The translations under genes and the position numbers were made by a program. The notes beneath the pieces were generated by a model. The model had not been told where the DNA came from. It worked only from the letters and a program-made list of their open reading frames with translations, and made no database searches. 64,000 nt of DNA from a bacterium (GTDB taxonomy: Bacteria > Armatimonadota > Fimbriimonadia > Fimbriimonadales > Fimbriimonadaceae): contig JAIXQR010000003.1 of NCBI GenBank assembly GCA_027485645.1, positions 124,001 to 188,000 of the forward strand. The letters run 5' to 3'. Shown one piece after another: positions 1 through 64,000 of this stretch (position 1 is the first letter of the stretch; each line of letters opens with the position of its first letter).

Positions 1-247
1 GGCCGGAAAAGCCGAAGTTCCTTTCGAGACAGAAAGCGTCGTCCTCACCCTCAAGTCCAGCGGCGAAGATCACGTGCTTTTCGAAGCCGGATCGCCTGCG
101 CCATTTGATCCAAAAAAGGTCTCCAGCAGCCTGAAATCCGACCATGTGATCGTCGACCTCTACCTAGGGCCCGGCGAGACCGAAACGGTGTACACCTGCG
201 ATTTCGGTTACGGCTACGTTCGCATCAATGCCGAGTACCACACCTAA
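1..247 (+). CDS. argJ: Glutamate N-acetyltransferase/amino-acid acetyltransferase, C-terminal fragment
   Basis: Only the last 81 codons lie in the window; the reading frame is open from base 2. ArgJ transfers acetyl groups between N-acetylornithine and glutamate (and from acetyl-CoA in bifunctional forms) in arginine biosynthesis, in the cytoplasm. The recognisable part is the highly conserved tail: a VDLYLGPGE strand, then TCDFGYGYVRINAEYHT at the very C-terminus, which matches the family ending (cDL-yeYVrINaeYrT). The catalytic Thr at the autoprocessing site lies outside the window. The next gene starts 1 base after this stop, so the two are probably cotranscribed. The identification rests on the C-terminal motif alone. 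Confidence 0.85.
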   Translation, partial: AGKAEVPFETESVVLTLKSSGEDHVLFEAGSPAPFDPKKVSSSLKSDHVIVDLYLGPGETETVYTCDFGYGYVRINAEYHT

Positions 248-248
248 C

Positions 249-1181
249 ATGCCTCGCCACTACGTTTGCCAAAAGCTCGATGTGCCGTTCAGCATCAACG
301 GCCGGCTCGACCATCCGGCGTGGATGAACGCGCCGTGGACCGAAGATTTCGTCGATATCCTCGGCCCGGAGGCAAAGAAGCCGCGTTTCCGAACCCGGGC
401 GAAGATGCTCTGGGACTCCCAGTACCTGTACGTCGGAGCTGAACTTGAAGAACCGCACGTTTGGGGCACGCTCACTCAGCACGATTCGGTCATTTTTCAA
501 GACAACGATTTCGAAATCTTCCTCGATCCCGACGGTGACAACCACCTCTATGCCGAGTTCGAAATGAACGCGCTCAATACGACGTGGGACCTCCTCCTGG
601 TGAAGCCATATCGCGATGGCGCCCCGCCCGTAGATGGCTTTGAACTCGCCGGACTTCGCTCCGCCGTTCACGTTCGCGGCACCCTAAACGACCCACGCGA
701 CACCGACGAAGGCTGGACCCTCGAAGTGGCGATTCCGTTCGCCGCGCTCAAACAAATTGCCGGTGTGCCGTGCCCGCCAAGACCGGGAGACGTTTGGCGC
801 ATCAACTTTTCCCGGGTCCAGTGGGTGACCGATATCATCGATGGCAAGTACGTCAAGCGGCCCGGCCTTCCGGAAGACAACTGGGTCTGGTCTCCGCAAG
901 GTGTGGTCGATATGCACCAGCCAGAGCATTGGGGAATGCTGCAATTCTCCGACGGAACGCCCTTACCAACGCCCGTGCTAGAGCCGGAAAGAGAACAGCT
1001 GATGGCGGTTTATCACGCGCAATGCAAGTACCGCGGCCAACACGGCCGCTGGGCAACCGATGTCGCGGCGCTCGGGATTAACGGGGCCGGAATCCAGATC
1101 GAGGCGACCACCCACCAGTGGTCGGCACAGCTTGGCAACTGGCTGGTTGACCACGAATCGCGTTTGCGCAGATTCAAATGA
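249..1181 (+). CDS. Carbohydrate-binding family 9-like (DOMON-type) protein
   Basis: 310-residue protein without a signal peptide. Residues about 10-235 read as a CBM9-like/DOMON beta-sandwich: an opening ING-LD-PAW motif, an MLWDSQYLYVGAELEEP strand pair, a DNDFEIFLDPDGDNHLYAEFEMNALNT block typical of the family, and WTLEVAIPFAAL followed by RPGDVWRINFSRVQW. The last 80 residues are charged and helical with no recognised motif. Such proteins bind glycans or occur beside glycan-use genes; the ligand here is unknown. I chose the ATG at 249, just after the argJ stop; an earlier in-frame ATG at 228 would overlap argJ by 20 bases. The absence of an export signal is odd for a CBM9-type domain. Confidence 0.8.
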   Translation: MPRHYVCQKLDVPFSINGRLDHPAWMNAPWTEDFVDILGPEAKKPRFRTRAKMLWDSQYLYVGAELEEPHVWGTLTQHDSVIFQDNDFEIFLDPDGDNHLYAEFEMNALNTTWDLLLVKPYRDGAPPVDGFELAGLRSAVHVRGTLNDPRDTDEGWTLEVAIPFAALKQIAGVPCPPRPGDVWRINFSRVQWVTDIIDGKYVKRPGLPEDNWVWSPQGVVDMHQPEHWGMLQFSDGTPLPTPVLEPEREQLMAVYHAQCKYRGQHGRWATDVAALGINGAGIQIEATTHQWSAQLGNWLVDHESRLRRFK

Positions 1182-1269
1182 GCCTTTCGTTGCGGAAATA
1201 ATTGCATCATTCCCCGCAAATCTGCATGACATATGCATCAAGTCTCAACGTCGGCGTAAAGTAACACAA

Positions 1270-1680
1270 GTGGAAAACAAGTCCGAAGCTGGTTGTTCCG
1301 GTTGCCCAATGGTGCGCCTCCTGGATTTCTTGTCTGGACGCTGGGCGTTACCGGTCCTGTTTCACCTGCACCGCGCCCAAGGCCCGATTCGGTTTGGTGA
1401 ACTTCGACGCAGCATCGGTCGAGTGACGCAAAAGGAATTGACCCGCACCCTGCGAGAGTTCGAACTTCGTGGACTTGTGACGCGGACCGTCTACGCCGAA
1501 GTGCCGCCGCGAGTTGAGTACGGCCTAACCCCGTTGGGAGATTCTCTGAAGGCCCCGCTCGCCGCCCTCGCCGCCTGGTCCGAAGAGCATCCGGAGGCCG
1601 TAGCGGTTATCCCCCAGTCCCGAATTGACGCTTCCAGTCATCCAGCAGACGAAGTGCCTGAATTGGCGTTAGCTGGTTAA
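1270..1680 (+). CDS. HxlR-family winged-helix transcriptional regulator
   Basis: 136 residues from a GTG start at 1270. The product has the HxlR layout: an N-terminal CSGCPM cysteine pair, then LLDFLSGRWALPVLFHL, the FGELRRSIGRVTQKELTRTLREFELRGLVTR recognition-helix and wing region, and a VEYGLTPLG wing. HxlR proteins are small dimeric DNA-binding regulators, often redox- or aldehyde-responsive through the N-terminal Cys. The open frame extends further upstream, but that part runs back into the preceding gene and has no family similarity, so GTG 1270 is preferred; no strong ribosome site is visible. The last 74 bases are antisense to the 3' end of mutS, so transcripts of the two genes would be complementary there. 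The target gene is unknown. Confidence 0.85.
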   Translation: MENKSEAGCSGCPMVRLLDFLSGRWALPVLFHLHRAQGPIRFGELRRSIGRVTQKELTRTLREFELRGLVTRTVYAEVPPRVEYGLTPLGDSLKAPLAALAAWSEEHPEAVAVIPQSRIDASSHPADEVPELALAG

Positions 1681-4174
1681 CGTCGAGGTCCTTCAGGGCC
1701 TGCACCACCGCGGGCTCCTCCACGTCGAACAGCGTCAGCTGCAGCTTCTGATGCTGTAACGGCACCGATTTCGGCGCATCACTGGTTTGCTCTAGTTCGG
1801 CTAGAACCTCGCGGGCGCGCCGTAGAACGCTGGCAGGAACTCCCGCTCTTTGCGCAACGTGAATTCCGTAAGATCGATCCGTTCCCCCGGGCAAAACTCG
1901 GTGCGTCCAAACGATGTCTTGCCCAATCTCTTCCACCGCAACTCGGTAGTTGGCAAGGCTCGAGAGTTGCTCCGCCAAAGCATTGAGCTGGTGATAGTGG
2001 GTCGCAAACAGCGTCTTCGCCCCGATCTCAGCGAGGTGCTCAATCATCGCCCAAGCAATGGCAAGCCCGTCAAACGTGCTCGTACCCCGGCCGACCTCGT
2101 CCAAGATCACCAGCGAGCGCGGCGTGGCGTGATTGAGGATGTTCGCGCTCTCCAGCATCTCCACCATGAAGGTGCTTTGCCCAAGCGCAAGCTCGTCTTT
2201 CGCGCCGATTCGCGCGAAGATTCGATCACAAAGACTTAGCGTCGCGGATTCGGCGGGTACGAAGCACCCAACCTGCGACATCAGCTGGATCAAGGCGTTT
2301 TGGCGCAGGAAGGTCGACTTTCCCGCCATGTTTGGCCCTGTCAGAATCATGATCCGCTTCTCACCGAGGTCCGTGTCATTCGGCACAAACGAGGCGCTGG
2401 CCAGCTCGACGACCGGATGCCGCCCTGCCCGAAGCCGCACCTCGTCTGCGTCCGAAAAAGCTGGCTTTACGTACCGATTGCGAACTGAGACTTCTGCAAA
2501 AGTGGCTAATACGTCGAGCTCGGCCAATGCACGCGCCGTCTGCAACAGGCTTCCGGCGTTCTCCGCCACCCGTTGACGCACCCGGAAGAACAGGTGCGAC
2601 TCAAGTTCAGAAGATTTCTCCTGAGCGCCAAGCACCAGCGACTCCTGATCTTTCAGTTCCGCCGTGATGTACCGCTCGGCATTTGCCGTGGTCTGCTTGC
2701 GGATGTACGTGTCCGGCACTTGGGCGGAGAATTGCTTGCTCACCTCAAGGTAATAGCCAAAAACGTTGTTAAAGCCGACCTTGAGCGAGTTGATCCCGGT
2801 CTTTTCGCGCTCCGTTTTCTCAAGCGCGGCGATGAACGATTTGCCATCCCGCGCGAGCTCGCGGAGCTTGTCGAGCTCCAAGTCGAACTCGGGCCGAATC
2901 AAGCCGCCTTCACGCACGGAGAACGGTGGATCATCGACCAAGGCTTGGCTCAGATAGTTCGCCAATTCGCGGTGGTCGGTCAAGTCCTGCTTCAGCTCAA
3001 AGAGCCGCCCGAGCGCCACTTTGACGAGCGGATCTTCGAGAAACGGCAGGGCGAGAAGCGATGTCCGTAGAGCCACCAAGTCGCGCGGGTTGGCATGGCC
3101 AGTGCTGCACCGCGCCACCAATCGCTCCAAGTCGGCAACCTTGCTGAGCAAGTCCCGCAAATCGCCGCGAGCCATCGGATTGTTGATGAGTCGCTCTACC
3201 GCGTCGAGTCGAGCCTGAATCGTCCCCTGATCCAGCAGCGGCTGCTCAATCCACCGCCGAATGAGGCGTGCGCCCATCGGGGTGAGCGTCTGGTCGAGCG
3301 CGGCTAACAACGTGAACCGCTTCGAACCGTCGTGCAAGTTCTGCGTCAATTCCAGCGAACGTCGCGTCGAGGGATCGAGCCGCATGAAGCCATCCACCGA
3401 GTAAGTCGATAGCTGCTCGATGTGCTGCAAAGGGAGCCCGTTCTTCTCCGCGTACGCCAGCACCATCGACGCCGCGATGACCGCTCCGGGCTTGTCCTCG
3501 CAGCCAAACCCTGCTAGGTTTCCGGCCTGAAACTGCTGCAAAAGCTTGCGGGTGGCTCGTTCCAGGGCAAGCGACGGCTGCCCCGAAGTCACCGTCCCCA
3601 GCGCTTGTTGCGCCATTTCCGCAAACGGGTCCGCGTCTGGGCCGTACAGCAATTCTGCCGGCCGAATCCGAGCGAGTTCGGGGAATAACAGCTCCTGTGC
3701 CCGGTCGTTTGAGACCTCGGTGACGTTGAACTCGCCCGTGCTGGGATCAAGAATCGCTAGTCCGGTTCGGTCCTTTTGAACGCAAATCGCCGCTAGGTAG
3801 CTGTTCTGCCCGCTTGAGAGCATCGAGTCTTCGACCAGGGTGCCCGGCGTCAGCACCCGCGTCACGCCTCGCTTCACGAGTCCTTTGGCTTGCTTCGGGT
3901 CCTCCAGCTGCTCGCACAAGGCGACCTTGTGGCCTTTCTGGATCAGCCGAATCAAGTACTTTTCGATGCTGTGAAAAGGAACCCCGGCCATGGGGATTCG
4001 GCCATTACTGCCGTCTTCTCGGCCGGTGAGGGTGATCTCGGCTGCCGCCGCGGCCAGCTCGGCGTCCTCTCCGTAGAACTCGTAAAAGTCCCCGATCCGG
4101 ATCGCCATCAAGACGCCCGGATGCTCCGCCTTCACGGCAAAGTACTGCCGGAGCATGGGCGTCTGCGGGGTCAT
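1607..4174 (-). CDS. mutS: DNA mismatch repair protein MutS
   Basis: 855 residues, normal length for MutS-I. It recognises base mismatches and short loops and starts mismatch repair with MutL. Visible features in order: the mismatch-reading GDFYEFY motif (residues about 27-33, Phe-Tyr-Glu), connector and lever regions rich in helices, the Walker A loop GPNMAGKST (about 612-620), the STFMVEM signature, Walker B LVILDEVGRGTST (about 686-698) and the ATHYH switch. A QLTLFD beta-clamp-binding motif sits near 812-817, followed by the C-terminal helix LTPIQALRLLDDWK. The ATG at 4174 has AGGAA just upstream. It is the last gene of a minus-strand run tmk - LolA-like - slipin - mutS. Its 3' end overlaps the convergent HxlR gene. 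Confidence 0.98.
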   Translation of the reverse strand: MTPQTPMLRQYFAVKAEHPGVLMAIRIGDFYEFYGEDAELAAAAAEITLTGREDGSNGRIPMAGVPFHSIEKYLIRLIQKGHKVALCEQLEDPKQAKGLVKRGVTRVLTPGTLVEDSMLSSGQNSYLAAICVQKDRTGLAILDPSTGEFNVTEVSNDRAQELLFPELARIRPAELLYGPDADPFAEMAQQALGTVTSGQPSLALERATRKLLQQFQAGNLAGFGCEDKPGAVIAASMVLAYAEKNGLPLQHIEQLSTYSVDGFMRLDPSTRRSLELTQNLHDGSKRFTLLAALDQTLTPMGARLIRRWIEQPLLDQGTIQARLDAVERLINNPMARGDLRDLLSKVADLERLVARCSTGHANPRDLVALRTSLLALPFLEDPLVKVALGRLFELKQDLTDHRELANYLSQALVDDPPFSVREGGLIRPEFDLELDKLRELARDGKSFIAALEKTEREKTGINSLKVGFNNVFGYYLEVSKQFSAQVPDTYIRKQTTANAERYITAELKDQESLVLGAQEKSSELESHLFFRVRQRVAENAGSLLQTARALAELDVLATFAEVSVRNRYVKPAFSDADEVRLRAGRHPVVELASASFVPNDTDLGEKRIMILTGPNMAGKSTFLRQNALIQLMSQVGCFVPAESATLSLCDRIFARIGAKDELALGQSTFMVEMLESANILNHATPRSLVILDEVGRGTSTFDGLAIAWAMIEHLAEIGAKTLFATHYHQLNALAEQLSSLANYRVAVEEIGQDIVWTHRVLPGGTDRSYGIHVAQRAGVPASVLRRAREVLAELEQTSDAPKSVPLQHQKLQLTLFDVEEPAVVQALKDLDVNQLTPIQALRLLDDWKRQFGTGG

Positions 4175-4198
4175 TTCCTATTATGAGCTTGCGCCGGA

Positions 4199-5194
4199 CT
4201 ACGCCGACTCGGTTACGGTTTCGCTAGCTTCTGCAACCTCAGCTTTCGCCTTAAAGAAGCTCTCGGCCAGCGGCACCGAAACGGTGGATGGCAGGGCGGA
4301 TTTCTCGGCGGAACTGTTGGTCACGTGGTCCTCGAAGTGGTCGAGTGCTTTAGTAGCCGCTTTTGCGAGGCTCGGCACCGACTGGATCGCCTGCATAACG
4401 TCGACCGGCACCGCTAGGACGACCGTGTTTGCCGCGGAGGTTCCGAGGCTGTCGAGGGTCTGTAAGGTTCGAAGTTGAAGCGCACCGGGCGATGCATGCA
4501 TGGTCGCGGCAGCGGCGGCAAGGTTGGAAGCCGCATCGCGGTCGCCTTCCGATTTCGTGATGTTGGCTCGCTTTTCACGTTCTGCCGAAGCTTCACGGGC
4601 CATGACTCGCTTCAGGTCTTCCGGAAGGATAATGTCCTGAATTCGAATGCCTGGAACCTCGAGTCCCCAGCCATCGATTTCCCGTTCGACCATCTTTTCG
4701 ATCCGCTCACCCAACGCTTCTCGGTCGGCCAGCAACTGGTCCAGGGTGACCGAACCAACGACGTCGCGCAGAGTGGTGAGGGCGTACTGCCGAATGGCGT
4801 GGATGTAATCCTGAACTTGGATGATCGCGTTCTCGGGATGTACCACCCTCATGAAGATGACGCCGTCAAGGGAGACGGGAACGTTATCTTTGGTGATCGC
4901 TTCTTGGCGCGGAATCTCGATCGTTTGGATTCGGGTGTCCACCGTGCGAACCGCATCGACGAACGGAATCACCGCAAAAACGCCCGGACCTTTGACCGCT
5001 TGAAACTTACCAAGCCGGAAAACGAGCGACTTTTCCCACTGCGCCGCCATGCGGAAGATGTTTGCCAGCAACAAGCTCGCCGCGCTCCAAACAAAGAAAC
5101 TACCGAATGCTTCCGGCGACGCTCCTGGCTTAAAAATCGCCAAGCCGATCGCAGTAAGAATGAACCATAAGATCGCTGGTAGCGGATTCTTCAT
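4199..5194 (-). CDS. SPFH/Band 7 membrane protein, slipin (stomatin-like)
   Basis: 331 residues. Two hydrophobic stretches at about 5-24 and 29-47 anchor the protein. They are followed by the Band 7 domain (about 50-215) with the slipin pattern EKSLVFRLGKF, GPGVFAVIPFVDAV, VDTRIQTIEIPRQEAITKDNVPVSLDGV, and a helical REASAEREKRANITKSEGDRDAA segment that forms the oligomerising coiled coil. Slipins build ring-like scaffolds in lipid microdomains and often pair with an NfeD-type partner protease; no nfeD gene is next to it here. The start lies 3 bases downstream of the preceding gene's stop and the stop 24 bases before mutS, so it belongs to the same transcription unit. The specific role is unknown. 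Confidence 0.9.
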   Translation of the reverse strand: MKNPLPAILWFILTAIGLAIFKPGASPEAFGSFFVWSAASLLLANIFRMAAQWEKSLVFRLGKFQAVKGPGVFAVIPFVDAVRTVDTRIQTIEIPRQEAITKDNVPVSLDGVIFMRVVHPENAIIQVQDYIHAIRQYALTTLRDVVGSVTLDQLLADREALGERIEKMVEREIDGWGLEVPGIRIQDIILPEDLKRVMAREASAEREKRANITKSEGDRDAASNLAAAAATMHASPGALQLRTLQTLDSLGTSAANTVVLAVPVDVMQAIQSVPSLAKAATKALDHFEDHVTNSSAEKSALPSTVSVPLAESFFKAKAEVAEASETVTESA

Positions 5195-5197
5195 GTT

Positions 5198-6253
5198 CTA
5201 GTTCTTACTAGAAGGCGCCATTTGGGTTGCAGAAACCACGTCATCTTGCCAGGTCTTGCTTTCGGCCGGATCGTAGCCCATCCAGTACCGCCTAAGCATG
5301 CCGTCTGGCTTGCGAAGGATAAAGAACGGAAGCGCGGGCGGGTTCAGTTTCCGGAGATCGCCCCCACTCGTATCGGTCGGCAAGTCAAGCCTTCCGCCGC
5401 TGGCAAGGCCATTGAGTCGCAGAACTTTAATCCCTTTCGCCTCTAGTGCCTTCAGGGCGGACTCGCTGTCTACCGACGGCTTAGCCGTGTCCAGAAGGGC
5501 AATGAGCGTCGGCTGCTTGCTGAGCCGCTCGGTTAAATCCACCTTTCGGGAGCCCTGCTGCCAGGTCCCAAAGTAAAACTTGTTCTCAGGATCCCAAGGG
5601 AATCCCGCGCCAGGCACGGCAACGGGAGCGTAGTCGTCGGGCACCCGCAACACAAAGTCGCTGAGCTGAAACTTCTTCGTGGTGAACTTCGACAGCTCCC
5701 ACTCCCCTTCCTGATTTCCGCTCATGCTTTGGACTTTGAATTTGTAGTAGAGGACATTTCCGTCCTTACCGATCAGCACCTGGTAGTTCACCAGCGTCCC
5801 GGGCTGCTTCAATTCGTACGTAATCTTGTCGCCGGTCAGAGTGCCAACTTTCGCGTTGCGGGTCAGGACGCGAGCCTTTTCTCCTGGCACGGTGCTGCTA
5901 AAAGTGGGCGAGATCAGGAAGCGTGGAAAGGCGAGGGCAAACGCTTGGCTAACTCGCGAATCGCGCAATCCGATCCCCTGGGCGACGCCGGGGTCGTCAT
6001 AAACCTTGTCTCGGTGCTCAACATCCACCCAACCCTTTTCGGTGCTGGAGACTTCGTAATCCGACAGGCTTAGGTTGGCCCAGAACCTCACCCGGTCTGG
6101 CTTTTCGATGCGTAACTTTACTGGCTCGCGCTTGAGCAAGTAGCCAGAAAACTTGTATTCCGCTTCGAACGAAACGTTCTTGGCAAGAAAGGCATCCGCA
6201 CGCGCTAAGACCTGGGAAATATCATCGAGTGGGAGGGCCAGCAATGCGATCAT
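5198..6253 (-). CDS. LolA/DUF2092-like exported protein with C-terminal thioredoxin-like region
   Basis: 351 residues from ATG 6253. This start is preferred over a longer frame reaching 6376 because it sits 13 bases after the tmk stop and begins with a short hydrophobic leader (MIALLALPLDD). Residues about 10-220 resemble LolA/LppX-type lipoprotein-carrier folds: an early ARADAFLAKNVSFEAEYKF segment, repeated antiparallel strands with alternating charged and aromatic residues, and YQVLIGKDGNVLYYKF. Residues about 240-351 look like a thioredoxin-fold remnant (QPTLIALLDTAKPSVDSESA, then LPFFILRKPDG), but no CxxC is present, so redox catalysis is unlikely. Cotranscribed with tmk, slipin and mutS. 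The function is a fold-level guess. Confidence 0.6.
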   Translation of the reverse strand: MIALLALPLDDISQVLARADAFLAKNVSFEAEYKFSGYLLKREPVKLRIEKPDRVRFWANLSLSDYEVSSTEKGWVDVEHRDKVYDDPGVAQGIGLRDSRVSQAFALAFPRFLISPTFSSTVPGEKARVLTRNAKVGTLTGDKITYELKQPGTLVNYQVLIGKDGNVLYYKFKVQSMSGNQEGEWELSKFTTKKFQLSDFVLRVPDDYAPVAVPGAGFPWDPENKFYFGTWQQGSRKVDLTERLSKQPTLIALLDTAKPSVDSESALKALEAKGIKVLRLNGLASGGRLDLPTDTSGGDLRKLNPPALPFFILRKPDGMLRRYWMGYDPAESKTWQDDVVSATQMAPSSKN

Positions 6254-6266
6254 AAGCACGTCTCGC

Positions 6267-6890
6267 TTATGGTACGCCGTTAATTCGATTTTGTATGGCT
6301 TGCCAAGCGGTCTCCGTGACCTTTTCTGCCGCCTGGGTTCCGTCAAGCACGTGCCAAACCGATGATTCGCTGGCAACCTGCAAAAACCCCTGGCGCACTT
6401 GTTCGTGAAACGCGATCGGTTCGTTATCGATCCGGTTCCGGTCGGCTCGGCGCGCTAAACCTACTTCGGCCGGAACATCCACGAGCAGTTTAATATCCGG
6501 CTCCGTTCCGGCAATCGCGAAAGTATTTGCCGCGCGCACAAAATCGGCATCCAAACCTCGCGCGATCGCCTGATAGACAAAAGTGGAATCGGCAAACCGA
6601 TCGCAGATCACCCACTCGCCAAGCTCAAGCGCCGGCTTGATGAAGGTTTGAACGTGCTGAGCTCGATCGGCCAGAAAAAGAAACAGCTCGGCCGCCGAGA
6701 CCATGGCTTCGCCATCGAGAAGGATTTGCCGAATGCGTTTGCCAAATTCCCCTTCTCCCGGTTCGCGCGTCAGCCGCACGGTGAAGCCGCATTCGCTAGC
6801 TCGCGCTGCGAGGTTCTTGGCAAGGGTGGATTTGCCCCCGCCTTCCGGTCCTTCCAGCACGATGAACACTCGCCGAGAATACCGAGTCAT
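6267..6890 (-). CDS. tmk: Thymidylate kinase
   Basis: 207 residues, family-typical. It phosphorylates dTMP to dTDP with ATP in the cytoplasm, an essential step of dTTP synthesis. It shows the P-loop EGPEGGGKST (residues 13-22), TREPGEG (the Arg-Glu-Pro substrate loop), the VICDRFADSTFVYQ block (DR-Y/F-x-S/T-x-x-YQ signature) and LLVDVPAEVGLARR leading into the lid. The first gene of the minus-strand operon that ends with mutS. It is divergent from csrA; only 87 bases separate the two starts, so their promoters share this gap. Confidence 0.96.
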   Translation of the reverse strand: MTRYSRRVFIVLEGPEGGGKSTLAKNLAARASECGFTVRLTREPGEGEFGKRIRQILLDGEAMVSAAELFLFLADRAQHVQTFIKPALELGEWVICDRFADSTFVYQAIARGLDADFVRAANTFAIAGTEPDIKLLVDVPAEVGLARRADRNRIDNEPIAFHEQVRQGFLQVASESSVWHVLDGTQAAEKVTETAWQAIQNRINGVP

Positions 6891-6918
6891 TTTCGATTCC
6901 CGAAATCCGTATCCGTCG

Positions 6919-6971
6919 TATACTCAAACGAAGAAATCTTGTTGAATCCGAGATTCTCCTAAGGATGGGAA
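6919..6971 (+). promoter_or_regulatory. csrA leader: -10-like element and CsrA-type AAGGATG/GGGA site over the ribosome binding region
   Basis: A TATACT hexamer at 6919-6924 could be the -10 element for csrA; no good -35 is visible 16-18 bases upstream. Further on, AAGGATGGGA (6961-6970) supplies the Shine-Dalgarno bases (AAGGA, 12 bases before ATG). It also matches the core of the known CsrA binding consensus (ARGGAUG) and carries a second GGA at 6968-6970. This suggests autorepression of csrA translation, as known in other bacteria. It is inference from the motif only. Confidence 0.4.
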
Positions 6972-6977
6972 CGTAAT

Positions 6978-7169
6978 ATGCTGGTTTTGACGCGGAAACT
7001 TGGCCAGAGCATCGTCATTGGAGACGAGGTTGAAGTTGTCGTGCTTGAGGTTCGAGGCGAGCAAGTCCGAATCGGAATCAAAGCCCCGAAGGACGTAACC
7101 GTTCACCGAAAGGAAATCTACGAACAGATTTCAACCGGTGAAACCGAAGAACCCACTCCGAGCGCGTGA
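6978..7169 (+). CDS. csrA: Carbon storage regulator CsrA (RsmA), RNA-binding translational regulator
   Basis: 63 residues, usual length. CsrA dimers bind GGA motifs in mRNA leaders and block or alter translation. The first strand [18 protein letters not shown] and the [28 protein letters not shown] core match the family throughout; the RNA-contacting L4/R6 and R44-region residues (here VHRKEIY) are present. No flagellar genes or fliW, with which csrA is often linked, are nearby. Its stop overlaps the start of the next gene (TGATG), implying translational coupling to a small membrane protein and probably to ribF. Confidence 0.97.
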
Positions 7170-7594
7170 TGTTACGCAACGTCCCGGTCGTCCTCATCCT
7201 GGCCATTCTCGCCGCGAGTATGTCTTGGGGCTCCCTTAGCCCAGATCAAAAGACCGTCACGCCAATGGTCATGATCACCCTCGCTCTCAGTGCCAACGCA
7301 GCCGCGATGATGCTCATTCTTTTGCGCGCGGCACATATCGGCAGCCAAGAGCTCACCGAGACCATGGCGGGTCGCGTCCTTTCTTGCCTTTCCTTCGTGG
7401 GTCTCTTCGCGCTCGCCCACGTTTTATGGCTCACGCCAGAAACCGGGGTGGAACGTCCGAACGACCTGATTCGGGGAACAACCCAATTGCGAGATCCCAA
7501 GCTGCTGGTCGCAATGTTCCTCTTGCAGTGGGCGGTCATCGAGGCCATGCAGCGCATCTGGGTTCGAGAAAGACCCACGACCGCAGATCGGTAA
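7169..7594 (+). CDS. Small integral membrane protein, unknown function
   Basis: 141 residues starting at the ATG that overlaps the csrA stop codon. Four hydrophobic segments are visible: about 5-22, 29-52, 64-85 and 109-128, with short polar loops; a weak N-terminal leader could instead be a signal. No family was recognised. The position between csrA and ribF, with overlapping or close spacing on both sides (9 bases to ribF), shows that it is cotranscribed with them. The codon pattern resembles the neighbours, so it is probably a real, lineage-restricted gene. Confidence 0.75.
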   Translation: MLRNVPVVLILAILAASMSWGSLSPDQKTVTPMVMITLALSANAAAMMLILLRAAHIGSQELTETMAGRVLSCLSFVGLFALAHVLWLTPETGVERPNDLIRGTTQLRDPKLLVAMFLLQWAVIEAMQRIWVRERPTTADR

Positions 7595-7603
7595 ACTTTT
7601 CGT

Positions 7604-8527
7604 ATGCAGGTGCATTTTGGACTTGGTCGCCTGCGGCCCGAATGGACGGCGGCGGTTACGTGCATTGGCACTTTCGACGGATTCCATTTAGGGCACCAGG
7701 AAGTGGTTAGGTCCGCAGTTCAGCTCGCCCGTTCCAAAGAGCTACCCGTTGCGTTGGTCACCTTTGACCGGCATCCTGCCGCTGTTTTGGCCCCCAGCAA
7801 AACTCCGCCCCCCATCGCCTCCCTCGAAGCCAACTTGGCAGTCGCGAAAAGTCTAGGCATCGAATTGGCCCTTGTGTTGCCTTTTGATGCCAGCCTCAGC
7901 CGGATGTCCGCCGATGAGTTCTTTGAGGCCGTCATCGTCCGTGGCCTCAATGCGCAGCACCTCGTGGTGGGACACGATTTCGCCTTCGGCAATGGCCGCG
8001 AAGGCACCACACAGTGGCTCGAAAATCGAATCCAAACCACCGTCGTTCCCCCATTTCTGGTCGATGGCGACCGAGTGAGCTCGACCGTCGTGAGGCAACT
8101 AATCCAAGACGGGAAAATCGAACCTGCAAACCGCCTGCTTGGTCGTCCGTTTGAGATCACCGGCTTCGTAGTCGCCGGCCAACAACTGGGCCGAACCCTA
8201 GGATTCCCAACCGTCAACCTCGCCCGATCGTTCAACCAGGTGCTTCCTACTGATGGCGTGTATGCCGCGGTGGCAGAAACGGTTCATGGTGAGTTTCAAG
8301 CGGCCCTGGCCATCGGGCTCCGCCCGGCGGTCGAGGGAAAGAGCCGGACGATTGAAGCGTTCCTCATGGACTACCCCGGGGACTCCCTTTACGGAACATC
8401 CGTGCGGCTCAAGCTGCTTCGCTTCATTCGGCCCGAGCTGAACTTCCCGTCGTTTAATGCCCTCACGGACCAAATGGCCCAGGACGTCCTCAATATTCGC
8501 GACTTATTAGCGTCTGTAAAGGCATGA
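7604..8527 (+). CDS. ribF: Bifunctional riboflavin kinase / FAD synthetase
   Basis: 307 residues, normal for prokaryotic RibF. It makes FMN from riboflavin and then FAD from FMN and ATP. The N-terminal nucleotidyltransferase domain (about 1-175) shows GTFDGFHLGHQEV (the HxGH-type motif), VTFDRHPAAVL, the VVGHDFAFGNGREG block and SSTVVRQLIQDG. The C-terminal flavokinase domain (about 180-305) has GQQLGRTLGFPTVNL with the PTxN motif, DGVYAA, and EAFLMDYPGDSLYG-type residues containing the conserved catalytic Glu. The stop overlaps the next gene's start by 4 bases (ATGA). Confidence 0.97.
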   Translation: MQVHFGLGRLRPEWTAAVTCIGTFDGFHLGHQEVVRSAVQLARSKELPVALVTFDRHPAAVLAPSKTPPPIASLEANLAVAKSLGIELALVLPFDASLSRMSADEFFEAVIVRGLNAQHLVVGHDFAFGNGREGTTQWLENRIQTTVVPPFLVDGDRVSSTVVRQLIQDGKIEPANRLLGRPFEITGFVVAGQQLGRTLGFPTVNLARSFNQVLPTDGVYAAVAETVHGEFQAALAIGLRPAVEGKSRTIEAFLMDYPGDSLYGTSVRLKLLRFIRPELNFPSFNALTDQMAQDVLNIRDLLASVKA

Positions 8528-9009
8528 AGCTCAACGGGTTCGTGATAGCGGTCATCGTGCTCATCCTCGCCTGGGGCGGGTGGCGCTTGTACGAGTCCGT
8601 TTCCCCGAACGAACCTGACCAGGTCAAGATCGAGCGCGCCCTAGATCGATCCATCCGTGACAGCAAAGAAGGAAGACCTGGTGGCGTCTTGGATCTGCTG
8701 AGCCAAAAGATCACGATTAACCAAGCCAACGTCGGCGCCGACCGCCGACAAATCGCCGACTTCATCAAGAACAGCAAGCCCAGCTTCGATGTCCAAAACA
8801 AGACCGCCCAAATCTTCGGCGACGAAGCCCGAATCGTGTCCCCCGTCGGGTTGAGCCTGGCCCCGTTTGGGGAACGCACAATTTCCGAAGTCACCCTGAT
8901 TTTCCAGCGGGAGTCTGATCGGGCATACGGAATCATTCCCGTCTCGCGTTGGAAGCTCGTCGATATCCGCATCGAAGAGTCCGTCATCGGCGATCTCATT
9001 GGATTCTGA
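8524..9009 (+). CDS. Membrane-anchored small protein, possibly NTF2-like
   Basis: 161 residues with one N-terminal membrane segment (about 5-21, FVIAVIVLILAWGGWRLY) and a soluble outside domain of about 135 residues. The soluble part alternates helices and strands (IERALDRSIRDSKEGRPGGVLDLLSQ, then QIADFIKNSKPSFDV, then DEARIVSPVGL). This resembles the cone-shaped NTF2/SnoaL fold that binds small ligands or serves as a pilus-independent assembly factor, but no diagnostic motif is present. Start and stop codons overlap ribF (ATGA), indicating coupled translation. Confidence 0.7.
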   Translation: MKLNGFVIAVIVLILAWGGWRLYESVSPNEPDQVKIERALDRSIRDSKEGRPGGVLDLLSQKITINQANVGADRRQIADFIKNSKPSFDVQNKTAQIFGDEARIVSPVGLSLAPFGERTISEVTLIFQRESDRAYGIIPVSRWKLVDIRIEESVIGDLIGF

Positions 9010-9041
9010 AGCTGCCCGTGTTCGAACGGCTAAACTGAGCT

Positions 9042-10166
9042 ATGTTCGATGCGCGTGTAACTCGGCTTGCCGACCTAGTCTGCCGGCACTCGGTACAGCT
9101 CTCCGCCGACGATTGCGTCCTGATCCATGCCTTTGACGTTCCCGGCGACATCATCGCAGAATTCGTCCGCGTTGCCCAAGCTCAATCCGCAAAGGTCCTC
9201 GTCCGGTCTGAATCCAACCCGGTGCGACGACAAATGCTCCACGGCATGACCGTCGAAAACGCCCAGCTCATCGCAAAGCTGGAGAAGTTCGAAATGGAGA
9301 ACGCCACCGCGTACATCGCCCTCCGCGGTGCCGACAACGCGTTCGAACTTTCCGACGTTCCCGGCTCCCAAACCGCGATGTGGCAACGCGAATACGCCAC
9401 CCCGGTCATATTCGAAACCCGTATCCCGAAGACAAAGTGGGCCGTTCTCCGCTGGCCAAACCCATCGGTTGCTCAGCAAGCTTCCATGTCCAGCAAGGCT
9501 TTTGAAGACTTCTACTTCGACGCCTGCACGGTGGACTACATCCGCATGGCCGAGGCCGTGAAGCCGCTGGTCGACCTCATGAATCGAACCGATCGCGTTC
9601 GCGTCATCTCGCCCGGAACCGACTTCTCGTTCTCCATCAAAGGCATCGGTTGCGTCCCTTGCACCGGCGAGCGAAACATTCCCGATGGCGAATGCTTCAC
9701 TGCCCCGGTCAAAGAAAGTGTCAACGGCATCGTCCAGTTCAATACGAGTTCTCTCTACCAAGGCACCGAGTTCAAGGACATCCGGTACGAGATCAAGGAC
9801 GGCAAGATCATCGACGCGAGTGCGGGTGGCAATACCGAAAAGCTCAACGAGATTCTCGACACCGACGAAGGTGCCCGGTACTTCGGCGAATGGTCGCTTG
9901 GGTTCAACCCGAAGGTCCTGCACCCGATCAAGGACACTCTCTTCGACGAAAAGATCGCCGGATCGCTCCACTTCACGCCCGGCAACGCCTACGATCCACC
10001 AGGGGGCAACGGCAATAAGAGCGCCGTTCACTGGGACACCGTTCTGATTCAACGCGCCGAGTACGGCGGTGGCGAAATCTGGTTCGACGACGTGCTCATC
10101 CGCAAAGACGGGATCTTTGTCTTGCCGGAACTACTAGGACTGAATCCCGAAAATCTTGCGATCTAG
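9042..10166 (+). CDS. Aminopeptidase, M29 (AmpS/PepS/AmpT) family
   Basis: 374 residues, close to the family's usual 370-410. M29 enzymes are cytoplasmic two-metal aminopeptidases that remove N-terminal residues from peptides. Candidate metal ligands are visible in the C-terminal half: the Glu of NIPDGECFTAP, the Glu-rich EILDTDEGARYFGEWSLGFNP segment, the His of GSLHFTPGNAYDPPGG, and the SAVHWDTVLI block (His-x-Asp). The N-terminal half carries an alpha/beta domain with repeated helices. It follows a 32-base gap after the previous gene and is probably in the same transcription unit. The assignment is from motif order and spacing. Confidence 0.88.
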   Translation: MFDARVTRLADLVCRHSVQLSADDCVLIHAFDVPGDIIAEFVRVAQAQSAKVLVRSESNPVRRQMLHGMTVENAQLIAKLEKFEMENATAYIALRGADNAFELSDVPGSQTAMWQREYATPVIFETRIPKTKWAVLRWPNPSVAQQASMSSKAFEDFYFDACTVDYIRMAEAVKPLVDLMNRTDRVRVISPGTDFSFSIKGIGCVPCTGERNIPDGECFTAPVKESVNGIVQFNTSSLYQGTEFKDIRYEIKDGKIIDASAGGNTEKLNEILDTDEGARYFGEWSLGFNPKVLHPIKDTLFDEKIAGSLHFTPGNAYDPPGGNGNKSAVHWDTVLIQRAEYGGGEIWFDDVLIRKDGIFVLPELLGLNPENLAI

Positions 10167-10193
10167 TTTTTTGGGCATACACTTCCGTCAGCG

Positions 10194-10589
10194 ATGAAAA
10201 GACTGCTATTGAAGTGGGTGATTTTAGGAGTTGCGGTTTACGCAACGTCTCTCATCACGCAGGCGCTCAAGATTGGCTTCCGGGCCCAAGCCGGCAGCGT
10301 GAGCGAGGTCATCGTTCTGCTCATTGGAGTAGCGGCGCTGGCCCTCCTCAATGCGACGATGGGCAAGATCCTCAAGATCTTGACCTTCCCAATCAGCTGC
10401 ATGACCCTCGGCCTTTTCGGCTTGGTGGTCAATGCCATCGTCCTGTGGTTTGCTGCCACCCTAGAACTTGGATTCCGAATCACGAAATCTGGCGTGGACG
10501 GGTTCATCGCCGCGTTCGTTGCGAGCGTGCTCATCAGCATTCTAAATGGCGTCTTGCAAACGGCGCTTCCCGACAAAAAGGATGATTAA
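10194..10589 (+). CDS. Phage-holin-4-type small membrane protein
   Basis: 131 residues with four hydrophobic segments (about 5-22, 36-55, 60-85, 100-122). The pattern LNATMGKILKILTFPISCMTLGLFGLVVNAIVLWFAA is characteristic of the DUF360/Phage_holin_4_2 family (N-x5-P-I/L-L-x2-P-ITxxTLGLFxLVxN). Despite the family name these are ordinary chromosomal membrane proteins of unknown function, and no phage genes are near. It overlaps the start of yvcK by 8 bases if that gene begins at 10582. Confidence 0.85.
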   Translation: MKRLLLKWVILGVAVYATSLITQALKIGFRAQAGSVSEVIVLLIGVAALALLNATMGKILKILTFPISCMTLGLFGLVVNAIVLWFAATLELGFRITKSGVDGFIAAFVASVLISILNGVLQTALPDKKDD

Positions 10590-11895
10590 GCGGTACCGGC
10601 TCCGGCAACTCCTTGCGCCCACCCGGGGCCTGCAAACCGCATTGGCCGGCTTTCTGCTGGGTCAGCTTGCCCTCATTCTGGGACTAGGTCTCAGCTTCAA
10701 AAACATCATCCGCCCCGTTCTTGCCGGGCTGTCGTCTGGCACTGACCGCATGCTCGGCCGATTGGTGCAAGAGGAGCGGGTTGCGGTTACGGCACACCTT
10801 GTCGGCGGCGCGCTGATCGTCGTCGGCATCTTCGTTAGCATCCGCGCGATTGTCCGCGGCCTCGGCCACGTGGTTGACACCCTAACGCCGGAAACCAAAT
10901 CGGGCAAGGTGGACGCCTACTTCCGCCGCCTCGAACTGGCCCAAGGGCCACGAATCGTCGCTATCGGCGGCGGCACCGGCCTTTCCACTCTCCTTCGCGG
11001 GCTCAAGAACTACACCAGCAACATCACCGCCATCGTGACCGTGACGGACGACGGGGGCAGCTCCGGCCGCCTGATGCGGGAGAAAGGCATCATCCCTCCC
11101 GGCGACTTGCGAAACTGCATGGTCGCTCTCGCCGATGCGGAAAAGACCATGACGGACCTTTTCCAGCACCGATTCCGGGATGATTCCGGTTCGCTGAGCG
11201 GCCACTCTATCGGTAACCTCCTCATCGCGGCGCTCGCCGACCAGGCGAACGGCGACTTCGACACCGCCGTCGGCATCGCTTCTGCGGTACTCAACATTCG
11301 CGGCCAAGTCGTTCCCTCCACCCTCGACCACGTGAAGCTCATGGCCGAGCTCGAAGACGGCTCGGTGGTTTCGGGAGAAACCAACATCGTTGGCTCCGGC
11401 CAGCGAATCAACCGGCTCTATCTCGATCCTTCAATGTGCGAGCCGCACCCGAAAACGATCGAGGCCATTCGCCAAGCCGACCTCATCTGCATCGGCCCCG
11501 GAAGCGTCTTCACCAGCGTCATTCCGAACCTCCTGGTCCCGGGCTTGGCCGAAGCCATCATGGCTTCGCCCTCCCCGAAGGTCTATATCTGCAACGTCAT
11601 GACGCAACCTGGTGAGAGCGAAGGGCTAAGCGCATCTGCGCACGCCAATTCGATCCTCCGCATCCTCGAAAAGCGCGTCATCGACTACGTCCTAGTCAAC
11701 GTCGCCCAGCCCAGCGCCGACCTTATTGAACGATACGAAACCGTGAACCAGCATCTTGTAGAAGCCGACCTCGACCAACTGCGCAAGAACGGGTTCCGCC
11801 CGCTCCCTGGCGATTACATCAGCGAATCTGACTTCGTACGCCACGACCCCGTCAAGGTCGCTGCCCGCCTCATGAAGCTCTTGGAGGGAAGATGA
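10582..11895 (+). CDS. yvcK: YvcK/GlmR-type gluconeogenesis factor with N-terminal membrane segments
   Basis: 437 residues from ATG 10582; an in-frame ATG at 10546 would add 12 residues inside the previous gene. The CofD/YvcK domain (about 110-430) contains IVAIGGGTGLSTLLRGLK, VTVTDDGGSSGRLMREKG, PPGDLRNCMVALAD, SGHSIGNLLIAAL and the ICIGPGSVFTSVIPNLL block. In Bacillus and Mycobacterium such proteins bind UDP-GlcNAc and steer carbon to cell-wall precursors. Here about 105 extra N-terminal residues carry two membrane segments (about 17-36 and 70-90), so the enzyme is probably tethered to the inner membrane. It overlaps gmk by 4 bases. WhiA and RapZ homologues, frequent neighbours elsewhere, are absent. 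Confidence 0.92.
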   Translation: MIKRYRLRQLLAPTRGLQTALAGFLLGQLALILGLGLSFKNIIRPVLAGLSSGTDRMLGRLVQEERVAVTAHLVGGALIVVGIFVSIRAIVRGLGHVVDTLTPETKSGKVDAYFRRLELAQGPRIVAIGGGTGLSTLLRGLKNYTSNITAIVTVTDDGGSSGRLMREKGIIPPGDLRNCMVALADAEKTMTDLFQHRFRDDSGSLSGHSIGNLLIAALADQANGDFDTAVGIASAVLNIRGQVVPSTLDHVKLMAELEDGSVVSGETNIVGSGQRINRLYLDPSMCEPHPKTIEAIRQADLICIGPGSVFTSVIPNLLVPGLAEAIMASPSPKVYICNVMTQPGESEGLSASAHANSILRILEKRVIDYVLVNVAQPSADLIERYETVNQHLVEADLDQLRKNGFRPLPGDYISESDFVRHDPVKVAARLMKLLEGR

Positions 11896-12446
11896 GCGGC
11901 AAACTCGTTATTCTCAGTGGTCCTAGCGGTGTCGGTAAAGACACCGTGATCGATGGCTGGCAAGCCCGAAACCCAAATGTTGTCCGGGTCGTGGCTTACA
12001 CCACCCGCGCCCCTCGTCCTGGCGAGGTCAATGGTGTCGACTATCACTTCACTGATCGATCCGACTTCCTTGGCAATGCCCAAGCTGGCCACTTCCTTGA
12101 GTACAAGGAAGTCCACGGAAACTTCTACGCAACGCCGCTTACCGACATGATCCAGCTTCTGGAGTCCGGCAAGATCGCAGTGCTAAAAATCGACGTGCAA
12201 GGTGCTTTGACCGTGATGGAAAAGCGGTCCGATGCCTTGTCCATCATGCTACTGCCACCGTCCGCTGAGGAACTAGAGCGTCGAATTCGTCAGCGCGGCA
12301 CCGAAGATCTGGCCACCATCGACAAGCGCCTTCGTAACGCCCTCGACGAAATCGCCCAAGCCGACCGCTACGACCACCAAGTGATCAACGAGGACTTGAG
12401 CGCAACGATTGACATGATCGAGTTCATCGTAACGAGGGCCAAATGA
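11892..12446 (+). CDS. gmk: Guanylate kinase
   Basis: 184 residues; it phosphorylates GMP to GDP with ATP. Signature features are the P-loop SGPSGVGKDT (residues 9-18), YTTRAPRPGEVNGVDYHF (the GMP-binding TTR-PRxGE-GxDYxF block), FLEYKEVHGNFYATP (E-Y/G-YGT block, with F in place of the usual YGT) and IDVQGA. The start overlaps the yvcK stop and the stop overlaps the coaBC start, 4 bases each. The rpoZ gene often found between gmk and coaBC is missing here. Confidence 0.96.
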   Translation: MSGKLVILSGPSGVGKDTVIDGWQARNPNVVRVVAYTTRAPRPGEVNGVDYHFTDRSDFLGNAQAGHFLEYKEVHGNFYATPLTDMIQLLESGKIAVLKIDVQGALTVMEKRSDALSIMLLPPSAEELERRIRQRGTEDLATIDKRLRNALDEIAQADRYDHQVINEDLSATIDMIEFIVTRAK

Positions 12447-13618
12447 GGGTCCTGCTCGGCGTCAGCGGCAGCGTGTCCTGTTATCGTGCCGCCGATATCG
12501 CCCGGGACCTCATGCGGGCCGGACACGATGTTCGGGTCTGTCTCACCGACTCCGCGGCAAAGTTCGTTTCGCCCATCCTCTTCGAAACTCTCACCGAGAA
12601 CCCGTGTCTCACGGATACCTTTGAAGAGCCGATCACCGGCCAGATGGCGCATATCGATTGGGCCCGCGAGGCGGATGCCATTCTCATCGCCCCTTGTACG
12701 GCAAACACCACGTCTCGCCTGGCCCACGGCGTCGCGGCTGACATGCTCACGACCATCGTCGTAGCCTCCACCGCCCCGTTGCTGATCGCTCCGGCAATGA
12801 ATCCGTCGATGTACGCCAGCGATCAAGTGCAGTGGGCGCTCAGCATTCTGGAATCCCGTGCCGCTACCATCATCACGCCGCAAGAGGGCGACGTCGCGAG
12901 TGGCGAAGTCGGGCTTGGCAAGCTTGCCCCGAATCCGGAGATTCTCGAGGCGGTCGAAAGCGTGCTCGCCCGAACTCAGCTCTTGGCTGGAAAGCACATT
13001 GTCGTTACTTCGGGCCCAACTGAGGAGCCGATTGACGATGTCCGCTTCTTGACGAATCGAAGTTCCGGCAAAATGGGCGCGGCCGTCGCCCGTGCGGCAC
13101 TCCTCATGGGAGCCCGCGTCACCGTGATCGCTGGGCCACAAGCCGCTGCTCTCCCTCTCACCGCGACCGTGCATCCGGTCAAAACGGCGGACCAGATGCT
13201 CGAAAAGGCGCTGGAAGTCAGCGAAGATGCCGACTGGATTATCGGGGTGGCCGCCGTGGCGGACTACCGGCCGGAGGCGGCGACCTCGGGCAAGTTTCGC
13301 CGGTCCGAAGATGCCCTCACTTTGCGCCTCATTCCAAACCCCGACATCATCGCAACCCTTGCCGCTGCTCGTCCGAAAGCCCGCGTCATCGCTTTTGCCG
13401 CGGAGCCAGATGCCGATATCTCCGTTGCCCGAGAAAAGATCGTGAAGAAAGGCGTGTTCGCCATTGCCGCCAACGACATCTCACGCAATGACATTGGCTT
13501 TGGTTCGGAAAACAACGAATTGACCCTGATCCGGGCCAACGGAGAGCCGCAATTTAGCGGGAAACGCTCCAAACTTTCCGCCGCCCTCTGGCTACTCGAA
13601 AACCTCGCGCAGGAATAG
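12443..13618 (+). CDS. coaBC: Bifunctional phosphopantothenoylcysteine decarboxylase / phosphopantothenate-cysteine ligase
   Basis: 391 residues, typical of the fused CoaBC. It catalyses two consecutive steps of coenzyme A synthesis. The CoaC flavoprotein part (about 1-180) starts with LLGVSGSVSCYRAADIARDL, has an MAHIDWAREADAILIAPCTANT block with the substrate His, and PAMNPSMY, the flavin/substrate-binding PxMNxxM motif. The CoaB part (about 181-391) starts at KHIVVTSGPTEEPIDDVRFLTNRSSGKMG, followed by AVADYRP, the loop KxRR-like GKFRRSEDALTLRLIPNPDI, and AANDISRNDIGFGSENNELTLI. Last essential gene of the overlapped yvcK-gmk-coaBC cluster. Confidence 0.97.
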   Translation: MRVLLGVSGSVSCYRAADIARDLMRAGHDVRVCLTDSAAKFVSPILFETLTENPCLTDTFEEPITGQMAHIDWAREADAILIAPCTANTTSRLAHGVAADMLTTIVVASTAPLLIAPAMNPSMYASDQVQWALSILESRAATIITPQEGDVASGEVGLGKLAPNPEILEAVESVLARTQLLAGKHIVVTSGPTEEPIDDVRFLTNRSSGKMGAAVARAALLMGARVTVIAGPQAAALPLTATVHPVKTADQMLEKALEVSEDADWIIGVAAVADYRPEAATSGKFRRSEDALTLRLIPNPDIIATLAAARPKARVIAFAAEPDADISVAREKIVKKGVFAIAANDISRNDIGFGSENNELTLIRANGEPQFSGKRSKLSAALWLLENLAQE

Positions 13619-13625
13619 AACCCAC

Positions 13626-13970
13626 ATGCCCGTCACCCAAGCCGCAATTGATCGCTTCATTCCGAAACTCGCTGCCGTCCGCGAGATCACGAGCAAAAAG
13701 ATGTTTGGCGGGCTTGGCATCTACTGCGACGGTGTCTTCTTCGCCGTGCTCGACGACGACCGTCTGTACTTCAAAGTCGACGACGGCAACCGGGCGTTCT
13801 ACGACGAGCATCAGGCCGAAGAATGGGTTATCAACGGCGAATCTCCTCAGGTCATGCCCTATCGAGAGGTTCCAGCCAGCACCTTGGAGAACCCAGATGA
13901 ACTCGCCAGCGCCATTGATGACGCCGTAGCCGTGGCCACCAGAAAGAAGAGCAAGGCAAAGAAACGCTAA
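13626..13970 (+). CDS. TfoX/Sxy N-terminal domain protein
   Basis: 114 residues. It matches the TfoX N-terminal domain: helix 1, then ITSKKMFGGLGIYCDGVFFAVLDDDRLYFKVDD, the family's core beta-hairpin, and a C-terminal PYREVPASTLENPDELASAIDDAV helix region. In Enterobacteria the full protein promotes competence, but stand-alone N-domains like this are widespread and unassigned. A lysine-rich tail (RKKSKAKKR) could bind nucleic acid. It begins 7 bases after coaBC. Its stop overlaps the stop of the convergent permease gene by 4 bases. Confidence 0.85.
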   Translation: MPVTQAAIDRFIPKLAAVREITSKKMFGGLGIYCDGVFFAVLDDDRLYFKVDDGNRAFYDEHQAEEWVINGESPQVMPYREVPASTLENPDELASAIDDAVAVATRKKSKAKKR

Positions 13971-15304
13971 GCCCGCCTTCGTAGTCCGAAGAAAGTAAAG
14001 ATCGGGGCCAGCGCCAGCGCCGCGAGTGACCACCAGATCACGTGGCGACCTTCCTCTTGAATGTGGCTGTATACGGCAAAGGCAATGATCGCCGCCGGCA
14101 TCAGGAAGAACAATGCCAGCACTGGATAGCCGCCGGGAATCCGGTATGGCCGCTCCAAGTTGGGCTCTTTCCGCCGCAACACGACGAGCGCCGCGAGTTC
14201 AACGAGGATCGCGCTGGAATACAAAACCACGTCCACCACCGCCAGATTTTCGAAGCTGGAATAGCTAAATAGCGTGTACGCGCAAGCTGAGACCAGGATC
14301 GCATTGACCGGCGTGCCGAACTTGGCATGCGTCCGGGTCAGGACTTCGGGCAACAAGTGATCTCGGGCCAACACGAGCGGAATCCGGGTCGCGCCGAGCA
14401 TCGTCGCTGCAAACAGCCCCGCTGCGCTAGCCATGCCGGTGATGGCAATCCAGATTCCAAGACCCTTTCCGCCGATCGCTTCCCCGATTTCGGGCCAAAG
14501 CCCTTCTTCCCAGCGGTCAAGCTCGGGAACAACCGCCAGCCCGACCAACGTCGGCAACAGGTACGAAAGCACGATGAGAGGGAGGGCGATAAAAATCGCC
14601 TTCGGGAAGTTTTTCCACGGCCGATCAACTTCTGCCGACGCCGTGCTCAGCGAATCCCAACCCAGGTAGTTCCACATCACCACAAACAGCCCCGCCCCGA
14701 GCGCCGACTGAGTGGTCGTGCCGGTCGGGACAAATGGCTGGCTGACCAAGGCCGGATTTGCCAGCACCTTTGGCAAGCCGAGCGCGACCATCACCACAAA
14801 CGGGAGCAACAGAACGCCGCCGAGAATCAGCGAAGTCTTGCCGACCGATTTGGCTCCCCGCAGGTTGAGCCAGGTCATCGGAATGATGATGACAAGCCCA
14901 ATCAGCCACTTATTGAGCGGATTGTCGGCAAACCCTTGCGCCCAGCCGAGCTGACTCAACAGCGCGGAAACGTAGCTCGCAAACAGCACCGGATAGATCG
15001 CGACATCCACCCAGGAATACAGCCACATCCACCATGCAGCCCAGGCTGCCCAGCGATCGCCGAGGGCGCGCTTAATCCAGACGTAATAGCCGCCTTCGGC
15101 TGGAATCGCGCTGGCTAACTCGGCGGTCATAAAGGCGGTCGGAATTGCCCAGATGAGCGGGGTGACCAGGATCAGCAGCAAGCCCATCCCCGCTCCCGAT
15201 TGCATCAGCGGCTCCAAGCCGTGCGGTCCGCCGCTAACGCAGAAGTAGATCGCCGCGACGAGCGGCGCCAGCTTCAGCTTTTCATTTTTCGGAGAGGGGG
15301 ACAT
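13967..15304 (-). CDS. APC-superfamily amino acid permease
   Basis: 445 residues with about 12 membrane segments. The N-terminal AAIYFCVSGGPHGLEPLMQSGAG segment matches the family's first unwound helix. PLIWAIPTAFMTAELASAIPAEGGYYVWIKRALG is the conserved helix 2-3 motif, and GLFVVMWNYLGWDSLSTASAEV is helix 6 with its substrate site. The substrate is probably an amino acid or amine (LAT/polyamine-transporter branch), but the sequence alone does not settle it. It is transcribed after fumC, with a hairpin in the 71-base gap that may separate them. Confidence 0.9.
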   Translation of the reverse strand: MSPSPKNEKLKLAPLVAAIYFCVSGGPHGLEPLMQSGAGMGLLLILVTPLIWAIPTAFMTAELASAIPAEGGYYVWIKRALGDRWAAWAAWWMWLYSWVDVAIYPVLFASYVSALLSQLGWAQGFADNPLNKWLIGLVIIIPMTWLNLRGAKSVGKTSLILGGVLLLPFVVMVALGLPKVLANPALVSQPFVPTGTTTQSALGAGLFVVMWNYLGWDSLSTASAEVDRPWKNFPKAIFIALPLIVLSYLLPTLVGLAVVPELDRWEEGLWPEIGEAIGGKGLGIWIAITGMASAAGLFAATMLGATRIPLVLARDHLLPEVLTRTHAKFGTPVNAILVSACAYTLFSYSSFENLAVVDVVLYSSAILVELAALVVLRRKEPNLERPYRIPGGYPVLALFFLMPAAIIAFAVYSHIQEEGRHVIWWSLAALALAPIFTFFGLRRRA

Positions 15305-15319
15305 CGACGTGAAAGAAAC

Positions 15320-15346
15320 GAACTCGGACTATAGTGACCCGAGCTC
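15320..15346 (-). terminator. Possible terminator after fumC
   Basis: An inverted repeat, GAACTCGG at 15320-15327 and CCGAGCTC at 15339-15346 with one mismatch and an 11-base loop, lies 30 bases after the fumC stop. Read on the minus strand it is followed by a pyrimidine-rich GTTTCTTTC stretch. The U-tract is imperfect, so termination may be partial, with readthrough into the permease gene. The loop holds the palindrome ACTATAGT, so an operator role is possible. Confidence 0.4.
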
Positions 15347-15375
15347 GTCCTTTCCTGCCAACAAAGCGGCCAGAC

Positions 15376-16770
15376 TCAGCTTGGCCGGGTCATTTCGATC
15401 GGCTTCACCCAGTTCGTAAAGTCCTCGTCTGCCACTTCTCCGTAGCCCGTTGCGGCTTCGCGCAAGGATAAGCCATTCTTGTGGGCGTACTTTGCAATGG
15501 CCGCGGCTCGGTCGTAGCCGATGTGCCGGTTGAGTGCGGTGACCTGCATGAGGTTCGTGTCCAAGTTCGCTTGAATCCGTTCTTCGTTTGGCAGAATTCC
15601 GACCGCGCAGTTGTCGTTAAACGCGCTGCAGGCATCGCCCAAAAGCTGAATGCTCATGAGCACGTTGTGCACCATGACCGGCTTGAAAACGTTGAGCTGG
15701 AAGTTGCCCTGCGACCCGCCGAAAGCGACCGCGGCATCGTTTCCGAACACCTGAACCGCGACCATCGTCAGCGCTTCCGACTGCGTCGGGTTCACCTTGC
15801 CCGGCATGATGCTGCTTCCGGGTTCGTTCTCGGGAATCGTGATTTCGCCAATGCCGTTTCGCGGTCCCGAAGCCAGCCAGCGAACGTCGTTCGCCATCTT
15901 CATCAGGGCACCAGCGAGAGTCCGTAGCGAAGCACTCGTTGTGACAAGGGCATCGTGAGCCGACAGCGCGGCAAACTTGTTCGCTGCGGAAACGAACGGG
16001 AATCCGGTCTCTTCCGCAAAGTACTTCGCCGCAAGGTCGCCAAATTGCGGGTGGGCATTCAACCCGGTTCCGACGGCGGTTCCGCCAATCGCAAGCTCAT
16101 AGAGTCCCTGCTCGGCGTGTCGAACCTCGGCCAAGCAGTAGTCCAACTGCGCTACCCATCCGCCAATTTCTTGGCCAAGGGTGATCGGGGTGGCGTCCTG
16201 CAAGTGCGTGCGTCCGACTTTGACGAGATCCGCGTACTCGGTCGACTTTGCGGCCAGCGTATCGCGGAGTTTTTGAACCATCGGATACAGGTGGCGATGG
16301 AGCTCTTCCACCACCGCGATGTGCATTGCGGTTGGGAAGGTGTCGTTCGAGCTCTGACCGCGGTTAACGTGGTCGTTTGGGTGAACCGGCTTTTTCGAGC
16401 CCATTTCGCCGCCCGCGAGTTCAATCGCGCGGTTCGAGATGACCTCGTTCGAGTTCATGTTGCTCTGGGTGCCTGAACCAGTTTGGAAAACGACAAGCGG
16501 AAAGTGGTCGTTTAGCTGGCCGGCAATCACTTCATCGGCGGCGCGAACAATCAGTTCGCTGACTTCTGGGGCCAATTGGCCAAGATCTCGGTTTGCAAGT
16601 GCGGCGCCTTTCTTGAGGATGCCCATCGCCCGCACAATCGAGTTGGTCATGCGGAATCGCTCGACCCCGATCGGGAAATTGTCGATCGAACGTTGCGTCT
16701 GCGCGCCCCAGTATCGATCCGCCGGAACTTGAATCTCACCCATCGAATCGCTTTCCGTTCGGTAGCTCAT
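15376..16770 (-). CDS. fumC: Class II fumarate hydratase
   Basis: 464 residues, typical of FumC. It interconverts fumarate and malate in the TCA cycle without an iron-sulfur cluster. It shows [18 protein letters not shown] near the N-terminus, the [12 protein letters not shown] block, [21 protein letters not shown], the catalytic His region [16 protein letters not shown], and the signature loop [16 protein letters not shown] with the catalytic Ser. Aconitase lies about 30 kb away; no other TCA gene is adjacent. Confidence 0.97.
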
Positions 16771-16890
16771 AGGTTCATTTTGACAGGTGAAGGTAATGCG
16801 GGGTCAGGAAGGTTGTAAGCACTATTGTGGAAAAGCCGCGGAAATCTGAACGAATAAACCCGATAGAATCGTAGACTGCAACAGAATCGA

Positions 16891-18849
16891 ATGTCAGAAC
16901 CAGACTGTATGACCCTTGCTGAGGCACTGGCCGAGTTAGAAAAGACCGCGCCAGGAGTTCCGCTACTCGCTTTAGGACAGACCATCTTTTGGGATGAGCC
17001 GATGAAAGCGGGTGTTGCGCTGAGCCTTCGGCAGCAGGGATCTTCGCGGAAGTTTGTCGCCGGCGTTCACGACACCGACTACTTCGCGAAGTTGCCTTCT
17101 GGCCCCCGGCAGGCTGGCGCATTCAAGGTTCTGCCCCACAACGACACGACCACAAAGGGGCTTTGGAGCGCTGCCGCCGAGTTCTCCTCGCTCTTCGGCT
17201 CCGAAACGGTCATCAGTCGCGACATTCTGCAGAGCGCGGGGCTCCGCATTTCGATGATCGAACGCGAGCGCCCGGAGATGCTCGACCAAGCGACCGAGGC
17301 CTTCGGTTGGCGAGGCGTGGTCTCGCTCGATGAGTCCCCGCCCATCGCAGCCGACCTTCCGCTGCGAAAGCTTTTCCCCGCACTGGTCGAAGCCCTGGAT
17401 TGGGCCATCGATGCCAGCGAAAGCTCGCTCTCCGGCGACAGCAAGGACCAAGGCCAGAAGCAGGGCGAACACCTCCACCGGATGCTCTGCGACGTCGAAG
17501 ACGCTCGCAACGGCAAGTTTTCTGAGCTGTACCAAGGGCTCGTCCGGCCGATGTACGACTTCGTCGCCGGTGAGCCGGTGGATATCGATGTCACCGCCAC
17601 TACTCAGCTCCTGCGTTTCCATTCCGGTACCGCAAGCCTGCCTCGTTTCGAAATTCTGGATCGGTTTGTCAATCCGCAAACTCGCGCGATGGCTTGCGCC
17701 GCGTACGACGAGGCGCTTATTGGCGGTTCAGGGCAGTATGAGCTGAGCCGCTTCGGAACCGGGGCGATCCCGTTCGATCTCGTCATTCCTGGACTAGGGC
17801 GTGGCACCATTCGGATCGGAAACCGTGGCGTGGTCATCATGACCAAGGTTCCCCAGTTCCTCACCCTCAAGAAGCCGCTTTCGGGAGTGGAGGAGCTAGC
17901 GTCCCTTGTTGAAGCTAAGTTCGGCCCGAACTGCGCGGTGGTTGGAAAAGCCGTCGCCCTCATTGGCATGCTCGCGCGGGAGTTTGTCTTTGTCTTCCAC
18001 GAAGGTGCCAGTAGCTACGTTCGGCATAGCCGAAAGCTCCACGCCAAGTTGAACGAACTTGGCATTGGCGTTCCGGTGCATCCGATTCTGCGTCTGCGAT
18101 ACGAAGTCTGGGACAGCCTTCATGCCACGTGCGCCTGGTTCCAGCTTCCGGCGCCCATGCGCCGTCCATTCGGCGCCGACGAGATGTGTAGCCCAAGCTT
18201 TGCCCAGCGCTGGCGAGCGGTAGGCGAAGAGCAATCCGCCCTCCTGACGAAGCTCGGGCGGCTCAAGCGACCCGTCGATCTAATCGAGTTTTTGAACGCC
18301 CAATTCGGCGGCTCATGGAGCCGACTTGGTGAGGAGTACCGGGATCTGCGCCGCACCCTGGATCAGCTTCAGGCCGAGATTGCGCAGTTGCGGCGAGAGC
18401 GAGACGAACTGTATCAACAGCGGCGCGACTTGCGAGCGGATCGAGTTCAGGCCGAGATCGCACTGGGAGAACACTGGCGGGCCGAAATCTTTGAAAAATC
18501 CGCGACGCCGGCCGCTCACGCCACGAGGCATAAGCTGATGGCCGCCCGCGATTCTGTGCTTTTGGCGCTGCGAGAAAATCGCGCCGAGTTCATCCGGCTT
18601 CGGGAGAGACAGAACCAGTTGGTGCGTTCAGAAGAGGTGCTATTTATTCATCAGCGACGCCAGCAGATTGAGCTGGAAGCCGAACTCAAGCGACTGTGCA
18701 TCGTGCGTGAGGCCGTCATATGCTCGAAGGGCCTCAAGAGCGCAAATCACCGACCTTCGGCATGGTGGTTCCCGCTGGTATCGCCAAGCGGTAAATGGTT
18801 TGCCGAAGTGGTTCGAACCGCAAATGCGTACTTCGAACCACTCAGCTAG
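16891..18849 (+). CDS. Unrecognised large protein with C-terminal coiled coil
   Basis: 652 residues with no signal peptide or clear membrane segment, so it is likely cytoplasmic. I do not recognise a family. The first 440 residues look globular and well conserved in character: LLALGQTIFWDEPMKAG near 25-42, VAGVHDTDYFAKLP near 57-70, a FGSETVISRDILQSAG segment near 105, and a central mixed region with GLGRGTIRIGNRGVVIMTKVP near 305-325. Residues about 485-620 are dense in Glu, Arg, Gln and Leu heptads (LRRTLDQLQAEIAQLRRERD, later ELEAELKRLC) and should form a long coiled coil. The N-terminal ATG is preceded by an AT-richer stretch. It is a single gene, divergent from fumC and convergent with the DUF4332 gene. 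Confidence 0.8.
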   Translation: MSEPDCMTLAEALAELEKTAPGVPLLALGQTIFWDEPMKAGVALSLRQQGSSRKFVAGVHDTDYFAKLPSGPRQAGAFKVLPHNDTTTKGLWSAAAEFSSLFGSETVISRDILQSAGLRISMIERERPEMLDQATEAFGWRGVVSLDESPPIAADLPLRKLFPALVEALDWAIDASESSLSGDSKDQGQKQGEHLHRMLCDVEDARNGKFSELYQGLVRPMYDFVAGEPVDIDVTATTQLLRFHSGTASLPRFEILDRFVNPQTRAMACAAYDEALIGGSGQYELSRFGTGAIPFDLVIPGLGRGTIRIGNRGVVIMTKVPQFLTLKKPLSGVEELASLVEAKFGPNCAVVGKAVALIGMLAREFVFVFHEGASSYVRHSRKLHAKLNELGIGVPVHPILRLRYEVWDSLHATCAWFQLPAPMRRPFGADEMCSPSFAQRWRAVGEEQSALLTKLGRLKRPVDLIEFLNAQFGGSWSRLGEEYRDLRRTLDQLQAEIAQLRRERDELYQQRRDLRADRVQAEIALGEHWRAEIFEKSATPAAHATRHKLMAARDSVLLALRENRAEFIRLRERQNQLVRSEEVLFIHQRRQQIELEAELKRLCIVREAVICSKGLKSANHRPSAWWFPLVSPSGKWFAEVVRTANAYFEPLS

Positions 18850-18860
18850 TTCACGCGAAC

Positions 18861-19265
18861 TTAGTGGGTGACGACGCGCTCGATCGACTTCGCTTCGTCG
18901 ATCCACTTTTCAACTTCCGATTCCGAAGGAACGCGGTTCGCGATGTTCTTTTCGCCGTTGACCTCTTCGAGCTTGGCCGCGAGATTTGCGCCGTTTCGCT
19001 GGGCGAGCTCGGGCACCGAGTCCACACCTGCGGCTTCGAGCAACTCCGAATACTGTGGTCCGATTCCGCTGATGCGCATCAGGTCAGCGTGGTTAACAAA
19101 CCGCAGAATGTTCTTTTCTGGGATACCGGTCGCTTCGGCCAGTTCCTCTCGACCTGCCTTGCCGGCTGCCTTTTCCAGCAGACCTTCGACGGTGGTTACG
19201 CCCGCCGCTGCGAGCTTCTCTCCGTATGCCTCTCCAACACCTTCAATTTCCGTGATTTTTGCCAT
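18861..19265 (-). CDS. DUF4332-type protein with two helix-hairpin-helix motifs
   Basis: 134 residues. It contains two helix-hairpin-helix repeats: ITEIEGVGEAYGEKLAAAGV (about 4-23) and LMRISGIGPQYSELLEAAGV (about 62-81). Each is followed by a TTVEGLLEKA- or DSVPELAQRN-type helix, the arrangement of DUF4332 and of the C-terminal domains of some ribosomal and DNA-repair proteins. HhH units bind DNA or RNA backbones. The exact role is unknown. It is divergent from queE. A short inverted repeat (GGTACG-ACTT-CGTACC, 19277-19292) lies between the two starts and could be an operator. Confidence 0.85.
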   Translation of the reverse strand: MAKITEIEGVGEAYGEKLAAAGVTTVEGLLEKAAGKAGREELAEATGIPEKNILRFVNHADLMRISGIGPQYSELLEAAGVDSVPELAQRNGANLAAKLEEVNGEKNIANRVPSESEVEKWIDEAKSIERVVTH

Positions 19266-19337
19266 GTTATAACTCCGGTACGACTTCGTACCCGCTGTGC
19301 GAGTTTAGCGCAGTTCCTTTCCGGCACAATCAAGTTG

Positions 19338-20021
19338 GTGCTTCGAATTGCCGAAATTTTTACGAGCGTTCAGGGCGAGGGTTCGTGGATTGGCGTGCCC
19401 TCAACATTTGTCCGATTGAGCGGCTGCAACCTGCGATGCCGTTGGTGCGACACCCCATACGCTAGTTGGAAACCCGAAGGGCCGAATCGATCTGTAGAAG
19501 ATTTGCTTAGCGAACTTGTCGCTTCCCCGGTGGATCACGTCGTGATCACGGGTGGCGAGCCCATGATTTTTGATGACCTGGAGCCACTGGCGCAGGGTTT
19601 ACGAGATGCCGGCAAGACGATCACTATCGAAACCGCCGGGACCGTTTTTCGCACCCTGGCGTGCGATCTCATGAGTATCAGCCCAAAGCTGGCCAACTCC
19701 ACACCCGAGGGCGATTGGCGAGATCGGCATGAAAGTACGCGGCATCAACCCGCCGTACTGCGACAGCTCATCTCTCGCTACGAGTACCAGCTTAAGTTTG
19801 TTGTGGACCCCGAGGTGGGTGCTGACGTATTAGAGATTGAAGCTTTGCTCGCCGAAGCAGGTTCGGTGGACCCCCACCGAGTGCTATTGATGCCAGAAGG
19901 AATCTCAAGCGAAGACCTTTGGCGTCGGGCGAAGCTGCTCGTGCCGGTCTGCATCGAACGCAATTGGCGCTTGACTTCGAGAATGCACGTCGATTTGTTT
20001 GGGAATCGTCGAGGAACATGA
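19338..20021 (+). CDS. queE: 7-carboxy-7-deazaguanine synthase QueE (radical SAM)
   Basis: 227 residues from GTG 19338 (TTG at 19335 is an alternative); the much longer open frame upstream is antisense to the DUF4332 gene. QueE converts 6-carboxytetrahydropterin to 7-carboxy-7-deazaguanine in preQ0/queuosine synthesis. It has the SVQGEGSWIGVPSTFVRLSGC opening and the cluster motif C30-x3-C34-x2-C37 (CNLRCRWC), followed by DTPYASW, VVITGGEPM and TIETAGT. The queC gene for the next step is 4 kb downstream; queD and queF are not in the window. Its stop overlaps the next gene's ATG (ATGA). Confidence 0.95.
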   Translation: MLRIAEIFTSVQGEGSWIGVPSTFVRLSGCNLRCRWCDTPYASWKPEGPNRSVEDLLSELVASPVDHVVITGGEPMIFDDLEPLAQGLRDAGKTITIETAGTVFRTLACDLMSISPKLANSTPEGDWRDRHESTRHQPAVLRQLISRYEYQLKFVVDPEVGADVLEIEALLAEAGSVDPHRVLLMPEGISSEDLWRRAKLLVPVCIERNWRLTSRMHVDLFGNRRGT

Positions 20022-20512
20022 AAAAGAATCCCCTGCTGATCCTATGCCTGACAAGTTTGCTCGCCCTGAGCGGCTGCAATCCGCACGGCGAGCTTGTACC
20101 GTATCTCGGCAAATGGGACGGCAAGTTCACCGTGCTCGAGGCGGAACCTAACGCAACTCCTAACGATCTGGATCGTGAGTCCTTGCGGGGCTATCTGATG
20201 CTCTACGCTACGAAGATGCTCTTCAAATTGCACCTGGAAGGCGAGCAGGAGACGGTTGATATTGAAGGCACCTGGCGCCTGGAGAAAGGCCGGGTCTTCC
20301 TGGAAACAAAGAAGACCAGCATCGATGATATGGGCGGCGAGAACTTCCGCGACCCTAACCGCAAGTTCATTCCTGGGGAAGCGATTCGCGCGGCATACAG
20401 CAAGCCGATCGCCCTTTCTTTGGATAAATCCAAAAAGCGCCTCGCTGGGCTGCCGATCACGATGGGCAAAGTGATCGGGAAACACGAGTTTGAGAAACTA
20501 GGACTTCGGTAA
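20018..20512 (+). CDS. Small lipoprotein, unknown function
   Basis: 164 residues from ATG 20018, which overlaps the queE stop and has GAGGA 3-7 bases upstream. The N-terminus is a lipoprotein signal with the lipobox LSGC (cleavage before Cys about 19). The mature part is a small beta-rich domain (YLGKWDGKFTVLEAE, MLFKLHLEGEQETVDIEGTWRLEKGRVFLETKK) that resembles lipocalin-like domains reporting on bound ligand, but no family is certain. Located between queE and an oxidoreductase, with close spacing on both sides. Confidence 0.75.
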   Translation: MKKNPLLILCLTSLLALSGCNPHGELVPYLGKWDGKFTVLEAEPNATPNDLDRESLRGYLMLYATKMLFKLHLEGEQETVDIEGTWRLEKGRVFLETKKTSIDDMGGENFRDPNRKFIPGEAIRAAYSKPIALSLDKSKKRLAGLPITMGKVIGKHEFEKLGLR

Positions 20513-20521
20513 AGTTTCCGC

Positions 20522-22075
20522 ATGGTCAACCAGCGGTGCGACATTCTAATCGTCGGTGCTGGTACCGGTGGCACCGCGGCTGCGCTCGCCTTGCGCGAAT
20601 GTGGGTATTCCGTCGTGCTGAGCGAGGAGACAGCTTGGCTCGGGGGCCAGCTCACGAGTCAGGGCGTACCGCCAGACGAGCACCCGTGGATCGAGCAGTT
20701 TGGTGGAACCCTGCTGTACCGGCAATACCGAAACGCCGTCCGAAACGCTTACGTTCTCGGCCAAATTTCTCCGGAAGCCAAGACCGCTCGCTATCTCAAT
20801 CCTGGTGGTGGCTGGGTCAGCCAACTGTGCCACGAACCGAGGGTGAGCGCCCGAATTCTCGACTTTTGGAGCCGCGCGAGCAATCTCTCCATCATCCGTC
20901 ATGTTCGACCGATCGCTGCCGACACGGACGGCGACGCCGTTAAGTCGGTCACGTTCCGCAGCCTAGAAACGGGCCAAACGTTCGCCATTGAAGCTAGGCT
21001 TGTCCTTGATGCAACGGAGCTCGGCGACGTCCTGCACTACGCGGGAGCGGAGTATGTGACCGGATTTGAATCTCGCGGTGATACCGGCGAGGCAAGCGCA
21101 CCCGAAGAAGCCCAGCCGCACAATTGGCAGGCAATTACATGGGTCTTTGCCATGGCACACGATGCGGGTTCGCACCGGACCATCTCAAAGCCGGACGATT
21201 ACGATGCTTGGCGCACTTACCAGCCGCCGTTCTGGCCGGGGCCGCTACTTGGCTTTCAGGATGTAAATCCGTGGACGCTTGCGCCACGCCATTTGCCGCT
21301 GTTTCGAGAGGATGGCGGACTGGCCCTGTTCGATTACCGTCAGATCGTGTCGCCGCAAGTCCTGGGGCAGCCCGATCGACACCCCGTGACCATCGTCAAT
21401 TGGCCGATGAACGACTACTTCGTTCGGTCGATGATCGATGCTAACGGTGACCGGGATGAATCGGCGATGGTCGGAGCCATGGCCCTCTCTCGAAGCCTGC
21501 TGTACTGGCTGCAAACCGAAGCTCCCCGCCACGACGGCGGCACCGGCTACCCCGGGTTGTACATGTATGGCGAATCGGTTGGTACCGAAGACGGCTTCGC
21601 GACGTTCCCCTACATTCGAGAGTCCCGCCGCGCAAAGACGATGAAGCGGATTTGCGAACAGGACGTTTCTGCCGTGCTCAATCCCGGCCTGCGTGTGGCT
21701 CCTGGCCACGGCGACTCGGTCGGCACCGGTGCGTACCGAATTGATCTTCATCCGTCGACGGGGGGAGACAACTATCTGGACGTCAGCTCGCTTCCGTTCC
21801 AGATTCCGCTCGGCGCGATGGTTCCGGTGAGAATGCGGAACCTGATTCCGTGTGCGAAGAACATCGGCACGACGCACATTACAAACGGCTGCTACCGTCT
21901 GCATCCGGTGGAGTGGAACATCGGCGAATCCGCCGGGCACTTCGCCGCGTATTGCTTGGCAAAGGACTTGACCGTGCAGCAGGTTTGGGAAAGTCCGGAG
22001 CACCTCGCGGCCCTGCAACAAAAGCTGGATGACTCGGGAATCGAACGTCGCTGGCCAGAAGTTGGGCCCTTATAG
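20522..22075 (+). CDS. FAD-dependent oxidoreductase (FAD_oxidored family, xanthan-lyase-like)
   Basis: 517 residues. The Rossmann motif ILIVGAGTGGTAAALALRECG (about 9-29) binds the FAD ADP moiety, followed by the family's conserved AWLGGQLTSQGVPPDEH (about 38-54). Other family features are the LVLDATELGDVLHYAGAEYVTG block, ESRRAKTMKRI, and a C-terminal IPCAKNIGTTHITNGCYRLHPVEWNIGESAG motif that closes the FAD site. Members of PF12831 are often secreted glycan-associated enzymes in Planctomycetes and Armatimonadetes, yet no signal peptide is seen here. The substrate is unknown. Confidence 0.88.
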   Translation: MVNQRCDILIVGAGTGGTAAALALRECGYSVVLSEETAWLGGQLTSQGVPPDEHPWIEQFGGTLLYRQYRNAVRNAYVLGQISPEAKTARYLNPGGGWVSQLCHEPRVSARILDFWSRASNLSIIRHVRPIAADTDGDAVKSVTFRSLETGQTFAIEARLVLDATELGDVLHYAGAEYVTGFESRGDTGEASAPEEAQPHNWQAITWVFAMAHDAGSHRTISKPDDYDAWRTYQPPFWPGPLLGFQDVNPWTLAPRHLPLFREDGGLALFDYRQIVSPQVLGQPDRHPVTIVNWPMNDYFVRSMIDANGDRDESAMVGAMALSRSLLYWLQTEAPRHDGGTGYPGLYMYGESVGTEDGFATFPYIRESRRAKTMKRICEQDVSAVLNPGLRVAPGHGDSVGTGAYRIDLHPSTGGDNYLDVSSLPFQIPLGAMVPVRMRNLIPCAKNIGTTHITNGCYRLHPVEWNIGESAGHFAAYCLAKDLTVQQVWESPEHLAALQQKLDDSGIERRWPEVGPL

Positions 22076-22100
22076 ATCGTCGATTTCGAAAGGACAGCAG

Positions 22101-22133
22101 TCTAAAAAGAAAAATGCCCGCTCAAGGCGGGCA
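22101..22133 (-). terminator. Intrinsic terminator oriented on the minus strand, no annotated gene upstream of it
   Basis: A perfect 7-bp stem (TGCCCGC at 22115-22121 with GCGGGCA at 22127-22133, loop TCAAG) is flanked on its low-coordinate side by a purine-A run (AAAAAGAAAAA). Read on the minus strand this is a GC-rich hairpin followed by TTTTTCTTTTT, a textbook terminator. Read on the plus strand there is no U-tract, so it does not fit as a stop for the oxidoreductase gene. The genes flanking it on both sides are on the plus strand. Confidence 0.75.
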
Positions 22134-22257
22134 AAGTGTCTGTCTGTTGCTTTCGTTCCGTTAGCGGCTAGGCTCTAAAGCGGCTTCGTCCGTTTAACTT
22201 AGGTCCAGTATCGGAATTAGCTTCGATTGAAGCAATAACGCTTTTGCGTGACACTCT

Positions 22258-22668
22258 ATGTCTAAGATAGAACTATTTGAAAGTTTGGGGCTCAGCAACG
22301 AGCCGAAACGGGTGTTGGTGGTGGAAGATTTTCGGCCTGCCCTCCTTGGCATTACCAGGCGATTGGAGGAGTACGGTCATTCCGTGACGTCAGTCTTAGG
22401 TATCTCGATGCTCCAGCCAACGAAAGCCACCGGCATCGGAATCGATGGTCCGGTCCCGCTCGAGTTCTCTGAGTTCAATTACGCCTTCCTCGACTACTTC
22501 CTGGGTGGCATCACGAACGGCGGCAAACTGACCGAGGTGTTAGTGGCGTTCCCGCAGCTTTCCGTCATCGGAATGTCTTCGAGCGGAAACGCGAACTTAG
22601 AAATGGAGCGCGCTGGCGCGCGACTCGTGATGCGAAAGCCGCTGCTCCTGATGGAACTCCATTTGTAA
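22258..22668 (+). CDS. Single-domain response regulator (CheY-like receiver)
   Basis: 136 residues made of one receiver domain with no output domain. Key positions are visible: the acidic pair E23-D24 in VLVVEDF, the probable phosphoacceptor Asp79 in FLDYFLGG, Ser residues 107-109 in IGMSSSG (the switch Ser/Thr), and Lys127 in MRKPL with the following Pro. It has an extended insert (about 49-70) between strand 2 and the phospho-Asp strand. No histidine kinase gene is adjacent, so the partner is encoded elsewhere. Confidence 0.85.
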   Translation: MSKIELFESLGLSNEPKRVLVVEDFRPALLGITRRLEEYGHSVTSVLGISMLQPTKATGIGIDGPVPLEFSEFNYAFLDYFLGGITNGGKLTEVLVAFPQLSVIGMSSSGNANLEMERAGARLVMRKPLLLMELHL

Positions 22669-22752
22669 GGTGATTTTTCGCGAAGCATCACATTCTTGAT
22701 TTGATCATCAACGAGTGCAAGCATGCGTGCCGGATTCTCACCCAAGCTATGA

Positions 22753-23166
22753 ATGATCATGGCGAAAATGATGCGACAAAGCCATTCCTGGATCCGGCCG
22801 ATCTACTTCGGTCTTGGTCTGGTGTTTGTCGCGCTTGGCTACATCGGGCTGATTCTGCCCGTTATGCCCGGCACCATCTTCTTCATCCTCGCCCTGAACT
22901 GCTTCCGTCGCTCGAACGCCAAGCTGGAGTACTGGCTGCTCCACAAAACCCCGATGGGCCCCACTCTCCGCCAATGGGATGAAACCGGCGCCATCAAGCC
23001 TCGAACCAAGAAGATCATCATCTTTCTCCTCGTTGGCTCAATCTGTGGCTCTGTGTACCAAGCGTTCAAGCACTATCCCGGAACCAACGCGATCTTGATC
23101 TCCGTCGCGCTCGTCGCGACCGCCGCCGCGGTGACAACCTACATCGCCACTCGGCCCAACGCCTGA
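22753..23166 (+). CDS. DUF454 (YbaN-type) inner membrane protein
   Basis: 137 residues. The pattern FGLGLVFVALGYIGLILPVMPGTIFFILALNCFRRSN matches DUF454 (G-x3-LP-x-PTxPF-x2-A-xC-FAR-S), followed by KLEYWLLHKTPMGPTLRQW (W/LxxHK-fGp-lxxW) and KTKK-like TRTKK before the third membrane segment. There are three or four membrane segments. The family has no agreed function. The first of several closely spaced ATG codons is used; downstream ones (22759, 22768) are equally possible. Confidence 0.85.
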   Translation: MIMAKMMRQSHSWIRPIYFGLGLVFVALGYIGLILPVMPGTIFFILALNCFRRSNAKLEYWLLHKTPMGPTLRQWDETGAIKPRTKKIIIFLLVGSICGSVYQAFKHYPGTNAILISVALVATAAAVTTYIATRPNA

Positions 23167-23233
23167 CGAACATTCGGATTCTTCCCCGGCGGGTAAACCT
23201 TCCGAACGACTGTAACCGTCGTACGAGTGACCC

Positions 23234-24106
23234 ATGGACGAAACCGTTTTGGAAACAACCGCGCCGGATGACATTACGGCTGAATACGCCCCGTCCGAGC
23301 TCACTCAACCGGCAAAGCTTTCCACCCGCGTTCGGCTCCGGGTCGGCGCAAAGAGCGACCTCGGCCGGGTTCGTGAAAACAACGAAGACAAGTTTGAGTA
23401 CTACATTCCGCAAGACGACGCGGTCCTCGCCGCGCGAGGCTCGGCGTTCCTGGTCTGCGACGGAATGGGCGGGCACGCCGCCGGGCAAATTGCCAGCGAG
23501 CTCGCCGCCAAAACCTTTATCGACGTCTACTACAGCCATAGTGCCGAAGAACCGATCGAAGCCATCATCGCCGCGATCCGCGCTGCGAACCGCTATGTCC
23601 TTGACGTCGGCCGATCGGTCCAGGGCCGCCGCGGCATGGGCACCACGCTGACCGCACTGATCATCCGGGAAAACAGCATTTGGGTTGGCCAAGCCGGCGA
23701 CAGCCGCCTCTATCGACTCCGCGACGGCAATTGCGAGCGTTTGACGCGTGACCACACCTTCGTCGAAGAGAGCATTCGGTTTGGCTCGATGACCAAAGAA
23801 GAGGCCGAAGTTCACCCCCATCGCCACGTGCTCACGCGAGCCGTCGGTGCGGAAGACCTCCTCGTTCCCGACGTCGAAAAGCACGATCTCCGCGCTGGTG
23901 ACCGGTTCATCCTCTGCAGCGATGGGCTCACCAACCACGTGAGCGATGCGGCAATTGGCGACGCCATGTCGCGCCTAGGGCCGTCCGAGCTCGCCTGGTT
24001 CCTCATTGGCCTCGCCCTTCAAGACGGCGGCTCGGACAACACCACCGTCCTCAGCGTTTTCGTCGATGGCCTTGACCCCGTTGAGCCAGAGGCTGAAGCA
24101 GAATAA
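23234..24106 (+). CDS. PP2C-type serine/threonine protein phosphatase
   Basis: 290 residues. Metal-dependent phosphatase of the Stp1/PrpC group, which removes phosphate from Ser/Thr in partnership with bacterial Hanks-type kinases. All motifs are visible: GRVRENNEDKFEYY (motif 1, metal-binding Asp), FLVCDGMGGHAAGQIAS (motif 2, Asp-Gly), GMGTTLTALII, VGQAGDSRLYRLRDG, LTRDHTFVEE, HVLTRAVGA, RFILCSDGLTNHVSD (motif 8) and GGSDNTTVLSV (motif 11). About 40 extra N-terminal residues precede the domain. No kinase gene is nearby. Confidence 0.95.
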   Translation: MDETVLETTAPDDITAEYAPSELTQPAKLSTRVRLRVGAKSDLGRVRENNEDKFEYYIPQDDAVLAARGSAFLVCDGMGGHAAGQIASELAAKTFIDVYYSHSAEEPIEAIIAAIRAANRYVLDVGRSVQGRRGMGTTLTALIIRENSIWVGQAGDSRLYRLRDGNCERLTRDHTFVEESIRFGSMTKEEAEVHPHRHVLTRAVGAEDLLVPDVEKHDLRAGDRFILCSDGLTNHVSDAAIGDAMSRLGPSELAWFLIGLALQDGGSDNTTVLSVFVDGLDPVEPEAEAE

Positions 24107-24112
24107 CCCGAC

Positions 24113-24793
24113 ATGCGCAAATGTGTGGTTCTTCTTAGCGGCGGTCTAGACAGCGCCACCGTCCTCGCCATGGCGAAGGAGCAAGGCTTCGACCCTTGCG
24201 CCCTCACCGTCACCTACGGCCAGCGTCACGCGGTAGAGCTAGACGCTGCCCGCGCCACCGCCAACAGCCAAGGCGTCACCGACCATCGGTTTGTAAAAGT
24301 TGAACTAGACAAACTTGGCGGCAGCGCCCTGACCGATGACATCGACGTTCCCAAGGACCGGGACGAGAGCACGATGGCGGGCGAAATTCCGGTCACCTAC
24401 GTCCCCGCCCGAAACACCGTGATGCTCAGCATCGCGCTCGGCTTCGCCGAGGTCGTCGGTGCCAACGACATTTTTGTCGGCGTCAACGCGGTCGACTACT
24501 CCGGCTACCCCGACTGCCGCCCTGAGTACATCGAAGCTTTCCAGACGATGGCGCGCTTAGCGACGAAGTCAGGCGTCGAAGGCGCCGAGATCACGATCCA
24601 CGCGCCTCTAGTACATCTCACCAAAACGGACATCGTCCGCGAAGGACTGCGGCTCGGGGTCGATTACTCAAAAACCCACAGTTGCTACGACCCGGACGAA
24701 AATGGCCGTCCCTGTGGTCGATGCGATAGTTGCCAAATCCGAAACCGTGCGTTCGCGGAACTCGGCATGACCGACCCGGCGCTGAAGGTCTAA
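24113..24793 (+). CDS. queC: 7-cyano-7-deazaguanine synthase
   Basis: 226 residues. QueC converts 7-carboxy-7-deazaguanine to preQ0 with ammonia and ATP. It shows the PP-loop [15 protein letters not shown] (residues 6-20), [16 protein letters not shown] and the C-terminal zinc cluster (four Cys in [21 protein letters not shown]). Starts 6 bases after the phosphatase stop. Its stop codon overlaps the stop of the convergent LptC-like gene by 4 bases. With queE it provides two of the steps toward queuosine. Confidence 0.97.
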
Positions 24794-26259
24794 CCGCCGC
24801 CGGTTGTTCCGGTCGTTTTCTTCTTCTCGTCTCGCGGCAAATCCTCGTCTGGGTCGGCATAAACTCGGCCCTTGATCTTTTCCGCCGAGAACCGCTCGTC
24901 GCCCTCTTTCGTGTGAACGGTAAAGATTCGGGCGACCAAATCGTCGCCGATGCTGTTCTTCATCCGCGACTCAAACTTGCCTTCTCGGCTAAACGTCTTC
25001 AGAATCTCCGTCTCGCCGTTATATTCAGCTTCGTAAGTCCAAACCTGTCGCCAACGGTCACCAGGCAAGCTCTGTTTCCCTTGCGGTTCACCGGTGATTT
25101 TTGCGAATCGTGCCCCCTTTCGGTACACGTAATCAATATTTTTCGCCAACAAAGTCAGCGGGTACTCACGCAGCGTCTCCCCGTCTCGCAGCTTTTTGTC
25201 CAGGTCCTTTTCTTCCTGGCTCGGACCAAAGCTGTCCTCTGGCCGGTTGACCTTAACCTCATCCGGGACAAGCGGCTTAAACGGCGGCAGTTCCTCTTCT
25301 TGTGGCTTGTAGTTCGTTTCCTCGTCTTTCTTCTTAACCAGCATCACCACATTGCCGGTAAACACTGCGCGCTTCTCTTTCCGGTTGACAACCACTGAAT
25401 CGGCCACGATGTTCGCCTTTCCGCTGTAATAGAAAACGCGCCCAGAAGCAGTCAGAACATCCGTCTTGCGGTCCAGCAGAATCTTCGGAGCCTTGATCAG
25501 CACCTCACCATCGGTCGCCGAAGCATCGATGTGGGTCATGATCCGCGTCTCTTTGCCGCTGTCATCCATCTTGTCCGACCGCACATCCCATGCGGTGCGC
25601 TTCGCGTCTTGTGGGACATCTGGATCCTGAGCAACGCCGGGCAATGGCCCAATAAATCGGATCGACTTTCCGGAAAACGCCTCCGTATTCAGGTTCACGC
25701 TGCCGCTTTCGGCCCGGGCGATCCCACCTTTCAGGCGGCCGGAAATCGGCTTTGGCATCCGCACCAGCTGCTTCGCCTCGTCAATCGTGAGGGCATTTGT
25801 CTTGAAGTCAAAGTCCTTCCCGGCGATCCGCGTTTGCCCGCGTACTTCCAGCGCTTTCGTATCGTTTCGCCAAAGCGCCGTCGCCGCCGCAAACTGGATT
25901 GGCCCGGTTTCTGGCGACTTCTGGGCAATCACCCCGTTCCGAACGCCGGTCATCTCGTAGGTGATCCGGTCGCGAATGATCTCAAACTTGTCTACATCCG
26001 CCTTGGTCGAGAGCTTCCCGTTTCGGTAGTAGGAAAACTCGACGTCCTCCAGCTTGATCCCAACTTCCTCTCGAAGTCCCGGAACTTGCCGAGGCCGGAG
26101 ACCCGCAAAGGGGTCCACTTTCGCCAGTTCCTGCGACCACTGAACCACCCACACGCTCGCCGCCATCAGTGCTGCCGCGCCGAACCACTTGCCAACGGCA
26201 AGCAGCCGACGCTGGTTTTGGTAGCGAGCCGCGATCTGGGCAGTTTCAGAAGTTGACAT
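24790..26259 (-). CDS. LptC/OstA-family protein of unusual length, LPS-transport type
   Basis: 489 residues: an N-terminal membrane anchor (about 22-40) followed by a long periplasmic beta-rich region. Residues about 45-200 follow the LptC pattern (a [22 protein letters not shown] opening strand pair). Residues about 245-320 repeat the OstA/LptA jellyroll signature ([49 protein letters not shown]). A Pro/Glu-rich linker follows, then another strand set ([23 protein letters not shown]). E. coli LptC is about 190 residues, so this looks like several OstA-type units in one chain. It suggests an LPS-type outer membrane. It overlaps the lipoprotein gene upstream (14 bases) and ends on queC. Confidence 0.8.
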
Positions 26260-27121
26260 CTTTTCGAACGATCTGATTATTGCTGGTTAACGTTACGTTC
26301 ACCCCGGGGCTATTCACTCCGTCTTTCGTCGCCGCAATCGTGTACGTGCCGGCCGGGACCCAGAAAAAGAACGTACCGTTCGTGCCCGCCGTCGTGGTCC
26401 GAACCGTGGTCGCCCCCTGAGACAGCGTCACCGTTGCCGACTCACCCGTAGCAGCCGGCAGAACCTGACCGTAAATATTGTAAGGCGTTCCGGGAGGATC
26501 ATCAGAGACCGGAACAAGCGAGATGTCGTCTACCGTCACCAGGCCCGAGCTTGCGGTCTTTCCGTTCGCGGTGAAGTCCGAAGCAAAGAAGCCCGTAGCC
26601 GCAACGTTGCCAAAGATCCCCCAGAATCCGGTTTGGGTCGCGCTCGAGTACGCCACATCAACCAACGTGAATTGTCCCGACGCGTTCGTTGTTGCATTTC
26701 GACCCGCGTAGGAGATCGTTGCGTTTGGAATCACCGCATTCGTAACCGAGTTCCGCACCGTGCCGGTAACCCGAACCTTCTCGGGGCCAACGTAGAGGTC
26801 CCCAAGGTCGGTTGTCGCCGTCGCCGCCGGGAACGTGAACGTGAACGGACCGAACCCGGAGGTGCCGTTATTACTCGTGATCGAGGTCACGCCGGTCGGC
26901 GTATCTAAGCTAAACGAGCCATCGCCGAGCTGTGTTGTCGTCGATGCCGAACCCGAACTCACCGTCGCCGCCGGATTGAGCGGTCCGGTGGTCACCACGC
27001 TCACAATTCGTCCGGTCAGCGTAATCGTCGTGCCGGTGGAGGAACCGCCGCCCCCGCCTCCGCCGCAGGCAAGCAGCAGAATGAGCACGGCCGCCATTAG
27101 TGCGTAGCGAGCAAACTTCAC
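26246..27121 (-). CDS. Glycine-rich lipoprotein with carboxypeptidase-regulatory-like beta domains
   Basis: 291 residues. It has a lipoprotein signal (MKFARYALMAAVLILLLAC) with the cysteine directly before a run of seven glycines and a Ser/Gly linker. The mature protein is Thr/Ser-rich with at least two CarboxypepD_reg-like units: one around VRVTGTVRNSVTNAVIPNAT with a NASGQFTLVDV turn (about 108-165), and one around YNIYGQVLPAATGESATVT with NGTFFFWVPAGTYTI (about 217-270). Such units are surface-exposed adhesive or structural modules. It overlaps genes on both sides (14 and 4 bases), so translation is coupled within an operon that also holds the LptC-like gene. Confidence 0.8.
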   Translation of the reverse strand: MKFARYALMAAVLILLLACGGGGGGGSSTGTTITLTGRIVSVVTTGPLNPAATVSSGSASTTTQLGDGSFSLDTPTGVTSITSNNGTSGFGPFTFTFPAATATTDLGDLYVGPEKVRVTGTVRNSVTNAVIPNATISYAGRNATTNASGQFTLVDVAYSSATQTGFWGIFGNVAATGFFASDFTANGKTASSGLVTVDDISLVPVSDDPPGTPYNIYGQVLPAATGESATVTLSQGATTVRTTTAGTNGTFFFWVPAGTYTIAATKDGVNSPGVNVTLTSNNQIVRKDVNF

Positions 27122-29817
27122 GCGCCCACCACCGTAATGCGGAACTCCTGAACCGACTTCTTCGCCCGGAACTTGTAGGTATTTCCCTTATACGGCCGGA
27201 AGTTCGTCCGTGCCGTCGGGTCGTACAAGGTCACCCAGTTCGTGTAACCGATGTCTGGCGTCATCTGGATGCTGTACTCCTTTCCAGGAATCAATTGGTC
27301 AAGTTTAAGCATATAAATTTGTTGACTTCCGGTTTTCCGAACGTCTCGGTAAAGCGGCGTAGTGCCGTCCAACTTCGCTTGGAACCCTCCGATGGACGGC
27401 GGCAAAGTCGAATCCTCTTTGGCATCAAACCCCTGAGTGCCCGATGCGCTCGTAGCGATGTAGCAGTCGGTCGAACCCGCCGGCCCCGTGATGTCGAGCT
27501 TCATTTGCCACTTTAGACTTGGCGCCTTAACCGCGCTCCGTGCCGGAACGCCACTGAGGTTCTCGTTAAAGCTAACCACTGCGCCCTGGCTTGACAGACA
27601 ACGCACAAAGTACGCCGTCCCAGGCTGAAGCGGCCCGGAGGCGCCCTTAAAGGAGCCAGTCTCCGGCGCTCCGCTGCTCGGGTCTGGCGCTCCCACCGAA
27701 AGCGAGAACACCCCGGAGCCAACGATCGTCCCGACGGACTCGGTCCAGGTCTGGGGGAAGCCCGTTCCGGTCATCACCTGCGCATTAGTGATGTCAAAGG
27801 TTGAGTTAAATGGCAGCGTCACCAAATTCCAACCTGGCTTCAACGCCCAACTGCCGCGGCCGACTTCGCGTCGCCCGGAGACGGTCAACAGGGAGTTTGC
27901 CGGAGCACGCAGAAGGAAGCCTTGACCCGTTTGAAACGGCCCGATCTCGGGGTGTCCCTCATACTTCGCCGTCGAAGGGTTGTAACGGGCAAGCAGCAGA
28001 TCGGCCGAAGTAATCCCCAGCAAGCTAGGCGGGCTTGAGCTAAACGGCTCAAGCGGCAAGCCAATCGCTTGAATCCCCTTCTTGATCCCGCCGGGAATCG
28101 TGAAGCTCGTGAACTCGTTCGCCCGAAGATCCAGGGCCAAAGCGCCGGGACCCTTGTTCACGCGCCGTTCCAAGACCGTCGTTTCCGCACCGGCCGGGGA
28201 CCGATTGATGACCCGAATCACCAGCGACCGACTGCGCAAGAACGCGTCCGAAGTCACCAGTTCACCAAAAGCGTAGTTCGTAAGCGTCGCTTGCGCGATT
28301 GGCGGTTGCGTCACGTCCAAGAACGCCTGCACCAAGTAAGTTCCGGGCGCGTTTAAGTTTGCTCCGGAAAAGGTGCCAAAGAAATTGCGCTCCTTAACCA
28401 GGCTCGCCGTCGCAATACTGCCCACCGGCAAGTACTGCCGAACGATCTGGTCACCTACCGGCAAGTCGATGTTCACGCGGTAAGGCGCGCCGAGCGCATC
28501 CGTAAAGTTCGGGCCGACGCTTCCGTAGGCACCGGCGATGTCCATGCGGTCATCCTGCGCGCTGGTGCTGATTCGGTTGCTAAACAGGGTGTCCCAAAAC
28601 ACGGGGTAGCAAGTGCCGGAAAGCAGGATCTCGTTTCCGTTTTGTTCTCGCCGGAAGTAGTGCAACTCCACGTTAAACACCCCGTAATCTGGCCCGGCCA
28701 GCCCCGAGGTGATCGGTGTGACTTGGGACATTAGCTTCGTGCCTACCGAGTTGGAGGTCTCTAGGATGTACTGCCGCCGCGCCCATTCCGCAAAGCTCAA
28801 GCCTTCGATCGTTGGGTTAGAAGCTCGGAGAGAGTTCAAGATGCTCTGCCCCGCTGCGAGCAGCTTTGATTCGCTGTTCGCAATTGTGGGGTCCGCCGCG
28901 AGTCTTGCGTTCAGCTCGGCGGGAAAGCTCGGATACTCCGCCAGAACCTTCGCCCAAACCGAGCCGGCCATGCGGTAGCGCAGCAAGTAAAGTCCGCCGT
29001 AAGTTCCGCCCAGCGGCAGAGCCTCTCGAATCAGGTTGGGCGCGATGAAGACCGAACCACCGAGGGCACGCTGGTTGTACCAATCGTAGAAGCCGGCGAC
29101 CTCGTAGCTGTTATACAAAACCTGCTCGATGGATTCCGCATCGGCACCGGGAATAACCCCCGAAGTCCGCGCTACCCGCGCCACCACCGCGCGCGCCAAG
29201 CCTTCCTGGAAGGCGTCAAAGGCGTAAGGCGTCGTTCCCTGGTACGCCAGCAAAACGCAGTGGAGGAAGTTCACCGCCGCTGCCTCTTGGCTCAAATAGA
29301 TCGGGAAGCGAATTTGCCTCTGTCCGGCACCATTGTTTGGCACGTAATAGCCGCCAGCAATGGCGTTTCGGTCTCCGATATCGGTGTCGTAATTGACCAC
29401 CGAAACCGCGCCACCCACCACCGGTGTTCCGAAAAGTGCATCCAAGGTCGGCTTCGCCGCTGTGTAGGTGTCTTGGAGGAACTGTCGGTATTCCGCTGGG
29501 AACGTGGAGTCGAAGCTTAGGGCGAGATCAGCGTGTTTGCTACGCGTCGGTGGGGGCAATACCTTGCCGTTCTCCGTCAGTTCGACCCGCATTGGCATCG
29601 AGAACGGCGCGTCGCCTTTCCAGCCCTTTGCGCGGTTCTTCGCCGTGAGTTCGGCAAATCGCTTGGCGACCTTCTTCACCGCCATATCGGTCCGCTGCGC
29701 GATAATGTTTCGCTCGCGAATCGACCCGATCTCCACTCGCAACAACTGCGTTTGCGCCAATGCGCACGCCGAGGCCACCACTCCGGCCCCAACTAGAACT
29801 CCCTTTAACTTCAACAT
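27118..29817 (-). CDS. Large secreted protein, unknown function, possible degenerate gluzincin-like core
   Basis: 899 residues with an N-terminal signal peptide (cleavage near ACALA-Q, about 22). Residues about 90-330 resemble a secreted peptidase: a VNFLHCVLLAYQ helix is followed about 12 residues later by AFQEGLARAVV, recalling the H-x3-H ... NEG-x-A layout of gluzincins, but the HExxH zinc motif is not there. The rest is beta-rich, with repeated ALKPGWNLVTLPFN-type strand blocks in the C-terminal 350 residues typical of extracellular beta-sandwich modules. No Shine-Dalgarno sequence is visible: a hairpin and a T-run come right up to the ATG. First gene of an overlapping trio with the Gly-rich lipoprotein and the LptC-like protein. 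Confidence 0.75.
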   Translation of the reverse strand: MLKLKGVLVGAGVVASACALAQTQLLRVEIGSIRERNIIAQRTDMAVKKVAKRFAELTAKNRAKGWKGDAPFSMPMRVELTENGKVLPPPTRSKHADLALSFDSTFPAEYRQFLQDTYTAAKPTLDALFGTPVVGGAVSVVNYDTDIGDRNAIAGGYYVPNNGAGQRQIRFPIYLSQEAAAVNFLHCVLLAYQGTTPYAFDAFQEGLARAVVARVARTSGVIPGADAESIEQVLYNSYEVAGFYDWYNQRALGGSVFIAPNLIREALPLGGTYGGLYLLRYRMAGSVWAKVLAEYPSFPAELNARLAADPTIANSESKLLAAGQSILNSLRASNPTIEGLSFAEWARRQYILETSNSVGTKLMSQVTPITSGLAGPDYGVFNVELHYFRREQNGNEILLSGTCYPVFWDTLFSNRISTSAQDDRMDIAGAYGSVGPNFTDALGAPYRVNIDLPVGDQIVRQYLPVGSIATASLVKERNFFGTFSGANLNAPGTYLVQAFLDVTQPPIAQATLTNYAFGELVTSDAFLRSRSLVIRVINRSPAGAETTVLERRVNKGPGALALDLRANEFTSFTIPGGIKKGIQAIGLPLEPFSSSPPSLLGITSADLLLARYNPSTAKYEGHPEIGPFQTGQGFLLRAPANSLLTVSGRREVGRGSWALKPGWNLVTLPFNSTFDITNAQVMTGTGFPQTWTESVGTIVGSGVFSLSVGAPDPSSGAPETGSFKGASGPLQPGTAYFVRCLSSQGAVVSFNENLSGVPARSAVKAPSLKWQMKLDITGPAGSTDCYIATSASGTQGFDAKEDSTLPPSIGGFQAKLDGTTPLYRDVRKTGSQQIYMLKLDQLIPGKEYSIQMTPDIGYTNWVTLYDPTARTNFRPYKGNTYKFRAKKSVQEFRITVVGA

Positions 29818-29819
29818 AC

Positions 29820-29855
29820 AAAAAATAGTTCAGGGCAACGGAGCCCTGAACTATT
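29820..29855 (-). terminator. Strong intrinsic terminator after the S9 peptidase gene
   Basis: A perfect 12-bp stem (29826-29837 with 29844-29855, loop AACGGA) is followed on the minus strand by six Ts (29820-29825). It lies 58 bases after the S9 peptidase stop and just 2 bases before the ATG of the 27118-29817 gene. It could serve as terminator for the peptidase gene and as a leader attenuator for the next gene if the latter is transcribed from 29856-29913. Confidence 0.85.
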
Positions 29856-29913
29856 CTGACGACAATCTTCGCGAAGCGCGTTCATCTAATTTCGATGTCG
29901 CGCTTCGAACCCA

Positions 29914-32430
29914 TCACGGCTTCAGATACTTATCTAGCCAGGCAACCCAGCGGGCCCACTGGTCCAGCATCGTTTCTTTCGCAATCTGGCCGTGATCTTC
30001 GTACGGATAGATGTACAGCGCGGACGGTTTGCCCAGCGCTTCAAGGGCGGTGAACAGTCGCTCGCTGTTGATGAGCGCGGTTCCCAGGTTCTGGTCCTCC
30101 TCGCCGTGGTACATCAGCAACGCACCCGTAAGCTGCTCGGCGTAAAGGAGCGGGCTCATGTTGAGATACATCTCTCGGCCCTCCCAAAGCTGTCGCTGCT
30201 CGGTCTGGAAGCCGAACGGGGTGAGCATTCGGTTGTAGTTTCCGTCTCCCGCAATTCCGCACTTGAAGAAGGGGGTGTGGACCATCGCGTTTACCGTCGA
30301 GAACGCTCCGTACGAGTGTCCGCCGAGACCGACCCGCTTTCGGTCGATCCAGCCTTTCTCGTGAAGTTCGTCCAGCACCGCGCTGAGGTTGTTTCGAAGC
30401 TGGGGAACGTAGCTGTCGTTTTGCCGACCAACTGGTCCGAAGATCGGGCAATCGGGTTCGACCAAAACGTATCCAGCCCGGAGCAGAATCGCCTTGTTGC
30501 CGCCGCTGATCTGGCTAAACAGGTTCGGGTTTCGCTCTCGAAGGGTGCGGTTGTAGGCCGCCTGGTCGACGTATTCGTTCGGATAGAACCAGAAGAACGC
30601 GGGGCGTCGGTAGGAACCTGCCGGCATCGTCACTCGAACCTGGAACTTCATTCCATCCGCGCGGGTGACCGTGATGCTCTCGCGAACGGCGTTCGTGAGG
30701 TCGGGGTTGAAGTCCTTGTTGCTCGTTAGCGCGTTACCGTTTCGGTTGTCGGCGGTCACCAAGAAGTTGTTTGGCGGAACGGTTTTGGTTTGTCGAGTGA
30801 CCAAGAACTTCGTTCCCATGTCGTCCAACAACTGCGCCGTTTCGTAAGAATCCGTCTTTCCTTCAAAGATTCGGTCCTTCTTTGCATCGGCGAGGGCGAC
30901 TCGCTCGATGTACGGCTGCGGGCCCTTGTCATCGCCATCGTTGTTCTGCTTGGTACCGGAGAGGAAGGCGAACTTTCGGTCTGCCGACATGCGGATGCGC
31001 CCGTTGGCTGTGGTGACCAACGAAACCGCACCGGCGTTCGCAGCGCCAGCTTGTCCGGCACCCGGGCCACCGCCGGCTCCTGGGCCTGCTGGTGCGCCGC
31101 CACCGCCCGTGAAGAGGGTGACGCTTGGTGTGCTGGACTTCAGCACGAAGTAATCGGTTCGAGACCGGTTTTCGACGCTTTGGCTGACAAACAGGTCGTT
31201 CACCGTGAGTCCAAATCTCGCACTGGAGATGCGGCCCTCGGTCTCGAAAATGTCGGTCTGATCCTTGTCGGTGAATGGAGCTTTCCAGAGGACGAGCCGG
31301 TCCTTTCGCTTTCGGTCCGCGTTAGAGGGTCCGAGTTGCAGGAAGGTCAGCGCGTCAAGCTCTGGATGCCAGGCGATGGTGCGCTTGGAATCGTCTTCCC
31401 TTGCGGGCGCTGCTGGCGCGGCACCGGCACCGGGACCGCGAGGTGGTGTGGTTGCTGCCGCGGCCGGATCGACTTCGCCAAGGCGCAACGCGCGCTTGCT
31501 CAGCTCTACCAGCTCCTTGCCTTCTTTATCCACGATGACTTCTCTCTCGCCGAAGCTGCTCGCGGGGACCAAGTAGGAGAACGGCTTGGTCATAAACGTG
31601 CCGCGCACGAATTCGCCGTTGGCCGATGCGGAGATCGTTTTCCACATCGCGGGCTTCCCGATCTTTTGCACCGGACCGCCAGGTTTCACCACCGCAAGTT
31701 GGCCGGTGGTGTAGCTCTCCAGGAGCCGCTGGTCTTCGGTGGTTTTCAGGAGCGAGGCGTAGGTTCGAAGGCTGTTACGCTTGCTATCGGCGGTCTGAAT
31801 TCGCGGACTGCTGGCGACCGCCTCTCGTGGGGCTGGACGCTTGAAGCCATCCGGCTGCAGGATAACGGCGAGGTGGCCGTTTCTGGTCCATTCCAGTTCG
31901 CCACAAAGCGTCGGCAGAGCCGGTGTTTTCGTCGCGGCGCTGGCTCGACCGGTTTTGGCGTTTGCCGTCCAGACTTCGGTTCGGTCTTCAAAGTGGGTGA
32001 AAAAGGCGATCGTCTCGCCATCTGGCCCCCACACCGGGTCGCTGAACCGAGCGGCCTTTGGCAGCTCCACGCTAACAAATCGCTGGTTGGCGAAGTCAAA
32101 GAACCGCATTCCGGACGCGCTTCGAATGAAAGTCGCCCGATCCCGAAGTCCCCGCGTATCGACCTGGATTCCGGCCAGATTCTCACTCGGCACCGCCATT
32201 CGCGCCAGAGTCGGCGGACCATCGCGGTCGACGATGAGGGAGTAAGTGCCCTGCGCGTTCAGGTTCGTCAGCGAAACGTTCTGCCACCAAGGCGCCATCG
32301 CCGCCTCCATGATCGGCTTCGCCGGCTTGAGATAACTCTCAACCGCTAGGGTATCAACGGCAGGTGCTTGAGCCGCCGGAGCCTGGCCAGCGGTGCTTTG
32401 TGAAATAAGCAAAAGTGCGACGAACGCCAT
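29914..32430 (-). CDS. Prolyl oligopeptidase (S9) family serine peptidase, exported
   Basis: 838 residues with an N-terminal hydrophobic leader (AFVALLLISQSTA) and an Ala/Pro-rich start. Residues about 60-560 form a beta-propeller (repeated WGPDGETIAFFTHFEDRTEVW-type blades, plus low-complexity Gly/Ala/Pro insertions near 330-340 and 447-470). The C-terminal alpha/beta-hydrolase domain (about 590-838) holds the triad: Ser in GLGGHSYGAF (about 703), Asp in YHGEEDQN (about 775) and His in PYEDHGQ (about 812). S9 enzymes cleave short peptides after Pro or other residues; the export signal suggests periplasmic peptide breakdown. It lies 40 bases after the TPR gene. Confidence 0.92.
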   Translation of the reverse strand: MAFVALLLISQSTAGQAPAAQAPAVDTLAVESYLKPAKPIMEAAMAPWWQNVSLTNLNAQGTYSLIVDRDGPPTLARMAVPSENLAGIQVDTRGLRDRATFIRSASGMRFFDFANQRFVSVELPKAARFSDPVWGPDGETIAFFTHFEDRTEVWTANAKTGRASAATKTPALPTLCGELEWTRNGHLAVILQPDGFKRPAPREAVASSPRIQTADSKRNSLRTYASLLKTTEDQRLLESYTTGQLAVVKPGGPVQKIGKPAMWKTISASANGEFVRGTFMTKPFSYLVPASSFGEREVIVDKEGKELVELSKRALRLGEVDPAAAATTPPRGPGAGAAPAAPAREDDSKRTIAWHPELDALTFLQLGPSNADRKRKDRLVLWKAPFTDKDQTDIFETEGRISSARFGLTVNDLFVSQSVENRSRTDYFVLKSSTPSVTLFTGGGGAPAGPGAGGGPGAGQAGAANAGAVSLVTTANGRIRMSADRKFAFLSGTKQNNDGDDKGPQPYIERVALADAKKDRIFEGKTDSYETAQLLDDMGTKFLVTRQTKTVPPNNFLVTADNRNGNALTSNKDFNPDLTNAVRESITVTRADGMKFQVRVTMPAGSYRRPAFFWFYPNEYVDQAAYNRTLRERNPNLFSQISGGNKAILLRAGYVLVEPDCPIFGPVGRQNDSYVPQLRNNLSAVLDELHEKGWIDRKRVGLGGHSYGAFSTVNAMVHTPFFKCGIAGDGNYNRMLTPFGFQTEQRQLWEGREMYLNMSPLLYAEQLTGALLMYHGEEDQNLGTALINSERLFTALEALGKPSALYIYPYEDHGQIAKETMLDQWARWVAWLDKYLKP

Positions 32431-32470
32431 TCGCGATGCATACCCGATAGAGCAGAGAGTCCGGGGCTTA

Positions 32471-33562
32471 CTACAAGGTGCTCAGCCCAGAAACAACCAC
32501 CTTTGTATAGTCAAAGATGGACTCGAAGTAGGCGTCATTCGGAAATTGGCGGGTGATTTGTTCCATTCGCTGCATGGAGCGCGCGGCCAACGGTTTGTCA
32601 ATACAGATATCCGCTACTCGTGACGCCGAGAGACACCAATCGGCTTGAGCGACTGGCTCATCTTCGCCGACGATTGTGAGAACCTCTTGGCAAAGACTGA
32701 GTGCTCTTTTGCTTATCTGCTCCGCTCCTTTGAGATCGTCCATTTCCACCAGAACCTCGCCGATACAGCTGAGCGCATTAACAACACCTTGAAGAGCTTG
32801 AGGTCGATTTGCCCGACGTATACCGAGAATTGCTTCTTGGCTCTCAAGATAGGATCGGAAATTCGTTATAGCCCCGGTGAAGTCGCCTTCCTGTTGCAAA
32901 ATATTTCCCATCCGACAATAAGACATCGCCGCGTACTGGTGCGCCTCCTGCGGATCGTCTGTTTCAAGGCGAAGCGATCTTTCGCTGAGATCAAGTGCTC
33001 TTTGAAAATTGAGTTTAGCCCCGCTCGTGTCTCCTCTCAGAACAAGGATGTCGCCGACTTTGCTGAAGAGCGCAGAAACTTCCCGCAACGCCTCTGGCTC
33101 ATCTTCGCCGACGATAACGAGAACTTTTTCCGAAAGTTCACGAGCTCTCTGGAATGTTTGTAATGCTGCGTTCTGGTCACCGTCGTTAAGCTGAATCCTT
33201 CCGATTCGGTCTAGAAGCACATATACATCTCTTAGCAATTGAGGTTTGTCGTCGCCTGAAATGACCAGAGCCTTATCGCCGAGTTCAAGCGCTCGTTCGA
33301 ACTCTACTTTTGCTGCGCTCGTATTTCCTGCCGCAACGTGAATGTCGCCGATTCTCAAGAGCGAAAGTGAGATGTCTCGAAGTACAACCGGATCGTCTTG
33401 TCCGACGATCCCGAGAAGTTCTTTGCTGATCTCGAGCGATCTCTGGATTTTTTCCATCGCTCCGGCATTGTCACCTTTGGCCGCCAGTGCATCACTTTCT
33501 CTTTCTAGGGAAATGGCTTCGTCTCGAAGCTTCTTATACAGATTGTTTTTTGCCGTGTCCAT
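32471..33562 (-). CDS. TPR protein with six 49-residue repeats
   Basis: 363 residues with no signal or membrane segment. A repeat with a very regular 49-residue period is visible: the Pro at the corresponding point falls at residues 58, 107, 156, 204, 254 and 303. Each unit consists of A-x-F-x-RAL-x-L-x-x-x-x-L, then IVGEDEP-type residues, then a helix ending in IGDI. This is a TPR-like alpha-helical solenoid (two helices of longer than the usual 34 residues). The C-terminal 50 residues (RQFPNDAYFESIFDY) form a cap. Such solenoids act as protein-binding scaffolds. The partner is unknown; the next gene of the strand encodes an unrelated membrane protein. Confidence 0.88.
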   Translation of the reverse strand: MDTAKNNLYKKLRDEAISLERESDALAAKGDNAGAMEKIQRSLEISKELLGIVGQDDPVVLRDISLSLLRIGDIHVAAGNTSAAKVEFERALELGDKALVISGDDKPQLLRDVYVLLDRIGRIQLNDGDQNAALQTFQRARELSEKVLVIVGEDEPEALREVSALFSKVGDILVLRGDTSGAKLNFQRALDLSERSLRLETDDPQEAHQYAAMSYCRMGNILQQEGDFTGAITNFRSYLESQEAILGIRRANRPQALQGVVNALSCIGEVLVEMDDLKGAEQISKRALSLCQEVLTIVGEDEPVAQADWCLSASRVADICIDKPLAARSMQRMEQITRQFPNDAYFESIFDYTKVVVSGLSTL

Positions 33563-33733
33563 GATTTATATCTAGTTCTTTGGGGTGGTGAGGGTCTGCT
33601 ATCAAACAATCCGAACGCATCATCGATGCCCAGATTCTCAAACTTCTGGCGATATGTTAGCCGATGCAAATTGCAGGTGGGGTCTGCTTACCGTGACTTG
33701 GCACGCTTCGCCAGACGATCAAAATCGGCGACT

Positions 33734-34459
33734 TTACCGACAGACGGCCCTTGGCTGTTTCTTCTCGCTTGGAGCAGTCCAAAACACCGCCATGGCGACC
33801 GATTCGTTTTCGAACATTTCGAAAGTCAACACGGTCGGCGTTGTGGCGTAGCATCGGTCTTTACCTGGCTTAGCGGTCTCACTATGTCGGATAAGCGCGT
33901 TCTCCGGTGAAAGTTTGGCGCCGGTGCCTTGAGCTTCTAACTGAATCACAAGCCGCTCGATGCCAGCGACGGTGATCCGCTGAACACCGTATCTCTTTTC
34001 ACCGAGTTGTGCGTAGTCGCGCGTCACCGGACCAGCGGCGTAGATCCTCATGGCTCGGTTCGGGGTGCCGGATCGCAGTTTTGCCGTTAGAACCGCTGCG
34101 ACCTCGTTGGTCGGCACGATGATTCGTTTTGCAAGTTCATCAGCGCTTCCGCCACAAACTGTGATTTCGAGATTCCGGTCACGACGTTTGCCAGCTGCAT
34201 CACTCGAAACAGCCTTGTCCTCCATCGCGTCGAGGCTAGCAACGTCGTCGAGACACGCCTCGGAAACTTCGACTCGGATCTGCGAGTTTTTTAGCGCGAG
34301 ATATGGTACGAGCAACAGTGAGCTGCCCACTAAGAGCACGAGAATCCCGGACGTCATATCTTCTCGTGAGAAGTTGAAAAACGTACGATCGCGAATCTTC
34401 CCCCGGTTGGCCCATAGGTAGCCGGCAATCAGGCCGACCATGACGTACCACTGAAACAC
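33734..34459 (-). CDS. Membrane-anchored protein, unknown function
   Basis: 241 residues with two N-terminal hydrophobic segments (about 3-17 and 38-57) separated by a charged loop (RGKIRDRTFFNFSREDMTSG), then a soluble domain of about 180 residues. The latter has alternating strands and helices (NLEITVCGGSADELAKRIIVP, RIYAAGPVTRDYAQLGEKRYGVQRITVAG). No family recognised. A 171-base gap without a gene separates it from the downstream TPR gene. It belongs to a block of minus-strand genes that looks more AT-rich than the rest of the window. Confidence 0.65.
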   Translation of the reverse strand: MFQWYVMVGLIAGYLWANRGKIRDRTFFNFSREDMTSGILVLLVGSSLLLVPYLALKNSQIRVEVSEACLDDVASLDAMEDKAVSSDAAGKRRDRNLEITVCGGSADELAKRIIVPTNEVAAVLTAKLRSGTPNRAMRIYAAGPVTRDYAQLGEKRYGVQRITVAGIERLVIQLEAQGTGAKLSPENALIRHSETAKPGKDRCYATTPTVLTFEMFENESVAMAVFWTAPSEKKQPRAVCR

Positions 34460-34514
34460 CTAAAAACTATACATCGCCTTTCGCGCTAGAGCAGTCGGCG
34501 CTGTTCCGTGCCCG

Positions 34515-35456
34515 CTAAAGTTCCACTGGACCCAATAGCTTCCTTTCAATCGTCGCCAACGCCCGGTTGAGCGCCAAAATCGGAACCCGATAGTAATCCA
34601 GGGTCGCCTGATCTCCGTCGACCGTATACACCGTCAGATGCACGTTCGCTTCCTGCTTGCGACGCACCACGGGCCCAAAGGTGACGAACTTGCCCTCGGA
34701 TTGGAAAAACGCCACTGGATGCTGAAATGCGTAATAAAAGGCATCGTTGACCAACAAATGGTGATGCTGATCCCGCCGGTTTGTCAGGGCGTAAGCGATG
34801 GAGATTCGGGCTCCGATCCAAATGTGTGGCGGCAATGTAAGGAGTAGCGCAAAGCTCTCCCCTTCACCGGTAAAGGTGAAGTTGAACTGCACCAACCCAT
34901 CTTCTGTGGGGCTAGGTTCTGAGACCTTGATCTCCAAAAAGTGAGGTTCAAGGATGATCGGTTGCGCCGATTCTGGAGGCTCAGGACGTTCTGGTTTCAC
35001 GAGCAAAGGCAAATTTTTATCCGTCACCATCGTGCGGACCAAAGAGCTCAGCTCCTCTACTACGTCTTGGCAGTCAAGCTCAAATTGTTTAAACGTGATT
35101 GGTTCTTCGTAAGAAAAGGCGAAGAAATGAACCAAAGACTGTTCCCATCCTTTGAACTCTTGTTTCTGGAAGAAGAGTTCATGGTCAATCGAGAGAAGGC
35201 TTTCGGCCAGTTGAAGCACTGGCACAACCTCATTCACGTGGATCGGAAACGGCATCGGATGGTTCTCCTGCACGCCGAGCAGCAGGCCAATCACGTGCGC
35301 CAGATCGCAGCAGACGACGTCAGAAAAACAAACCGCGCCGTCTTTGTCCACGATCCGAAGCTCGTACTCGACCGAATTCATCTCCGGCCACGAGTCTGTG
35401 CAGAAAGCAAGGATTCGAGTCTCAAGCCTATGTTTGCTCTTAGATTTTGATGGCAT
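34515..35456 (-). CDS. Unrecognised cytoplasmic protein
   Basis: 313 residues, no signal, no membrane segment. It starts with a lysine/serine-rich tail (MPSKSKSKHR). The middle is mixed: an acidic FQKQEFKGWEQSLVHFFAFSYEEPITFKQFELDCQDVVEEL helical region, then about 25 residues of Pro/Glu-rich linker (KPERPEPPESAQP), then beta-rich residues 170-290 with LLTLPPHIWIGARISIAYAL and NDAFYYAFQHPVAFFQSEGKFVTFGPVV. No family was recognised and there are no catalytic-looking motifs. It is transcribed after the HepT-MntA pair, with a 63-base gap. Confidence 0.65.
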   Translation of the reverse strand: MPSKSKSKHRLETRILAFCTDSWPEMNSVEYELRIVDKDGAVCFSDVVCCDLAHVIGLLLGVQENHPMPFPIHVNEVVPVLQLAESLLSIDHELFFQKQEFKGWEQSLVHFFAFSYEEPITFKQFELDCQDVVEELSSLVRTMVTDKNLPLLVKPERPEPPESAQPIILEPHFLEIKVSEPSPTEDGLVQFNFTFTGEGESFALLLTLPPHIWIGARISIAYALTNRRDQHHHLLVNDAFYYAFQHPVAFFQSEGKFVTFGPVVRRKQEANVHLTVYTVDGDQATLDYYRVPILALNRALATIERKLLGPVEL

Positions 35457-35519
35457 TTATACGTGACCCAGCAAATTACGCAAGTAGTTCGAGCTCTGCA
35501 ACGCACACCGGTGCGCCGA

Positions 35520-35951
35520 TCACGTCGGGATCTGATCCGAGGTCACAGTGCGCTCCAACTCAGCTTTGATTGCTAGTAGAACGTTTTTTAGCTCGGGGAC
35601 TTTATGCTTCGTAACATCTAGCAAAATCGCTGGATCCACACCGAAGTATTCGTGGCTTAGAATATCTCGCATTCCTTTCAATCCCTTCCAATCGATGCTG
35701 GGGTGGCTCAACAGAATGCTGTTTGGCAAGGCTCGTTCTAGCTTTTTGGTCGTCTCGCCAAGGACAATGATCATCAAGATGATGCCGTCCATGGCATCGA
35801 TACTTTCTTCGCTTTGAGTGAACTCGTGCGGAGCGTTGATGTGTTGCCCCCGGCGAATGATTCGATCGGTGGCTTCCAACATTTGGTCAATCAAGCCTAA
35901 GCAGCGATCATAGACTTGGGTGCTTTCTTGATCGCTGCCCGAGCTAGACAT
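35520..35951 (-). CDS. hepT: HepT-type ribonuclease toxin (HEPN domain)
   Basis: 143 residues of helical HEPN fold. The active-site motif R-x4-H-x-Y is intact: R95-DILS-H100-E-Y102 (RDILSHEY). In known HepT-MntA systems HepT is an RNase that is neutralised when MntA adds AMP to the conserved Tyr of this motif; here Y102 is that candidate. The helix GIILMIIVLGETTKKLERAL fits the dimer core. It overlaps the mntA stop by 8 bases (translation coupled) and follows it in the expected order. A 12-residue unstructured start (MSSSGSDQESTQ) precedes the domain. Confidence 0.9.
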   Translation of the reverse strand: MSSSGSDQESTQVYDRCLGLIDQMLEATDRIIRRGQHINAPHEFTQSEESIDAMDGIILMIIVLGETTKKLERALPNSILLSHPSIDWKGLKGMRDILSHEYFGVDPAILLDVTKHKVPELKNVLLAIKAELERTVTSDQIPT

Positions 35952-36234
35952 AAATTGCTTCTCTACTCAACTGAGCTTTGAACCTCGGGCGAAGGAAGTC
36001 ATGATCCTGAACGAGGTCTACATTGGTTCCGAGTGCTTCGATTAGGTCTGCGCGCAAGTAGGCCAGCCGAAAAATGTCCGGTTGTTGCATCCCAACAACA
36101 ACGTCCACATCGCTAGACGCGTCGGCCTCATCCCGTGCGACCGATCCGAACACACCAATTTTGGTGAGCCCATACTCTGCGACCCAAAGGTCCTTGTGCT
36201 CCGCCAATATGCGCAGTGCCTGTTCGCGTCTCAC
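35944..36234 (-). CDS. mntA: MntA-type minimal nucleotidyltransferase antitoxin
   Basis: 96 residues. It has a perfect GSX10DXD motif: G30-S31, ten residues, D42-V-D44 (GSVARDEADASSDVDVVVG), which binds metal and ATP. The third catalytic Asp is in NVDLVQ (D about 73). MntA AMPylates the HepT toxin using ATP and thereby inactivates it. It is the first gene of the pair, in the order reported for HepT-MntA modules. Both catalytic sets are intact, so the module should be functional. Confidence 0.92.
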   Translation of the reverse strand: MRREQALRILAEHKDLWVAEYGLTKIGVFGSVARDEADASSDVDVVVGMQQPDIFRLAYLRADLIEALGTNVDLVQDHDFLRPRFKAQLSREAIYV

Positions 36235-36390
36235 TTACATATTGTGCCGCGATTCGGTCGAAACCGGAAGTAAATTCGCCCAAATCCCTGGTTGACAAAC
36301 CCGGTTCTCGGGCCCTTTAGAAGTGTGCAACAAAACTCCAAACAACCCGATCCGCAGAAATTTATGTTTCGCGCCTAAGGCGGGAACATT

Positions 36391-36416
36391 AAATAATAAA
36401 TTTTCGGCCCCCGAAA
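36391..36416 (-). terminator. Likely terminator after the acyl-CoA synthetase gene
   Basis: A 6-bp stem TTTCGG/CCGAAA (36402-36407 with 36411-36416, loop CCC on the plus strand) begins directly after the stop codon and is followed on the minus strand by an A/U-rich ATTTATTATTT stretch. The stem is short but the layout fits an intrinsic terminator. A further CGCC-TAA-GGCG hairpin lies at about 36372-36382. Confidence 0.45.
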
Positions 36417-38165
36417 TCACACGTCCAGCGACTTCAGAATCTCCGCATACTTCTCTCTCACGAACTTGCGTTTGACCTTGAAGGTCGGCGTTAGCTCGCC
36501 GGAATCGAGGGTGAAGGCGTGGGGGAGGATGGCGAAGCGTTTGACCGCTTCGAAGTTCGCGCCAACCTTGTTGTAGCGGTCGATCTCCGATTTCACGAGC
36601 TTGCGGGCGCTTTCGTTGGTGGTCAGGTCGGCGTTCTCGGGGAGCTCCAGCGCTTCCCGAATCCGGTCGGCGGCAGGAACGATGAGGGCAACGCAGTACT
36701 CCATTCCGTCGCCAAAAACAACCGCCTCTTGGATCAGCGGACTCTGCTTCAGGCGGTTCTCAATTGGCTGGGGCGCGACGTTCTTCCCGTTGCCCAGGAC
36801 CAAGATGTCCTTCTTCCGGTCGGTGATCTTGAGGTGGACCCCTTCGTATTCGCCGATGTCGCCGGTGTGGAACCAGCCATCGGCGTCGATCACTTTCGCC
36901 GTCTCCTCGGGAAGGTTGTAGTAGCCCAGCATCAGCGTTGTGCCGCGCAACAAGATCTCGCCGTCTTCGGCCAACTTGACCTCAATATCAAGCGGCTCAC
37001 CGACGGTCCAGTACTTGTTGCGATCTGGCCGGTTGACAATGCTGGCCCCGGCGGTTTCCGTCAGGCCATAGCCCTGAATAACGGTAAGCCCAAGCGCCAT
37101 GTAAAACTCCGCCACATGCGGAGGCAAAGCCGCCCCGCCGCTCACGAAGTAGCGCATCCGCCCCCCGGTTCGGGCTCGAACTTTCTCCATGACAATCTTG
37201 TCGAGAAGGTTCGCAAAAGGCGCAAACTCGCCTTTCGCCCGCTTCACGCCCTGAGCAAAGGCGAAGTGAAACAGCTTCTGCTTCAGTGGCGAAGACTTCT
37301 TGACTGAATCGGTAACTCGGTCGAAAAACGATTCCAGGAACCGCGGAACGCAGAGCATGACGGTCGGCTGAACCTTCATCATGTCGTTGCCAATCGAAGC
37401 CAGATTTTTGGCGTAAGCGACGGTGCCCCCGGTCCCGATCGGCAGAAATTGTCCGGCAACCCGCTCATAAACGTGGCTCATCGGGAGGAACGAGAAAAAG
37501 ATATCTCCTGGCCCAAGGTTGATCTCTTTCGGAACCACGTCGATGACATGAATAGCCGCTCGATGCGGCAACATGACCCCCTTGGGGTGCCCGGTCGTCC
37601 CGCTGGTGTAAATCAGCGTGCAAACATCATCCGGTTCGACCGCGTCGATTGCCTCGTTCCACTCCGCCAGGCTCAGGTTGTGGTGCGCCGACATCTGTAT
37701 CAGCGACCCTTCGCCCTTCAGCGGCATCGTAGGGAAATCTGGAATCCGCCGCGCCATTTCCTCGGTCCCGGTAATGGTCAACTTTGCCCCGGCATCCTGC
37801 AAAATCTGCGCGGCCTGATCTCCCGGAAGACTGGAATAAACCGGAACAAGAATCACGCCCAGGCACTGACAAGCCCAATCCAGCTGCCCCCACTCCGCGC
37901 AGTTCTCGCTAAACAGCCCAAGCCGGTCGCCCTTCTGGAAACCCAGAAACTTCAGCGTTCCGCCGATCTGCCGAACCCGCTCGCCAATCTGCGCAAAGGT
38001 GATGGAACTAAAGTCGCCGTTACCCTTCTCCGGCGGAACCATCATGGCAACCTTGTCCGGAATCTCTTTGACCCGTTGACGAAGGACGTCGCCGAGAGAT
38101 CGTGCCGAAGGCGTCGTTGCTGGCATGTTAAGAGGCATTTTGTCCGAATCTACGAGGTTTTGCAT
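36417..38165 (-). CDS. Long-chain fatty-acid-CoA ligase (AMP-forming acyl-CoA synthetase)
   Basis: 582 residues, in the range of long-chain acyl-CoA synthetases (FadD15/ACSL-like). It activates fatty acids with ATP and CoA. It shows the AMP-binding P-loop IYTSGTTGHPKGVMLPHRA, the MSHVYERV linker/gate region, the A5-like FVSGGAALPPHVAEF and IQGYGLTETAGASIV, then ADGWFHTGDIGEYEG, ITDRKKDILVLGNGKNVAP (L-motif/Lys-type hinge) and a C-terminal LDSGELTPTFKVKRKFVREKY. There is no signal peptide. Its start overlaps the stop of a small upstream ORF (TGATG). The stand-alone type suggests a role in membrane-lipid or storage-lipid metabolism. Confidence 0.94.
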   Translation of the reverse strand: MQNLVDSDKMPLNMPATTPSARSLGDVLRQRVKEIPDKVAMMVPPEKGNGDFSSITFAQIGERVRQIGGTLKFLGFQKGDRLGLFSENCAEWGQLDWACQCLGVILVPVYSSLPGDQAAQILQDAGAKLTITGTEEMARRIPDFPTMPLKGEGSLIQMSAHHNLSLAEWNEAIDAVEPDDVCTLIYTSGTTGHPKGVMLPHRAAIHVIDVVPKEINLGPGDIFFSFLPMSHVYERVAGQFLPIGTGGTVAYAKNLASIGNDMMKVQPTVMLCVPRFLESFFDRVTDSVKKSSPLKQKLFHFAFAQGVKRAKGEFAPFANLLDKIVMEKVRARTGGRMRYFVSGGAALPPHVAEFYMALGLTVIQGYGLTETAGASIVNRPDRNKYWTVGEPLDIEVKLAEDGEILLRGTTLMLGYYNLPEETAKVIDADGWFHTGDIGEYEGVHLKITDRKKDILVLGNGKNVAPQPIENRLKQSPLIQEAVVFGDGMEYCVALIVPAADRIREALELPENADLTTNESARKLVKSEIDRYNKVGANFEAVKRFAILPHAFTLDSGELTPTFKVKRKFVREKYAEILKSLDV

Positions 38166-38290
38166 CAGGATGAAAGGCCGCGGTTGAACTCATCGCGGAG
38201 ATACAAGAAGAAATCCACCACAGATCCACACGTCATCAAGAAGTCTAGGACAAAGCAAAGACCCTTGAAAGCGACGAAGATCAGCTCCAT
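38165..38290 (-). CDS. Small hydrophobic protein upstream of the acyl-CoA synthetase
   Basis: 41 residues: MELIFVAFKGLCFVLDFL... with hydrophobic residues about 3-28 and a charged end (YLRDEFNRG). It is probably a single-span membrane peptide. ATG 38290 is favoured because GAGGG sits about 5 bases upstream; the open frame continues upstream to a TTG at 38374. The stop TGA overlaps the ATG of the acyl-CoA synthetase, a typical coupled arrangement, which argues that this small frame is real. The function is unknown. Confidence 0.45.
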   Translation of the reverse strand: MELIFVAFKGLCFVLDFLMTCGSVVDFFLYLRDEFNRGLSS

Positions 38291-38432
38291 CGGTCCCTCT
38301 TTCGCCGCCGAAACGTCGGCCAGCTCATATTCGAGAACCACCAGATAATCCCGTCCAAGCTCCACTCGTGCCAATCCACAAGAGTGATTCTCGTCTAGCT
38401 ATCACCTCAAACCGTGCCCGGTCGGAAACAAT

Positions 38433-38768
38433 TCAGACCTTCCGAACTGCGTCAGGGAAATCTCGATAAAGCGCAGACTTGAAGTTGACAACCTTCGAGA
38501 ACACCGCCGCATGCAGCGACTCCACCGGGTCCTCTCGCGTCGCGGCCGAGTAGAAGGCCTCGTCGAGCTGAGCGAGATTGTTCACCGAGATTCGGATATG
38601 GAACTCCGCAAGGCAAGGCGGCGCAAACCCGAACTTCCTCCGCGCAATGCGGTACTCGGCAATCTGCCCCGCGTCCACAAAGTTGCCCAAGAAGGCCTGT
38701 ACGGCCGCAACGAAGTCGAGGTCCTTCACCCCAGGAGCCAGATCGACCCAGATGTCGTAATGATCCAT
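38433..38768 (-). CDS. DUF6614-family protein
   Basis: 111 residues. The pattern MDHYDIWVDLAPGVKDLDFV..FL, then IAEYRIARRKFGFAPPCLAEFHIRI, NNLAQLDEAFYSAATREDPVESLHAAVFSKV, and ALYRDFPDAVR at the end is what I recall for the DUF6614 family, whose members are about this size. The fold should be a dimeric alpha/beta-barrel (ferredoxin-like). No substrate known. It lies 61 bases upstream of alaS on the opposite strand, so the two have divergent promoters in a very short gap. Confidence 0.8.
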   Translation of the reverse strand: MDHYDIWVDLAPGVKDLDFVAAVQAFLGNFVDAGQIAEYRIARRKFGFAPPCLAEFHIRISVNNLAQLDEAFYSAATREDPVESLHAAVFSKVVNFKSALYRDFPDAVRKV

Positions 38769-38829
38769 GCCATACCGTACCGTGTAGAGTTCACCGATTC
38801 AGGAGCACTCCGGTACCCTTTTGGGCAAT

Positions 38830-41502
38830 ATGACCGTTCGAGAGTTGCGCGACAAGTACGTGGGATTTTTTGAATCCAAGGGGCACACTCGCTACCCAAG
38901 CGGGTCGCTCATTCCGTACGACGTCACCGGGCGGTTGGACGAGAGTTTGCTCTTCAACGGCGCCGGAATGATCCAGTTCAAGCCGTATTTCCGTGGCGTC
39001 GCGCAACCATCGAACAAGCGTTTGACAACGGTTCAGAAGTGTGTCCGAACCGGAGACATCGACGAGGTCGGCGATGCCACCCACCTCACCTTCTTCGAGA
39101 TGCTCGGCAACTTCTCGTTTGGTGACTACTTCAAAGTCGAAGCGATCAAGTTTAGCTGGGAATTCCTAACGTCTTCGGAATGGCTGAACCTTGATCCGAA
39201 TCGCCTCAGCTTTACCGTTTTCGAGATTGACGACGAGGCGGAGTCGACCTGGAAGGAGTGCGGCGCGCAGCACGTCTTCCGGCTTGGCGAGGACACCAAC
39301 TACTGGCCAGCGGGGGCGTTCTCAAACGGACCTCCCGGACCATGCGGCCCGAACAGCGAAATGTTCTACTGGGTCCCGGCAGATGAGCCGGCCCCGCAGC
39401 AGCCGTACTCAGTTGAGGAGTGGCTCCGCGATGAATCCGCCGGTAAATGGGTGGAGATTTGGAACGACGTTTTCATCACCTACGAATGGCAGGGTGATCA
39501 GAACCCGTCGGGCAAGGGATACACAAAAACCGGCATGCCGGAGCTGCCTTTCCGAAGCATCGATACTGGCATGGGCCTCGAACGAACGGCGTTTGTGCTT
39601 GGTGGCTATCGAACGGTTTATGACACCGATGCTTTTGCACCGATCTTTGTTCGCATTGCTGGGGCGCAAAAGGTCGTTGCGGCACCGTCGCCCGAAGTGA
39701 CCGCCGCAAAGCGCATCATCGCGGACCACATTCGGACCGCGACATTCTGCATTGCCGACGGGATTCTGCCGGCAAACAATGGCCGCGGTTACGTTCTTCG
39801 GCGCTTGATTCGACGGGCCATCCTCAAGGGAGAGCGCGTTCTTGGAATCAAGGAGGCATTCATGGCGGAGATGTACGAAGGCGTCGTCGAGGCCATGGGA
39901 TCGGCATATGCCGAGATTGTTGAGCGTCGAGATGTGATCGTTGAGACCCTTCGGAATGAGGAAGCGCTGTTCCGGCGAACCTTGGCGACCGGTGTTGAAC
40001 TGCTGAATGAAGCCCTCGAGGGGTCAGGTTCCGTTTTGGTTGGCGACATGGCATTTAAGCTCTACGACACCTTTGGGTTCCCGCTGGAAGTGACCCAAGA
40101 GCTTTGCGCCGAGCGAGGCGTCGAGGTCGATTTGCCGGGCTATGAAGCGGCGATGAAGGAAGCTCAGGAGCGGTCACGTGGAGCGCAGAACTTGGAATCC
40201 GTTTACGGCGGCGTCACCGCGTCGGCAGATATTGCCTTACCAGACGCCCCGGCGGAGACGACCTTCTTGGGTTACCAGTCGGTTGAATCGATGGCACGCA
40301 TCGTTCGACAGCGAACCGCCAAGGGACGAGTCAGCGTGGCTTTGGACCGAACGCCGTTCTATGCCGAGTCCGGTGGTCAAACGGGAGACACGGGTTGGCT
40401 AGAAACACCCAATGGTGAGTTCACGGTTCGGAACACCACAAAGAGCGAAGGGACTTTTTGGCACGAACTCGAACTTGATCCAGCCGAAGCGCCGCGATTG
40501 CTCGGGGAGCAGGCGCGGGCGATGGTGGATGCAGATCGACGCCGACGGATTCAGCGGAACCACACTGCGACGCACTTGTTGCAGGCGGCGCTACGCGATA
40601 CGATCGGAGCACATGTAACACAGGCCGGATCGTCGGTTGGGCCAGATAGTCTGCGGTTTGACTTCACGCACGGCAAGGCAATGACCGAAGCGGAAATTGC
40701 CACGATCGAAGAAATCGTGAACCGGGAGCTGCTGCGAAACACAGACGTGGTTACGTACGCGGACTTGCCGATTGGCGAGGCCAAGGCGAAGGGCGCGATG
40801 GCGCTGTTCGGTGAGAAGTACGGCGACAAGGTCCGCATGGTTGAGATCGGCGACTTCAGCCGGGAGCTTTGCGGCGGCATTCACGTTCGAACTACCGGCG
40901 AAATCGGACAGTTCCGCATCGTAAGCGAAGCCAGCGCCGCAAGCGGCATCCGCCGAATCGAAGCGATTACGGGCGAAAGCGCTCTGGAGCGAGCCCGAGA
41001 GGACGCGCAGAAGCTGAAAGAAGCGGCGGCCATGCTGAAGGTCCAGGCCAAGGAGCTGTTGCCGGGAATCGAGCGGGCACTAGACCAGCTGAAGCAAGAG
41101 CGAAAGCGGCGAGAGCAAGCCGAGCTCGCCCAGCTGCAAGGCGGCGAAGATACGGCGTCAACGGTTGAGATTGGCGGCATAGTCCTCTGGCGCAAGAACT
41201 TGGGAGATATTGATCCCAAGATGGTGAACACCCTTGTTGATAACGAGGCGGCCGGAAAGCCAAATCAGGTGACTCTCGCCGCGATTTCCACGCCGGAGAA
41301 GGTGATGTTTGTTTGTCGTGTTGGAGCAGAGGCGATTACTAAAGGTGCCCACGCGGGCAACCTGATCAAAGGCGTCGCGGCGATCGCAGGTGGTGGCGGC
41401 GGCGGAAAGGCCGAGTACGCCTCTGCCGGCGGCAAAGATCCGAGCAAGGCGGAGGAAGCACTCGCGGCGGCAGAAGAACTACTTCGTGCGGCGGTTAGCT
41501 GA
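38830..41502 (+). CDS. alaS: Alanine-tRNA ligase
   Basis: 890 residues, normal AlaRS length. It attaches Ala to tRNA-Ala. In order: the class II catalytic core (MTVRELRDKYVGFFESKGH with the motif 1 region, TFFEMLGNFSFGDYFK, and EMFYWVPAD), the tRNA-recognition region, the editing domain (NHTATHLL with two metal-binding His at about 577-581, and CGGIHV with Cys and His at about 680), and the C-terminal DHHA1 oligomerisation part with a glycine run (AGGGGGGKA, AGGKDPSKAEEALAAAEE). An in-frame TTG at 38821 would add three residues; the ATG is preferred. No T-box leader is visible. Confidence 0.97.
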   Translation: MTVRELRDKYVGFFESKGHTRYPSGSLIPYDVTGRLDESLLFNGAGMIQFKPYFRGVAQPSNKRLTTVQKCVRTGDIDEVGDATHLTFFEMLGNFSFGDYFKVEAIKFSWEFLTSSEWLNLDPNRLSFTVFEIDDEAESTWKECGAQHVFRLGEDTNYWPAGAFSNGPPGPCGPNSEMFYWVPADEPAPQQPYSVEEWLRDESAGKWVEIWNDVFITYEWQGDQNPSGKGYTKTGMPELPFRSIDTGMGLERTAFVLGGYRTVYDTDAFAPIFVRIAGAQKVVAAPSPEVTAAKRIIADHIRTATFCIADGILPANNGRGYVLRRLIRRAILKGERVLGIKEAFMAEMYEGVVEAMGSAYAEIVERRDVIVETLRNEEALFRRTLATGVELLNEALEGSGSVLVGDMAFKLYDTFGFPLEVTQELCAERGVEVDLPGYEAAMKEAQERSRGAQNLESVYGGVTASADIALPDAPAETTFLGYQSVESMARIVRQRTAKGRVSVALDRTPFYAESGGQTGDTGWLETPNGEFTVRNTTKSEGTFWHELELDPAEAPRLLGEQARAMVDADRRRRIQRNHTATHLLQAALRDTIGAHVTQAGSSVGPDSLRFDFTHGKAMTEAEIATIEEIVNRELLRNTDVVTYADLPIGEAKAKGAMALFGEKYGDKVRMVEIGDFSRELCGGIHVRTTGEIGQFRIVSEASAASGIRRIEAITGESALERAREDAQKLKEAAAMLKVQAKELLPGIERALDQLKQERKRREQAELAQLQGGEDTASTVEIGGIVLWRKNLGDIDPKMVNTLVDNEAAGKPNQVTLAAISTPEKVMFVCRVGAEAITKGAHAGNLIKGVAAIAGGGGGGKAEYASAGGKDPSKAEEALAAAEELLRAAVS

Positions 41503-41703
41503 ACGGGACGCGAAAACTGCCTTGGCAGACAACGCGGCTCCGCAGAGGCAGATGCCAGCCATGCTGATGCCGGGCTCTCGGTACCGCTGAGCAAAAAATA
41601 CGGAGACACCGAAACTGAGGCCGAAGATGATACAGCCGGCTAGTCCCGCCAAGAGCAAATCCTGGCGATCTCTCCGGCTAGTAAATGAGTCGTCGCCTTC
41701 CAC
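41479..41703 (-). CDS. Small two-span membrane protein
   Basis: 74 residues starting with GTG. Two hydrophobic segments (about 16-36 and 44-63) are joined by a short QRYREPG turn, with positively charged ends (SRRDRQD and SRSANRRTK), the layout of a hairpin membrane protein. It overlaps the alaS 3' end by 24 bases in convergent orientation. There is no family identification. It may instead be an accidental frame, but the amino-acid pattern is better than expected by chance. Confidence 0.5.
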   Translation of the reverse strand: MEGDDSFTSRRDRQDLLLAGLAGCIIFGLSFGVSVFFAQRYREPGISMAGICLCGAALSAKAVFASRSANRRTK

Positions 41704-41710
41704 TATTTGA

Positions 41711-41732
41711 CCTAACCAACTTTGCGGTTAGG
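41711..41732. repeat. 7-bp inverted repeat between two divergent starts
   Basis: CCTAACC (41711-41717) and GGTTAGG (41726-41732) with an 8-base spacer occupy the 52-base gap between the divergent starts of the small membrane gene and the next gene. The symmetry suits an operator or a weak hairpin; no U-tract follows on either strand. Confidence 0.45.
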
Positions 41733-41755
41733 CTGGTTCCGGGCAATAATCTTCC

Positions 41756-42694
41756 ATGCGTCTACTTCCGATCCTTGCCGGAATTCTTGTCGTAGCTTCG
41801 GCCCAAGCCCAGATTGATGTTGCGGCGGCACTTCGCGAACCAGCGAAGGTGGTTTCGGTAAAGGACTTGCCAGACAACCTTCGGGGCGTCACGATTGGCT
41901 CCACGGCGGATTCCTTTAGTCCCTTCATGCTGATGGGAATGCGCAGCGGTAGCTCCGATCCGAGCGGAAAGGCGATGTTCGAACTACTCGGCACGGTCCT
42001 CGTCGACCCGGACGTGTTTGCCGCTGGTCTGGCATCAAAGGGAACGATCAAGGGCTACACGCTCGACCTCTTGCTGATGATGAATTCGGAGGACTCTAAG
42101 CCGCCAAAGCTCGTTTTTAGCGAGCTTTATATCAACCTGGCGGCGGTCAGCGTGTGGACCCCACGGCCCACGGTTACGAAGGAAAGCATTCTTAAGCTGG
42201 AAGCGCTGATGACGCCAAAAGTTGACGCTGGCGACAGTGCTCCGATTGCCCCAGAAGCCCAGGACGATCCCACGGGAAAGGACGCACCCGCACAGATGAA
42301 TGACCAGGCAAGACCCGCCTCGGCGAAAACAGAGCGACTCAACAACGCAAAAATGGTCGGGCTCGCGCTGATGATGTACATGTCAGATCACGATGACTTC
42401 TTCCCGAAAGCCGATTCCTCGGCCAAGGCGAAAGATCTCGTAATGCCGTATTTGAAGAATGCGGCAGTTTGGGACACGAGCAGTCCGTCGAGACTTTTGT
42501 ACAACACGGCTTTGTCGAACAAGTCTCAACCGATGATCGAAAATCCTGCCGACACGATCATGCTTTGGGAAGAGAATTCCGGATTGGGCGTGCGGACGGT
42601 GGTCTATACGGACGGGCACGCGAAGTTCCTGACCCCGGCCCAGTGGGCAGCGGCTTGGAAGCAGGAACTCGCCCGGCGAAAGAAGCAAAAGTAA
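41756..42694 (+). CDS. Exported protein with pseudopilin-like (DUF1559/TDG-H) C-terminal domain
   Basis: 312 residues with a signal peptide (MRLLPILAGILVVASAQA). The first 140 mature residues form an unknown mixed domain (VVSVKDLPDNLRGVTIG, a YTLDLLLMMNS strand). The linker is acidic and Pro-rich (about 160-200). Residues about 200-300 match the globular head of DUF1559-type prepilins: NNAKMVGLALMMYMSDHDDFFPKADS, NPADTIMLWEENS and the final VVYTDGHAKFLTPAQW motif. The usual N-terminal prepilin methylation segment is absent, so this is a secreted, non-pilin use of the head. Such heads are abundant in Armatimonadetes and Planctomycetes. Confidence 0.8.
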   Translation: MRLLPILAGILVVASAQAQIDVAAALREPAKVVSVKDLPDNLRGVTIGSTADSFSPFMLMGMRSGSSDPSGKAMFELLGTVLVDPDVFAAGLASKGTIKGYTLDLLLMMNSEDSKPPKLVFSELYINLAAVSVWTPRPTVTKESILKLEALMTPKVDAGDSAPIAPEAQDDPTGKDAPAQMNDQARPASAKTERLNNAKMVGLALMMYMSDHDDFFPKADSSAKAKDLVMPYLKNAAVWDTSSPSRLLYNTALSNKSQPMIENPADTIMLWEENSGLGVRTVVYTDGHAKFLTPAQWAAAWKQELARRKKQK

Positions 42695-42729
42695 GTTCGC
42701 CATACCCCAGCATCTGATATCCTGAGCGC

Positions 42730-45700
42730 ATGCTCAGGGTTGAGAAACGTTTCTCAAAGATCGTCGGCGCGTTGCTTCTTGGGGCGATTGCCGCGATGGT
42801 GGGGGCGCAGAGTGCGGTACCAGTAGGCCAAGGCTCATACGCTAGCTCGGTACCGACGATCCGTCTGAACGACGACGGCTACTTCGCCCCGACCCCTGGA
42901 ACGATTATCAGCGAGTTTGCGACGCTGTACATTGATCCCGCGCTGAAGACTCGAGCGCTGCCCACCAATCAGTGGTGGACCGATCTACTGATCGGTCAGA
43001 GATCCAGAGCAGTCTCGGGAGCACCGGCGGAATGGTTCCAGCAGCAAATGGATGGAGCTGGAAACGCGGGCGTTCTCCATGCCCTGCCCGGGGCAGTACA
43101 GCCGAGACGCCGGGGAATGAACCTGTTCTTCCCGAAAAACTGGGTGCCCAATGATCTTGATCGGCCCAACTTTGCGCTTGGCAACTTCGAACAAGGTCCA
43201 GCCCTGCTAATTGAGAACTACACCGGATTTCAGCTGTCGGCAGATGACACGATGCTGGGTGACTTTGGCGGCACCACGTACCCGTCAGGTTGGGTAGCAA
43301 CCGGCGATCTCATCGGTACTGCGCCGATTCAAGGTGGAAGCTGGCCGAATCAGAGCCCACCGGTGACCGGACTTCTTGGCAACGCGTGCGTAAACACTTT
43401 CCGAGGCACGGATACGACTCAGGGCACCCTGACTTCGCCCGAATTTACGATTTCGACGAAGTACATCGTGGTCAAATCCGGTGGCGGAAATGACTCCGAG
43501 AAAACTAGCGTGCAACTGCTTGTGGACGGCACGGTTGTCGCCAGCGCGATTGGCCAGCAAGACGCGACCTTGCGCTGGACGAAGTGGGATGTCACGGCCC
43601 AGGCCGGAAAACGCGCCCGAATTGTGATCCGAGATACAAGCTCGGGCGGATGGGGCTTTACGCTTTGCGCGGCAATCATCGGCACCAACAGCACGGAAGA
43701 CCCGGAAGCTAGGTTCAGCACAACGCTCACTGTCCCGAGCGCGATGGTCACTGGCTACGGAGATTGGTCGGTGGACTTTCGGCAGTCGAACGCGGCCGGC
43801 GCAAGCGCTGACACGACCCTGGCGAGAGGTATCCCGTTTGTTTGGACCCGATATGCCAACGTTTCGCCTCGAATCAATGTCGGTGCCAACCCACAGTTGA
43901 TCGACACCAACGGGAACGCTATTTCGACAACGAGCGGAAGCTTTAGATCCTCTGCATTCTGCTTCAATGTTGTGGATTCCCGTGGAATCTCGCACACCTA
44001 CGGCGTCTTCGCGCCAGACAACACCTCGTTTAAGGTGGTCGGAAACTGGCTTGAGGCAGATCGTCCGAGTTATCTGGTCTACGGCTTTCTGCCGGGTACT
44101 TCCTCGCTGAGCACGTTCAGAAGCTACGCATTTGCGCGACCGACGAACACAACTTACGGCTGGTCCTATTCACCGACCACAGGTACGGTCAGCACGACGT
44201 GGCAGATTGCGGCGAGTCCTTTGAAAGGTACTTCCACGGCAACCTTGCAGGGCTGGCTCCCGCACCACTATCGCACGACTAGCCGGGCATTCTCGATGTT
44301 CAATACGTCGTACGCCACGGTTCGGGGCAAGTTACTCCTTGCGGCGGGCAACAACTTCACGTTGAAGTATCCGTTCCGAGGCATTGCACCCGTGCTGCCG
44401 AAGCCAAGTTCGACGGGAATTGTTAACGACTATTCGCCGACGCGAATGTCGACCTATTTGAACAACTTTGCGGCAAGTCACCCGACGATTGGGGCGGACA
44501 CCTATTGGCAAGGCAAGGAATTTGGACTGAGCGCGCAATACCTTTCGCTTGCCAGCCAGTCGAACGATCCTGCGACCGTGCTGCATCTCCAATCCAAGTT
44601 GCGCACGCACATGAGCGACTGGCTTACCTACACGCCGGGTGAGGAAAAGAACTTCTTCGCTACGTACCCCGGCTGGCAGGGCTTGGTCGGGTTTTACACT
44701 GGCTTTGGCAGTTCATCCTTTAACGACTTGCACTTCCATTACGGCTACTATGCCGTGGCGGCGGCTTTGCTCGGAATGCACGACTCGGCGTTCCTCACCC
44801 AGTACGGTCCCATGATGCGTTTGGTGGCGAAGCAATACGCAAACTGGGATCGAAGCGACACCCAGTTTCCGTTCCTGCGTACGTTCGACGTTTGGGAAGG
44901 GCACGGCTGGGCAGCTGGGGTCTCGGGACCGGGTGGAAACAACCAAGAGTCGAGCTCGGAAGCCATGAACTCTTGGGTCGGAATGTTCCTGCTTGGCTCC
45001 TTGCTCGGCGATGACGCGATGCGTGACTGTGGTGCGATGGGCTACGCGGTTGAGAGCGCATCGACGAACGAGTATTGGCAAGACTGGCGAGGCCCGAATT
45101 TCCCTGTTGGCTACGGACCCCGCATGACCGGAATCTTGACGGACTCGGGAATTGCGTACGCGACTTACTTCTCGGGCGATCCAGCGTGGATCTACGGCAT
45201 TCAGTGGACGCCCGCGAACCATTGGAACAACTATCTCGCTCGCAACTTGCGAACGGCTACCCTGCAGTACAGTCAACTCTGGCGAGATCGCGCGGAGTTG
45301 AGCGAGTTCAACGCTAAGCGCTATCCTGGAGGCTTTCGATTGAGCGATTCCAACACGCCGGCTGGACTTGGGGCTTACCCCGGTGCATACGTTCTTGGGT
45401 TCGAATCTCTTATCAACCCGACTTCGGCGGTGGCAAAGCTTGATCAATATTGGAATGAGAACCTTCCGATCGCCACGGACCAAACGTACACCGGCGCGGT
45501 GTACTACGTAGCTCATGCACTGCGAGGGCTAGGGCAGCAAGACTGGGATTCGCACACTTCGATCCCGACGAGCCAAGTGTTCAGGACGGGTTCCGGGGTT
45601 CGGACATTTGTGATCTACAACCCGAAGGTGACGGCGCAGACGGCAACGTTGTACGTAAATGGCGCAACCGTCGGCTCGGTAAGGGTTCCAGCCCGAACCA

Positions 45701-46620
45701 CGATTTCGACCACGGCAACTTCCGGTGGATCGGCGGTTTCGACCCCATACTTCGGTGTCCCGGTTCGGTACCCAGGGGCGCTTGATCTCGTGAACTTTGA
45801 CTTTGGCGGCGAGGGAGTGAGCTATCACGACCTAGATTCCGTGAACGTTGGCGGCGAGTACCGTCCGTCGGAAGCGGTTGATATCGCGACCGTTTCGCTA
45901 GCGGGCAATCGCTACCGCGTATTCGGAACGGCCCCTAATCAGTGGAAGAACTACACGATTCAGGTCGCCCGGGCTGGCACTTATCAAGCAACGTTTTATG
46001 TCGGGGCGGCCACCGCAGGCAAGTCCTTCCGAGTTCGGACTCCCGGTGGAACCACGTTGGCGACGGTTGCCGTGCCGAATACGGGATCGGAAATGACCTT
46101 TGCTCCGGTTACCGTGAACTTGACGCTCCCGGCGGGAATTCAGGTCTTGCGGATCCAGGAAGACTCCACGGGCTTCAGTTTGCTCAGGGTGGTGGTGTAT
46201 GCCACGGGTGCAGCCGCCGACATTCCGGTAGGGCGAGAGATTAGCTTGAAGGCTCAACTCAACGGAATGTACGTTGCGGCGGAGGATGCCGGAAATCAGC
46301 CACTTATTGCAAACCGAGGCGGGGCAGCTGGATGGGAGAAGTTCACCGTGGTGGGTGTTCGAACGGGCGTCGTCGCCTTGCGGGCAACCGCAAACGGAAA
46401 GTACGTGAGCTTGGCGGCTTCGGACCAACTGATCGCAAACAGCGCGTCGATCGGCGCGGCGCAGGAGTTTGAGTGGATTGACCTCGGAAACGGCGACTTT
46501 GCGCTCAAATACGTTGCGACCGGGAAGTACGTGAGTGTTCCCGGTTCGTCAACGCCGTTAGTTGTGAATGCTACGGCGATTGGGAACGCCGAGACTTTTC
46601 GGGCTTTGATTCACCCTTGA
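42730..46620 (+). CDS. Secreted GH81 endo-1,3-beta-glucanase with inserted beta-sandwich, CBM6-like and beta-trefoil modules
   Basis: 1296 residues with a signal peptide (cleavage near 26). The GH81 enzyme (about 50-980) hydrolyses beta-1,3-glucan such as laminarin or curdlan. It shows TRALPTNQWWTDLLIG, NDLHFHYGYY (about 664-673), WEGHGWAAG (about 721) and NNQESSSEAMNSW (about 736-748, the candidate catalytic Glu residues). An extra beta-sandwich of about 150 residues (about 165-325; FEFT-like TLTSPEFTI, GGGND, SGGWGF) is inserted in the N-terminal domain. Residues about 1005-1163 look like a CBM6 (VNFDFGGEGVSYHD ... GFSLLRVVVY), and 1169-1295 form a fascin/ricin-like beta-trefoil with three repeats (GMYVAAEDAG, GKYVSLAAS, GKYVSVPGS). 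The short gap after the preceding gene suggests cotranscription. Confidence 0.93.
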   Translation: MLRVEKRFSKIVGALLLGAIAAMVGAQSAVPVGQGSYASSVPTIRLNDDGYFAPTPGTIISEFATLYIDPALKTRALPTNQWWTDLLIGQRSRAVSGAPAEWFQQQMDGAGNAGVLHALPGAVQPRRRGMNLFFPKNWVPNDLDRPNFALGNFEQGPALLIENYTGFQLSADDTMLGDFGGTTYPSGWVATGDLIGTAPIQGGSWPNQSPPVTGLLGNACVNTFRGTDTTQGTLTSPEFTISTKYIVVKSGGGNDSEKTSVQLLVDGTVVASAIGQQDATLRWTKWDVTAQAGKRARIVIRDTSSGGWGFTLCAAIIGTNSTEDPEARFSTTLTVPSAMVTGYGDWSVDFRQSNAAGASADTTLARGIPFVWTRYANVSPRINVGANPQLIDTNGNAISTTSGSFRSSAFCFNVVDSRGISHTYGVFAPDNTSFKVVGNWLEADRPSYLVYGFLPGTSSLSTFRSYAFARPTNTTYGWSYSPTTGTVSTTWQIAASPLKGTSTATLQGWLPHHYRTTSRAFSMFNTSYATVRGKLLLAAGNNFTLKYPFRGIAPVLPKPSSTGIVNDYSPTRMSTYLNNFAASHPTIGADTYWQGKEFGLSAQYLSLASQSNDPATVLHLQSKLRTHMSDWLTYTPGEEKNFFATYPGWQGLVGFYTGFGSSSFNDLHFHYGYYAVAAALLGMHDSAFLTQYGPMMRLVAKQYANWDRSDTQFPFLRTFDVWEGHGWAAGVSGPGGNNQESSSEAMNSWVGMFLLGSLLGDDAMRDCGAMGYAVESASTNEYWQDWRGPNFPVGYGPRMTGILTDSGIAYATYFSGDPAWIYGIQWTPANHWNNYLARNLRTATLQYSQLWRDRAELSEFNAKRYPGGFRLSDSNTPAGLGAYPGAYVLGFESLINPTSAVAKLDQYWNENLPIATDQTYTGAVYYVAHALRGLGQQDWDSHTSIPTSQVFRTGSGVRTFVIYNPKVTAQTATLYVNGATVGSVRVPARTTISTTATSGGSAVSTPYFGVPVRYPGALDLVNFDFGGEGVSYHDLDSVNVGGEYRPSEAVDIATVSLAGNRYRVFGTAPNQWKNYTIQVARAGTYQATFYVGAATAGKSFRVRTPGGTTLATVAVPNTGSEMTFAPVTVNLTLPAGIQVLRIQEDSTGFSLLRVVVYATGAAADIPVGREISLKAQLNGMYVAAEDAGNQPLIANRGGAAGWEKFTVVGVRTGVVALRATANGKYVSLAASDQLIANSASIGAAQEFEWIDLGNGDFALKYVATGKYVSVPGSSTPLVVNATAIGNAETFRALIHP

Positions 46621-47015
46621 CTTTCGATCACCTCGCACCACTTCTTTAGGTTGTAGTACGAGGTGATCCGGGTGATTTTTTCGCCGTTTGTGTCAGCGAA
46701 GAATGCCGCGCGGATGCGGTAGGGCTGGTTGTTAGCGTCGGGCAAGTCGCCATCCTTTTGGATGTAAGTGCCTTCTACGATGAACTCAACCGCACCGCGA
46801 CTTCCGTTTTCGAACACAACGACATCGATTAGGCGCTCACGGTAGTGCGCGTCCATGTGGTGCTTGAAAGTCCGGTAGGCATCGATTCCGACCTGAGTCT
46901 CACTTTCGTTGATGTCATGAACGATGTCATCGGACAAAACGCCCAGCTGGCCCTCGAGATCATCCTGGTTAAAGGCGTCGACGTAAGCCTGAATAAGTTG
47001 CGCAGGGGTTGGCAT
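46611..47015 (-). CDS. NTF2-like (SnoaL/ketosteroid-isomerase fold) protein
   Basis: 134 residues from ATG 47015; 20 upstream in-frame residues fall inside the hairpin region and look non-coding. The sequence PAQLIQAYVDAFNQDDLEGQLGVLSDDIVHDINESETQVGIDAYRTFKHHMDAHY followed by RGAVEFIVEGTYIQKDG and ITRITSYYNLKKW is the NTF2-like pattern of helix pair, then curved sheet with the pocket Asp. In this family the pocket binds or isomerises small hydrophobic ligands; the ligand here is unknown. The 3' end overlaps the GH81 gene by 10 bases (convergent). Confidence 0.85.
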   Translation of the reverse strand: MPTPAQLIQAYVDAFNQDDLEGQLGVLSDDIVHDINESETQVGIDAYRTFKHHMDAHYRERLIDVVVFENGSRGAVEFIVEGTYIQKDGDLPDANNQPYRIRAAFFADTNGEKITRITSYYNLKKWCEVIESQG

Positions 47016-47037
47016 TTGGGGGTGAAGCGTACCGCCA

Positions 47038-47066
47038 GGTTGCGGCGAGGAACTCTCGCCGCAACC
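47038..47066 (-). terminator. Strong hairpin after aconitase, no U-tract
   Basis: A perfect 12-bp stem, GGTTGCGGCGAG (47038-47049) with CTCGCCGCAACC (47055-47066), loop GAACT, begins 9 bases after the acnA stop and ends 22 bases before the NTF2-like start. No U-rich tail follows on the minus strand. It is a likely 3'-end or processing structure; a similar hairpin follows the PA14-ThuA gene at 56548-56574. Confidence 0.55.
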
Positions 47067-47074
47067 CCGACCCA

Positions 47075-49780
47075 TTAGTCGTTCAACAACGACCGCAGAA
47101 CGAACGGAAGGATTCCGCCGTTCAGGTAGTACTGGACTTCCTGTGGGGTGTCGATGCGGACGCGGACGGAGAACTCTTTGTCTCCCGCGCGCATGGTGAG
47201 CGTCTTGCCAGAGTCGAAACCTCGGGCAACTGCATCGCTAAGGCCGACCAGATCGAAGGACTCGGTGCCGGTCAGGCCGAGCGATTCCGCGTTTTCACCG
47301 GGCATGAACTCAAGTGGAACAACGCCCATTCCGACCAGGTTGGATCGGTGGATTCGCTCGAAGGATTCGGCGAGAACTGCCTTCACTCCGAGCATGGCTG
47401 TGCCTTTCGCCGCCCAGTCTCGGCTCGAGCCGGAACCGTATTCCTTTCCAGCCAGGATGAGCAATGGAGTGCCGGCTTCCTGGTAGCGCATGCTCGCGTC
47501 GAAGATCGTCGTGACATCGCCGGTTGGCAGGTAGGTGGTGAAGCCACCTTCTGTTCCTGGGGCGAGCTGGTTTCGAAGTCGTACGTTGGCAAAGGTGCCT
47601 CGGATCATCACTTCGTGGTTTCCACGGCGCGATCCGTAGCTGTTGAACATGTGAGCTGGAACGCCGCGCTCGGTGAGGTACTGCCCAGCCGGTGAGTTCA
47701 GCTTGATGCTGCCAGCAGGGCTAATGTGGTCGGTCGTGATCGAATCGCCGAGCTTTGCCAGCGCGGTCATTCCGTGGAGGTCCGGGACCGACGTTGGGGC
47801 GGTGGCATCCATTCCAACGAAGTAAGGCGGGTTCTGAACGTAGGTCGAGTCAGAGTTCCAAGCGAAGAGATCAGAGCCCGTGACTTCGATTTCCTGCCAC
47901 TTTTCGTCTCCCTTAAAGACATCTCGGTAGTTGGTCTCGAAGATCGAGCGATCGGCGCTCGTTCGGACAACTTCGTTGATCTCGTCCTGGCTCGGCCAGA
48001 TGTCTCGCAGGTACACCGGTTCGCCCGTCGGATCAACTCCGATCGGATCGTTCTTGAGGTCGACATGAATGCTGCCGGCCAGAGAGTAGGCGACGACCAG
48101 CGGTGGGGACATCAAGTAGTTCGCCTTGATGTCTTGGTTAATTCGGCCCTCAAAGTTTCGGTTTCCGCTGAGTACGCTGGCCACAACGAGGTTGTCCTCG
48201 TTGATTCGCTTGCTAATCTCGGTTGGCAACGGACCGGAGTTACCGATGCAGGTCGTGCAGCCGTAGCCGACCACGTTGAAGCCGAGGGTATCGAGAGGAA
48301 CGTTCAATCCCGACTTCTCATAAATGTCGGTGATGACGCGAGAGCCTGGGGCGAGCGAACTCTTGACCCAAGGCTTTCGGGTGAGTCCCTTTGCAAGCGC
48401 CTTCTTGGCCACCAAACCAGCGGCAACCATGACGTATGGGTTGCTGGTGTTGGTGCAGCTTGTGATGGCGGCAATAACGATGCTTCCGTGCGTGAGCATC
48501 GGCGCGGCGGCGTTCGCAACGGCTTCGGCATCGCTGCCAACTTCAGCAAGAACCGAGTTGGTGGACGTTACCGAAGTGAGCTGGTCGCCAAAGAATTCAG
48601 AGAACTTGCCGCTAGCCTGGGAAAGGGTGAGGCGGTCCTGTGGTCGCTTCGGTCCTGCAAGGCTCGGCTCGACGGTGCTGAGGTCGAGTTCGAGGGTGTC
48701 GGTGAACTCTGGCTCTGGCGTTCCTGGTTCCCAGAAGAGGCCCTGTTCTCGGTAGTACGCCTCGGTGAGCGAGATCAGCTCTTCCGATCGGCCGGTGAGG
48801 CGCATGTAGTCGAGGGCGATTTGATCGACCGGGAAGATGGCGCAGGTGGCGCCGAATTCTGGCGACATGTTGCCGATGGTCGCTCGGTCGGCCAATGGAA
48901 GATTGGCGAGACCCTCGCCGTAGAACTCAACAAACTTACCGACGACGCCCTTCTTTCGGAGCATTTCGGTAACGGTGAGAACCAAGTCGGTGGCCGTCGT
49001 GCCTTCGGGCATCTTGCCCGAGAGCTTGAAGCCGATGACGTGCGGGATGAGCATGGTGACCGGCTGGCCGAGCATGGCCGCTTCCGCTTCGATGCCACCC
49101 ACTCCCCAACCGAGGACGCCGATACCGTTGATCATGGTGGTGTGGCTATCGGTGCCCACAAGGGTGTCGGGATAGACCTCATCGGTCTTCGGGTTCGCAA
49201 AGGCGATGCGGGCGAGGTGCTCCAGGTTGACCTGGTGAACGATTCCGGTGTTGGGTGGGACCACGCGGAAGTTATCGAGCGCCTTTTGTCCCCACTTCAG
49301 GAACTCGTAGCGCTCTTGGTTTCGGTCGAACTCGAGGTCACGGTTGATCGTAAGGGCAGCCGCGCTTCCGAAGGCATCGACCTGCACCGAGTGGTCGATT
49401 ACGAGCTCGACCGGCTGGAGCGGGTTGATCTTCGCCGGGTTTCCGCCGAGATTTGCCATGGCGTCTCGCATCGCGGCGAGGTCAACGACGCATGGGACGC
49501 CGGTGAAGTCCTGCAGGATAACGCGCGCCGGGGTGAAAGAAATTTCCTTTGTCGGTTCGGCCTTGGCATCCCAGCTCGTCAGCGCCTCGATATCAACAGC
49601 GAAAACACTCTTGTTGTTTTCAGTTCGAAGCAGGTTTTCGAGCAGGATTCGCAGCGAGTAAGGCAGTCGCTGGATGTTTTTGCCTTGCTCTTCCAGGGTC
49701 TTCAGGCGGTAGATGCCGTAGGACTTGCCGTTGACTTCAAGGGACGATTTTGCGCCGAAGCTATTGAGTGATTCGCTCAT
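47075..49780 (-). CDS. acnA: Aconitate hydratase (AcnA type)
   Basis: 901 residues from ATG 49780; an in-frame start at 49834 would add 18 residues. Interconverts citrate and isocitrate in the TCA cycle with a [4Fe-4S] cluster. It has [37 protein letters not shown]-like [43 protein letters not shown], the cluster Cys in SCTNTSNP and in [15 protein letters not shown], and the C-terminal swivel domain [22 protein letters not shown] with [15 protein letters not shown]. The length and motifs are those of the AcnA/IRP1 branch, whose apo-form can regulate mRNA; that activity is not testable from sequence. Confidence 0.97.
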
Positions 49781-49918
49781 CGATGGTTTCCCGTCTCCGA
49801 CGTCGATGGCTGTGAAACTGGCCCCGGTTGCCAATGGCTCCCCGGATCTCTCAGCGGAGGCTACGGAGTCAATTTACCTGATCTGGGTCCCTCTGCCCGG
49901 CTTAACGTTCGCCTAACA

Positions 49919-51994
49919 ATGGAGTCTTATGATGTCGGCGTGCTGGCAGTTTTAACGGCTCTGATTCTAACGCAATCGCAGATTGACTTCGCCGTAGACA
50001 TTGATCGAATTGAACGTGTCGTGCCTAAGTTGGCGCAGGCGACAGGTTTGGACCTTAAGTTCGACACGATGGTGGCGGAGGATGTCGTGCTGGTTCGGGC
50101 GAAGTCCGTTACGGCAGCAGATCTGCTGAAGCAGATTGCGGTTGCGATTGATGGCGAGTGGGTTCCTGCGAATGGCGGTTTTCGACTCACTCGGCCAGAC
50201 GCGAAGCTTCTCGAATGTAAGCGCGCTGAAATAGCGAGTTTCGAAGCGTCCTCGGCAAAGTTGATCGAAACGGTTGATCGGCAACTTCGGGAAGCTAGGG
50301 CAAGATCTCAGCGAGAACCAGCGGAAACTGTTCGAGAAATTCGAGCGCTCCAAGCACGAATGGAGCCGAACAGCGTAACAGCGATGCGTCGGCTGGAGGC
50401 ACAGATTTCTGAAATGCTGGCGCAGTCAGTGATGGGAAAGGCCGCAAGACAGGCTTTAGTAAATATCGGATCGAAACGACTTGCGAAAGTGCCCGTAAAG
50501 CAATATCGGCTGTTCTCATCAGAACCACTTGCCCTTGGAATCCAAAGCACGATTCTTACGTCCGCTCAACTCGCTGAGATGGAAGGATTTTTGCGGCAAT
50601 GCTCGGATGAAGTTCTAAAGCAGCGACTGGTCAGCGAGCGGCCGATGCGCATGATGTCGTGGCTCGGAATGTACACCGTTATTCCCGAGTACCTCGATGG
50701 AAATTCGAAAAATAGACCCACCGATAAGATCCCTCGAGCTCTTGTGCGCGTACTTCGTACAAACGAGACCAGCCTTGAATACGAAGTCTTGTTTGTAGCG
50801 TCTTCGGGCAGATTTATCGCGCGACACCGCGAGAAGGTGTCCCAAGACCCCATAGCGGGCGACCATGCATTCCCGATCGCCGAAGGTGATGCAAGCACCA
50901 AGCTGAAGTTAGATGCTGTTGAACGTTGGGCAAAGGGCGTTGCATATAGCGCAGGAGCTAGAAGCTCTTTTCGAGCGGATGACCAAGTCGATCTTTCTCA
51001 GGTGGCATTCTTGGCAGATCCAATCAAAATCGAGCCACTGTGGTTTTACGGAAAAGGTCTATTGTCCCCGCTCGTAGAGAACACTCCGGGCAATGTTGTT
51101 GTCTCACTCCCGGTTCTGGAGCCGATCAAATTTACCTATGGGCCGAAAGAGCCAACCGTTGCGGACGCAAAGCAGGAAGTAAACAAACGACTTGTAAAAA
51201 TGAATTCGGGCGATTGGTCGATCTATCGACCGATACGTCGATTTTCCGAAAGGAACACCGGAATCCGACGGGCCGAACTCAAGAAATTCTATGATTTCAC
51301 GCTATCCGGCGGCGCACCGAATCATGCGGCCCAAGCACGGCTGGCGTTCCAGTATCCGGGCGAGACGTTTGAAACTTACATCAACCACCCTTACCAACTG
51401 TTGAGACCAGGCGGATTTCCACATCGACTTTCGAACTCCGCTTCCTTGGCTTTTTACGGTTCCCTGAGCGATGTTGAGATGAAACAGCTGAGCGTTGGCA
51501 TCCCAATTGGCCAGTTGTCTCGAAGATCGCTTGAAATTTTGGAAAGGGAAGTTTTTAGCGGACGGGAGTTGGTGGAGCAAGACCTGGCTTCGAACCCGGA
51601 TCCGATTTATGAGGTGATCCAGCTCAGCAACGAGATGAAACTTCTGGAGATGGCCCTCCCCAATGGTTTCACCAACGCAAATCGGATATCAGGCTCTGAG
51701 TCCTCGTTCTCAATTGTTTCTGGGTACCAAAACGGCAATTGGTCCGAAACCCTGGATGCATACGGGGATACTAGTGAGGAATTCGTGAAGGGCTTGATCA
51801 CGGAACTGGGTTTAGCCAAGGCCATGCCTTATGACGTTCGCTCGCTTGATATCAAGCTTCTGATCTCACCCACATCGCATGTGAACGTCGGGTGCATGAC
51901 CCAAGTCCCGATGCTGAAGCAACCGTCCGCCGTTAAAGACTGGCCGAACGCCGTCAAGAAAAGCGTTCGGCACATCTGGGCGGACCAGTTCTAG
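49919..51994 (+). CDS. Secreted protein with N-terminal STN-like domain, otherwise unknown
   Basis: 691 residues. An N-terminal hydrophobic stretch (about 7-18) suggests export; a GTG at 49940 could be the real start and would place the leader at the very N-terminus. Residues about 25-97 follow the STN/secretin-N pattern: VPKLAQATGLDLKFDTMVAEDVVLVRAKSVTAADLLKQIAVAIDGEWV, as in secretins and TonB-dependent receptors. A helical, Arg/Glu-rich segment follows (about 98-180). The remaining 500 residues are not recognised; they contain beta-rich and mixed regions (FLADPIKIEPLWFYGKGLL, a YRPIRRFSERNTGIRR stretch). No beta-barrel C-terminal motif of a secretin is seen. It is divergent from acnA. Confidence 0.7.
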   Translation: MESYDVGVLAVLTALILTQSQIDFAVDIDRIERVVPKLAQATGLDLKFDTMVAEDVVLVRAKSVTAADLLKQIAVAIDGEWVPANGGFRLTRPDAKLLECKRAEIASFEASSAKLIETVDRQLREARARSQREPAETVREIRALQARMEPNSVTAMRRLEAQISEMLAQSVMGKAARQALVNIGSKRLAKVPVKQYRLFSSEPLALGIQSTILTSAQLAEMEGFLRQCSDEVLKQRLVSERPMRMMSWLGMYTVIPEYLDGNSKNRPTDKIPRALVRVLRTNETSLEYEVLFVASSGRFIARHREKVSQDPIAGDHAFPIAEGDASTKLKLDAVERWAKGVAYSAGARSSFRADDQVDLSQVAFLADPIKIEPLWFYGKGLLSPLVENTPGNVVVSLPVLEPIKFTYGPKEPTVADAKQEVNKRLVKMNSGDWSIYRPIRRFSERNTGIRRAELKKFYDFTLSGGAPNHAAQARLAFQYPGETFETYINHPYQLLRPGGFPHRLSNSASLAFYGSLSDVEMKQLSVGIPIGQLSRRSLEILEREVFSGRELVEQDLASNPDPIYEVIQLSNEMKLLEMALPNGFTNANRISGSESSFSIVSGYQNGNWSETLDAYGDTSEEFVKGLITELGLAKAMPYDVRSLDIKLLISPTSHVNVGCMTQVPMLKQPSAVKDWPNAVKKSVRHIWADQF

Positions 51995-51997
51995 GTA

Positions 51998-53149
51998 TCA
52001 GTTCACCCAGTCCGCGACGAAGACATTCGTTTCCCCGCGGACTTTGCCGTTTCGGTTGCTGGCCCAAACGAGCTTTTTGCCGTCGCGGGTGATCATCGGG
52101 AAGCCGTCAAAGTCGGGCGAGTGCGTGATTCGCTTCAGGTCGGTGCCGTCGACGTTGATTGTGAACAGGTCGAACTCGCGGCCCTTCGGGTCGCCGTAGT
52201 TGCTGCTGAAAATGATCCGCTTGTTGTCCGGAAGGATGAACGGGGCGAACGAAGCGCAGCCGAGTTTGGTCACCTGCTTCTTGTTCTTTCCGTCTGCGTC
52301 CATGATCCAGATTTCTAGCTTGCTCGGGCGAACGAGGTTCTCGGCGTGAAGTCGGCGGTAATCGGCTCGTTCTTCTTCGGTGTCGATGCTGTCGCGTCGG
52401 AAGACGATCTTCTTCGAGTCCCAGCTAACGAACGGGCCGCCGTCGTATCCCTCGTCTGTTGTGAGCTTCTTGATGTTCTTTCCGTTCAGGTCCGCGCGGT
52501 AGATGTCGATGTCCCCTTCGAAGTCGCCGGTGAAGGTGATGTACTTGCCGTTCGGGGCGATCGTGGTTTCGGCGATGTAGCCGTCTTTGGATAGGAGCAA
52601 CTCCGGCTTGTCGTTGGCAATGTTGCCGGTGTTCGACTGTCGGTACAGAGAGAACTGTGGGTTGACCTTCCAGAGGTAGCCCTTGCTCATATCGAGCGGT
52701 GCCTGGGCACCTTCGTTCTTAGCGTGGGTGCTACTGAAGTAGACGTGCTTGAGGTCCGGTGTGAAGTAGCTGCAGGTGCATCGGCCCTTTCCGGTGCTGA
52801 TGAGGGTCTTGTTGCTGCCGTCGGCGTTCATGCGGACGATCTGCTCGTCGGGCCAGAGGGCTTGGCGGGTTTGGAAAATGATCGTTTTGCCGTCTTTGCT
52901 CCAATAGGCCTCGGCATTCTGGCCGCCGAAGGTCAGCTGGCGGGGATTGACCAGGTTTGGTTCGTCGGCTCGTTCCTTGATCGCTTGGCTCGCGGGCCCT
53001 GGCCAGGTTTCGGTGCCCTGCAGGGAGGCGGTGAGGCCGCCGAGGACATCGTATTCGGGAAGGTAGGCGTGGGAGCAGCCGAGGGGATGAATGTCGGCGG
53101 ATGCTGGCAAGGTGATAGCCATGGCCGCAATCAGGGTGGACGAGATCAT
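51998..53149 (-). CDS. TolB/PD40-type beta-propeller protein, exported
   Basis: 383 residues from ATG 53149, which gives a signal peptide (MISSTLIAAMAITLPASA); the longer frame to 53191 is less likely. Repeated TolB-like blades of about 45-50 residues are visible (AYWSKDGKTIIFQTRQ, FTPDLKHVYFSSTHA, IAPNGKYITFTGDFEGDIDIYRADLNGKNIKKLT, DSKKIVFRRDS, LPDNKRIIFSSNYG). Each contains the D-G-x-x-I/L-x-F/W-S/T core and a GxNxxxLT turn. Six or seven blades form a propeller that binds partners or peptides in the periplasm. It shows no WxxDG-catalytic site. Three bases separate its stop from that of the convergent STN-like gene. Confidence 0.88.
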   Translation of the reverse strand: MISSTLIAAMAITLPASADIHPLGCSHAYLPEYDVLGGLTASLQGTETWPGPASQAIKERADEPNLVNPRQLTFGGQNAEAYWSKDGKTIIFQTRQALWPDEQIVRMNADGSNKTLISTGKGRCTCSYFTPDLKHVYFSSTHAKNEGAQAPLDMSKGYLWKVNPQFSLYRQSNTGNIANDKPELLLSKDGYIAETTIAPNGKYITFTGDFEGDIDIYRADLNGKNIKKLTTDEGYDGGPFVSWDSKKIVFRRDSIDTEEERADYRRLHAENLVRPSKLEIWIMDADGKNKKQVTKLGCASFAPFILPDNKRIIFSSNYGDPKGREFDLFTINVDGTDLKRITHSPDFDGFPMITRDGKKLVWASNRNGKVRGETNVFVADWVN

Positions 53150-53249
53150 TACATGTATCGAACCAGATTCAGCCGTGCTTGTACTTTGCACCGTTGCCGA
53201 TCCTCGTTCTTTCGCGATGAATTCGGAATATTCCCGCTAAACTGAAGGC

Positions 53250-56200
53250 ATGGCGCTCGCGACGTTGCTGTTCCTGTTCACGACACCACAGGCATTTGAG
53301 CCTGGGGCCACCTTCCGACTCTATGACATCGGCGTTCCGATGCAAGACTTGCCGACTTTGGTCTCTGGTCAAACGCCAAACCTGGACCGCATTGTTTCGA
53401 AGCTGCAGTTTGGCGACAACGACTTTTTTGGTTACAAGGACGCCTTTTACGTTGAGATGCTTGCGGAAATCAACGCACCAGCGGGCCCGGCCATATTCCG
53501 CGTGACCAGTGATGACGGCAGCACGGTGAGCATTGACGGCAAGCTGGTGGTGGATCACGACGGAGTCCACGCCGCAAGTGCCCAAGAAGGAACGGTCAAC
53601 TTAGCCGCGGGCTGGAGAAAGCTCAATATTCGCTACTTTGAGTCGGGTGGTGGACAGGAGTTCAAGCTTGAATGGAAGCCCGCGGGAGCCTCTGATTTTT
53701 CGGTTGTTGACTCTTCGGTGACCCGAGTTCCAGCTGGCCTCACCCGAGTCACGAGCCCCGGACCCAAGCGCGTGGTCACCACGGGTGGGCCACAACGCCC
53801 CGGAAACGGTATGCCGCTGGATAAAGCGCACCCTTCGTTCGAGGTGCAGACCGTTCGTCCATCGGATTGGAAGCCGCAGGTTGGCGGACTTGCCTTCCGG
53901 CCGGATGGCAAGCTCCTGGTCAGCACCTTTAAGCCGAACCAGAGCGGTCGATTTGAACCGAATCTGAAGGATGGTGAAGTGTGGCTGGTCGAAAATGTTC
54001 TGACCGGTGACAGTTCAAAGGTAACGCGCAAGTTGGTAGCGACCGGCCTCCAAGAGCCGCTTGGTTTGGCAGTCGTGGGGTCCGACGTTTACGCCGCGAC
54101 GCGAACCGCGATCATCCAGCTGATCGATAAGAACGGCGATGACGTTTTCGACGAGCAGAAGGTGGTCGGAAGCGGTTGGGGAACCGATAACTACCACCAC
54201 TTTACGTTCGGACTCGCCGAGAAAGATGGTTGGCTTTATGGCGCGCTCAGCACGAGCATCACTTTCGACGCTCCCGGCATTAATGGTCCGAACCCGCTGC
54301 AGCGCGGAACGTTCTTCCGCGTCAATCCGAAGGCGTACGACCCGAAGAATCCGATGGCGAACATCGAGTTCCTCACCAGCGGCCACCGAACTCCGAACGG
54401 CGTGAGCGAAGGTCCATACGGCCTTATCTTGACCGGGGAAAACCAAGGTTCTTGGCAGCCGAGCAACAAGCTGAACGTTTTGATCCCCGGTGGATTCTAC
54501 GGTCACGTCAACAACACGACCTTCTTGAACAAGGAGTATCCGAAGGGCGGCTTCCCTGGCCTGTTCCAGACTGCTCCTTACGTTCATCCGGCGATCTACT
54601 TGCCGCAGGGCGAAATCGCGAACTCGCCAGGACAGACGGCGGTGATTAAGGAAGGCATCTTTAAGGATCACATGCTGATTACCGACGTGAAGTACGGCGG
54701 ACTGCGGCGCGGATGGCTGGAAAAGGTGGACGGCGTTTGGCAGGGTGGCGCGGTTCAGTTCTCGCAAGGATTTGAGGTCGGTACGAACCGCCTGATTTAC
54801 GCGCCAGATGGCAGCCTCATCATGGGCGGCACCGGGGCAACCGAGTCTTGGGCATGGACCGATCCGAAGACCGGCGCATGGACCTCCTTTGGTCTCCAGC
54901 GCCTAAAGCCGACCGGCAAATCGGCCTTTGAGATTCGTACCGTTAAGGCAACGCCGACCGGATTCAATATCGAGTTCACCGCGCCCGTGAAGCCTGCCCA
55001 ACTGAAAGAAGCCGGACGATTCATGATTCGCCAGTGGCGATATGAAGCGACCGTTGAGTACGGTGGTCCGAAGCTAGATCGCGAAACCTTGCCGGTTACA
55101 GCACTGCGACCATCCGCCGATGGCAAATCGGTGGCGGTTGACGTTGCCGGGATGAAGCAGGAGCGAGTGGTTCACTTGAACCTTAACCTCGACTCGGCCA
55201 AGAACGAACCGCTTTGGGCAACGGAAGTTTGGTACACGATGAACCGAATTCCGAAGCCGAATCTGCCTGAGGCATCCTCCCTTGTTGTAACCAAGCCGAA
55301 CGTATTGGTCTTCAGCAAGACGGCAGCCTTCCGCCATAGTTCGATTCCAAAGGGAGTCGCGACGATTCAGGAGATTGCTAAGGAACGAGGTTGGAAGGTC
55401 GATGCTACAGAAGATGCGTCGGTCTTCACTGCGGCGAACCTTGCGAAGTACGACGCGGTGGTGTTCCTTTGCACCACCGGCGACGTTCTGAATCCGGCGC
55501 AGCAAGAGGCGTTCCAGAGCTATATTCGTGGTGGCGGTGGGTACGCCGGCGTACATAGCGCGACGGATACCGAGTACGACTGGGCCTGGTACGGAAAGCT
55601 CTCGGGGGCGTACTTCAAGAGTCACCCTCAGGTTCAAGCCGGACATGTGATCGCCGAAGATCGGGCACACCCGTCGACCAGCTTCTTGCCCGCCCCTTGG
55701 GTTCACGTCGACGAGTGGTACGACTTCCGAGAGAATCCTCGACCAAACGTGCGCGTCTTGGCTTCGCTGAAGCCGGACTCCTACACGGGCGGAAACATGG
55801 CGGATCACCCGATTGCTTGGTGTCAGGAGTTCGAAGGTGGACGGTCCTGGTACACGGGTCTCGGTCATACGGAAGGGACTTACGAGGAGATGTTCTTCCG
55901 ACGACACCTTGAGGAAGGAATTCTGTGGGCGGCCAACGGTCGCGCGCCGAAGGATGCGGTGGCTTTGCCACTCTCCGCTTGGAAGGCTCAAGGCGACTGG
56001 GCCGAGAAGAACGGCGTGTTCGCAACCCCAACCGGGCGCGATTGGAAGCTGAACCTGCCATCAAAGGAAGAGTTTGGCGATGTCCAACTTCACGTTGAGT
56101 TCAATGTGCCGAAGGGTGGAAACTCTGGCGTGTATCTGATGGGCCGATACGAGGTTCAGGTCCTTGACTCCCATGGAGTGCCAAATGCGGACCTGCAGTC

Positions 56201-56537
56201 CTCGATGTGTGGCTCGATCTACGAGCGATGGAAGGACGATAAGGGCTACGAAGGCTACAAGCCGATGATCAACGCAGCGCGACCAGGTGGCGAGTGGCAA
56301 TCGTTCGACATCGTATTCCGCGCTCCTCGATTCAAGAATGGCAAGAAGGTTGAGAATGCGGCATTCCTTGAAGTTCGGCTGAACGGAGTCGTTGTCCAGC
56401 ACCGCGTCTCCGTAACCGGTCCAACGAGAGCCGCCATGTTTGAAGACGAAAAGCCAACCGGCCCGCTCATGCTCCAGGGCGATCATGGCCCAATCCAGTT
56501 CCGCAACATCCGAGTTCGGAAGCTGAAGCTGAACTGA
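53250..56537 (+). CDS. Multidomain secreted protein: PA14, sugar-dehydrogenase-type propeller, ThuA and DUF1080
   Basis: 1095 residues with a short hydrophobic leader. The order is: PA14 (about 20-155; FRLYDIGVPM ... DDGSTVSIDGKLVVDHDG), a Pro/Thr linker, a six-bladed glucose/sorbosone-dehydrogenase-like propeller (about 200-560; LAFRPDGKLLVSTFKPN, KLVATGLQEPLGLAVVGSDVYAATRTAI, NGVSEGPYGLILTGENQG), and a beta linker (about 570-680). ThuA follows (about 685-900; RHSSIPKGVATIQEIAKERGW, GGGYAGVHSATDTEYDW, GRSWYTGLGHTEGTY), then a DUF1080/3-keto-disaccharide-hydrolase domain (about 910-1095; GNSGVYLMGRYEVQVLDSHG). This set is typical of Planctomycetes-like sugar-oxidation proteins acting outside the cell on glycan-derived sugars. 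The exact substrate is unknown. Confidence 0.9.
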   Translation: MALATLLFLFTTPQAFEPGATFRLYDIGVPMQDLPTLVSGQTPNLDRIVSKLQFGDNDFFGYKDAFYVEMLAEINAPAGPAIFRVTSDDGSTVSIDGKLVVDHDGVHAASAQEGTVNLAAGWRKLNIRYFESGGGQEFKLEWKPAGASDFSVVDSSVTRVPAGLTRVTSPGPKRVVTTGGPQRPGNGMPLDKAHPSFEVQTVRPSDWKPQVGGLAFRPDGKLLVSTFKPNQSGRFEPNLKDGEVWLVENVLTGDSSKVTRKLVATGLQEPLGLAVVGSDVYAATRTAIIQLIDKNGDDVFDEQKVVGSGWGTDNYHHFTFGLAEKDGWLYGALSTSITFDAPGINGPNPLQRGTFFRVNPKAYDPKNPMANIEFLTSGHRTPNGVSEGPYGLILTGENQGSWQPSNKLNVLIPGGFYGHVNNTTFLNKEYPKGGFPGLFQTAPYVHPAIYLPQGEIANSPGQTAVIKEGIFKDHMLITDVKYGGLRRGWLEKVDGVWQGGAVQFSQGFEVGTNRLIYAPDGSLIMGGTGATESWAWTDPKTGAWTSFGLQRLKPTGKSAFEIRTVKATPTGFNIEFTAPVKPAQLKEAGRFMIRQWRYEATVEYGGPKLDRETLPVTALRPSADGKSVAVDVAGMKQERVVHLNLNLDSAKNEPLWATEVWYTMNRIPKPNLPEASSLVVTKPNVLVFSKTAAFRHSSIPKGVATIQEIAKERGWKVDATEDASVFTAANLAKYDAVVFLCTTGDVLNPAQQEAFQSYIRGGGGYAGVHSATDTEYDWAWYGKLSGAYFKSHPQVQAGHVIAEDRAHPSTSFLPAPWVHVDEWYDFRENPRPNVRVLASLKPDSYTGGNMADHPIAWCQEFEGGRSWYTGLGHTEGTYEEMFFRRHLEEGILWAANGRAPKDAVALPLSAWKAQGDWAEKNGVFATPTGRDWKLNLPSKEEFGDVQLHVEFNVPKGGNSGVYLMGRYEVQVLDSHGVPNADLQSSMCGSIYERWKDDKGYEGYKPMINAARPGGEWQSFDIVFRAPRFKNGKKVENAAFLEVRLNGVVVQHRVSVTGPTRAAMFEDEKPTGPLMLQGDHGPIQFRNIRVRKLKLN

Positions 56538-56547
56538 CGCAAGCGTC

Positions 56548-56574
56548 GGTGCTCCCAGTTCGTCTGGGAGCACC
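56548..56574 (+). terminator. Strong hairpin after the PA14-ThuA gene, no U-tract
   Basis: GGTGCTCCCAG (56548-56558) and CTGGGAGCACC (56564-56574) form a perfect 11-bp stem with loop TTCGT, 10 bases after the stop codon. No U-run follows, and the tRNA gene starts 27 bases later. A 3'-end stabilising or terminating structure is likely. Confidence 0.6.
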
Positions 56575-56601
56575 CCGATTGGCCCATAATCAAACCATCG
56601 C

Positions 56602-56677
56602 GGCCTCGTAGCTCAGGGGATAGAGCGCCTCCGTCCTAAGGAGGGCGCCGGGGGTTCGAGTCCCTCCGGGGCCGCCA
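56602..56677 (+). tRNA. tRNA-Arg (anticodon CCT)
   Basis: A complete 76-base cloverleaf. Acceptor stem GGCCTCG with CGGGGCC (one T-G wobble), T8-A9, D stem GCTC/GAGC, anticodon stem CCTCC/GGAGG with the 7-base loop GTCCTAA giving anticodon CCT (reads AGG), T stem GGGGG/CCCTC (one G-T wobble) with the TTCGAGT loop, discriminator G73 and an encoded CCA at 56675-56677. It sits between two protein genes on the same strand. Confidence 0.95.
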
Positions 56678-56716
56678 AAATTTGCTTGTTTGCTCAGGCA
56701 ATCGAACAGAGTTCCT

Positions 56717-57283
56717 ATGACCCAACAAGCGCTGCGTAACGTTCTTCTTGCTTCTACCGTTTTGGCATGTGCGGCTCTTTCGACCCTTCCAAGTTTTGCG
56801 CTCCCTCAAGAATCTAAGAAGAGCGCCACGAACCCAAATCCCGAGTTCCTGATGGAAAAAATGACGGGCAAATGGATTATGCGGGGAACGATTGGGGGCG
56901 AGAAGGTGACTCACGACGTTACGGTCGACCGGATTTTGAATCGGCAATACGTCCGCATCCACGAGATCGCGCGCGAAAAGGATGCCAGCGGACAGCCGGC
57001 GTACGAAGCCTGGATTCACATTGCGTGGGACAAAGCAGCCAAGGAGTTCGTGGTCATGTGGCTGGACAATACGGGCGTCACCAACTTCTCGGCCGATGGC
57101 GTCGGACACGGGAAACCTGTCGGCGACCGGATACCCTTTATCTGGAAGTTAGCGGACGGCAGCGGGATTCACAACACTTTCGCCTACGCGCGCGCAAGCA
57201 ATACGTGGTCTTGGAACATTGACAACGTAGACAAGGCCGGTAAAGCGTCACCCTTTGGAAGGGTGACACTCAAGCGGAAATAA
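56717..57283 (+). CDS. Exported protein of DUF1579-like type
   Basis: 188 residues from ATG 56717; the frame is open upstream into the tRNA 3' flank, which is not coding. The N-terminus is a signal peptide (LLASTVLACAALSTLPSFA). The mature part reads FLMEKMTGKWIMRGTIGGEKVTHDVTVDRILNRQYVRIHEIAREKDASGQPAYEAWIHIAWDKAAKEFVVMWLD, i.e. a lipocalin-like antiparallel barrel of the DUF1579/DUF1794 sort that reports on bound small molecules. The function is unknown. It shares the intergenic region with the tRNA and may be cotranscribed. Confidence 0.75.
   Translation: MTQQALRNVLLASTVLACAALSTLPSFALPQESKKSATNPNPEFLMEKMTGKWIMRGTIGGEKVTHDVTVDRILNRQYVRIHEIAREKDASGQPAYEAWIHIAWDKAAKEFVVMWLDNTGVTNFSADGVGHGKPVGDRIPFIWKLADGSGIHNTFAYARASNTWSWNIDNVDKAGKASPFGRVTLKRK
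57247..57267. repeat. Inverted repeat at the end of the DUF1579-like gene
   Basis: GTCACCCTT (57247-57255) and AAGGGTGAC (57259-57267) form a perfect 9-bp stem with a TGG loop inside the last codons of the gene. It also lies 45 bases beyond the stop of the convergent RbsD-like gene, so it may act as a shared 3'-end hairpin. No U-tract is present. Confidence 0.5.
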
Positions 57284-57311
57284 TCGTTCGAACTACCCGA
57301 CTACGACGACG

Positions 57312-57857
57312 CTACTTCGACATCGCCTTTCGAAGCGCCTGCTCCGACTCTGCGGACCAGTACGCGCAATCGAGTTGGAAGAAGACCGAAGTGTACGGTT
57401 GGGTATGCGGCGTCTTGATCAGCAGGATGCGGAAGGACTTACCTGCCTCGTCCAGCTTTGCGATGATTTTCTCGTGAAGCATTCGTTCCACCTTTTTCCC
57501 GACAAGCAGCTGGTTTAGGCTTTTCCGATAGCTGGAAATGCCAGGCGCGCGATCTTCGGGAACGAACTTCAGTTCCGAATCGACGTAAACGATCGGGCGA
57601 ACGTGGCGGCTCTGGCGCAAGGCGGCGAAGACTTTTTTCACCACGGATAACTGACTGTCCGTAACCGTGATGGTCTCGATACCCGGAGCGGTCTGGTCTG
57701 GGTACGCCGAATCTGCAACCACGATCCAGTTTCGATGCCCGAGGCTCGGGAGTCGGCGGGCCAGAACTTGCTGAACAGAAGGTGATTTTTCCCCTCCTGG
57801 CGTGGCTAGCCCAGTCACACTCACGGCCAAACAAATTACACTTACAATTAGCTTCAT
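57312..57857 (-). CDS. Exported RbsD/FucU-family (sugar mutarotase-like) protein
   Basis: 181 residues with a signal peptide (MKLIVSVICLAVSVTGLA). The mature sequence follows the RbsD/FucU family: VQQVLARRLPSLGHRNWIVVADSAYP, with the catalytic-type His after LG, then an APGIETITVT strand and the C-terminal RILLIKTPHTQPYTSVFFQLDCAYW (family: RTGE-x-PYANVIL-x-G). The Asn of the usual PYAN is replaced (PYTS). RbsD and FucU interconvert sugar anomers in the cytoplasm; a secreted form is unusual. The gene overlaps the GH116 stop by 4 bases and follows it, so the two are translationally coupled. Confidence 0.8.
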   Translation of the reverse strand: MKLIVSVICLAVSVTGLATPGGEKSPSVQQVLARRLPSLGHRNWIVVADSAYPDQTAPGIETITVTDSQLSVVKKVFAALRQSRHVRPIVYVDSELKFVPEDRAPGISSYRKSLNQLLVGKKVERMLHEKIIAKLDEAGKSFRILLIKTPHTQPYTSVFFQLDCAYWSAESEQALRKAMSK

Positions 57858-60715
57858 TGCTTTTCGTTTACTCGGTATTGGTAGGTGACGGTCTCTTTTC
57901 CGCCGGCAGATCGATCAAACGTGCCCCATCCTTGCTCATTGATGAAAGCGCATCGGAATGCGCCGGCACCAGTCTTCGGTCGGAAACTCATTTGATGGTT
58001 TGATCCGTCGACGGAGAACCCGGTCAGGCTTACGTAGGCACCGTAAGATGCCATCGCGCGACCGTAGTGGTCACTACATTCCACTTCATTGTACGGGTTT
58101 CGGCGTTTGGCCGAGTAGCGAGAATGAATGGCATTCACAATCGAGAGACCCTCGCGCACCATTCCTTCGGCGATCATGTGGGCGGCGACTTGATGCTCAA
58201 AGCCGGACATGCATTCGTTGAAGTATCCGACCGCCCAAGCGTCCGATCCCTTAGCGATCGATTCCTTCGCGCCTCCCCTCGGGAAGCTACACATGATCAG
58301 TCCTGCTTCACCTGGAGTGGCGTACCAGCGGCCGCCCGGTATCGCTTTCATCTTTCGCCGGTACTCCCAAATATCGTCAAAGAAGTTGTGTCGATACAGG
58401 GCTTGCAGTGCGCTCTTGGTTTCGGCAACGGGAACCACTCGCGGCAGGCCAAGTTGTAGTGCCCACGCTTGCCCAAGAAGTTGATCAATGTGGCAGCCGA
58501 CGTTGGTGTTGTTCGCCTCCGGATGCGCGGGGTCGGTGAGGTTGATGAAGTACTCGCCGTTGTAGAGCTCTCGGACTAGATTCTGCGCGCCCCGTTCTGC
58601 AAGGGTGCGACAGCGAGCCGCGAAAGTTTCATCCTTCATCACTACCGACATCGCTTCGGCTGCCCGAAGCGCGGCAACGTACAGACCCGAAATCCAGGTG
58701 ATCTTGCCATACCAGGCCGTGTCGAGGGTGTTGAACTGCGCGTTTTCCAGCACGCCATCTTGGTTGATGTCTTGCGAGATCAGATACTCCATCGCCCGTT
58801 TAACGCTTGGCCAAATTCGGCCTAGGAACTCGGGATTGGGGCTCATCTGATGCTCGCGATAGGCTCGTAGAATGCACATGCATTGGCCGTCGTGAAACAC
58901 CATCGTTCCGTATTCGCCGCGGTAGTCGATGGCTCCGGTGTCGGAATGGAAGGAGCGGCCGAAATCAACCTTCTCCCGAAGGTAGCGCTCAACTTCGGGA
59001 AACACCCTTCCGATCGCTTGAGCGTAACCCCAAACGTGCGTGCAAGTGCCGGCGCAGCAGCCAACACCCTCCCAGAAGTAGAACCGTCCGCTTGCAAAGC
59101 GGTGGCAAGTTGACGTTGCAAGCGTGCTCACATTGACAAACGTTCGATCTAGGAACCAGTGAGGTAGCGTCGAGTCGTACCAAGTCCGATTCCAAGCTTG
59201 CGTGGTCGATCGCAAAGACTTCCATCGTTGCGCGATCTCGTTCGCCACGGCCTCGGAATCCTCCCAGCGCGAAGCGCACCAATTTCGTCGCTCGGGCATT
59301 TGTGGCGATGTATTTGGGAAGTGCCAGGCGACAATGAAAGTGACTTCTGCCGTCTCTCCGGGGGCGAGGGTGAGTTGCCGTGAGATTCTGCCTTCCTTGC
59401 CATCGGTTGCTTGTACGTCCGCCCCGCCCGGTATTGACACGGAGAAGGTGCCGTAGTCAGGCTCATCGGCTAGAGGCCGGAGACTCGCCGGCTTATCCGC
59501 GAAGATCACTTCTCCGAGGCTGATGTTGCCCCAAGCGCCGGATTCCTCATCCACCACCACGAGTCGCGCCGTCTTGTCTCGGAAGCGAGCGACCGACATC
59601 GTCTGCCAAGACATTACGTTGGATGCGTTGCCAGTGACGGAAAGAACGACCTCACCGTTGATTTCGAGGTTGATGCATGTCTTCCTGGCGTGAGGTCCGC
59701 CTCCAACTCGCAGATTGATGTACGAGTGCGAGATGCGAAATTCGGGAGAGGTCAGCCTTCCCCGGTGGCCGTCTCCAGCGAGTAGATCTTCGCCGTTACG
59801 CGTTTGGTGCGAGTTCACGACGAAGGCGGTTTCTGCCTGAACATTGCCCATATAGCCGGGGAGCTCGGTCACCCGCCGTGGCGTCGTGCCGAACGCTGAG
59901 CCCGTTGGAGTCCAGCCGCCGTAGCTCCCGTCGGACCAATCCGCAAATCGAATCTCTGGCTGGGCAGCTTTTTCAGTGGGTGCGGGTTCGGCGAGGAACT
60001 TCAACGAATCCGTTCGATTGATCGACTTGAGAACGAAGTCATTGCGACGTGATTTTGAGTGGGTCAGAACGGGGTTTTCTAGCGCGTATGCGATGCGATA
60101 GCGAGCGGTCGCCGTTCCGGTGTTCCGCACTCGGAAGGTCATCGTTGTCGCCGGGAACGACGAGTCATCAACGTTTAGTGGGCAGAACGGAGAGAATGCT
60201 TCAAGGGACATCTCGACGTCGGCATCTGCCTGACCGTAACTCACCCGCGCGATTGGGTACTCGCCACGAAAGAGAATCTCGCCGAACCGGACTCGGCGCG
60301 GCGTTTCGCTCTCGTCCCACAGACTGAACTCTTGACGAAACGGAGAGATGGCTCGGGAAGGCTCTACGTAGTTCGCCCCCGACATTGCGTTGAGGGAGTC
60401 GCCCATGAACGTAGCGTTCGGTCGAGTGACTGCCCCCAGCACATCTTGGTTGAAAATGTCCCAGTTCCAGAGTTGGCCATCGCCCGAAAGATAAACCGTT
60501 CCAGCGAAGAAGCCGCCGATGGGCATCCCGATAAAGCGCAACTCGTCGCCTCGATAAACCTCTCCCTGCGATCTCTTGAGTAAGTCCGCTTGCTTCATTG
60601 CTCTTGCCTTGACCGGTGGAACGTCTTGATCATGCGAAACGATCGGAAGGAGTGAGGAGCCAGCTACGCTAGCCGCCGTAGTGACGAATGAGCGTCTTGA
60701 CAAGGGCTTGGCCAT
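57854..60715 (-). CDS. Tat-exported GH116 (GBA2-type) beta-glycosidase with inserted beta-sandwich
   Basis: 953 residues. A twin-arginine signal is visible (PLSRRSFVTTAASVAGSSL). The N-terminal beta-domain of GH116 has PIGGFFAGTVYLSGDGQLWNWDIFNQ; the (alpha/alpha)6 catalytic domain (about 520-953) contains FYFWEGVGCCAGTCTHVWGYAQA (candidate nucleophile Glu) and NTLDTAWYGKITWISGLYVAAL (candidate acid/base Asp). Family members hydrolyse beta-glucosides, xylosides or glucosylceramide. Residues about 250-410 hold an inserted beta-sandwich (GRLTSPEFRI, GGGPHARKTC, SGAWGN) like that of the GH81 enzyme. Tat export suggests folding or cofactor needs in the cytoplasm. It is followed by the coupled RbsD-like gene. 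Confidence 0.92.
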   Translation of the reverse strand: MAKPLSRRSFVTTAASVAGSSLLPIVSHDQDVPPVKARAMKQADLLKRSQGEVYRGDELRFIGMPIGGFFAGTVYLSGDGQLWNWDIFNQDVLGAVTRPNATFMGDSLNAMSGANYVEPSRAISPFRQEFSLWDESETPRRVRFGEILFRGEYPIARVSYGQADADVEMSLEAFSPFCPLNVDDSSFPATTMTFRVRNTGTATARYRIAYALENPVLTHSKSRRNDFVLKSINRTDSLKFLAEPAPTEKAAQPEIRFADWSDGSYGGWTPTGSAFGTTPRRVTELPGYMGNVQAETAFVVNSHQTRNGEDLLAGDGHRGRLTSPEFRISHSYINLRVGGGPHARKTCINLEINGEVVLSVTGNASNVMSWQTMSVARFRDKTARLVVVDEESGAWGNISLGEVIFADKPASLRPLADEPDYGTFSVSIPGGADVQATDGKEGRISRQLTLAPGETAEVTFIVAWHFPNTSPQMPERRNWCASRWEDSEAVANEIAQRWKSLRSTTQAWNRTWYDSTLPHWFLDRTFVNVSTLATSTCHRFASGRFYFWEGVGCCAGTCTHVWGYAQAIGRVFPEVERYLREKVDFGRSFHSDTGAIDYRGEYGTMVFHDGQCMCILRAYREHQMSPNPEFLGRIWPSVKRAMEYLISQDINQDGVLENAQFNTLDTAWYGKITWISGLYVAALRAAEAMSVVMKDETFAARCRTLAERGAQNLVRELYNGEYFINLTDPAHPEANNTNVGCHIDQLLGQAWALQLGLPRVVPVAETKSALQALYRHNFFDDIWEYRRKMKAIPGGRWYATPGEAGLIMCSFPRGGAKESIAKGSDAWAVGYFNECMSGFEHQVAAHMIAEGMVREGLSIVNAIHSRYSAKRRNPYNEVECSDHYGRAMASYGAYVSLTGFSVDGSNHQMSFRPKTGAGAFRCAFINEQGWGTFDRSAGGKETVTYQYRVNEKQ

Positions 60716-61043
60716 TTCGTGAAACTACCCCATCAAGCGGGAAACCGAGCCACGATAGATCAATCGCCGCATGAGCCCGGCCTAATCAACAGGCATGGTC
60801 ATTGTTTTGAGGCCAGAAGTAGGAACTTGAAGCGAGCGAGTCGTGATTGGGATGATTCGTGCAACGCATGGGAAGCACGCTTACTTCCCAGCGGATTGCT
60901 TTTGGCTGGTTCCCATTTTATGACTAGCCTAGGGTGTTAGAGCTCCCGCCGCATGGTTGGTCTTAAGGCGTAAGAGACAATAACTATCGATCACCGCACG
61001 GTGGACGTATCTGAAATTGAGTAATGTTTGTGAGATCAACGGT
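60716..61043. other. Intergenic region, no convincing gene
   Basis: 328 bases between the GH116 start and the SGNH stop. The only sizeable frame (plus strand, 60719-60940) is poor in codon character and has no ribosome site, so I do not call it. The one structured element is the inverted repeat TGGGAAG (60869-60875) with CTTCCCA (60884-60890), 8-base spacer, about 155 bases upstream of the GH116 start, which could be an operator. The stretch should also carry the GH116 promoter. Confidence 0.6.
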
Positions 61044-61721
61044 CTAATCTGAGGCGAAGACTTTCTCAAGTTCCGCGGCGACAATAAGGTGGCCGGCGCG
61101 GTTCGGGTGATTGTTTTGCGACATGTAAGGCTGCAGATCCGTGCCTTTCGATTTCAGATCCAAGAACTTTTGGTATGAATCGACGAGCCTTACGTCGAGC
61201 TCTTTGGCGAGTTCGCGAACCTGGGTTGCGTGGCTTGCGAGCGGGGCGTTTCGATCGAGTATGTCTTCGTTAAGATCCGGTGTCGGAGTGAGAAGAACGA
61301 CGAGGATTCCGGCCTCTTTTGCCGAAACAATCATGGACTTCCATGCGGCCCGAACGGCCGCGGCTCCTAGGGAGCGATCATTGAGCGAGTAGTCGATCGT
61401 GACAACGTCTGGCTTCAGGGCGAGAACGTCTCGCTTGAAGCGCTTTTCGCCTTGCACCGCGTTTTCTCCACCGATTGCCGTGGTGATCACGTTGATGACG
61501 GCGTTCGGATACGTTCGGTTCAGGGCGACATGCAGTAGGTGTGGGTACGAATTGAACGTCTCAACCTTCCCGTTGAAGAAGTAGCCAGCGGGGACGCTGT
61601 GCCCGTGGCAAACTATCCTCACTTCTTGGTTGTTGGGCCACTTCTTTTCGAGTTTGCCTCTAAAGTCTGCCCAAGTTGAAACGCCCATGACACCTGCCGC
61701 CAGAATCGCGGTTGCGATCAT
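61044..61721 (-). CDS. Exported SGNH-type hydrolase (GHS variant)
   Basis: 225 residues with a short signal-like leader (MIATAILAAGVMGVSTWA). The SGNH blocks are visible: block I RIVCHGHSVPAGYF (Gly-His-Ser instead of Gly-Asp-Ser), block II IGGENAVQGEKRF (Gly), block III VTIDYSLNDRSLG (Asn) and block V MSQNNHPNRAGH (the catalytic His, with Asn instead of the usual Asp). The Ser-Asn-His elements are therefore intact. The family removes acetyl or other acyl groups from sugars; the GHS variant is a known subfamily. The gene ends 328 bases before the GH116 start and starts 67 bases after the next gene's stop. Confidence 0.88.
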   Translation of the reverse strand: MIATAILAAGVMGVSTWADFRGKLEKKWPNNQEVRIVCHGHSVPAGYFFNGKVETFNSYPHLLHVALNRTYPNAVINVITTAIGGENAVQGEKRFKRDVLALKPDVVTIDYSLNDRSLGAAAVRAAWKSMIVSAKEAGILVVLLTPTPDLNEDILDRNAPLASHATQVRELAKELDVRLVDSYQKFLDLKSKGTDLQPYMSQNNHPNRAGHLIVAAELEKVFASD

Positions 61722-61788
61722 GGAGCCATCCTACCCAGCGCGGGCCCGCCAGAAACGCCTTATCTCCAGCGCGAGCAACGCACGGCGC

Positions 61789-63225
61789 TTACTTCAAGAT
61801 TTCTGACAGCCGTTGTCCCCAGATGTCGTAGCCACCTTGGGCGAGGTGAAGGGCGTCGGGGGCCATTTTAGCGGGATTGACGCTTCCATCGGTTTGCGTG
61901 AAGTCGGAGGTTAGGTCTAGCCACTGGTAACGGTGCTTTTTGGCAAGGGTGGCTAAGCCAGTATTTACTTCCTGCACCAGCGCACGGCGCGGATCGGCGG
62001 ATGTTTGACCGACCGGGAATAGGGCGTGAAGGATCACCTTTGCTTTCGGTTGCTTTCTGCGGACCTTTTGGGCGATGGCTTCGACGCCGCGCACGATGGC
62101 GGCGGGGGTGTCGGAATTAAGGTTATTGACTCCAATTAAGATTGCGACGGCTTCGGGCTGGCAATGGTCAAGCGCGCCGTGATCAATCCGCCAGAGCAGG
62201 TGCTGGGTTCGATCGCCGCTCATGCCCATATTCACGGCACCGAAAGGTGCAAGGTGCTTTGCATAGGCATCTCCTGCGACGGCGCCTACGTTCCTTCCCG
62301 GTCCGCCCCAGCCTTGGGTGATGGAGTCGCCGATGAGAACCAACCGCGGATTTGCGCGAGAGGCTTGGATGGAATCGGAGTGCTGCTGCAGCCAGCTTGC
62401 GCGCCAGCCGGCGCTGAGGTAGCGGGACTCTGGGTTCGGCGCGGGAATGATGGTTGCTGGTGGAGCGTTGCGCGAGTTGCCCTGGTTCTGGAGGATGAAC
62501 TCGACAATCGGGCGGGGATTGTCGAGGCTATGCGGGTGATGCCCGACGCCGGGTTTCCTGATGACCTTTATGTTTCCTCCGAGGCGGCGATACTCCTGCT
62601 CCAGGAGGTCCGTGTTCTCCGAAACTGGAACGACCTCATCGGCCGAGCCAACAACATGGATGAGGGGAACGCGCGCTTTGGCGAGCACTTCTAGCTTGCC
62701 GAGTGGGCCGAAGGGGTAGTCCAGCGCGCCTTGTTCGGTTGGGAATCCATAGGCCTTCATCAGCTGGGTCCAGTCTTGGGCGGAGTGTTTTCGGGGCCAG
62801 GAGCGAAAGTCGCAGACCGGGGCGTCGGCGTAGATGGCCATCACTTTGTCTGGATTGGCGGCGGCCCAGTTGTAGGCGCTTAGGCCGCCTCGGCTGAACC
62901 CTTCTAGTACGACTTTTGGAGAAAGCTTTTGATCGGTTATGAGTTGTCGATAGAACCGGTCGTACTGATAGATTGCTCCGGGCGATCCGTATTCGTTCTG
63001 AACATCGAGATAGGCCAGGTGAAAGCCTTTTTCTAGAAGGGCGAGATCAAGTTCTGGACGGTGGTCGAAGAACTCGGTACGCCAGATCCAGGGTCGGCCT
63101 TTGGCGGGGGTCTTTGGCGCTACGAGAACGGCGTTGTACCGGTCGAGTTTGAAGTCGGTGCGCTGGTAGCCGTGATAGTCGCCGACGAGCGAGATTGCGG
63201 CAAGCAACGAGCACACGGTTAGCAC
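61789..63225 (-). CDS. Fusion of alpha/beta hydrolase and SGNH esterase, exported
   Basis: 478 residues from GTG 63225, the start that gives a signal peptide (LTVCSLLAAISLVG); the longer frame to 63360 would run through the start of the divergent gene. The N-terminal alpha/beta hydrolase (about 20-255) has the nucleophile elbow LEGFSRGGLSAY, Asp in GSADEVVPV and His in GVGHHPHS. The C-terminal SGNH domain (about 280-478) has LIGDSITQGWGG, NMGMSGDRTQHLLWR, IGVNNLNSD and DALHLAQGG, i.e. all four blocks. Two esterase-type domains on one chain suggest removal of two acyl decorations from a polysaccharide. The neighbours are an SGNH hydrolase and a PQQ dehydrogenase. Confidence 0.88.
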   Translation of the reverse strand: MLTVCSLLAAISLVGDYHGYQRTDFKLDRYNAVLVAPKTPAKGRPWIWRTEFFDHRPELDLALLEKGFHLAYLDVQNEYGSPGAIYQYDRFYRQLITDQKLSPKVVLEGFSRGGLSAYNWAAANPDKVMAIYADAPVCDFRSWPRKHSAQDWTQLMKAYGFPTEQGALDYPFGPLGKLEVLAKARVPLIHVVGSADEVVPVSENTDLLEQEYRRLGGNIKVIRKPGVGHHPHSLDNPRPIVEFILQNQGNSRNAPPATIIPAPNPESRYLSAGWRASWLQQHSDSIQASRANPRLVLIGDSITQGWGGPGRNVGAVAGDAYAKHLAPFGAVNMGMSGDRTQHLLWRIDHGALDHCQPEAVAILIGVNNLNSDTPAAIVRGVEAIAQKVRRKQPKAKVILHALFPVGQTSADPRRALVQEVNTGLATLAKKHRYQWLDLTSDFTQTDGSVNPAKMAPDALHLAQGGYDIWGQRLSEILK

Positions 63226-63305
63226 AAGGCGAACGTTACCTAGGCGAGGTCGGGTTTGGATTTGACGCGCTCGGTCGGCGCTAGTATTCTGGCTCTGGAC
63301 TTCTG

Positions 63306-64000
63306 ATGACAAGCGTCGTTCTAATTGCTGCCCTTGCCACTTCTGTCGGGACGATGCCATTGTCGGCTGATTCGGAGTGGGCGTACGTTGGGGGCGATTC
63401 TGGGGGGAGTCGGTATTCGAGCCTTAACCAGATTGATGTTACGAACGTTTCGAAGTTGAAGCCAGCTTGGGTGTTTCACACCGGGGATGCGAAGGGGGAT
63501 ACGCCGATCCAATGCACGCCGATTGTGGTGGAGGGGACGATGTATCTGGTCACTTCTGGGCATCGGGTAGTGGCTTTGAACCCGGCGACGGGTGAGCGGA
63601 AGTGGACGTTTGACTCTAGGAATAACGATGCCCGGAGTGGGCATGCGCGCTCTAGCCGAGGGGTGGCGTATTGGAGCGACGGGAAGCGCGGCGGCGAGCG
63701 GCGGATTCTTTACGGAACGCCCGATGGGCGGATTTTGTCCTTGGATGCGAAGACGGGGCTAGCGGATCCGGCCTTTGCCACGGTGGATATTCGGTCTGAG
63801 CTTGGGTCGAAATGGAAGGACGCTTACGTCGGGATTTCGGCGGCGCCGACGGTGCATCGCGACGTGGTTGTGGTCGGGCTTGCGACGGGGGAAGATGCCG
63901 GGGCGGCTCCGGGGACGATCATGGCTTTTTCGGTTCGGACCGGAAAGCGGGTTTGGAGTTTTGACGTGCTTCCGGCTTCTCAGAATCCGCTGGCGAAGGG
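63306..64000 (+). CDS. PQQ-dependent dehydrogenase, 5' part (runs off the window)
   Basis: The frame is open from ATG 63306 to the window end (231 codons). A signal peptide is present (SVVLIAALATSVGTMPLSA). The mature start, WAYVGGDSGGSRYSSLNQIDVTNVSKLKPAWVFHTGD, and the blades TPIVVEGTMYLVTSGHRVVALNPATGERKWTFD, LYGTPDGRILSLDAKTG and ISAAPTVHRDVVVVG match the quinoprotein (PQQ-binding) glucose/alcohol dehydrogenase family, an eight-bladed propeller acting in the periplasm. The catalytic and Ca2+-binding residues are mostly further on. It is divergent from the hydrolase fusion, with an 80-base gap. Confidence 0.9.
   Translation, partial: MTSVVLIAALATSVGTMPLSADSEWAYVGGDSGGSRYSSLNQIDVTNVSKLKPAWVFHTGDAKGDTPIQCTPIVVEGTMYLVTSGHRVVALNPATGERKWTFDSRNNDARSGHARSSRGVAYWSDGKRGGERRILYGTPDGRILSLDAKTGLADPAFATVDIRSELGSKWKDAYVGISAAPTVHRDVVVVGLATGEDAGAAPGTIMAFSVRTGKRVWSFDVLPASQNPLAK

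Follow-up and report, generated by a model that had tools for sequence, protein, structure and literature searches.

The closest structural match of our protein, judged by predicted fold, is BshC. A 2015 review describes this enzyme as combining a Rossmann core, which carries the connecting-peptide motifs CP1/CP2, with a coiled coil on which its dimerisation depends; according to the review, its activity had not then been demonstrated in vitro and its mechanism was unknown (PMC4360819). A second point of reference is the diaminopimelate (DAP) epimerase DapF. In the H. influenzae enzyme, as described in PMC8225329, Asn64, Asn157 and Asn190 bind the distal carboxylate, and Arg209 and Glu208 also bind this end. 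That paper further describes PddB, a DapF-like Dab racemase that is encoded beside its amino-acid-activating synthetase and in which the three Asn and Arg209 are replaced (PMC8225329). Here we analyze a gene from a 64,000-nucleotide stretch of contig JAIXQR010000003.1 (the window), from a member of the Fimbriimonadales (Armatimonadota). Its product, which we call P0001, invites comparison with both systems.

P0001 is encoded by an uninterrupted ORF with an ATG start (Table 1). The protein is 94% identical to its nearest relative (41 of 652 residues changed), and the gene pair gives dN 0.045 and dS 1.17, i.e., a dN/dS of ~0.04, which implies strong purifying selection. Homologues (E ≤ 0.001) are present in 60 of 61 relatives. 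The ORF is thereby confirmed as a real gene, well beyond chance, and the original prediction, made from the sequence without database searches, was right to describe it as well formed and conserved in character. The start is plausible since homologues start MSEsDC; no obvious ribosome-binding site was seen upstream of it. The housekeeping context that was also described is borne out by CoaBC, an amino-acid permease and fumarase upstream, QueE and an FAD oxidoreductase downstream, and QueC in the same surroundings.

The longest QueE frame (18795-20021) begins within the P0001 gene. A DUF4332 gene (138 bits) is found at 18861-19265 on the strand opposite to this frame, and because it occupies the first part of the frame, the true QueE start is likely to be near 19330; the first ~180 residues of the longest frame are probably non-coding.

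Table 1. Features of the P0001 gene, in window coordinates.
Feature	Position	Strand	Basis
Gene for the 652-aa protein P0001	16891..18849	+	ORF, homologues, dN/dS
Predicted Rossmann (class I aaRS/BshC-like) core with insertions, residues 1-472	16891..18306	+	AlphaFold and structure matches
Motif ALGQTIFWDEPMK, residues 27-39, behind the first core strand	16969..17007	+	Alignment
Motif HDTDYFAKLP, residues 60-69, behind the second strand	17068..17097	+	Alignment
VGKAVALIGML, residues 351-361; G352, K353, A354 invariant (45 rows)	17941..17973	+	Alignment
EGASSY...PILR, residues 371-401	18001..18093	+	Alignment
Predicted C-terminal coiled coil, ~residues 470-620	18298..18750	+	Model helices and coiled-coil structure rows
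Conserved C-terminal tail RPSAWWFP..., residues 621-652	18751..18846	+	Alignment

At a threshold of E ≤ 0.001, P0001 relatives occur in 106 of 113 genomes of the class and in 199 of 291 genomes of the phylum Armatimonadota. Among good-quality genomes (≥ 90% complete, ≤ 5% contaminated) the corresponding numbers are 86 of 88 and 148 of 194. This phyletic distribution makes the gene a core gene of its lineage, and the named relatives are mostly records of Fimbriimonadales and other Armatimonadota. The 199 carriers include G266, which has two short fragments, and the f27/f28 genomes (G209, G210, G211), which have only a distant relative of ~720 aa. No match to P0001 was found among plasmids with tblastn, and no relative among viral contigs.

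In the distant f27/f28 relatives (L119 277-2433, L120 623-2791 and L121 644-2809), GQTVFWDEPMK is replaced by GDQNQAWDAVL and HEGASSY by RQGS(K/R)Y; L119 matched no NCBIfam model. A scan of genome contigs with single-sequence patterns returned 44 P0001 loci, three of them under uninformative or odd record names (L053, L055, L065). One of these, L055, is recorded as Methanoregulaceae archaeon SJ84, contains both a P0001 gene and the DapF2 neighbour described below, and is closest to a Fimbriimonadaceae record; it is probably a mislabelled or mixed bin. In Armatimonadetes bacterium Uphvl-Ar2 (L081 9998-11949) the gene is split over two frames of 411 and 281 aa, the result of a frameshift or sequencing error.

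Sequence searches do not name the family. P0001 has only sub-threshold Pfam matches, mostly to coiled-coil models, and the 45 family members scanned singly gave weak matches to mostly coiled-coil-type models among the families listed (25 of 147). No NCBIfam model is matched, searches of PDB sequences with the single sequence and with a profile returned chance or coiled-coil rows only, and PHROGs and PADLOC gave weak matches only, in the coiled-coil range. Nor did the literature search find any paper that connects BshC or DapF to this family or to Armatimonadota. With no clear match to a characterised family, the statement that the protein has no recognised family stands at the level of sequence; the predicted fold, described below, does offer a place for it.

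The family alignment of 45 rows has 52 invariant columns. Both motifs singled out by the original prediction are conserved: G29, Q30, T31, W34, D35, E36 and K39 are invariant in ALGQTIFWDEPMK and D61, D63 and Y64 in HDTDYFAKLP, as are R621, P622, W625, W626 and W636 in the tail. When the three f27/f28 rows are included, in an alignment of 32 rows, 18 invariant columns are left, and S374, Y376 and R401 are invariant even in these distant relatives.

The predicted structure is confident, with pLDDT 92.7 and pTM 0.86 for the whole protein (45-row alignment) and pLDDT 90.0 for residues 1-472 alone (38-row alignment). In the model a Rossmann core resembling that of class I aminoacyl-tRNA synthetases precedes a C-terminal coiled coil. 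The long helices (475-533, 540-578 and 581-620) agree with the ~135-residue coiled coil read from the sequence, which gives way to the conserved tail of ~30 residues (RPSAWW), and the globular part, first put at 440 residues, spans ~1-470. For the whole protein, Foldseek found nothing below 1e-3, with class I LysRS first at a weak E of 6.5e-3; for the core (1-472), class I LysRS (1irx) was the best match at E 8e-4. With VIA (966 chains), BshC (4wbd) came first for the whole protein, with Z 14.0 over 439 aligned residues at an rmsd of 13.4, a value implying that the domains are arranged differently in the P0001 model, and 1irx second (Z 13.6, 3.9 Å, 276 residues); the remaining rows were mostly coiled-coil. 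For the core, 4wbd was again first (Z 15.6, 4.2 Å, 299 residues) and 1irx second (Z 13.1, 3.6 Å, 245 residues), followed by GlnRS at Z 7.2 and, in the lower rows, mostly class I synthetases, with MshC (3c8z) at Z 5.5. Because Z drops from 13 to 7 below the top two, we assign the core, as modelled, very probably to a BshC-like/class I LysRS-like fold.

A pattern search for HIGH- or KMSKS-type motifs found none in 45 family members and none in six BshC, and the same patterns recovered a HIGH-type motif in only 1 of 7 LysRS-I-like controls and a KMSKS-type motif in 2 of 7. Aligned by hand, the GQT..WDEP part of ALGQTIFWDEPMK appears to lie opposite the BshC loop GQQ....GP, and the DTD of HDTDYF opposite EDHD in BshC and DDFD in class I LysRS. 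Judged from the model, P0001 seems to be a class I aminoacyl-tRNA-synthetase superfamily enzyme that, in the style of BshC, ends in a coiled coil. The description "coiled-coil protein" was correct about the coiled coil but undersells the protein, and a sequence that the first reading could not place now has a place at the level of predicted fold.

The gene neighbourhood points to a partner. When the neighbours in 77 P0001-family loci were clustered, 36 loci had a member of one single family as the next gene downstream on the same strand, and NCBIfam identifies it as DapF in 5 of 5 examined (142.6-234.8 bits). Two further neighbours of this kind had been masked by the ORF caller, bringing the number to 38 of the 77 loci; counting only loci with 700 bp or more of downstream sequence, it is 38 of 67. 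We call this recurrent second DapF DapF2. The adjacency is seen in families f1, f5, f10, f24 and f32, and among loci fetched for DapF2 three more, from two further f10 genomes and from f39, have the P0001 gene as the immediate upstream neighbour. The gaps are usually a few bases, or the genes overlap; longest frames were used, so overlaps are overstated. In the window's own genome DapF2 is unlinked to the P0001 gene, at C3:10320-11132, and it is also unlinked in the f2, f11, f12, f13 and f19 loci; where it is unlinked, no neighbouring gene is shared by more than two or three loci. Other neighbours of the P0001 gene are limited to particular families: f1 and its neighbours have a YbgC-type thioesterase together with MerR and ThyX-like genes, f13 has PBP2 and a SpoIIM-like gene, and f19 has an HldE-type adenylyltransferase (the names ThyX, MerR and SpoIIM are read from sequence). 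PBP2 and the HldE-type adenylyltransferase, each family-limited, hint at a role in the envelope.

The two genes also occur together where they are not adjacent. For 55 genomes chosen before any DapF was counted, two DapF were found in 25 of 27 carriers and in none of 28 non-carriers. When the count is extended to 276 genomes, at least two DapF matches (E ≤ 0.001) are found in 163 of the 188 carriers and in 7 of the 88 non-carriers; in a few genomes that have more than two, split genes may be the reason. Among the 194 good-quality genomes the numbers are 131 of 148 and 0 of 46; the seven non-carriers with two DapF (G058, G134, G169, G189, G228, G254 and G256) all fall outside this set. Fisher's test returns ~1e-38 for all genomes and ~1e-30 for good-quality ones, values that ignore phylogeny and are not to be read as probabilities. 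Of the 17 good-quality carriers without two DapF, five belong to f43, and two, G089 and G090, are complete genomes. The P0001 gene is missing from two small or reduced genomes of f1, G087 and G088, each of which has a single DapF, a state consistent with joint loss of the P0001 gene and DapF2. From the adjacency and co-occurrence we consider it probable that P0001 has a working link with DapF2.

The exception to the pairing in G089 and G090 extends to G091, from the same f1 genus: in each of these three complete or near-complete genomes the P0001 gene is present and only one DapF is seen.

The DapF2 of G000 scores 158.9 bits against the DapF model TIGR00652 (cut-off 114.65). In a quick tree of 72 DapF, all 49 DapF2 (32 adjacent copies and 17 second matches) group together with an SH-aLRT of 94, apart from 22 canonical copies that include all seven of the non-carrier copies used; one canonical copy, L226 (the top match in G041), branches beside the base of the DapF2 group, where the division between copies is unsure. 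Both catalytic Cys, the His and the Glu are retained in 49 of 49 DapF2. With correspondence to the H. influenzae numbering assigned by motif position and from PMC8225329, the Asn64 position is likewise retained in 49 of 49, and DapF2 also has the equivalents of Glu208 and Arg209. The Asn of GNPH (Asn157 position) is Ser or Thr in 49 of 49 DapF2 and Asn in 22 of 23 canonical copies, and the later Asn (Asn190 position) is Ser in 46, Asn in 2 and Thr in 1 of the 49 and Asn in all 23 canonical copies. Since DapF2 exceeds the NCBIfam cut-off, annotation pipelines would probably label it as another diaminopimelate epimerase, a name that may be incorrect in view of the residue changes. With the Asn64, Glu208 and Arg209 equivalents kept, a DAP-like substrate is still possible, and DapF2 might still act on DAP itself.

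The analysis shows a family with a defined spread and a predicted fold, whose gene co-occurs with DapF2 and often adjoins it, and it shows the residue changes in DapF2; for P0001 we infer a ligase chemistry, the use of ATP, dimerisation, a substrate and an acceptor. To the resulting proposal, that P0001 is a homodimeric ATP-dependent amino-acid ligase of the BshC/class I aaRS superfamily working with its own epimerase DapF2, we give an even chance. DapF2 would invert one centre of a DAP-like amino acid, giving a supply in D- or meso-configuration; the Rossmann core of P0001 would bind ATP and activate the amino acid, and P0001 would then join it to an amine or sugar acceptor. By analogy with BshC, the C-terminal coiled coil would dimerise the protein. 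The invariant residues of GQT-WDEPMK, DTDY, GKA, SxY, PxxR and RPxxWW would line the active site. More tentatively, we suggest that P0001 and DapF2 form the core of an undescribed pathway, conserved in the majority of Armatimonadota, whose product would be a D- or meso-amino-acid conjugate. This could be a new envelope modification, or else a new low-molecular-weight thiol or metabolite that a BshC-like ligase assembles from a DAP-like amino acid.

A shared fold with BshC is no proof of a shared function, and two alternatives take one of the two best fold matches at face value. P0001 might be a very divergent true BshC, adding cysteine to glucosaminyl-malate for bacillithiol: it has BshC as its best fold match and the same domain order, the 6 genomes (of 291) that have a PF10079 BshC are all non-carriers, and five carriers (G004, G005, G017, G115 and G274) have a BshA over the cut-off without a PF10079 BshC. 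However, this mutual exclusion involves two families only, f20 and f30, and the partner enzymes are mostly missing, with BshA over the cut-off in 9 of 291 genomes, five being carriers (194 of 199 without), and BshB1 in 3, all non-carriers. Nor is there a Pfam or profile match to BshC: PF10079 matches neither P0001 nor, among the families listed (25 of 147), any of the 45 members, and hhalign finds no link of the family to BshC (probability 0.1-0.2%). It finds none to class I LysRS (PF01921; 0.4%) either, and since the control comparison of BshC with LysRS-I also fails, this negative result on homology is weak evidence, with little power either way. We regard a divergent BshC as improbable; a plain bacillithiol synthase is unlikely given carriers without BshA over the cut-off (194 of 199) or BshB1 (199 of 199). 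Equally improbable is an aaRS paralogue that loads lysine, or another diamino acid related to it, onto a tRNA, a tRNA-like RNA or a translation factor. This would fit class I LysRS being the second VIA match and the best in Foldseek, and the hand-aligned position of HDTDYF at the LysRS-I DDxD; against it stand the missing HIGH and KMSKS (45 of 45 members), the failure to recognise any tRNA-binding domain in P0001, and a normal class II LysRS, which 27 of the 28 genomes tested, G000 among them, have over the cut-off (in the exception, G131, the match is below the cut-off and in frame-shifted pieces). On the same count we reject P0001 as a replacement for LysRS.

The other two alternatives concern whether P0001 is an enzyme at all and whether DapF2 belongs to its pathway. 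The long coiled coil and the missing canonical class I aaRS motifs could be those of a pseudoenzyme or scaffold that keeps a dead Rossmann core, but BshC likewise lacks HIGH and KMSKS, the invariant polar and charged residues are concentrated in the P0001 core, and a dN/dS of ~0.04 argues in the same direction; this reading is improbable as well. Somewhat less improbable, although still unlikely, is that P0001 is ligase-like and its link to DapF2 reflects shared descent, or an operon shared for regulation, with no common pathway. Carriers and non-carriers are indeed split largely by family, and in the f2, f11, f12, f13 and f19 loci the genes are unlinked; yet the immediate, often overlapping gene order recurs in at least six families, and within f1 both the P0001 gene and the second DapF are missing from G087 and G088.

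In G004, G005 and G017, which belong to the window's genus, the BshA over the cut-off adjoins a BshB-like gene and no PF10079 BshC is found; a P0001-family gene could have been recruited to the BshC role there. Separately, six genomes (G113, G115, G025, G134, G133 and G122; loci L182-L187) contain another class I LysRS-like protein of ~490 aa (VTIASGVTCAYLGDERNLREF...), with a GGDEF-type protein, so named from its sequence, just upstream in most of them. The L183 copy scores 132.5 against the lysS cut-off of 147.55, so at least one of the six is below the cut-off. Strong class I LysRS matches were found in two Armatimonadota genomes, at G119:C428:7735-8799 (457 bits) and G155:C123:20367-21413 (343 bits).

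Our preferred reading, a ligase working with DapF2, gives an anonymous gene, near-universal in a phylum that has received little study, a concrete hypothesis involving two enzymes. A distant structural cousin of BshC with a different partner could also help to separate the chemistry of this fold from its choice of substrate.

Compared with known systems, P0001 resembles BshC (PF10079; TIGR03998; 4wbd) in having a predicted Rossmann core followed by a C-terminal coiled coil, both proteins lacking HIGH and KMSKS. It differs in having no detectable sequence relationship to BshC, in being ~110 residues longer than 4wbd, and in accompanying DapF2, its carriers usually being without BshA and BshB1 partners over the cut-off. 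With MshC (3c8z), the mycothiol cysteine ligase, it would share the character of a class I aaRS-like amino-acid ligase of small-molecule metabolism, but the fold match is much weaker than that of BshC, and MshC is not known to have a coiled coil. With class I LysRS (PF01921; 1irx) it shares the predicted fold of the catalytic core, whereas HIGH and KMSKS are missing, PF01921 is not among the matches listed, and a class II LysRS is present. DapF2, for its part, resembles DapF (TIGR00652) in exceeding the cut-off and retaining the catalytic Cys pair, and departs from it by its separate clade and the replaced Asn157 and Asn190 equivalents. The closest parallel for the gene pair is PddB/PddA (PMC8225329): in both, a DapF-derived protein is encoded next to a known or putative amino-acid-activating enzyme. 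PddA, unlike P0001, is an NRPS-like membrane enzyme (a poly-Dab synthetase), and where PddB has lost the three distal Asn and Arg209, DapF2 has lost two Asn only.
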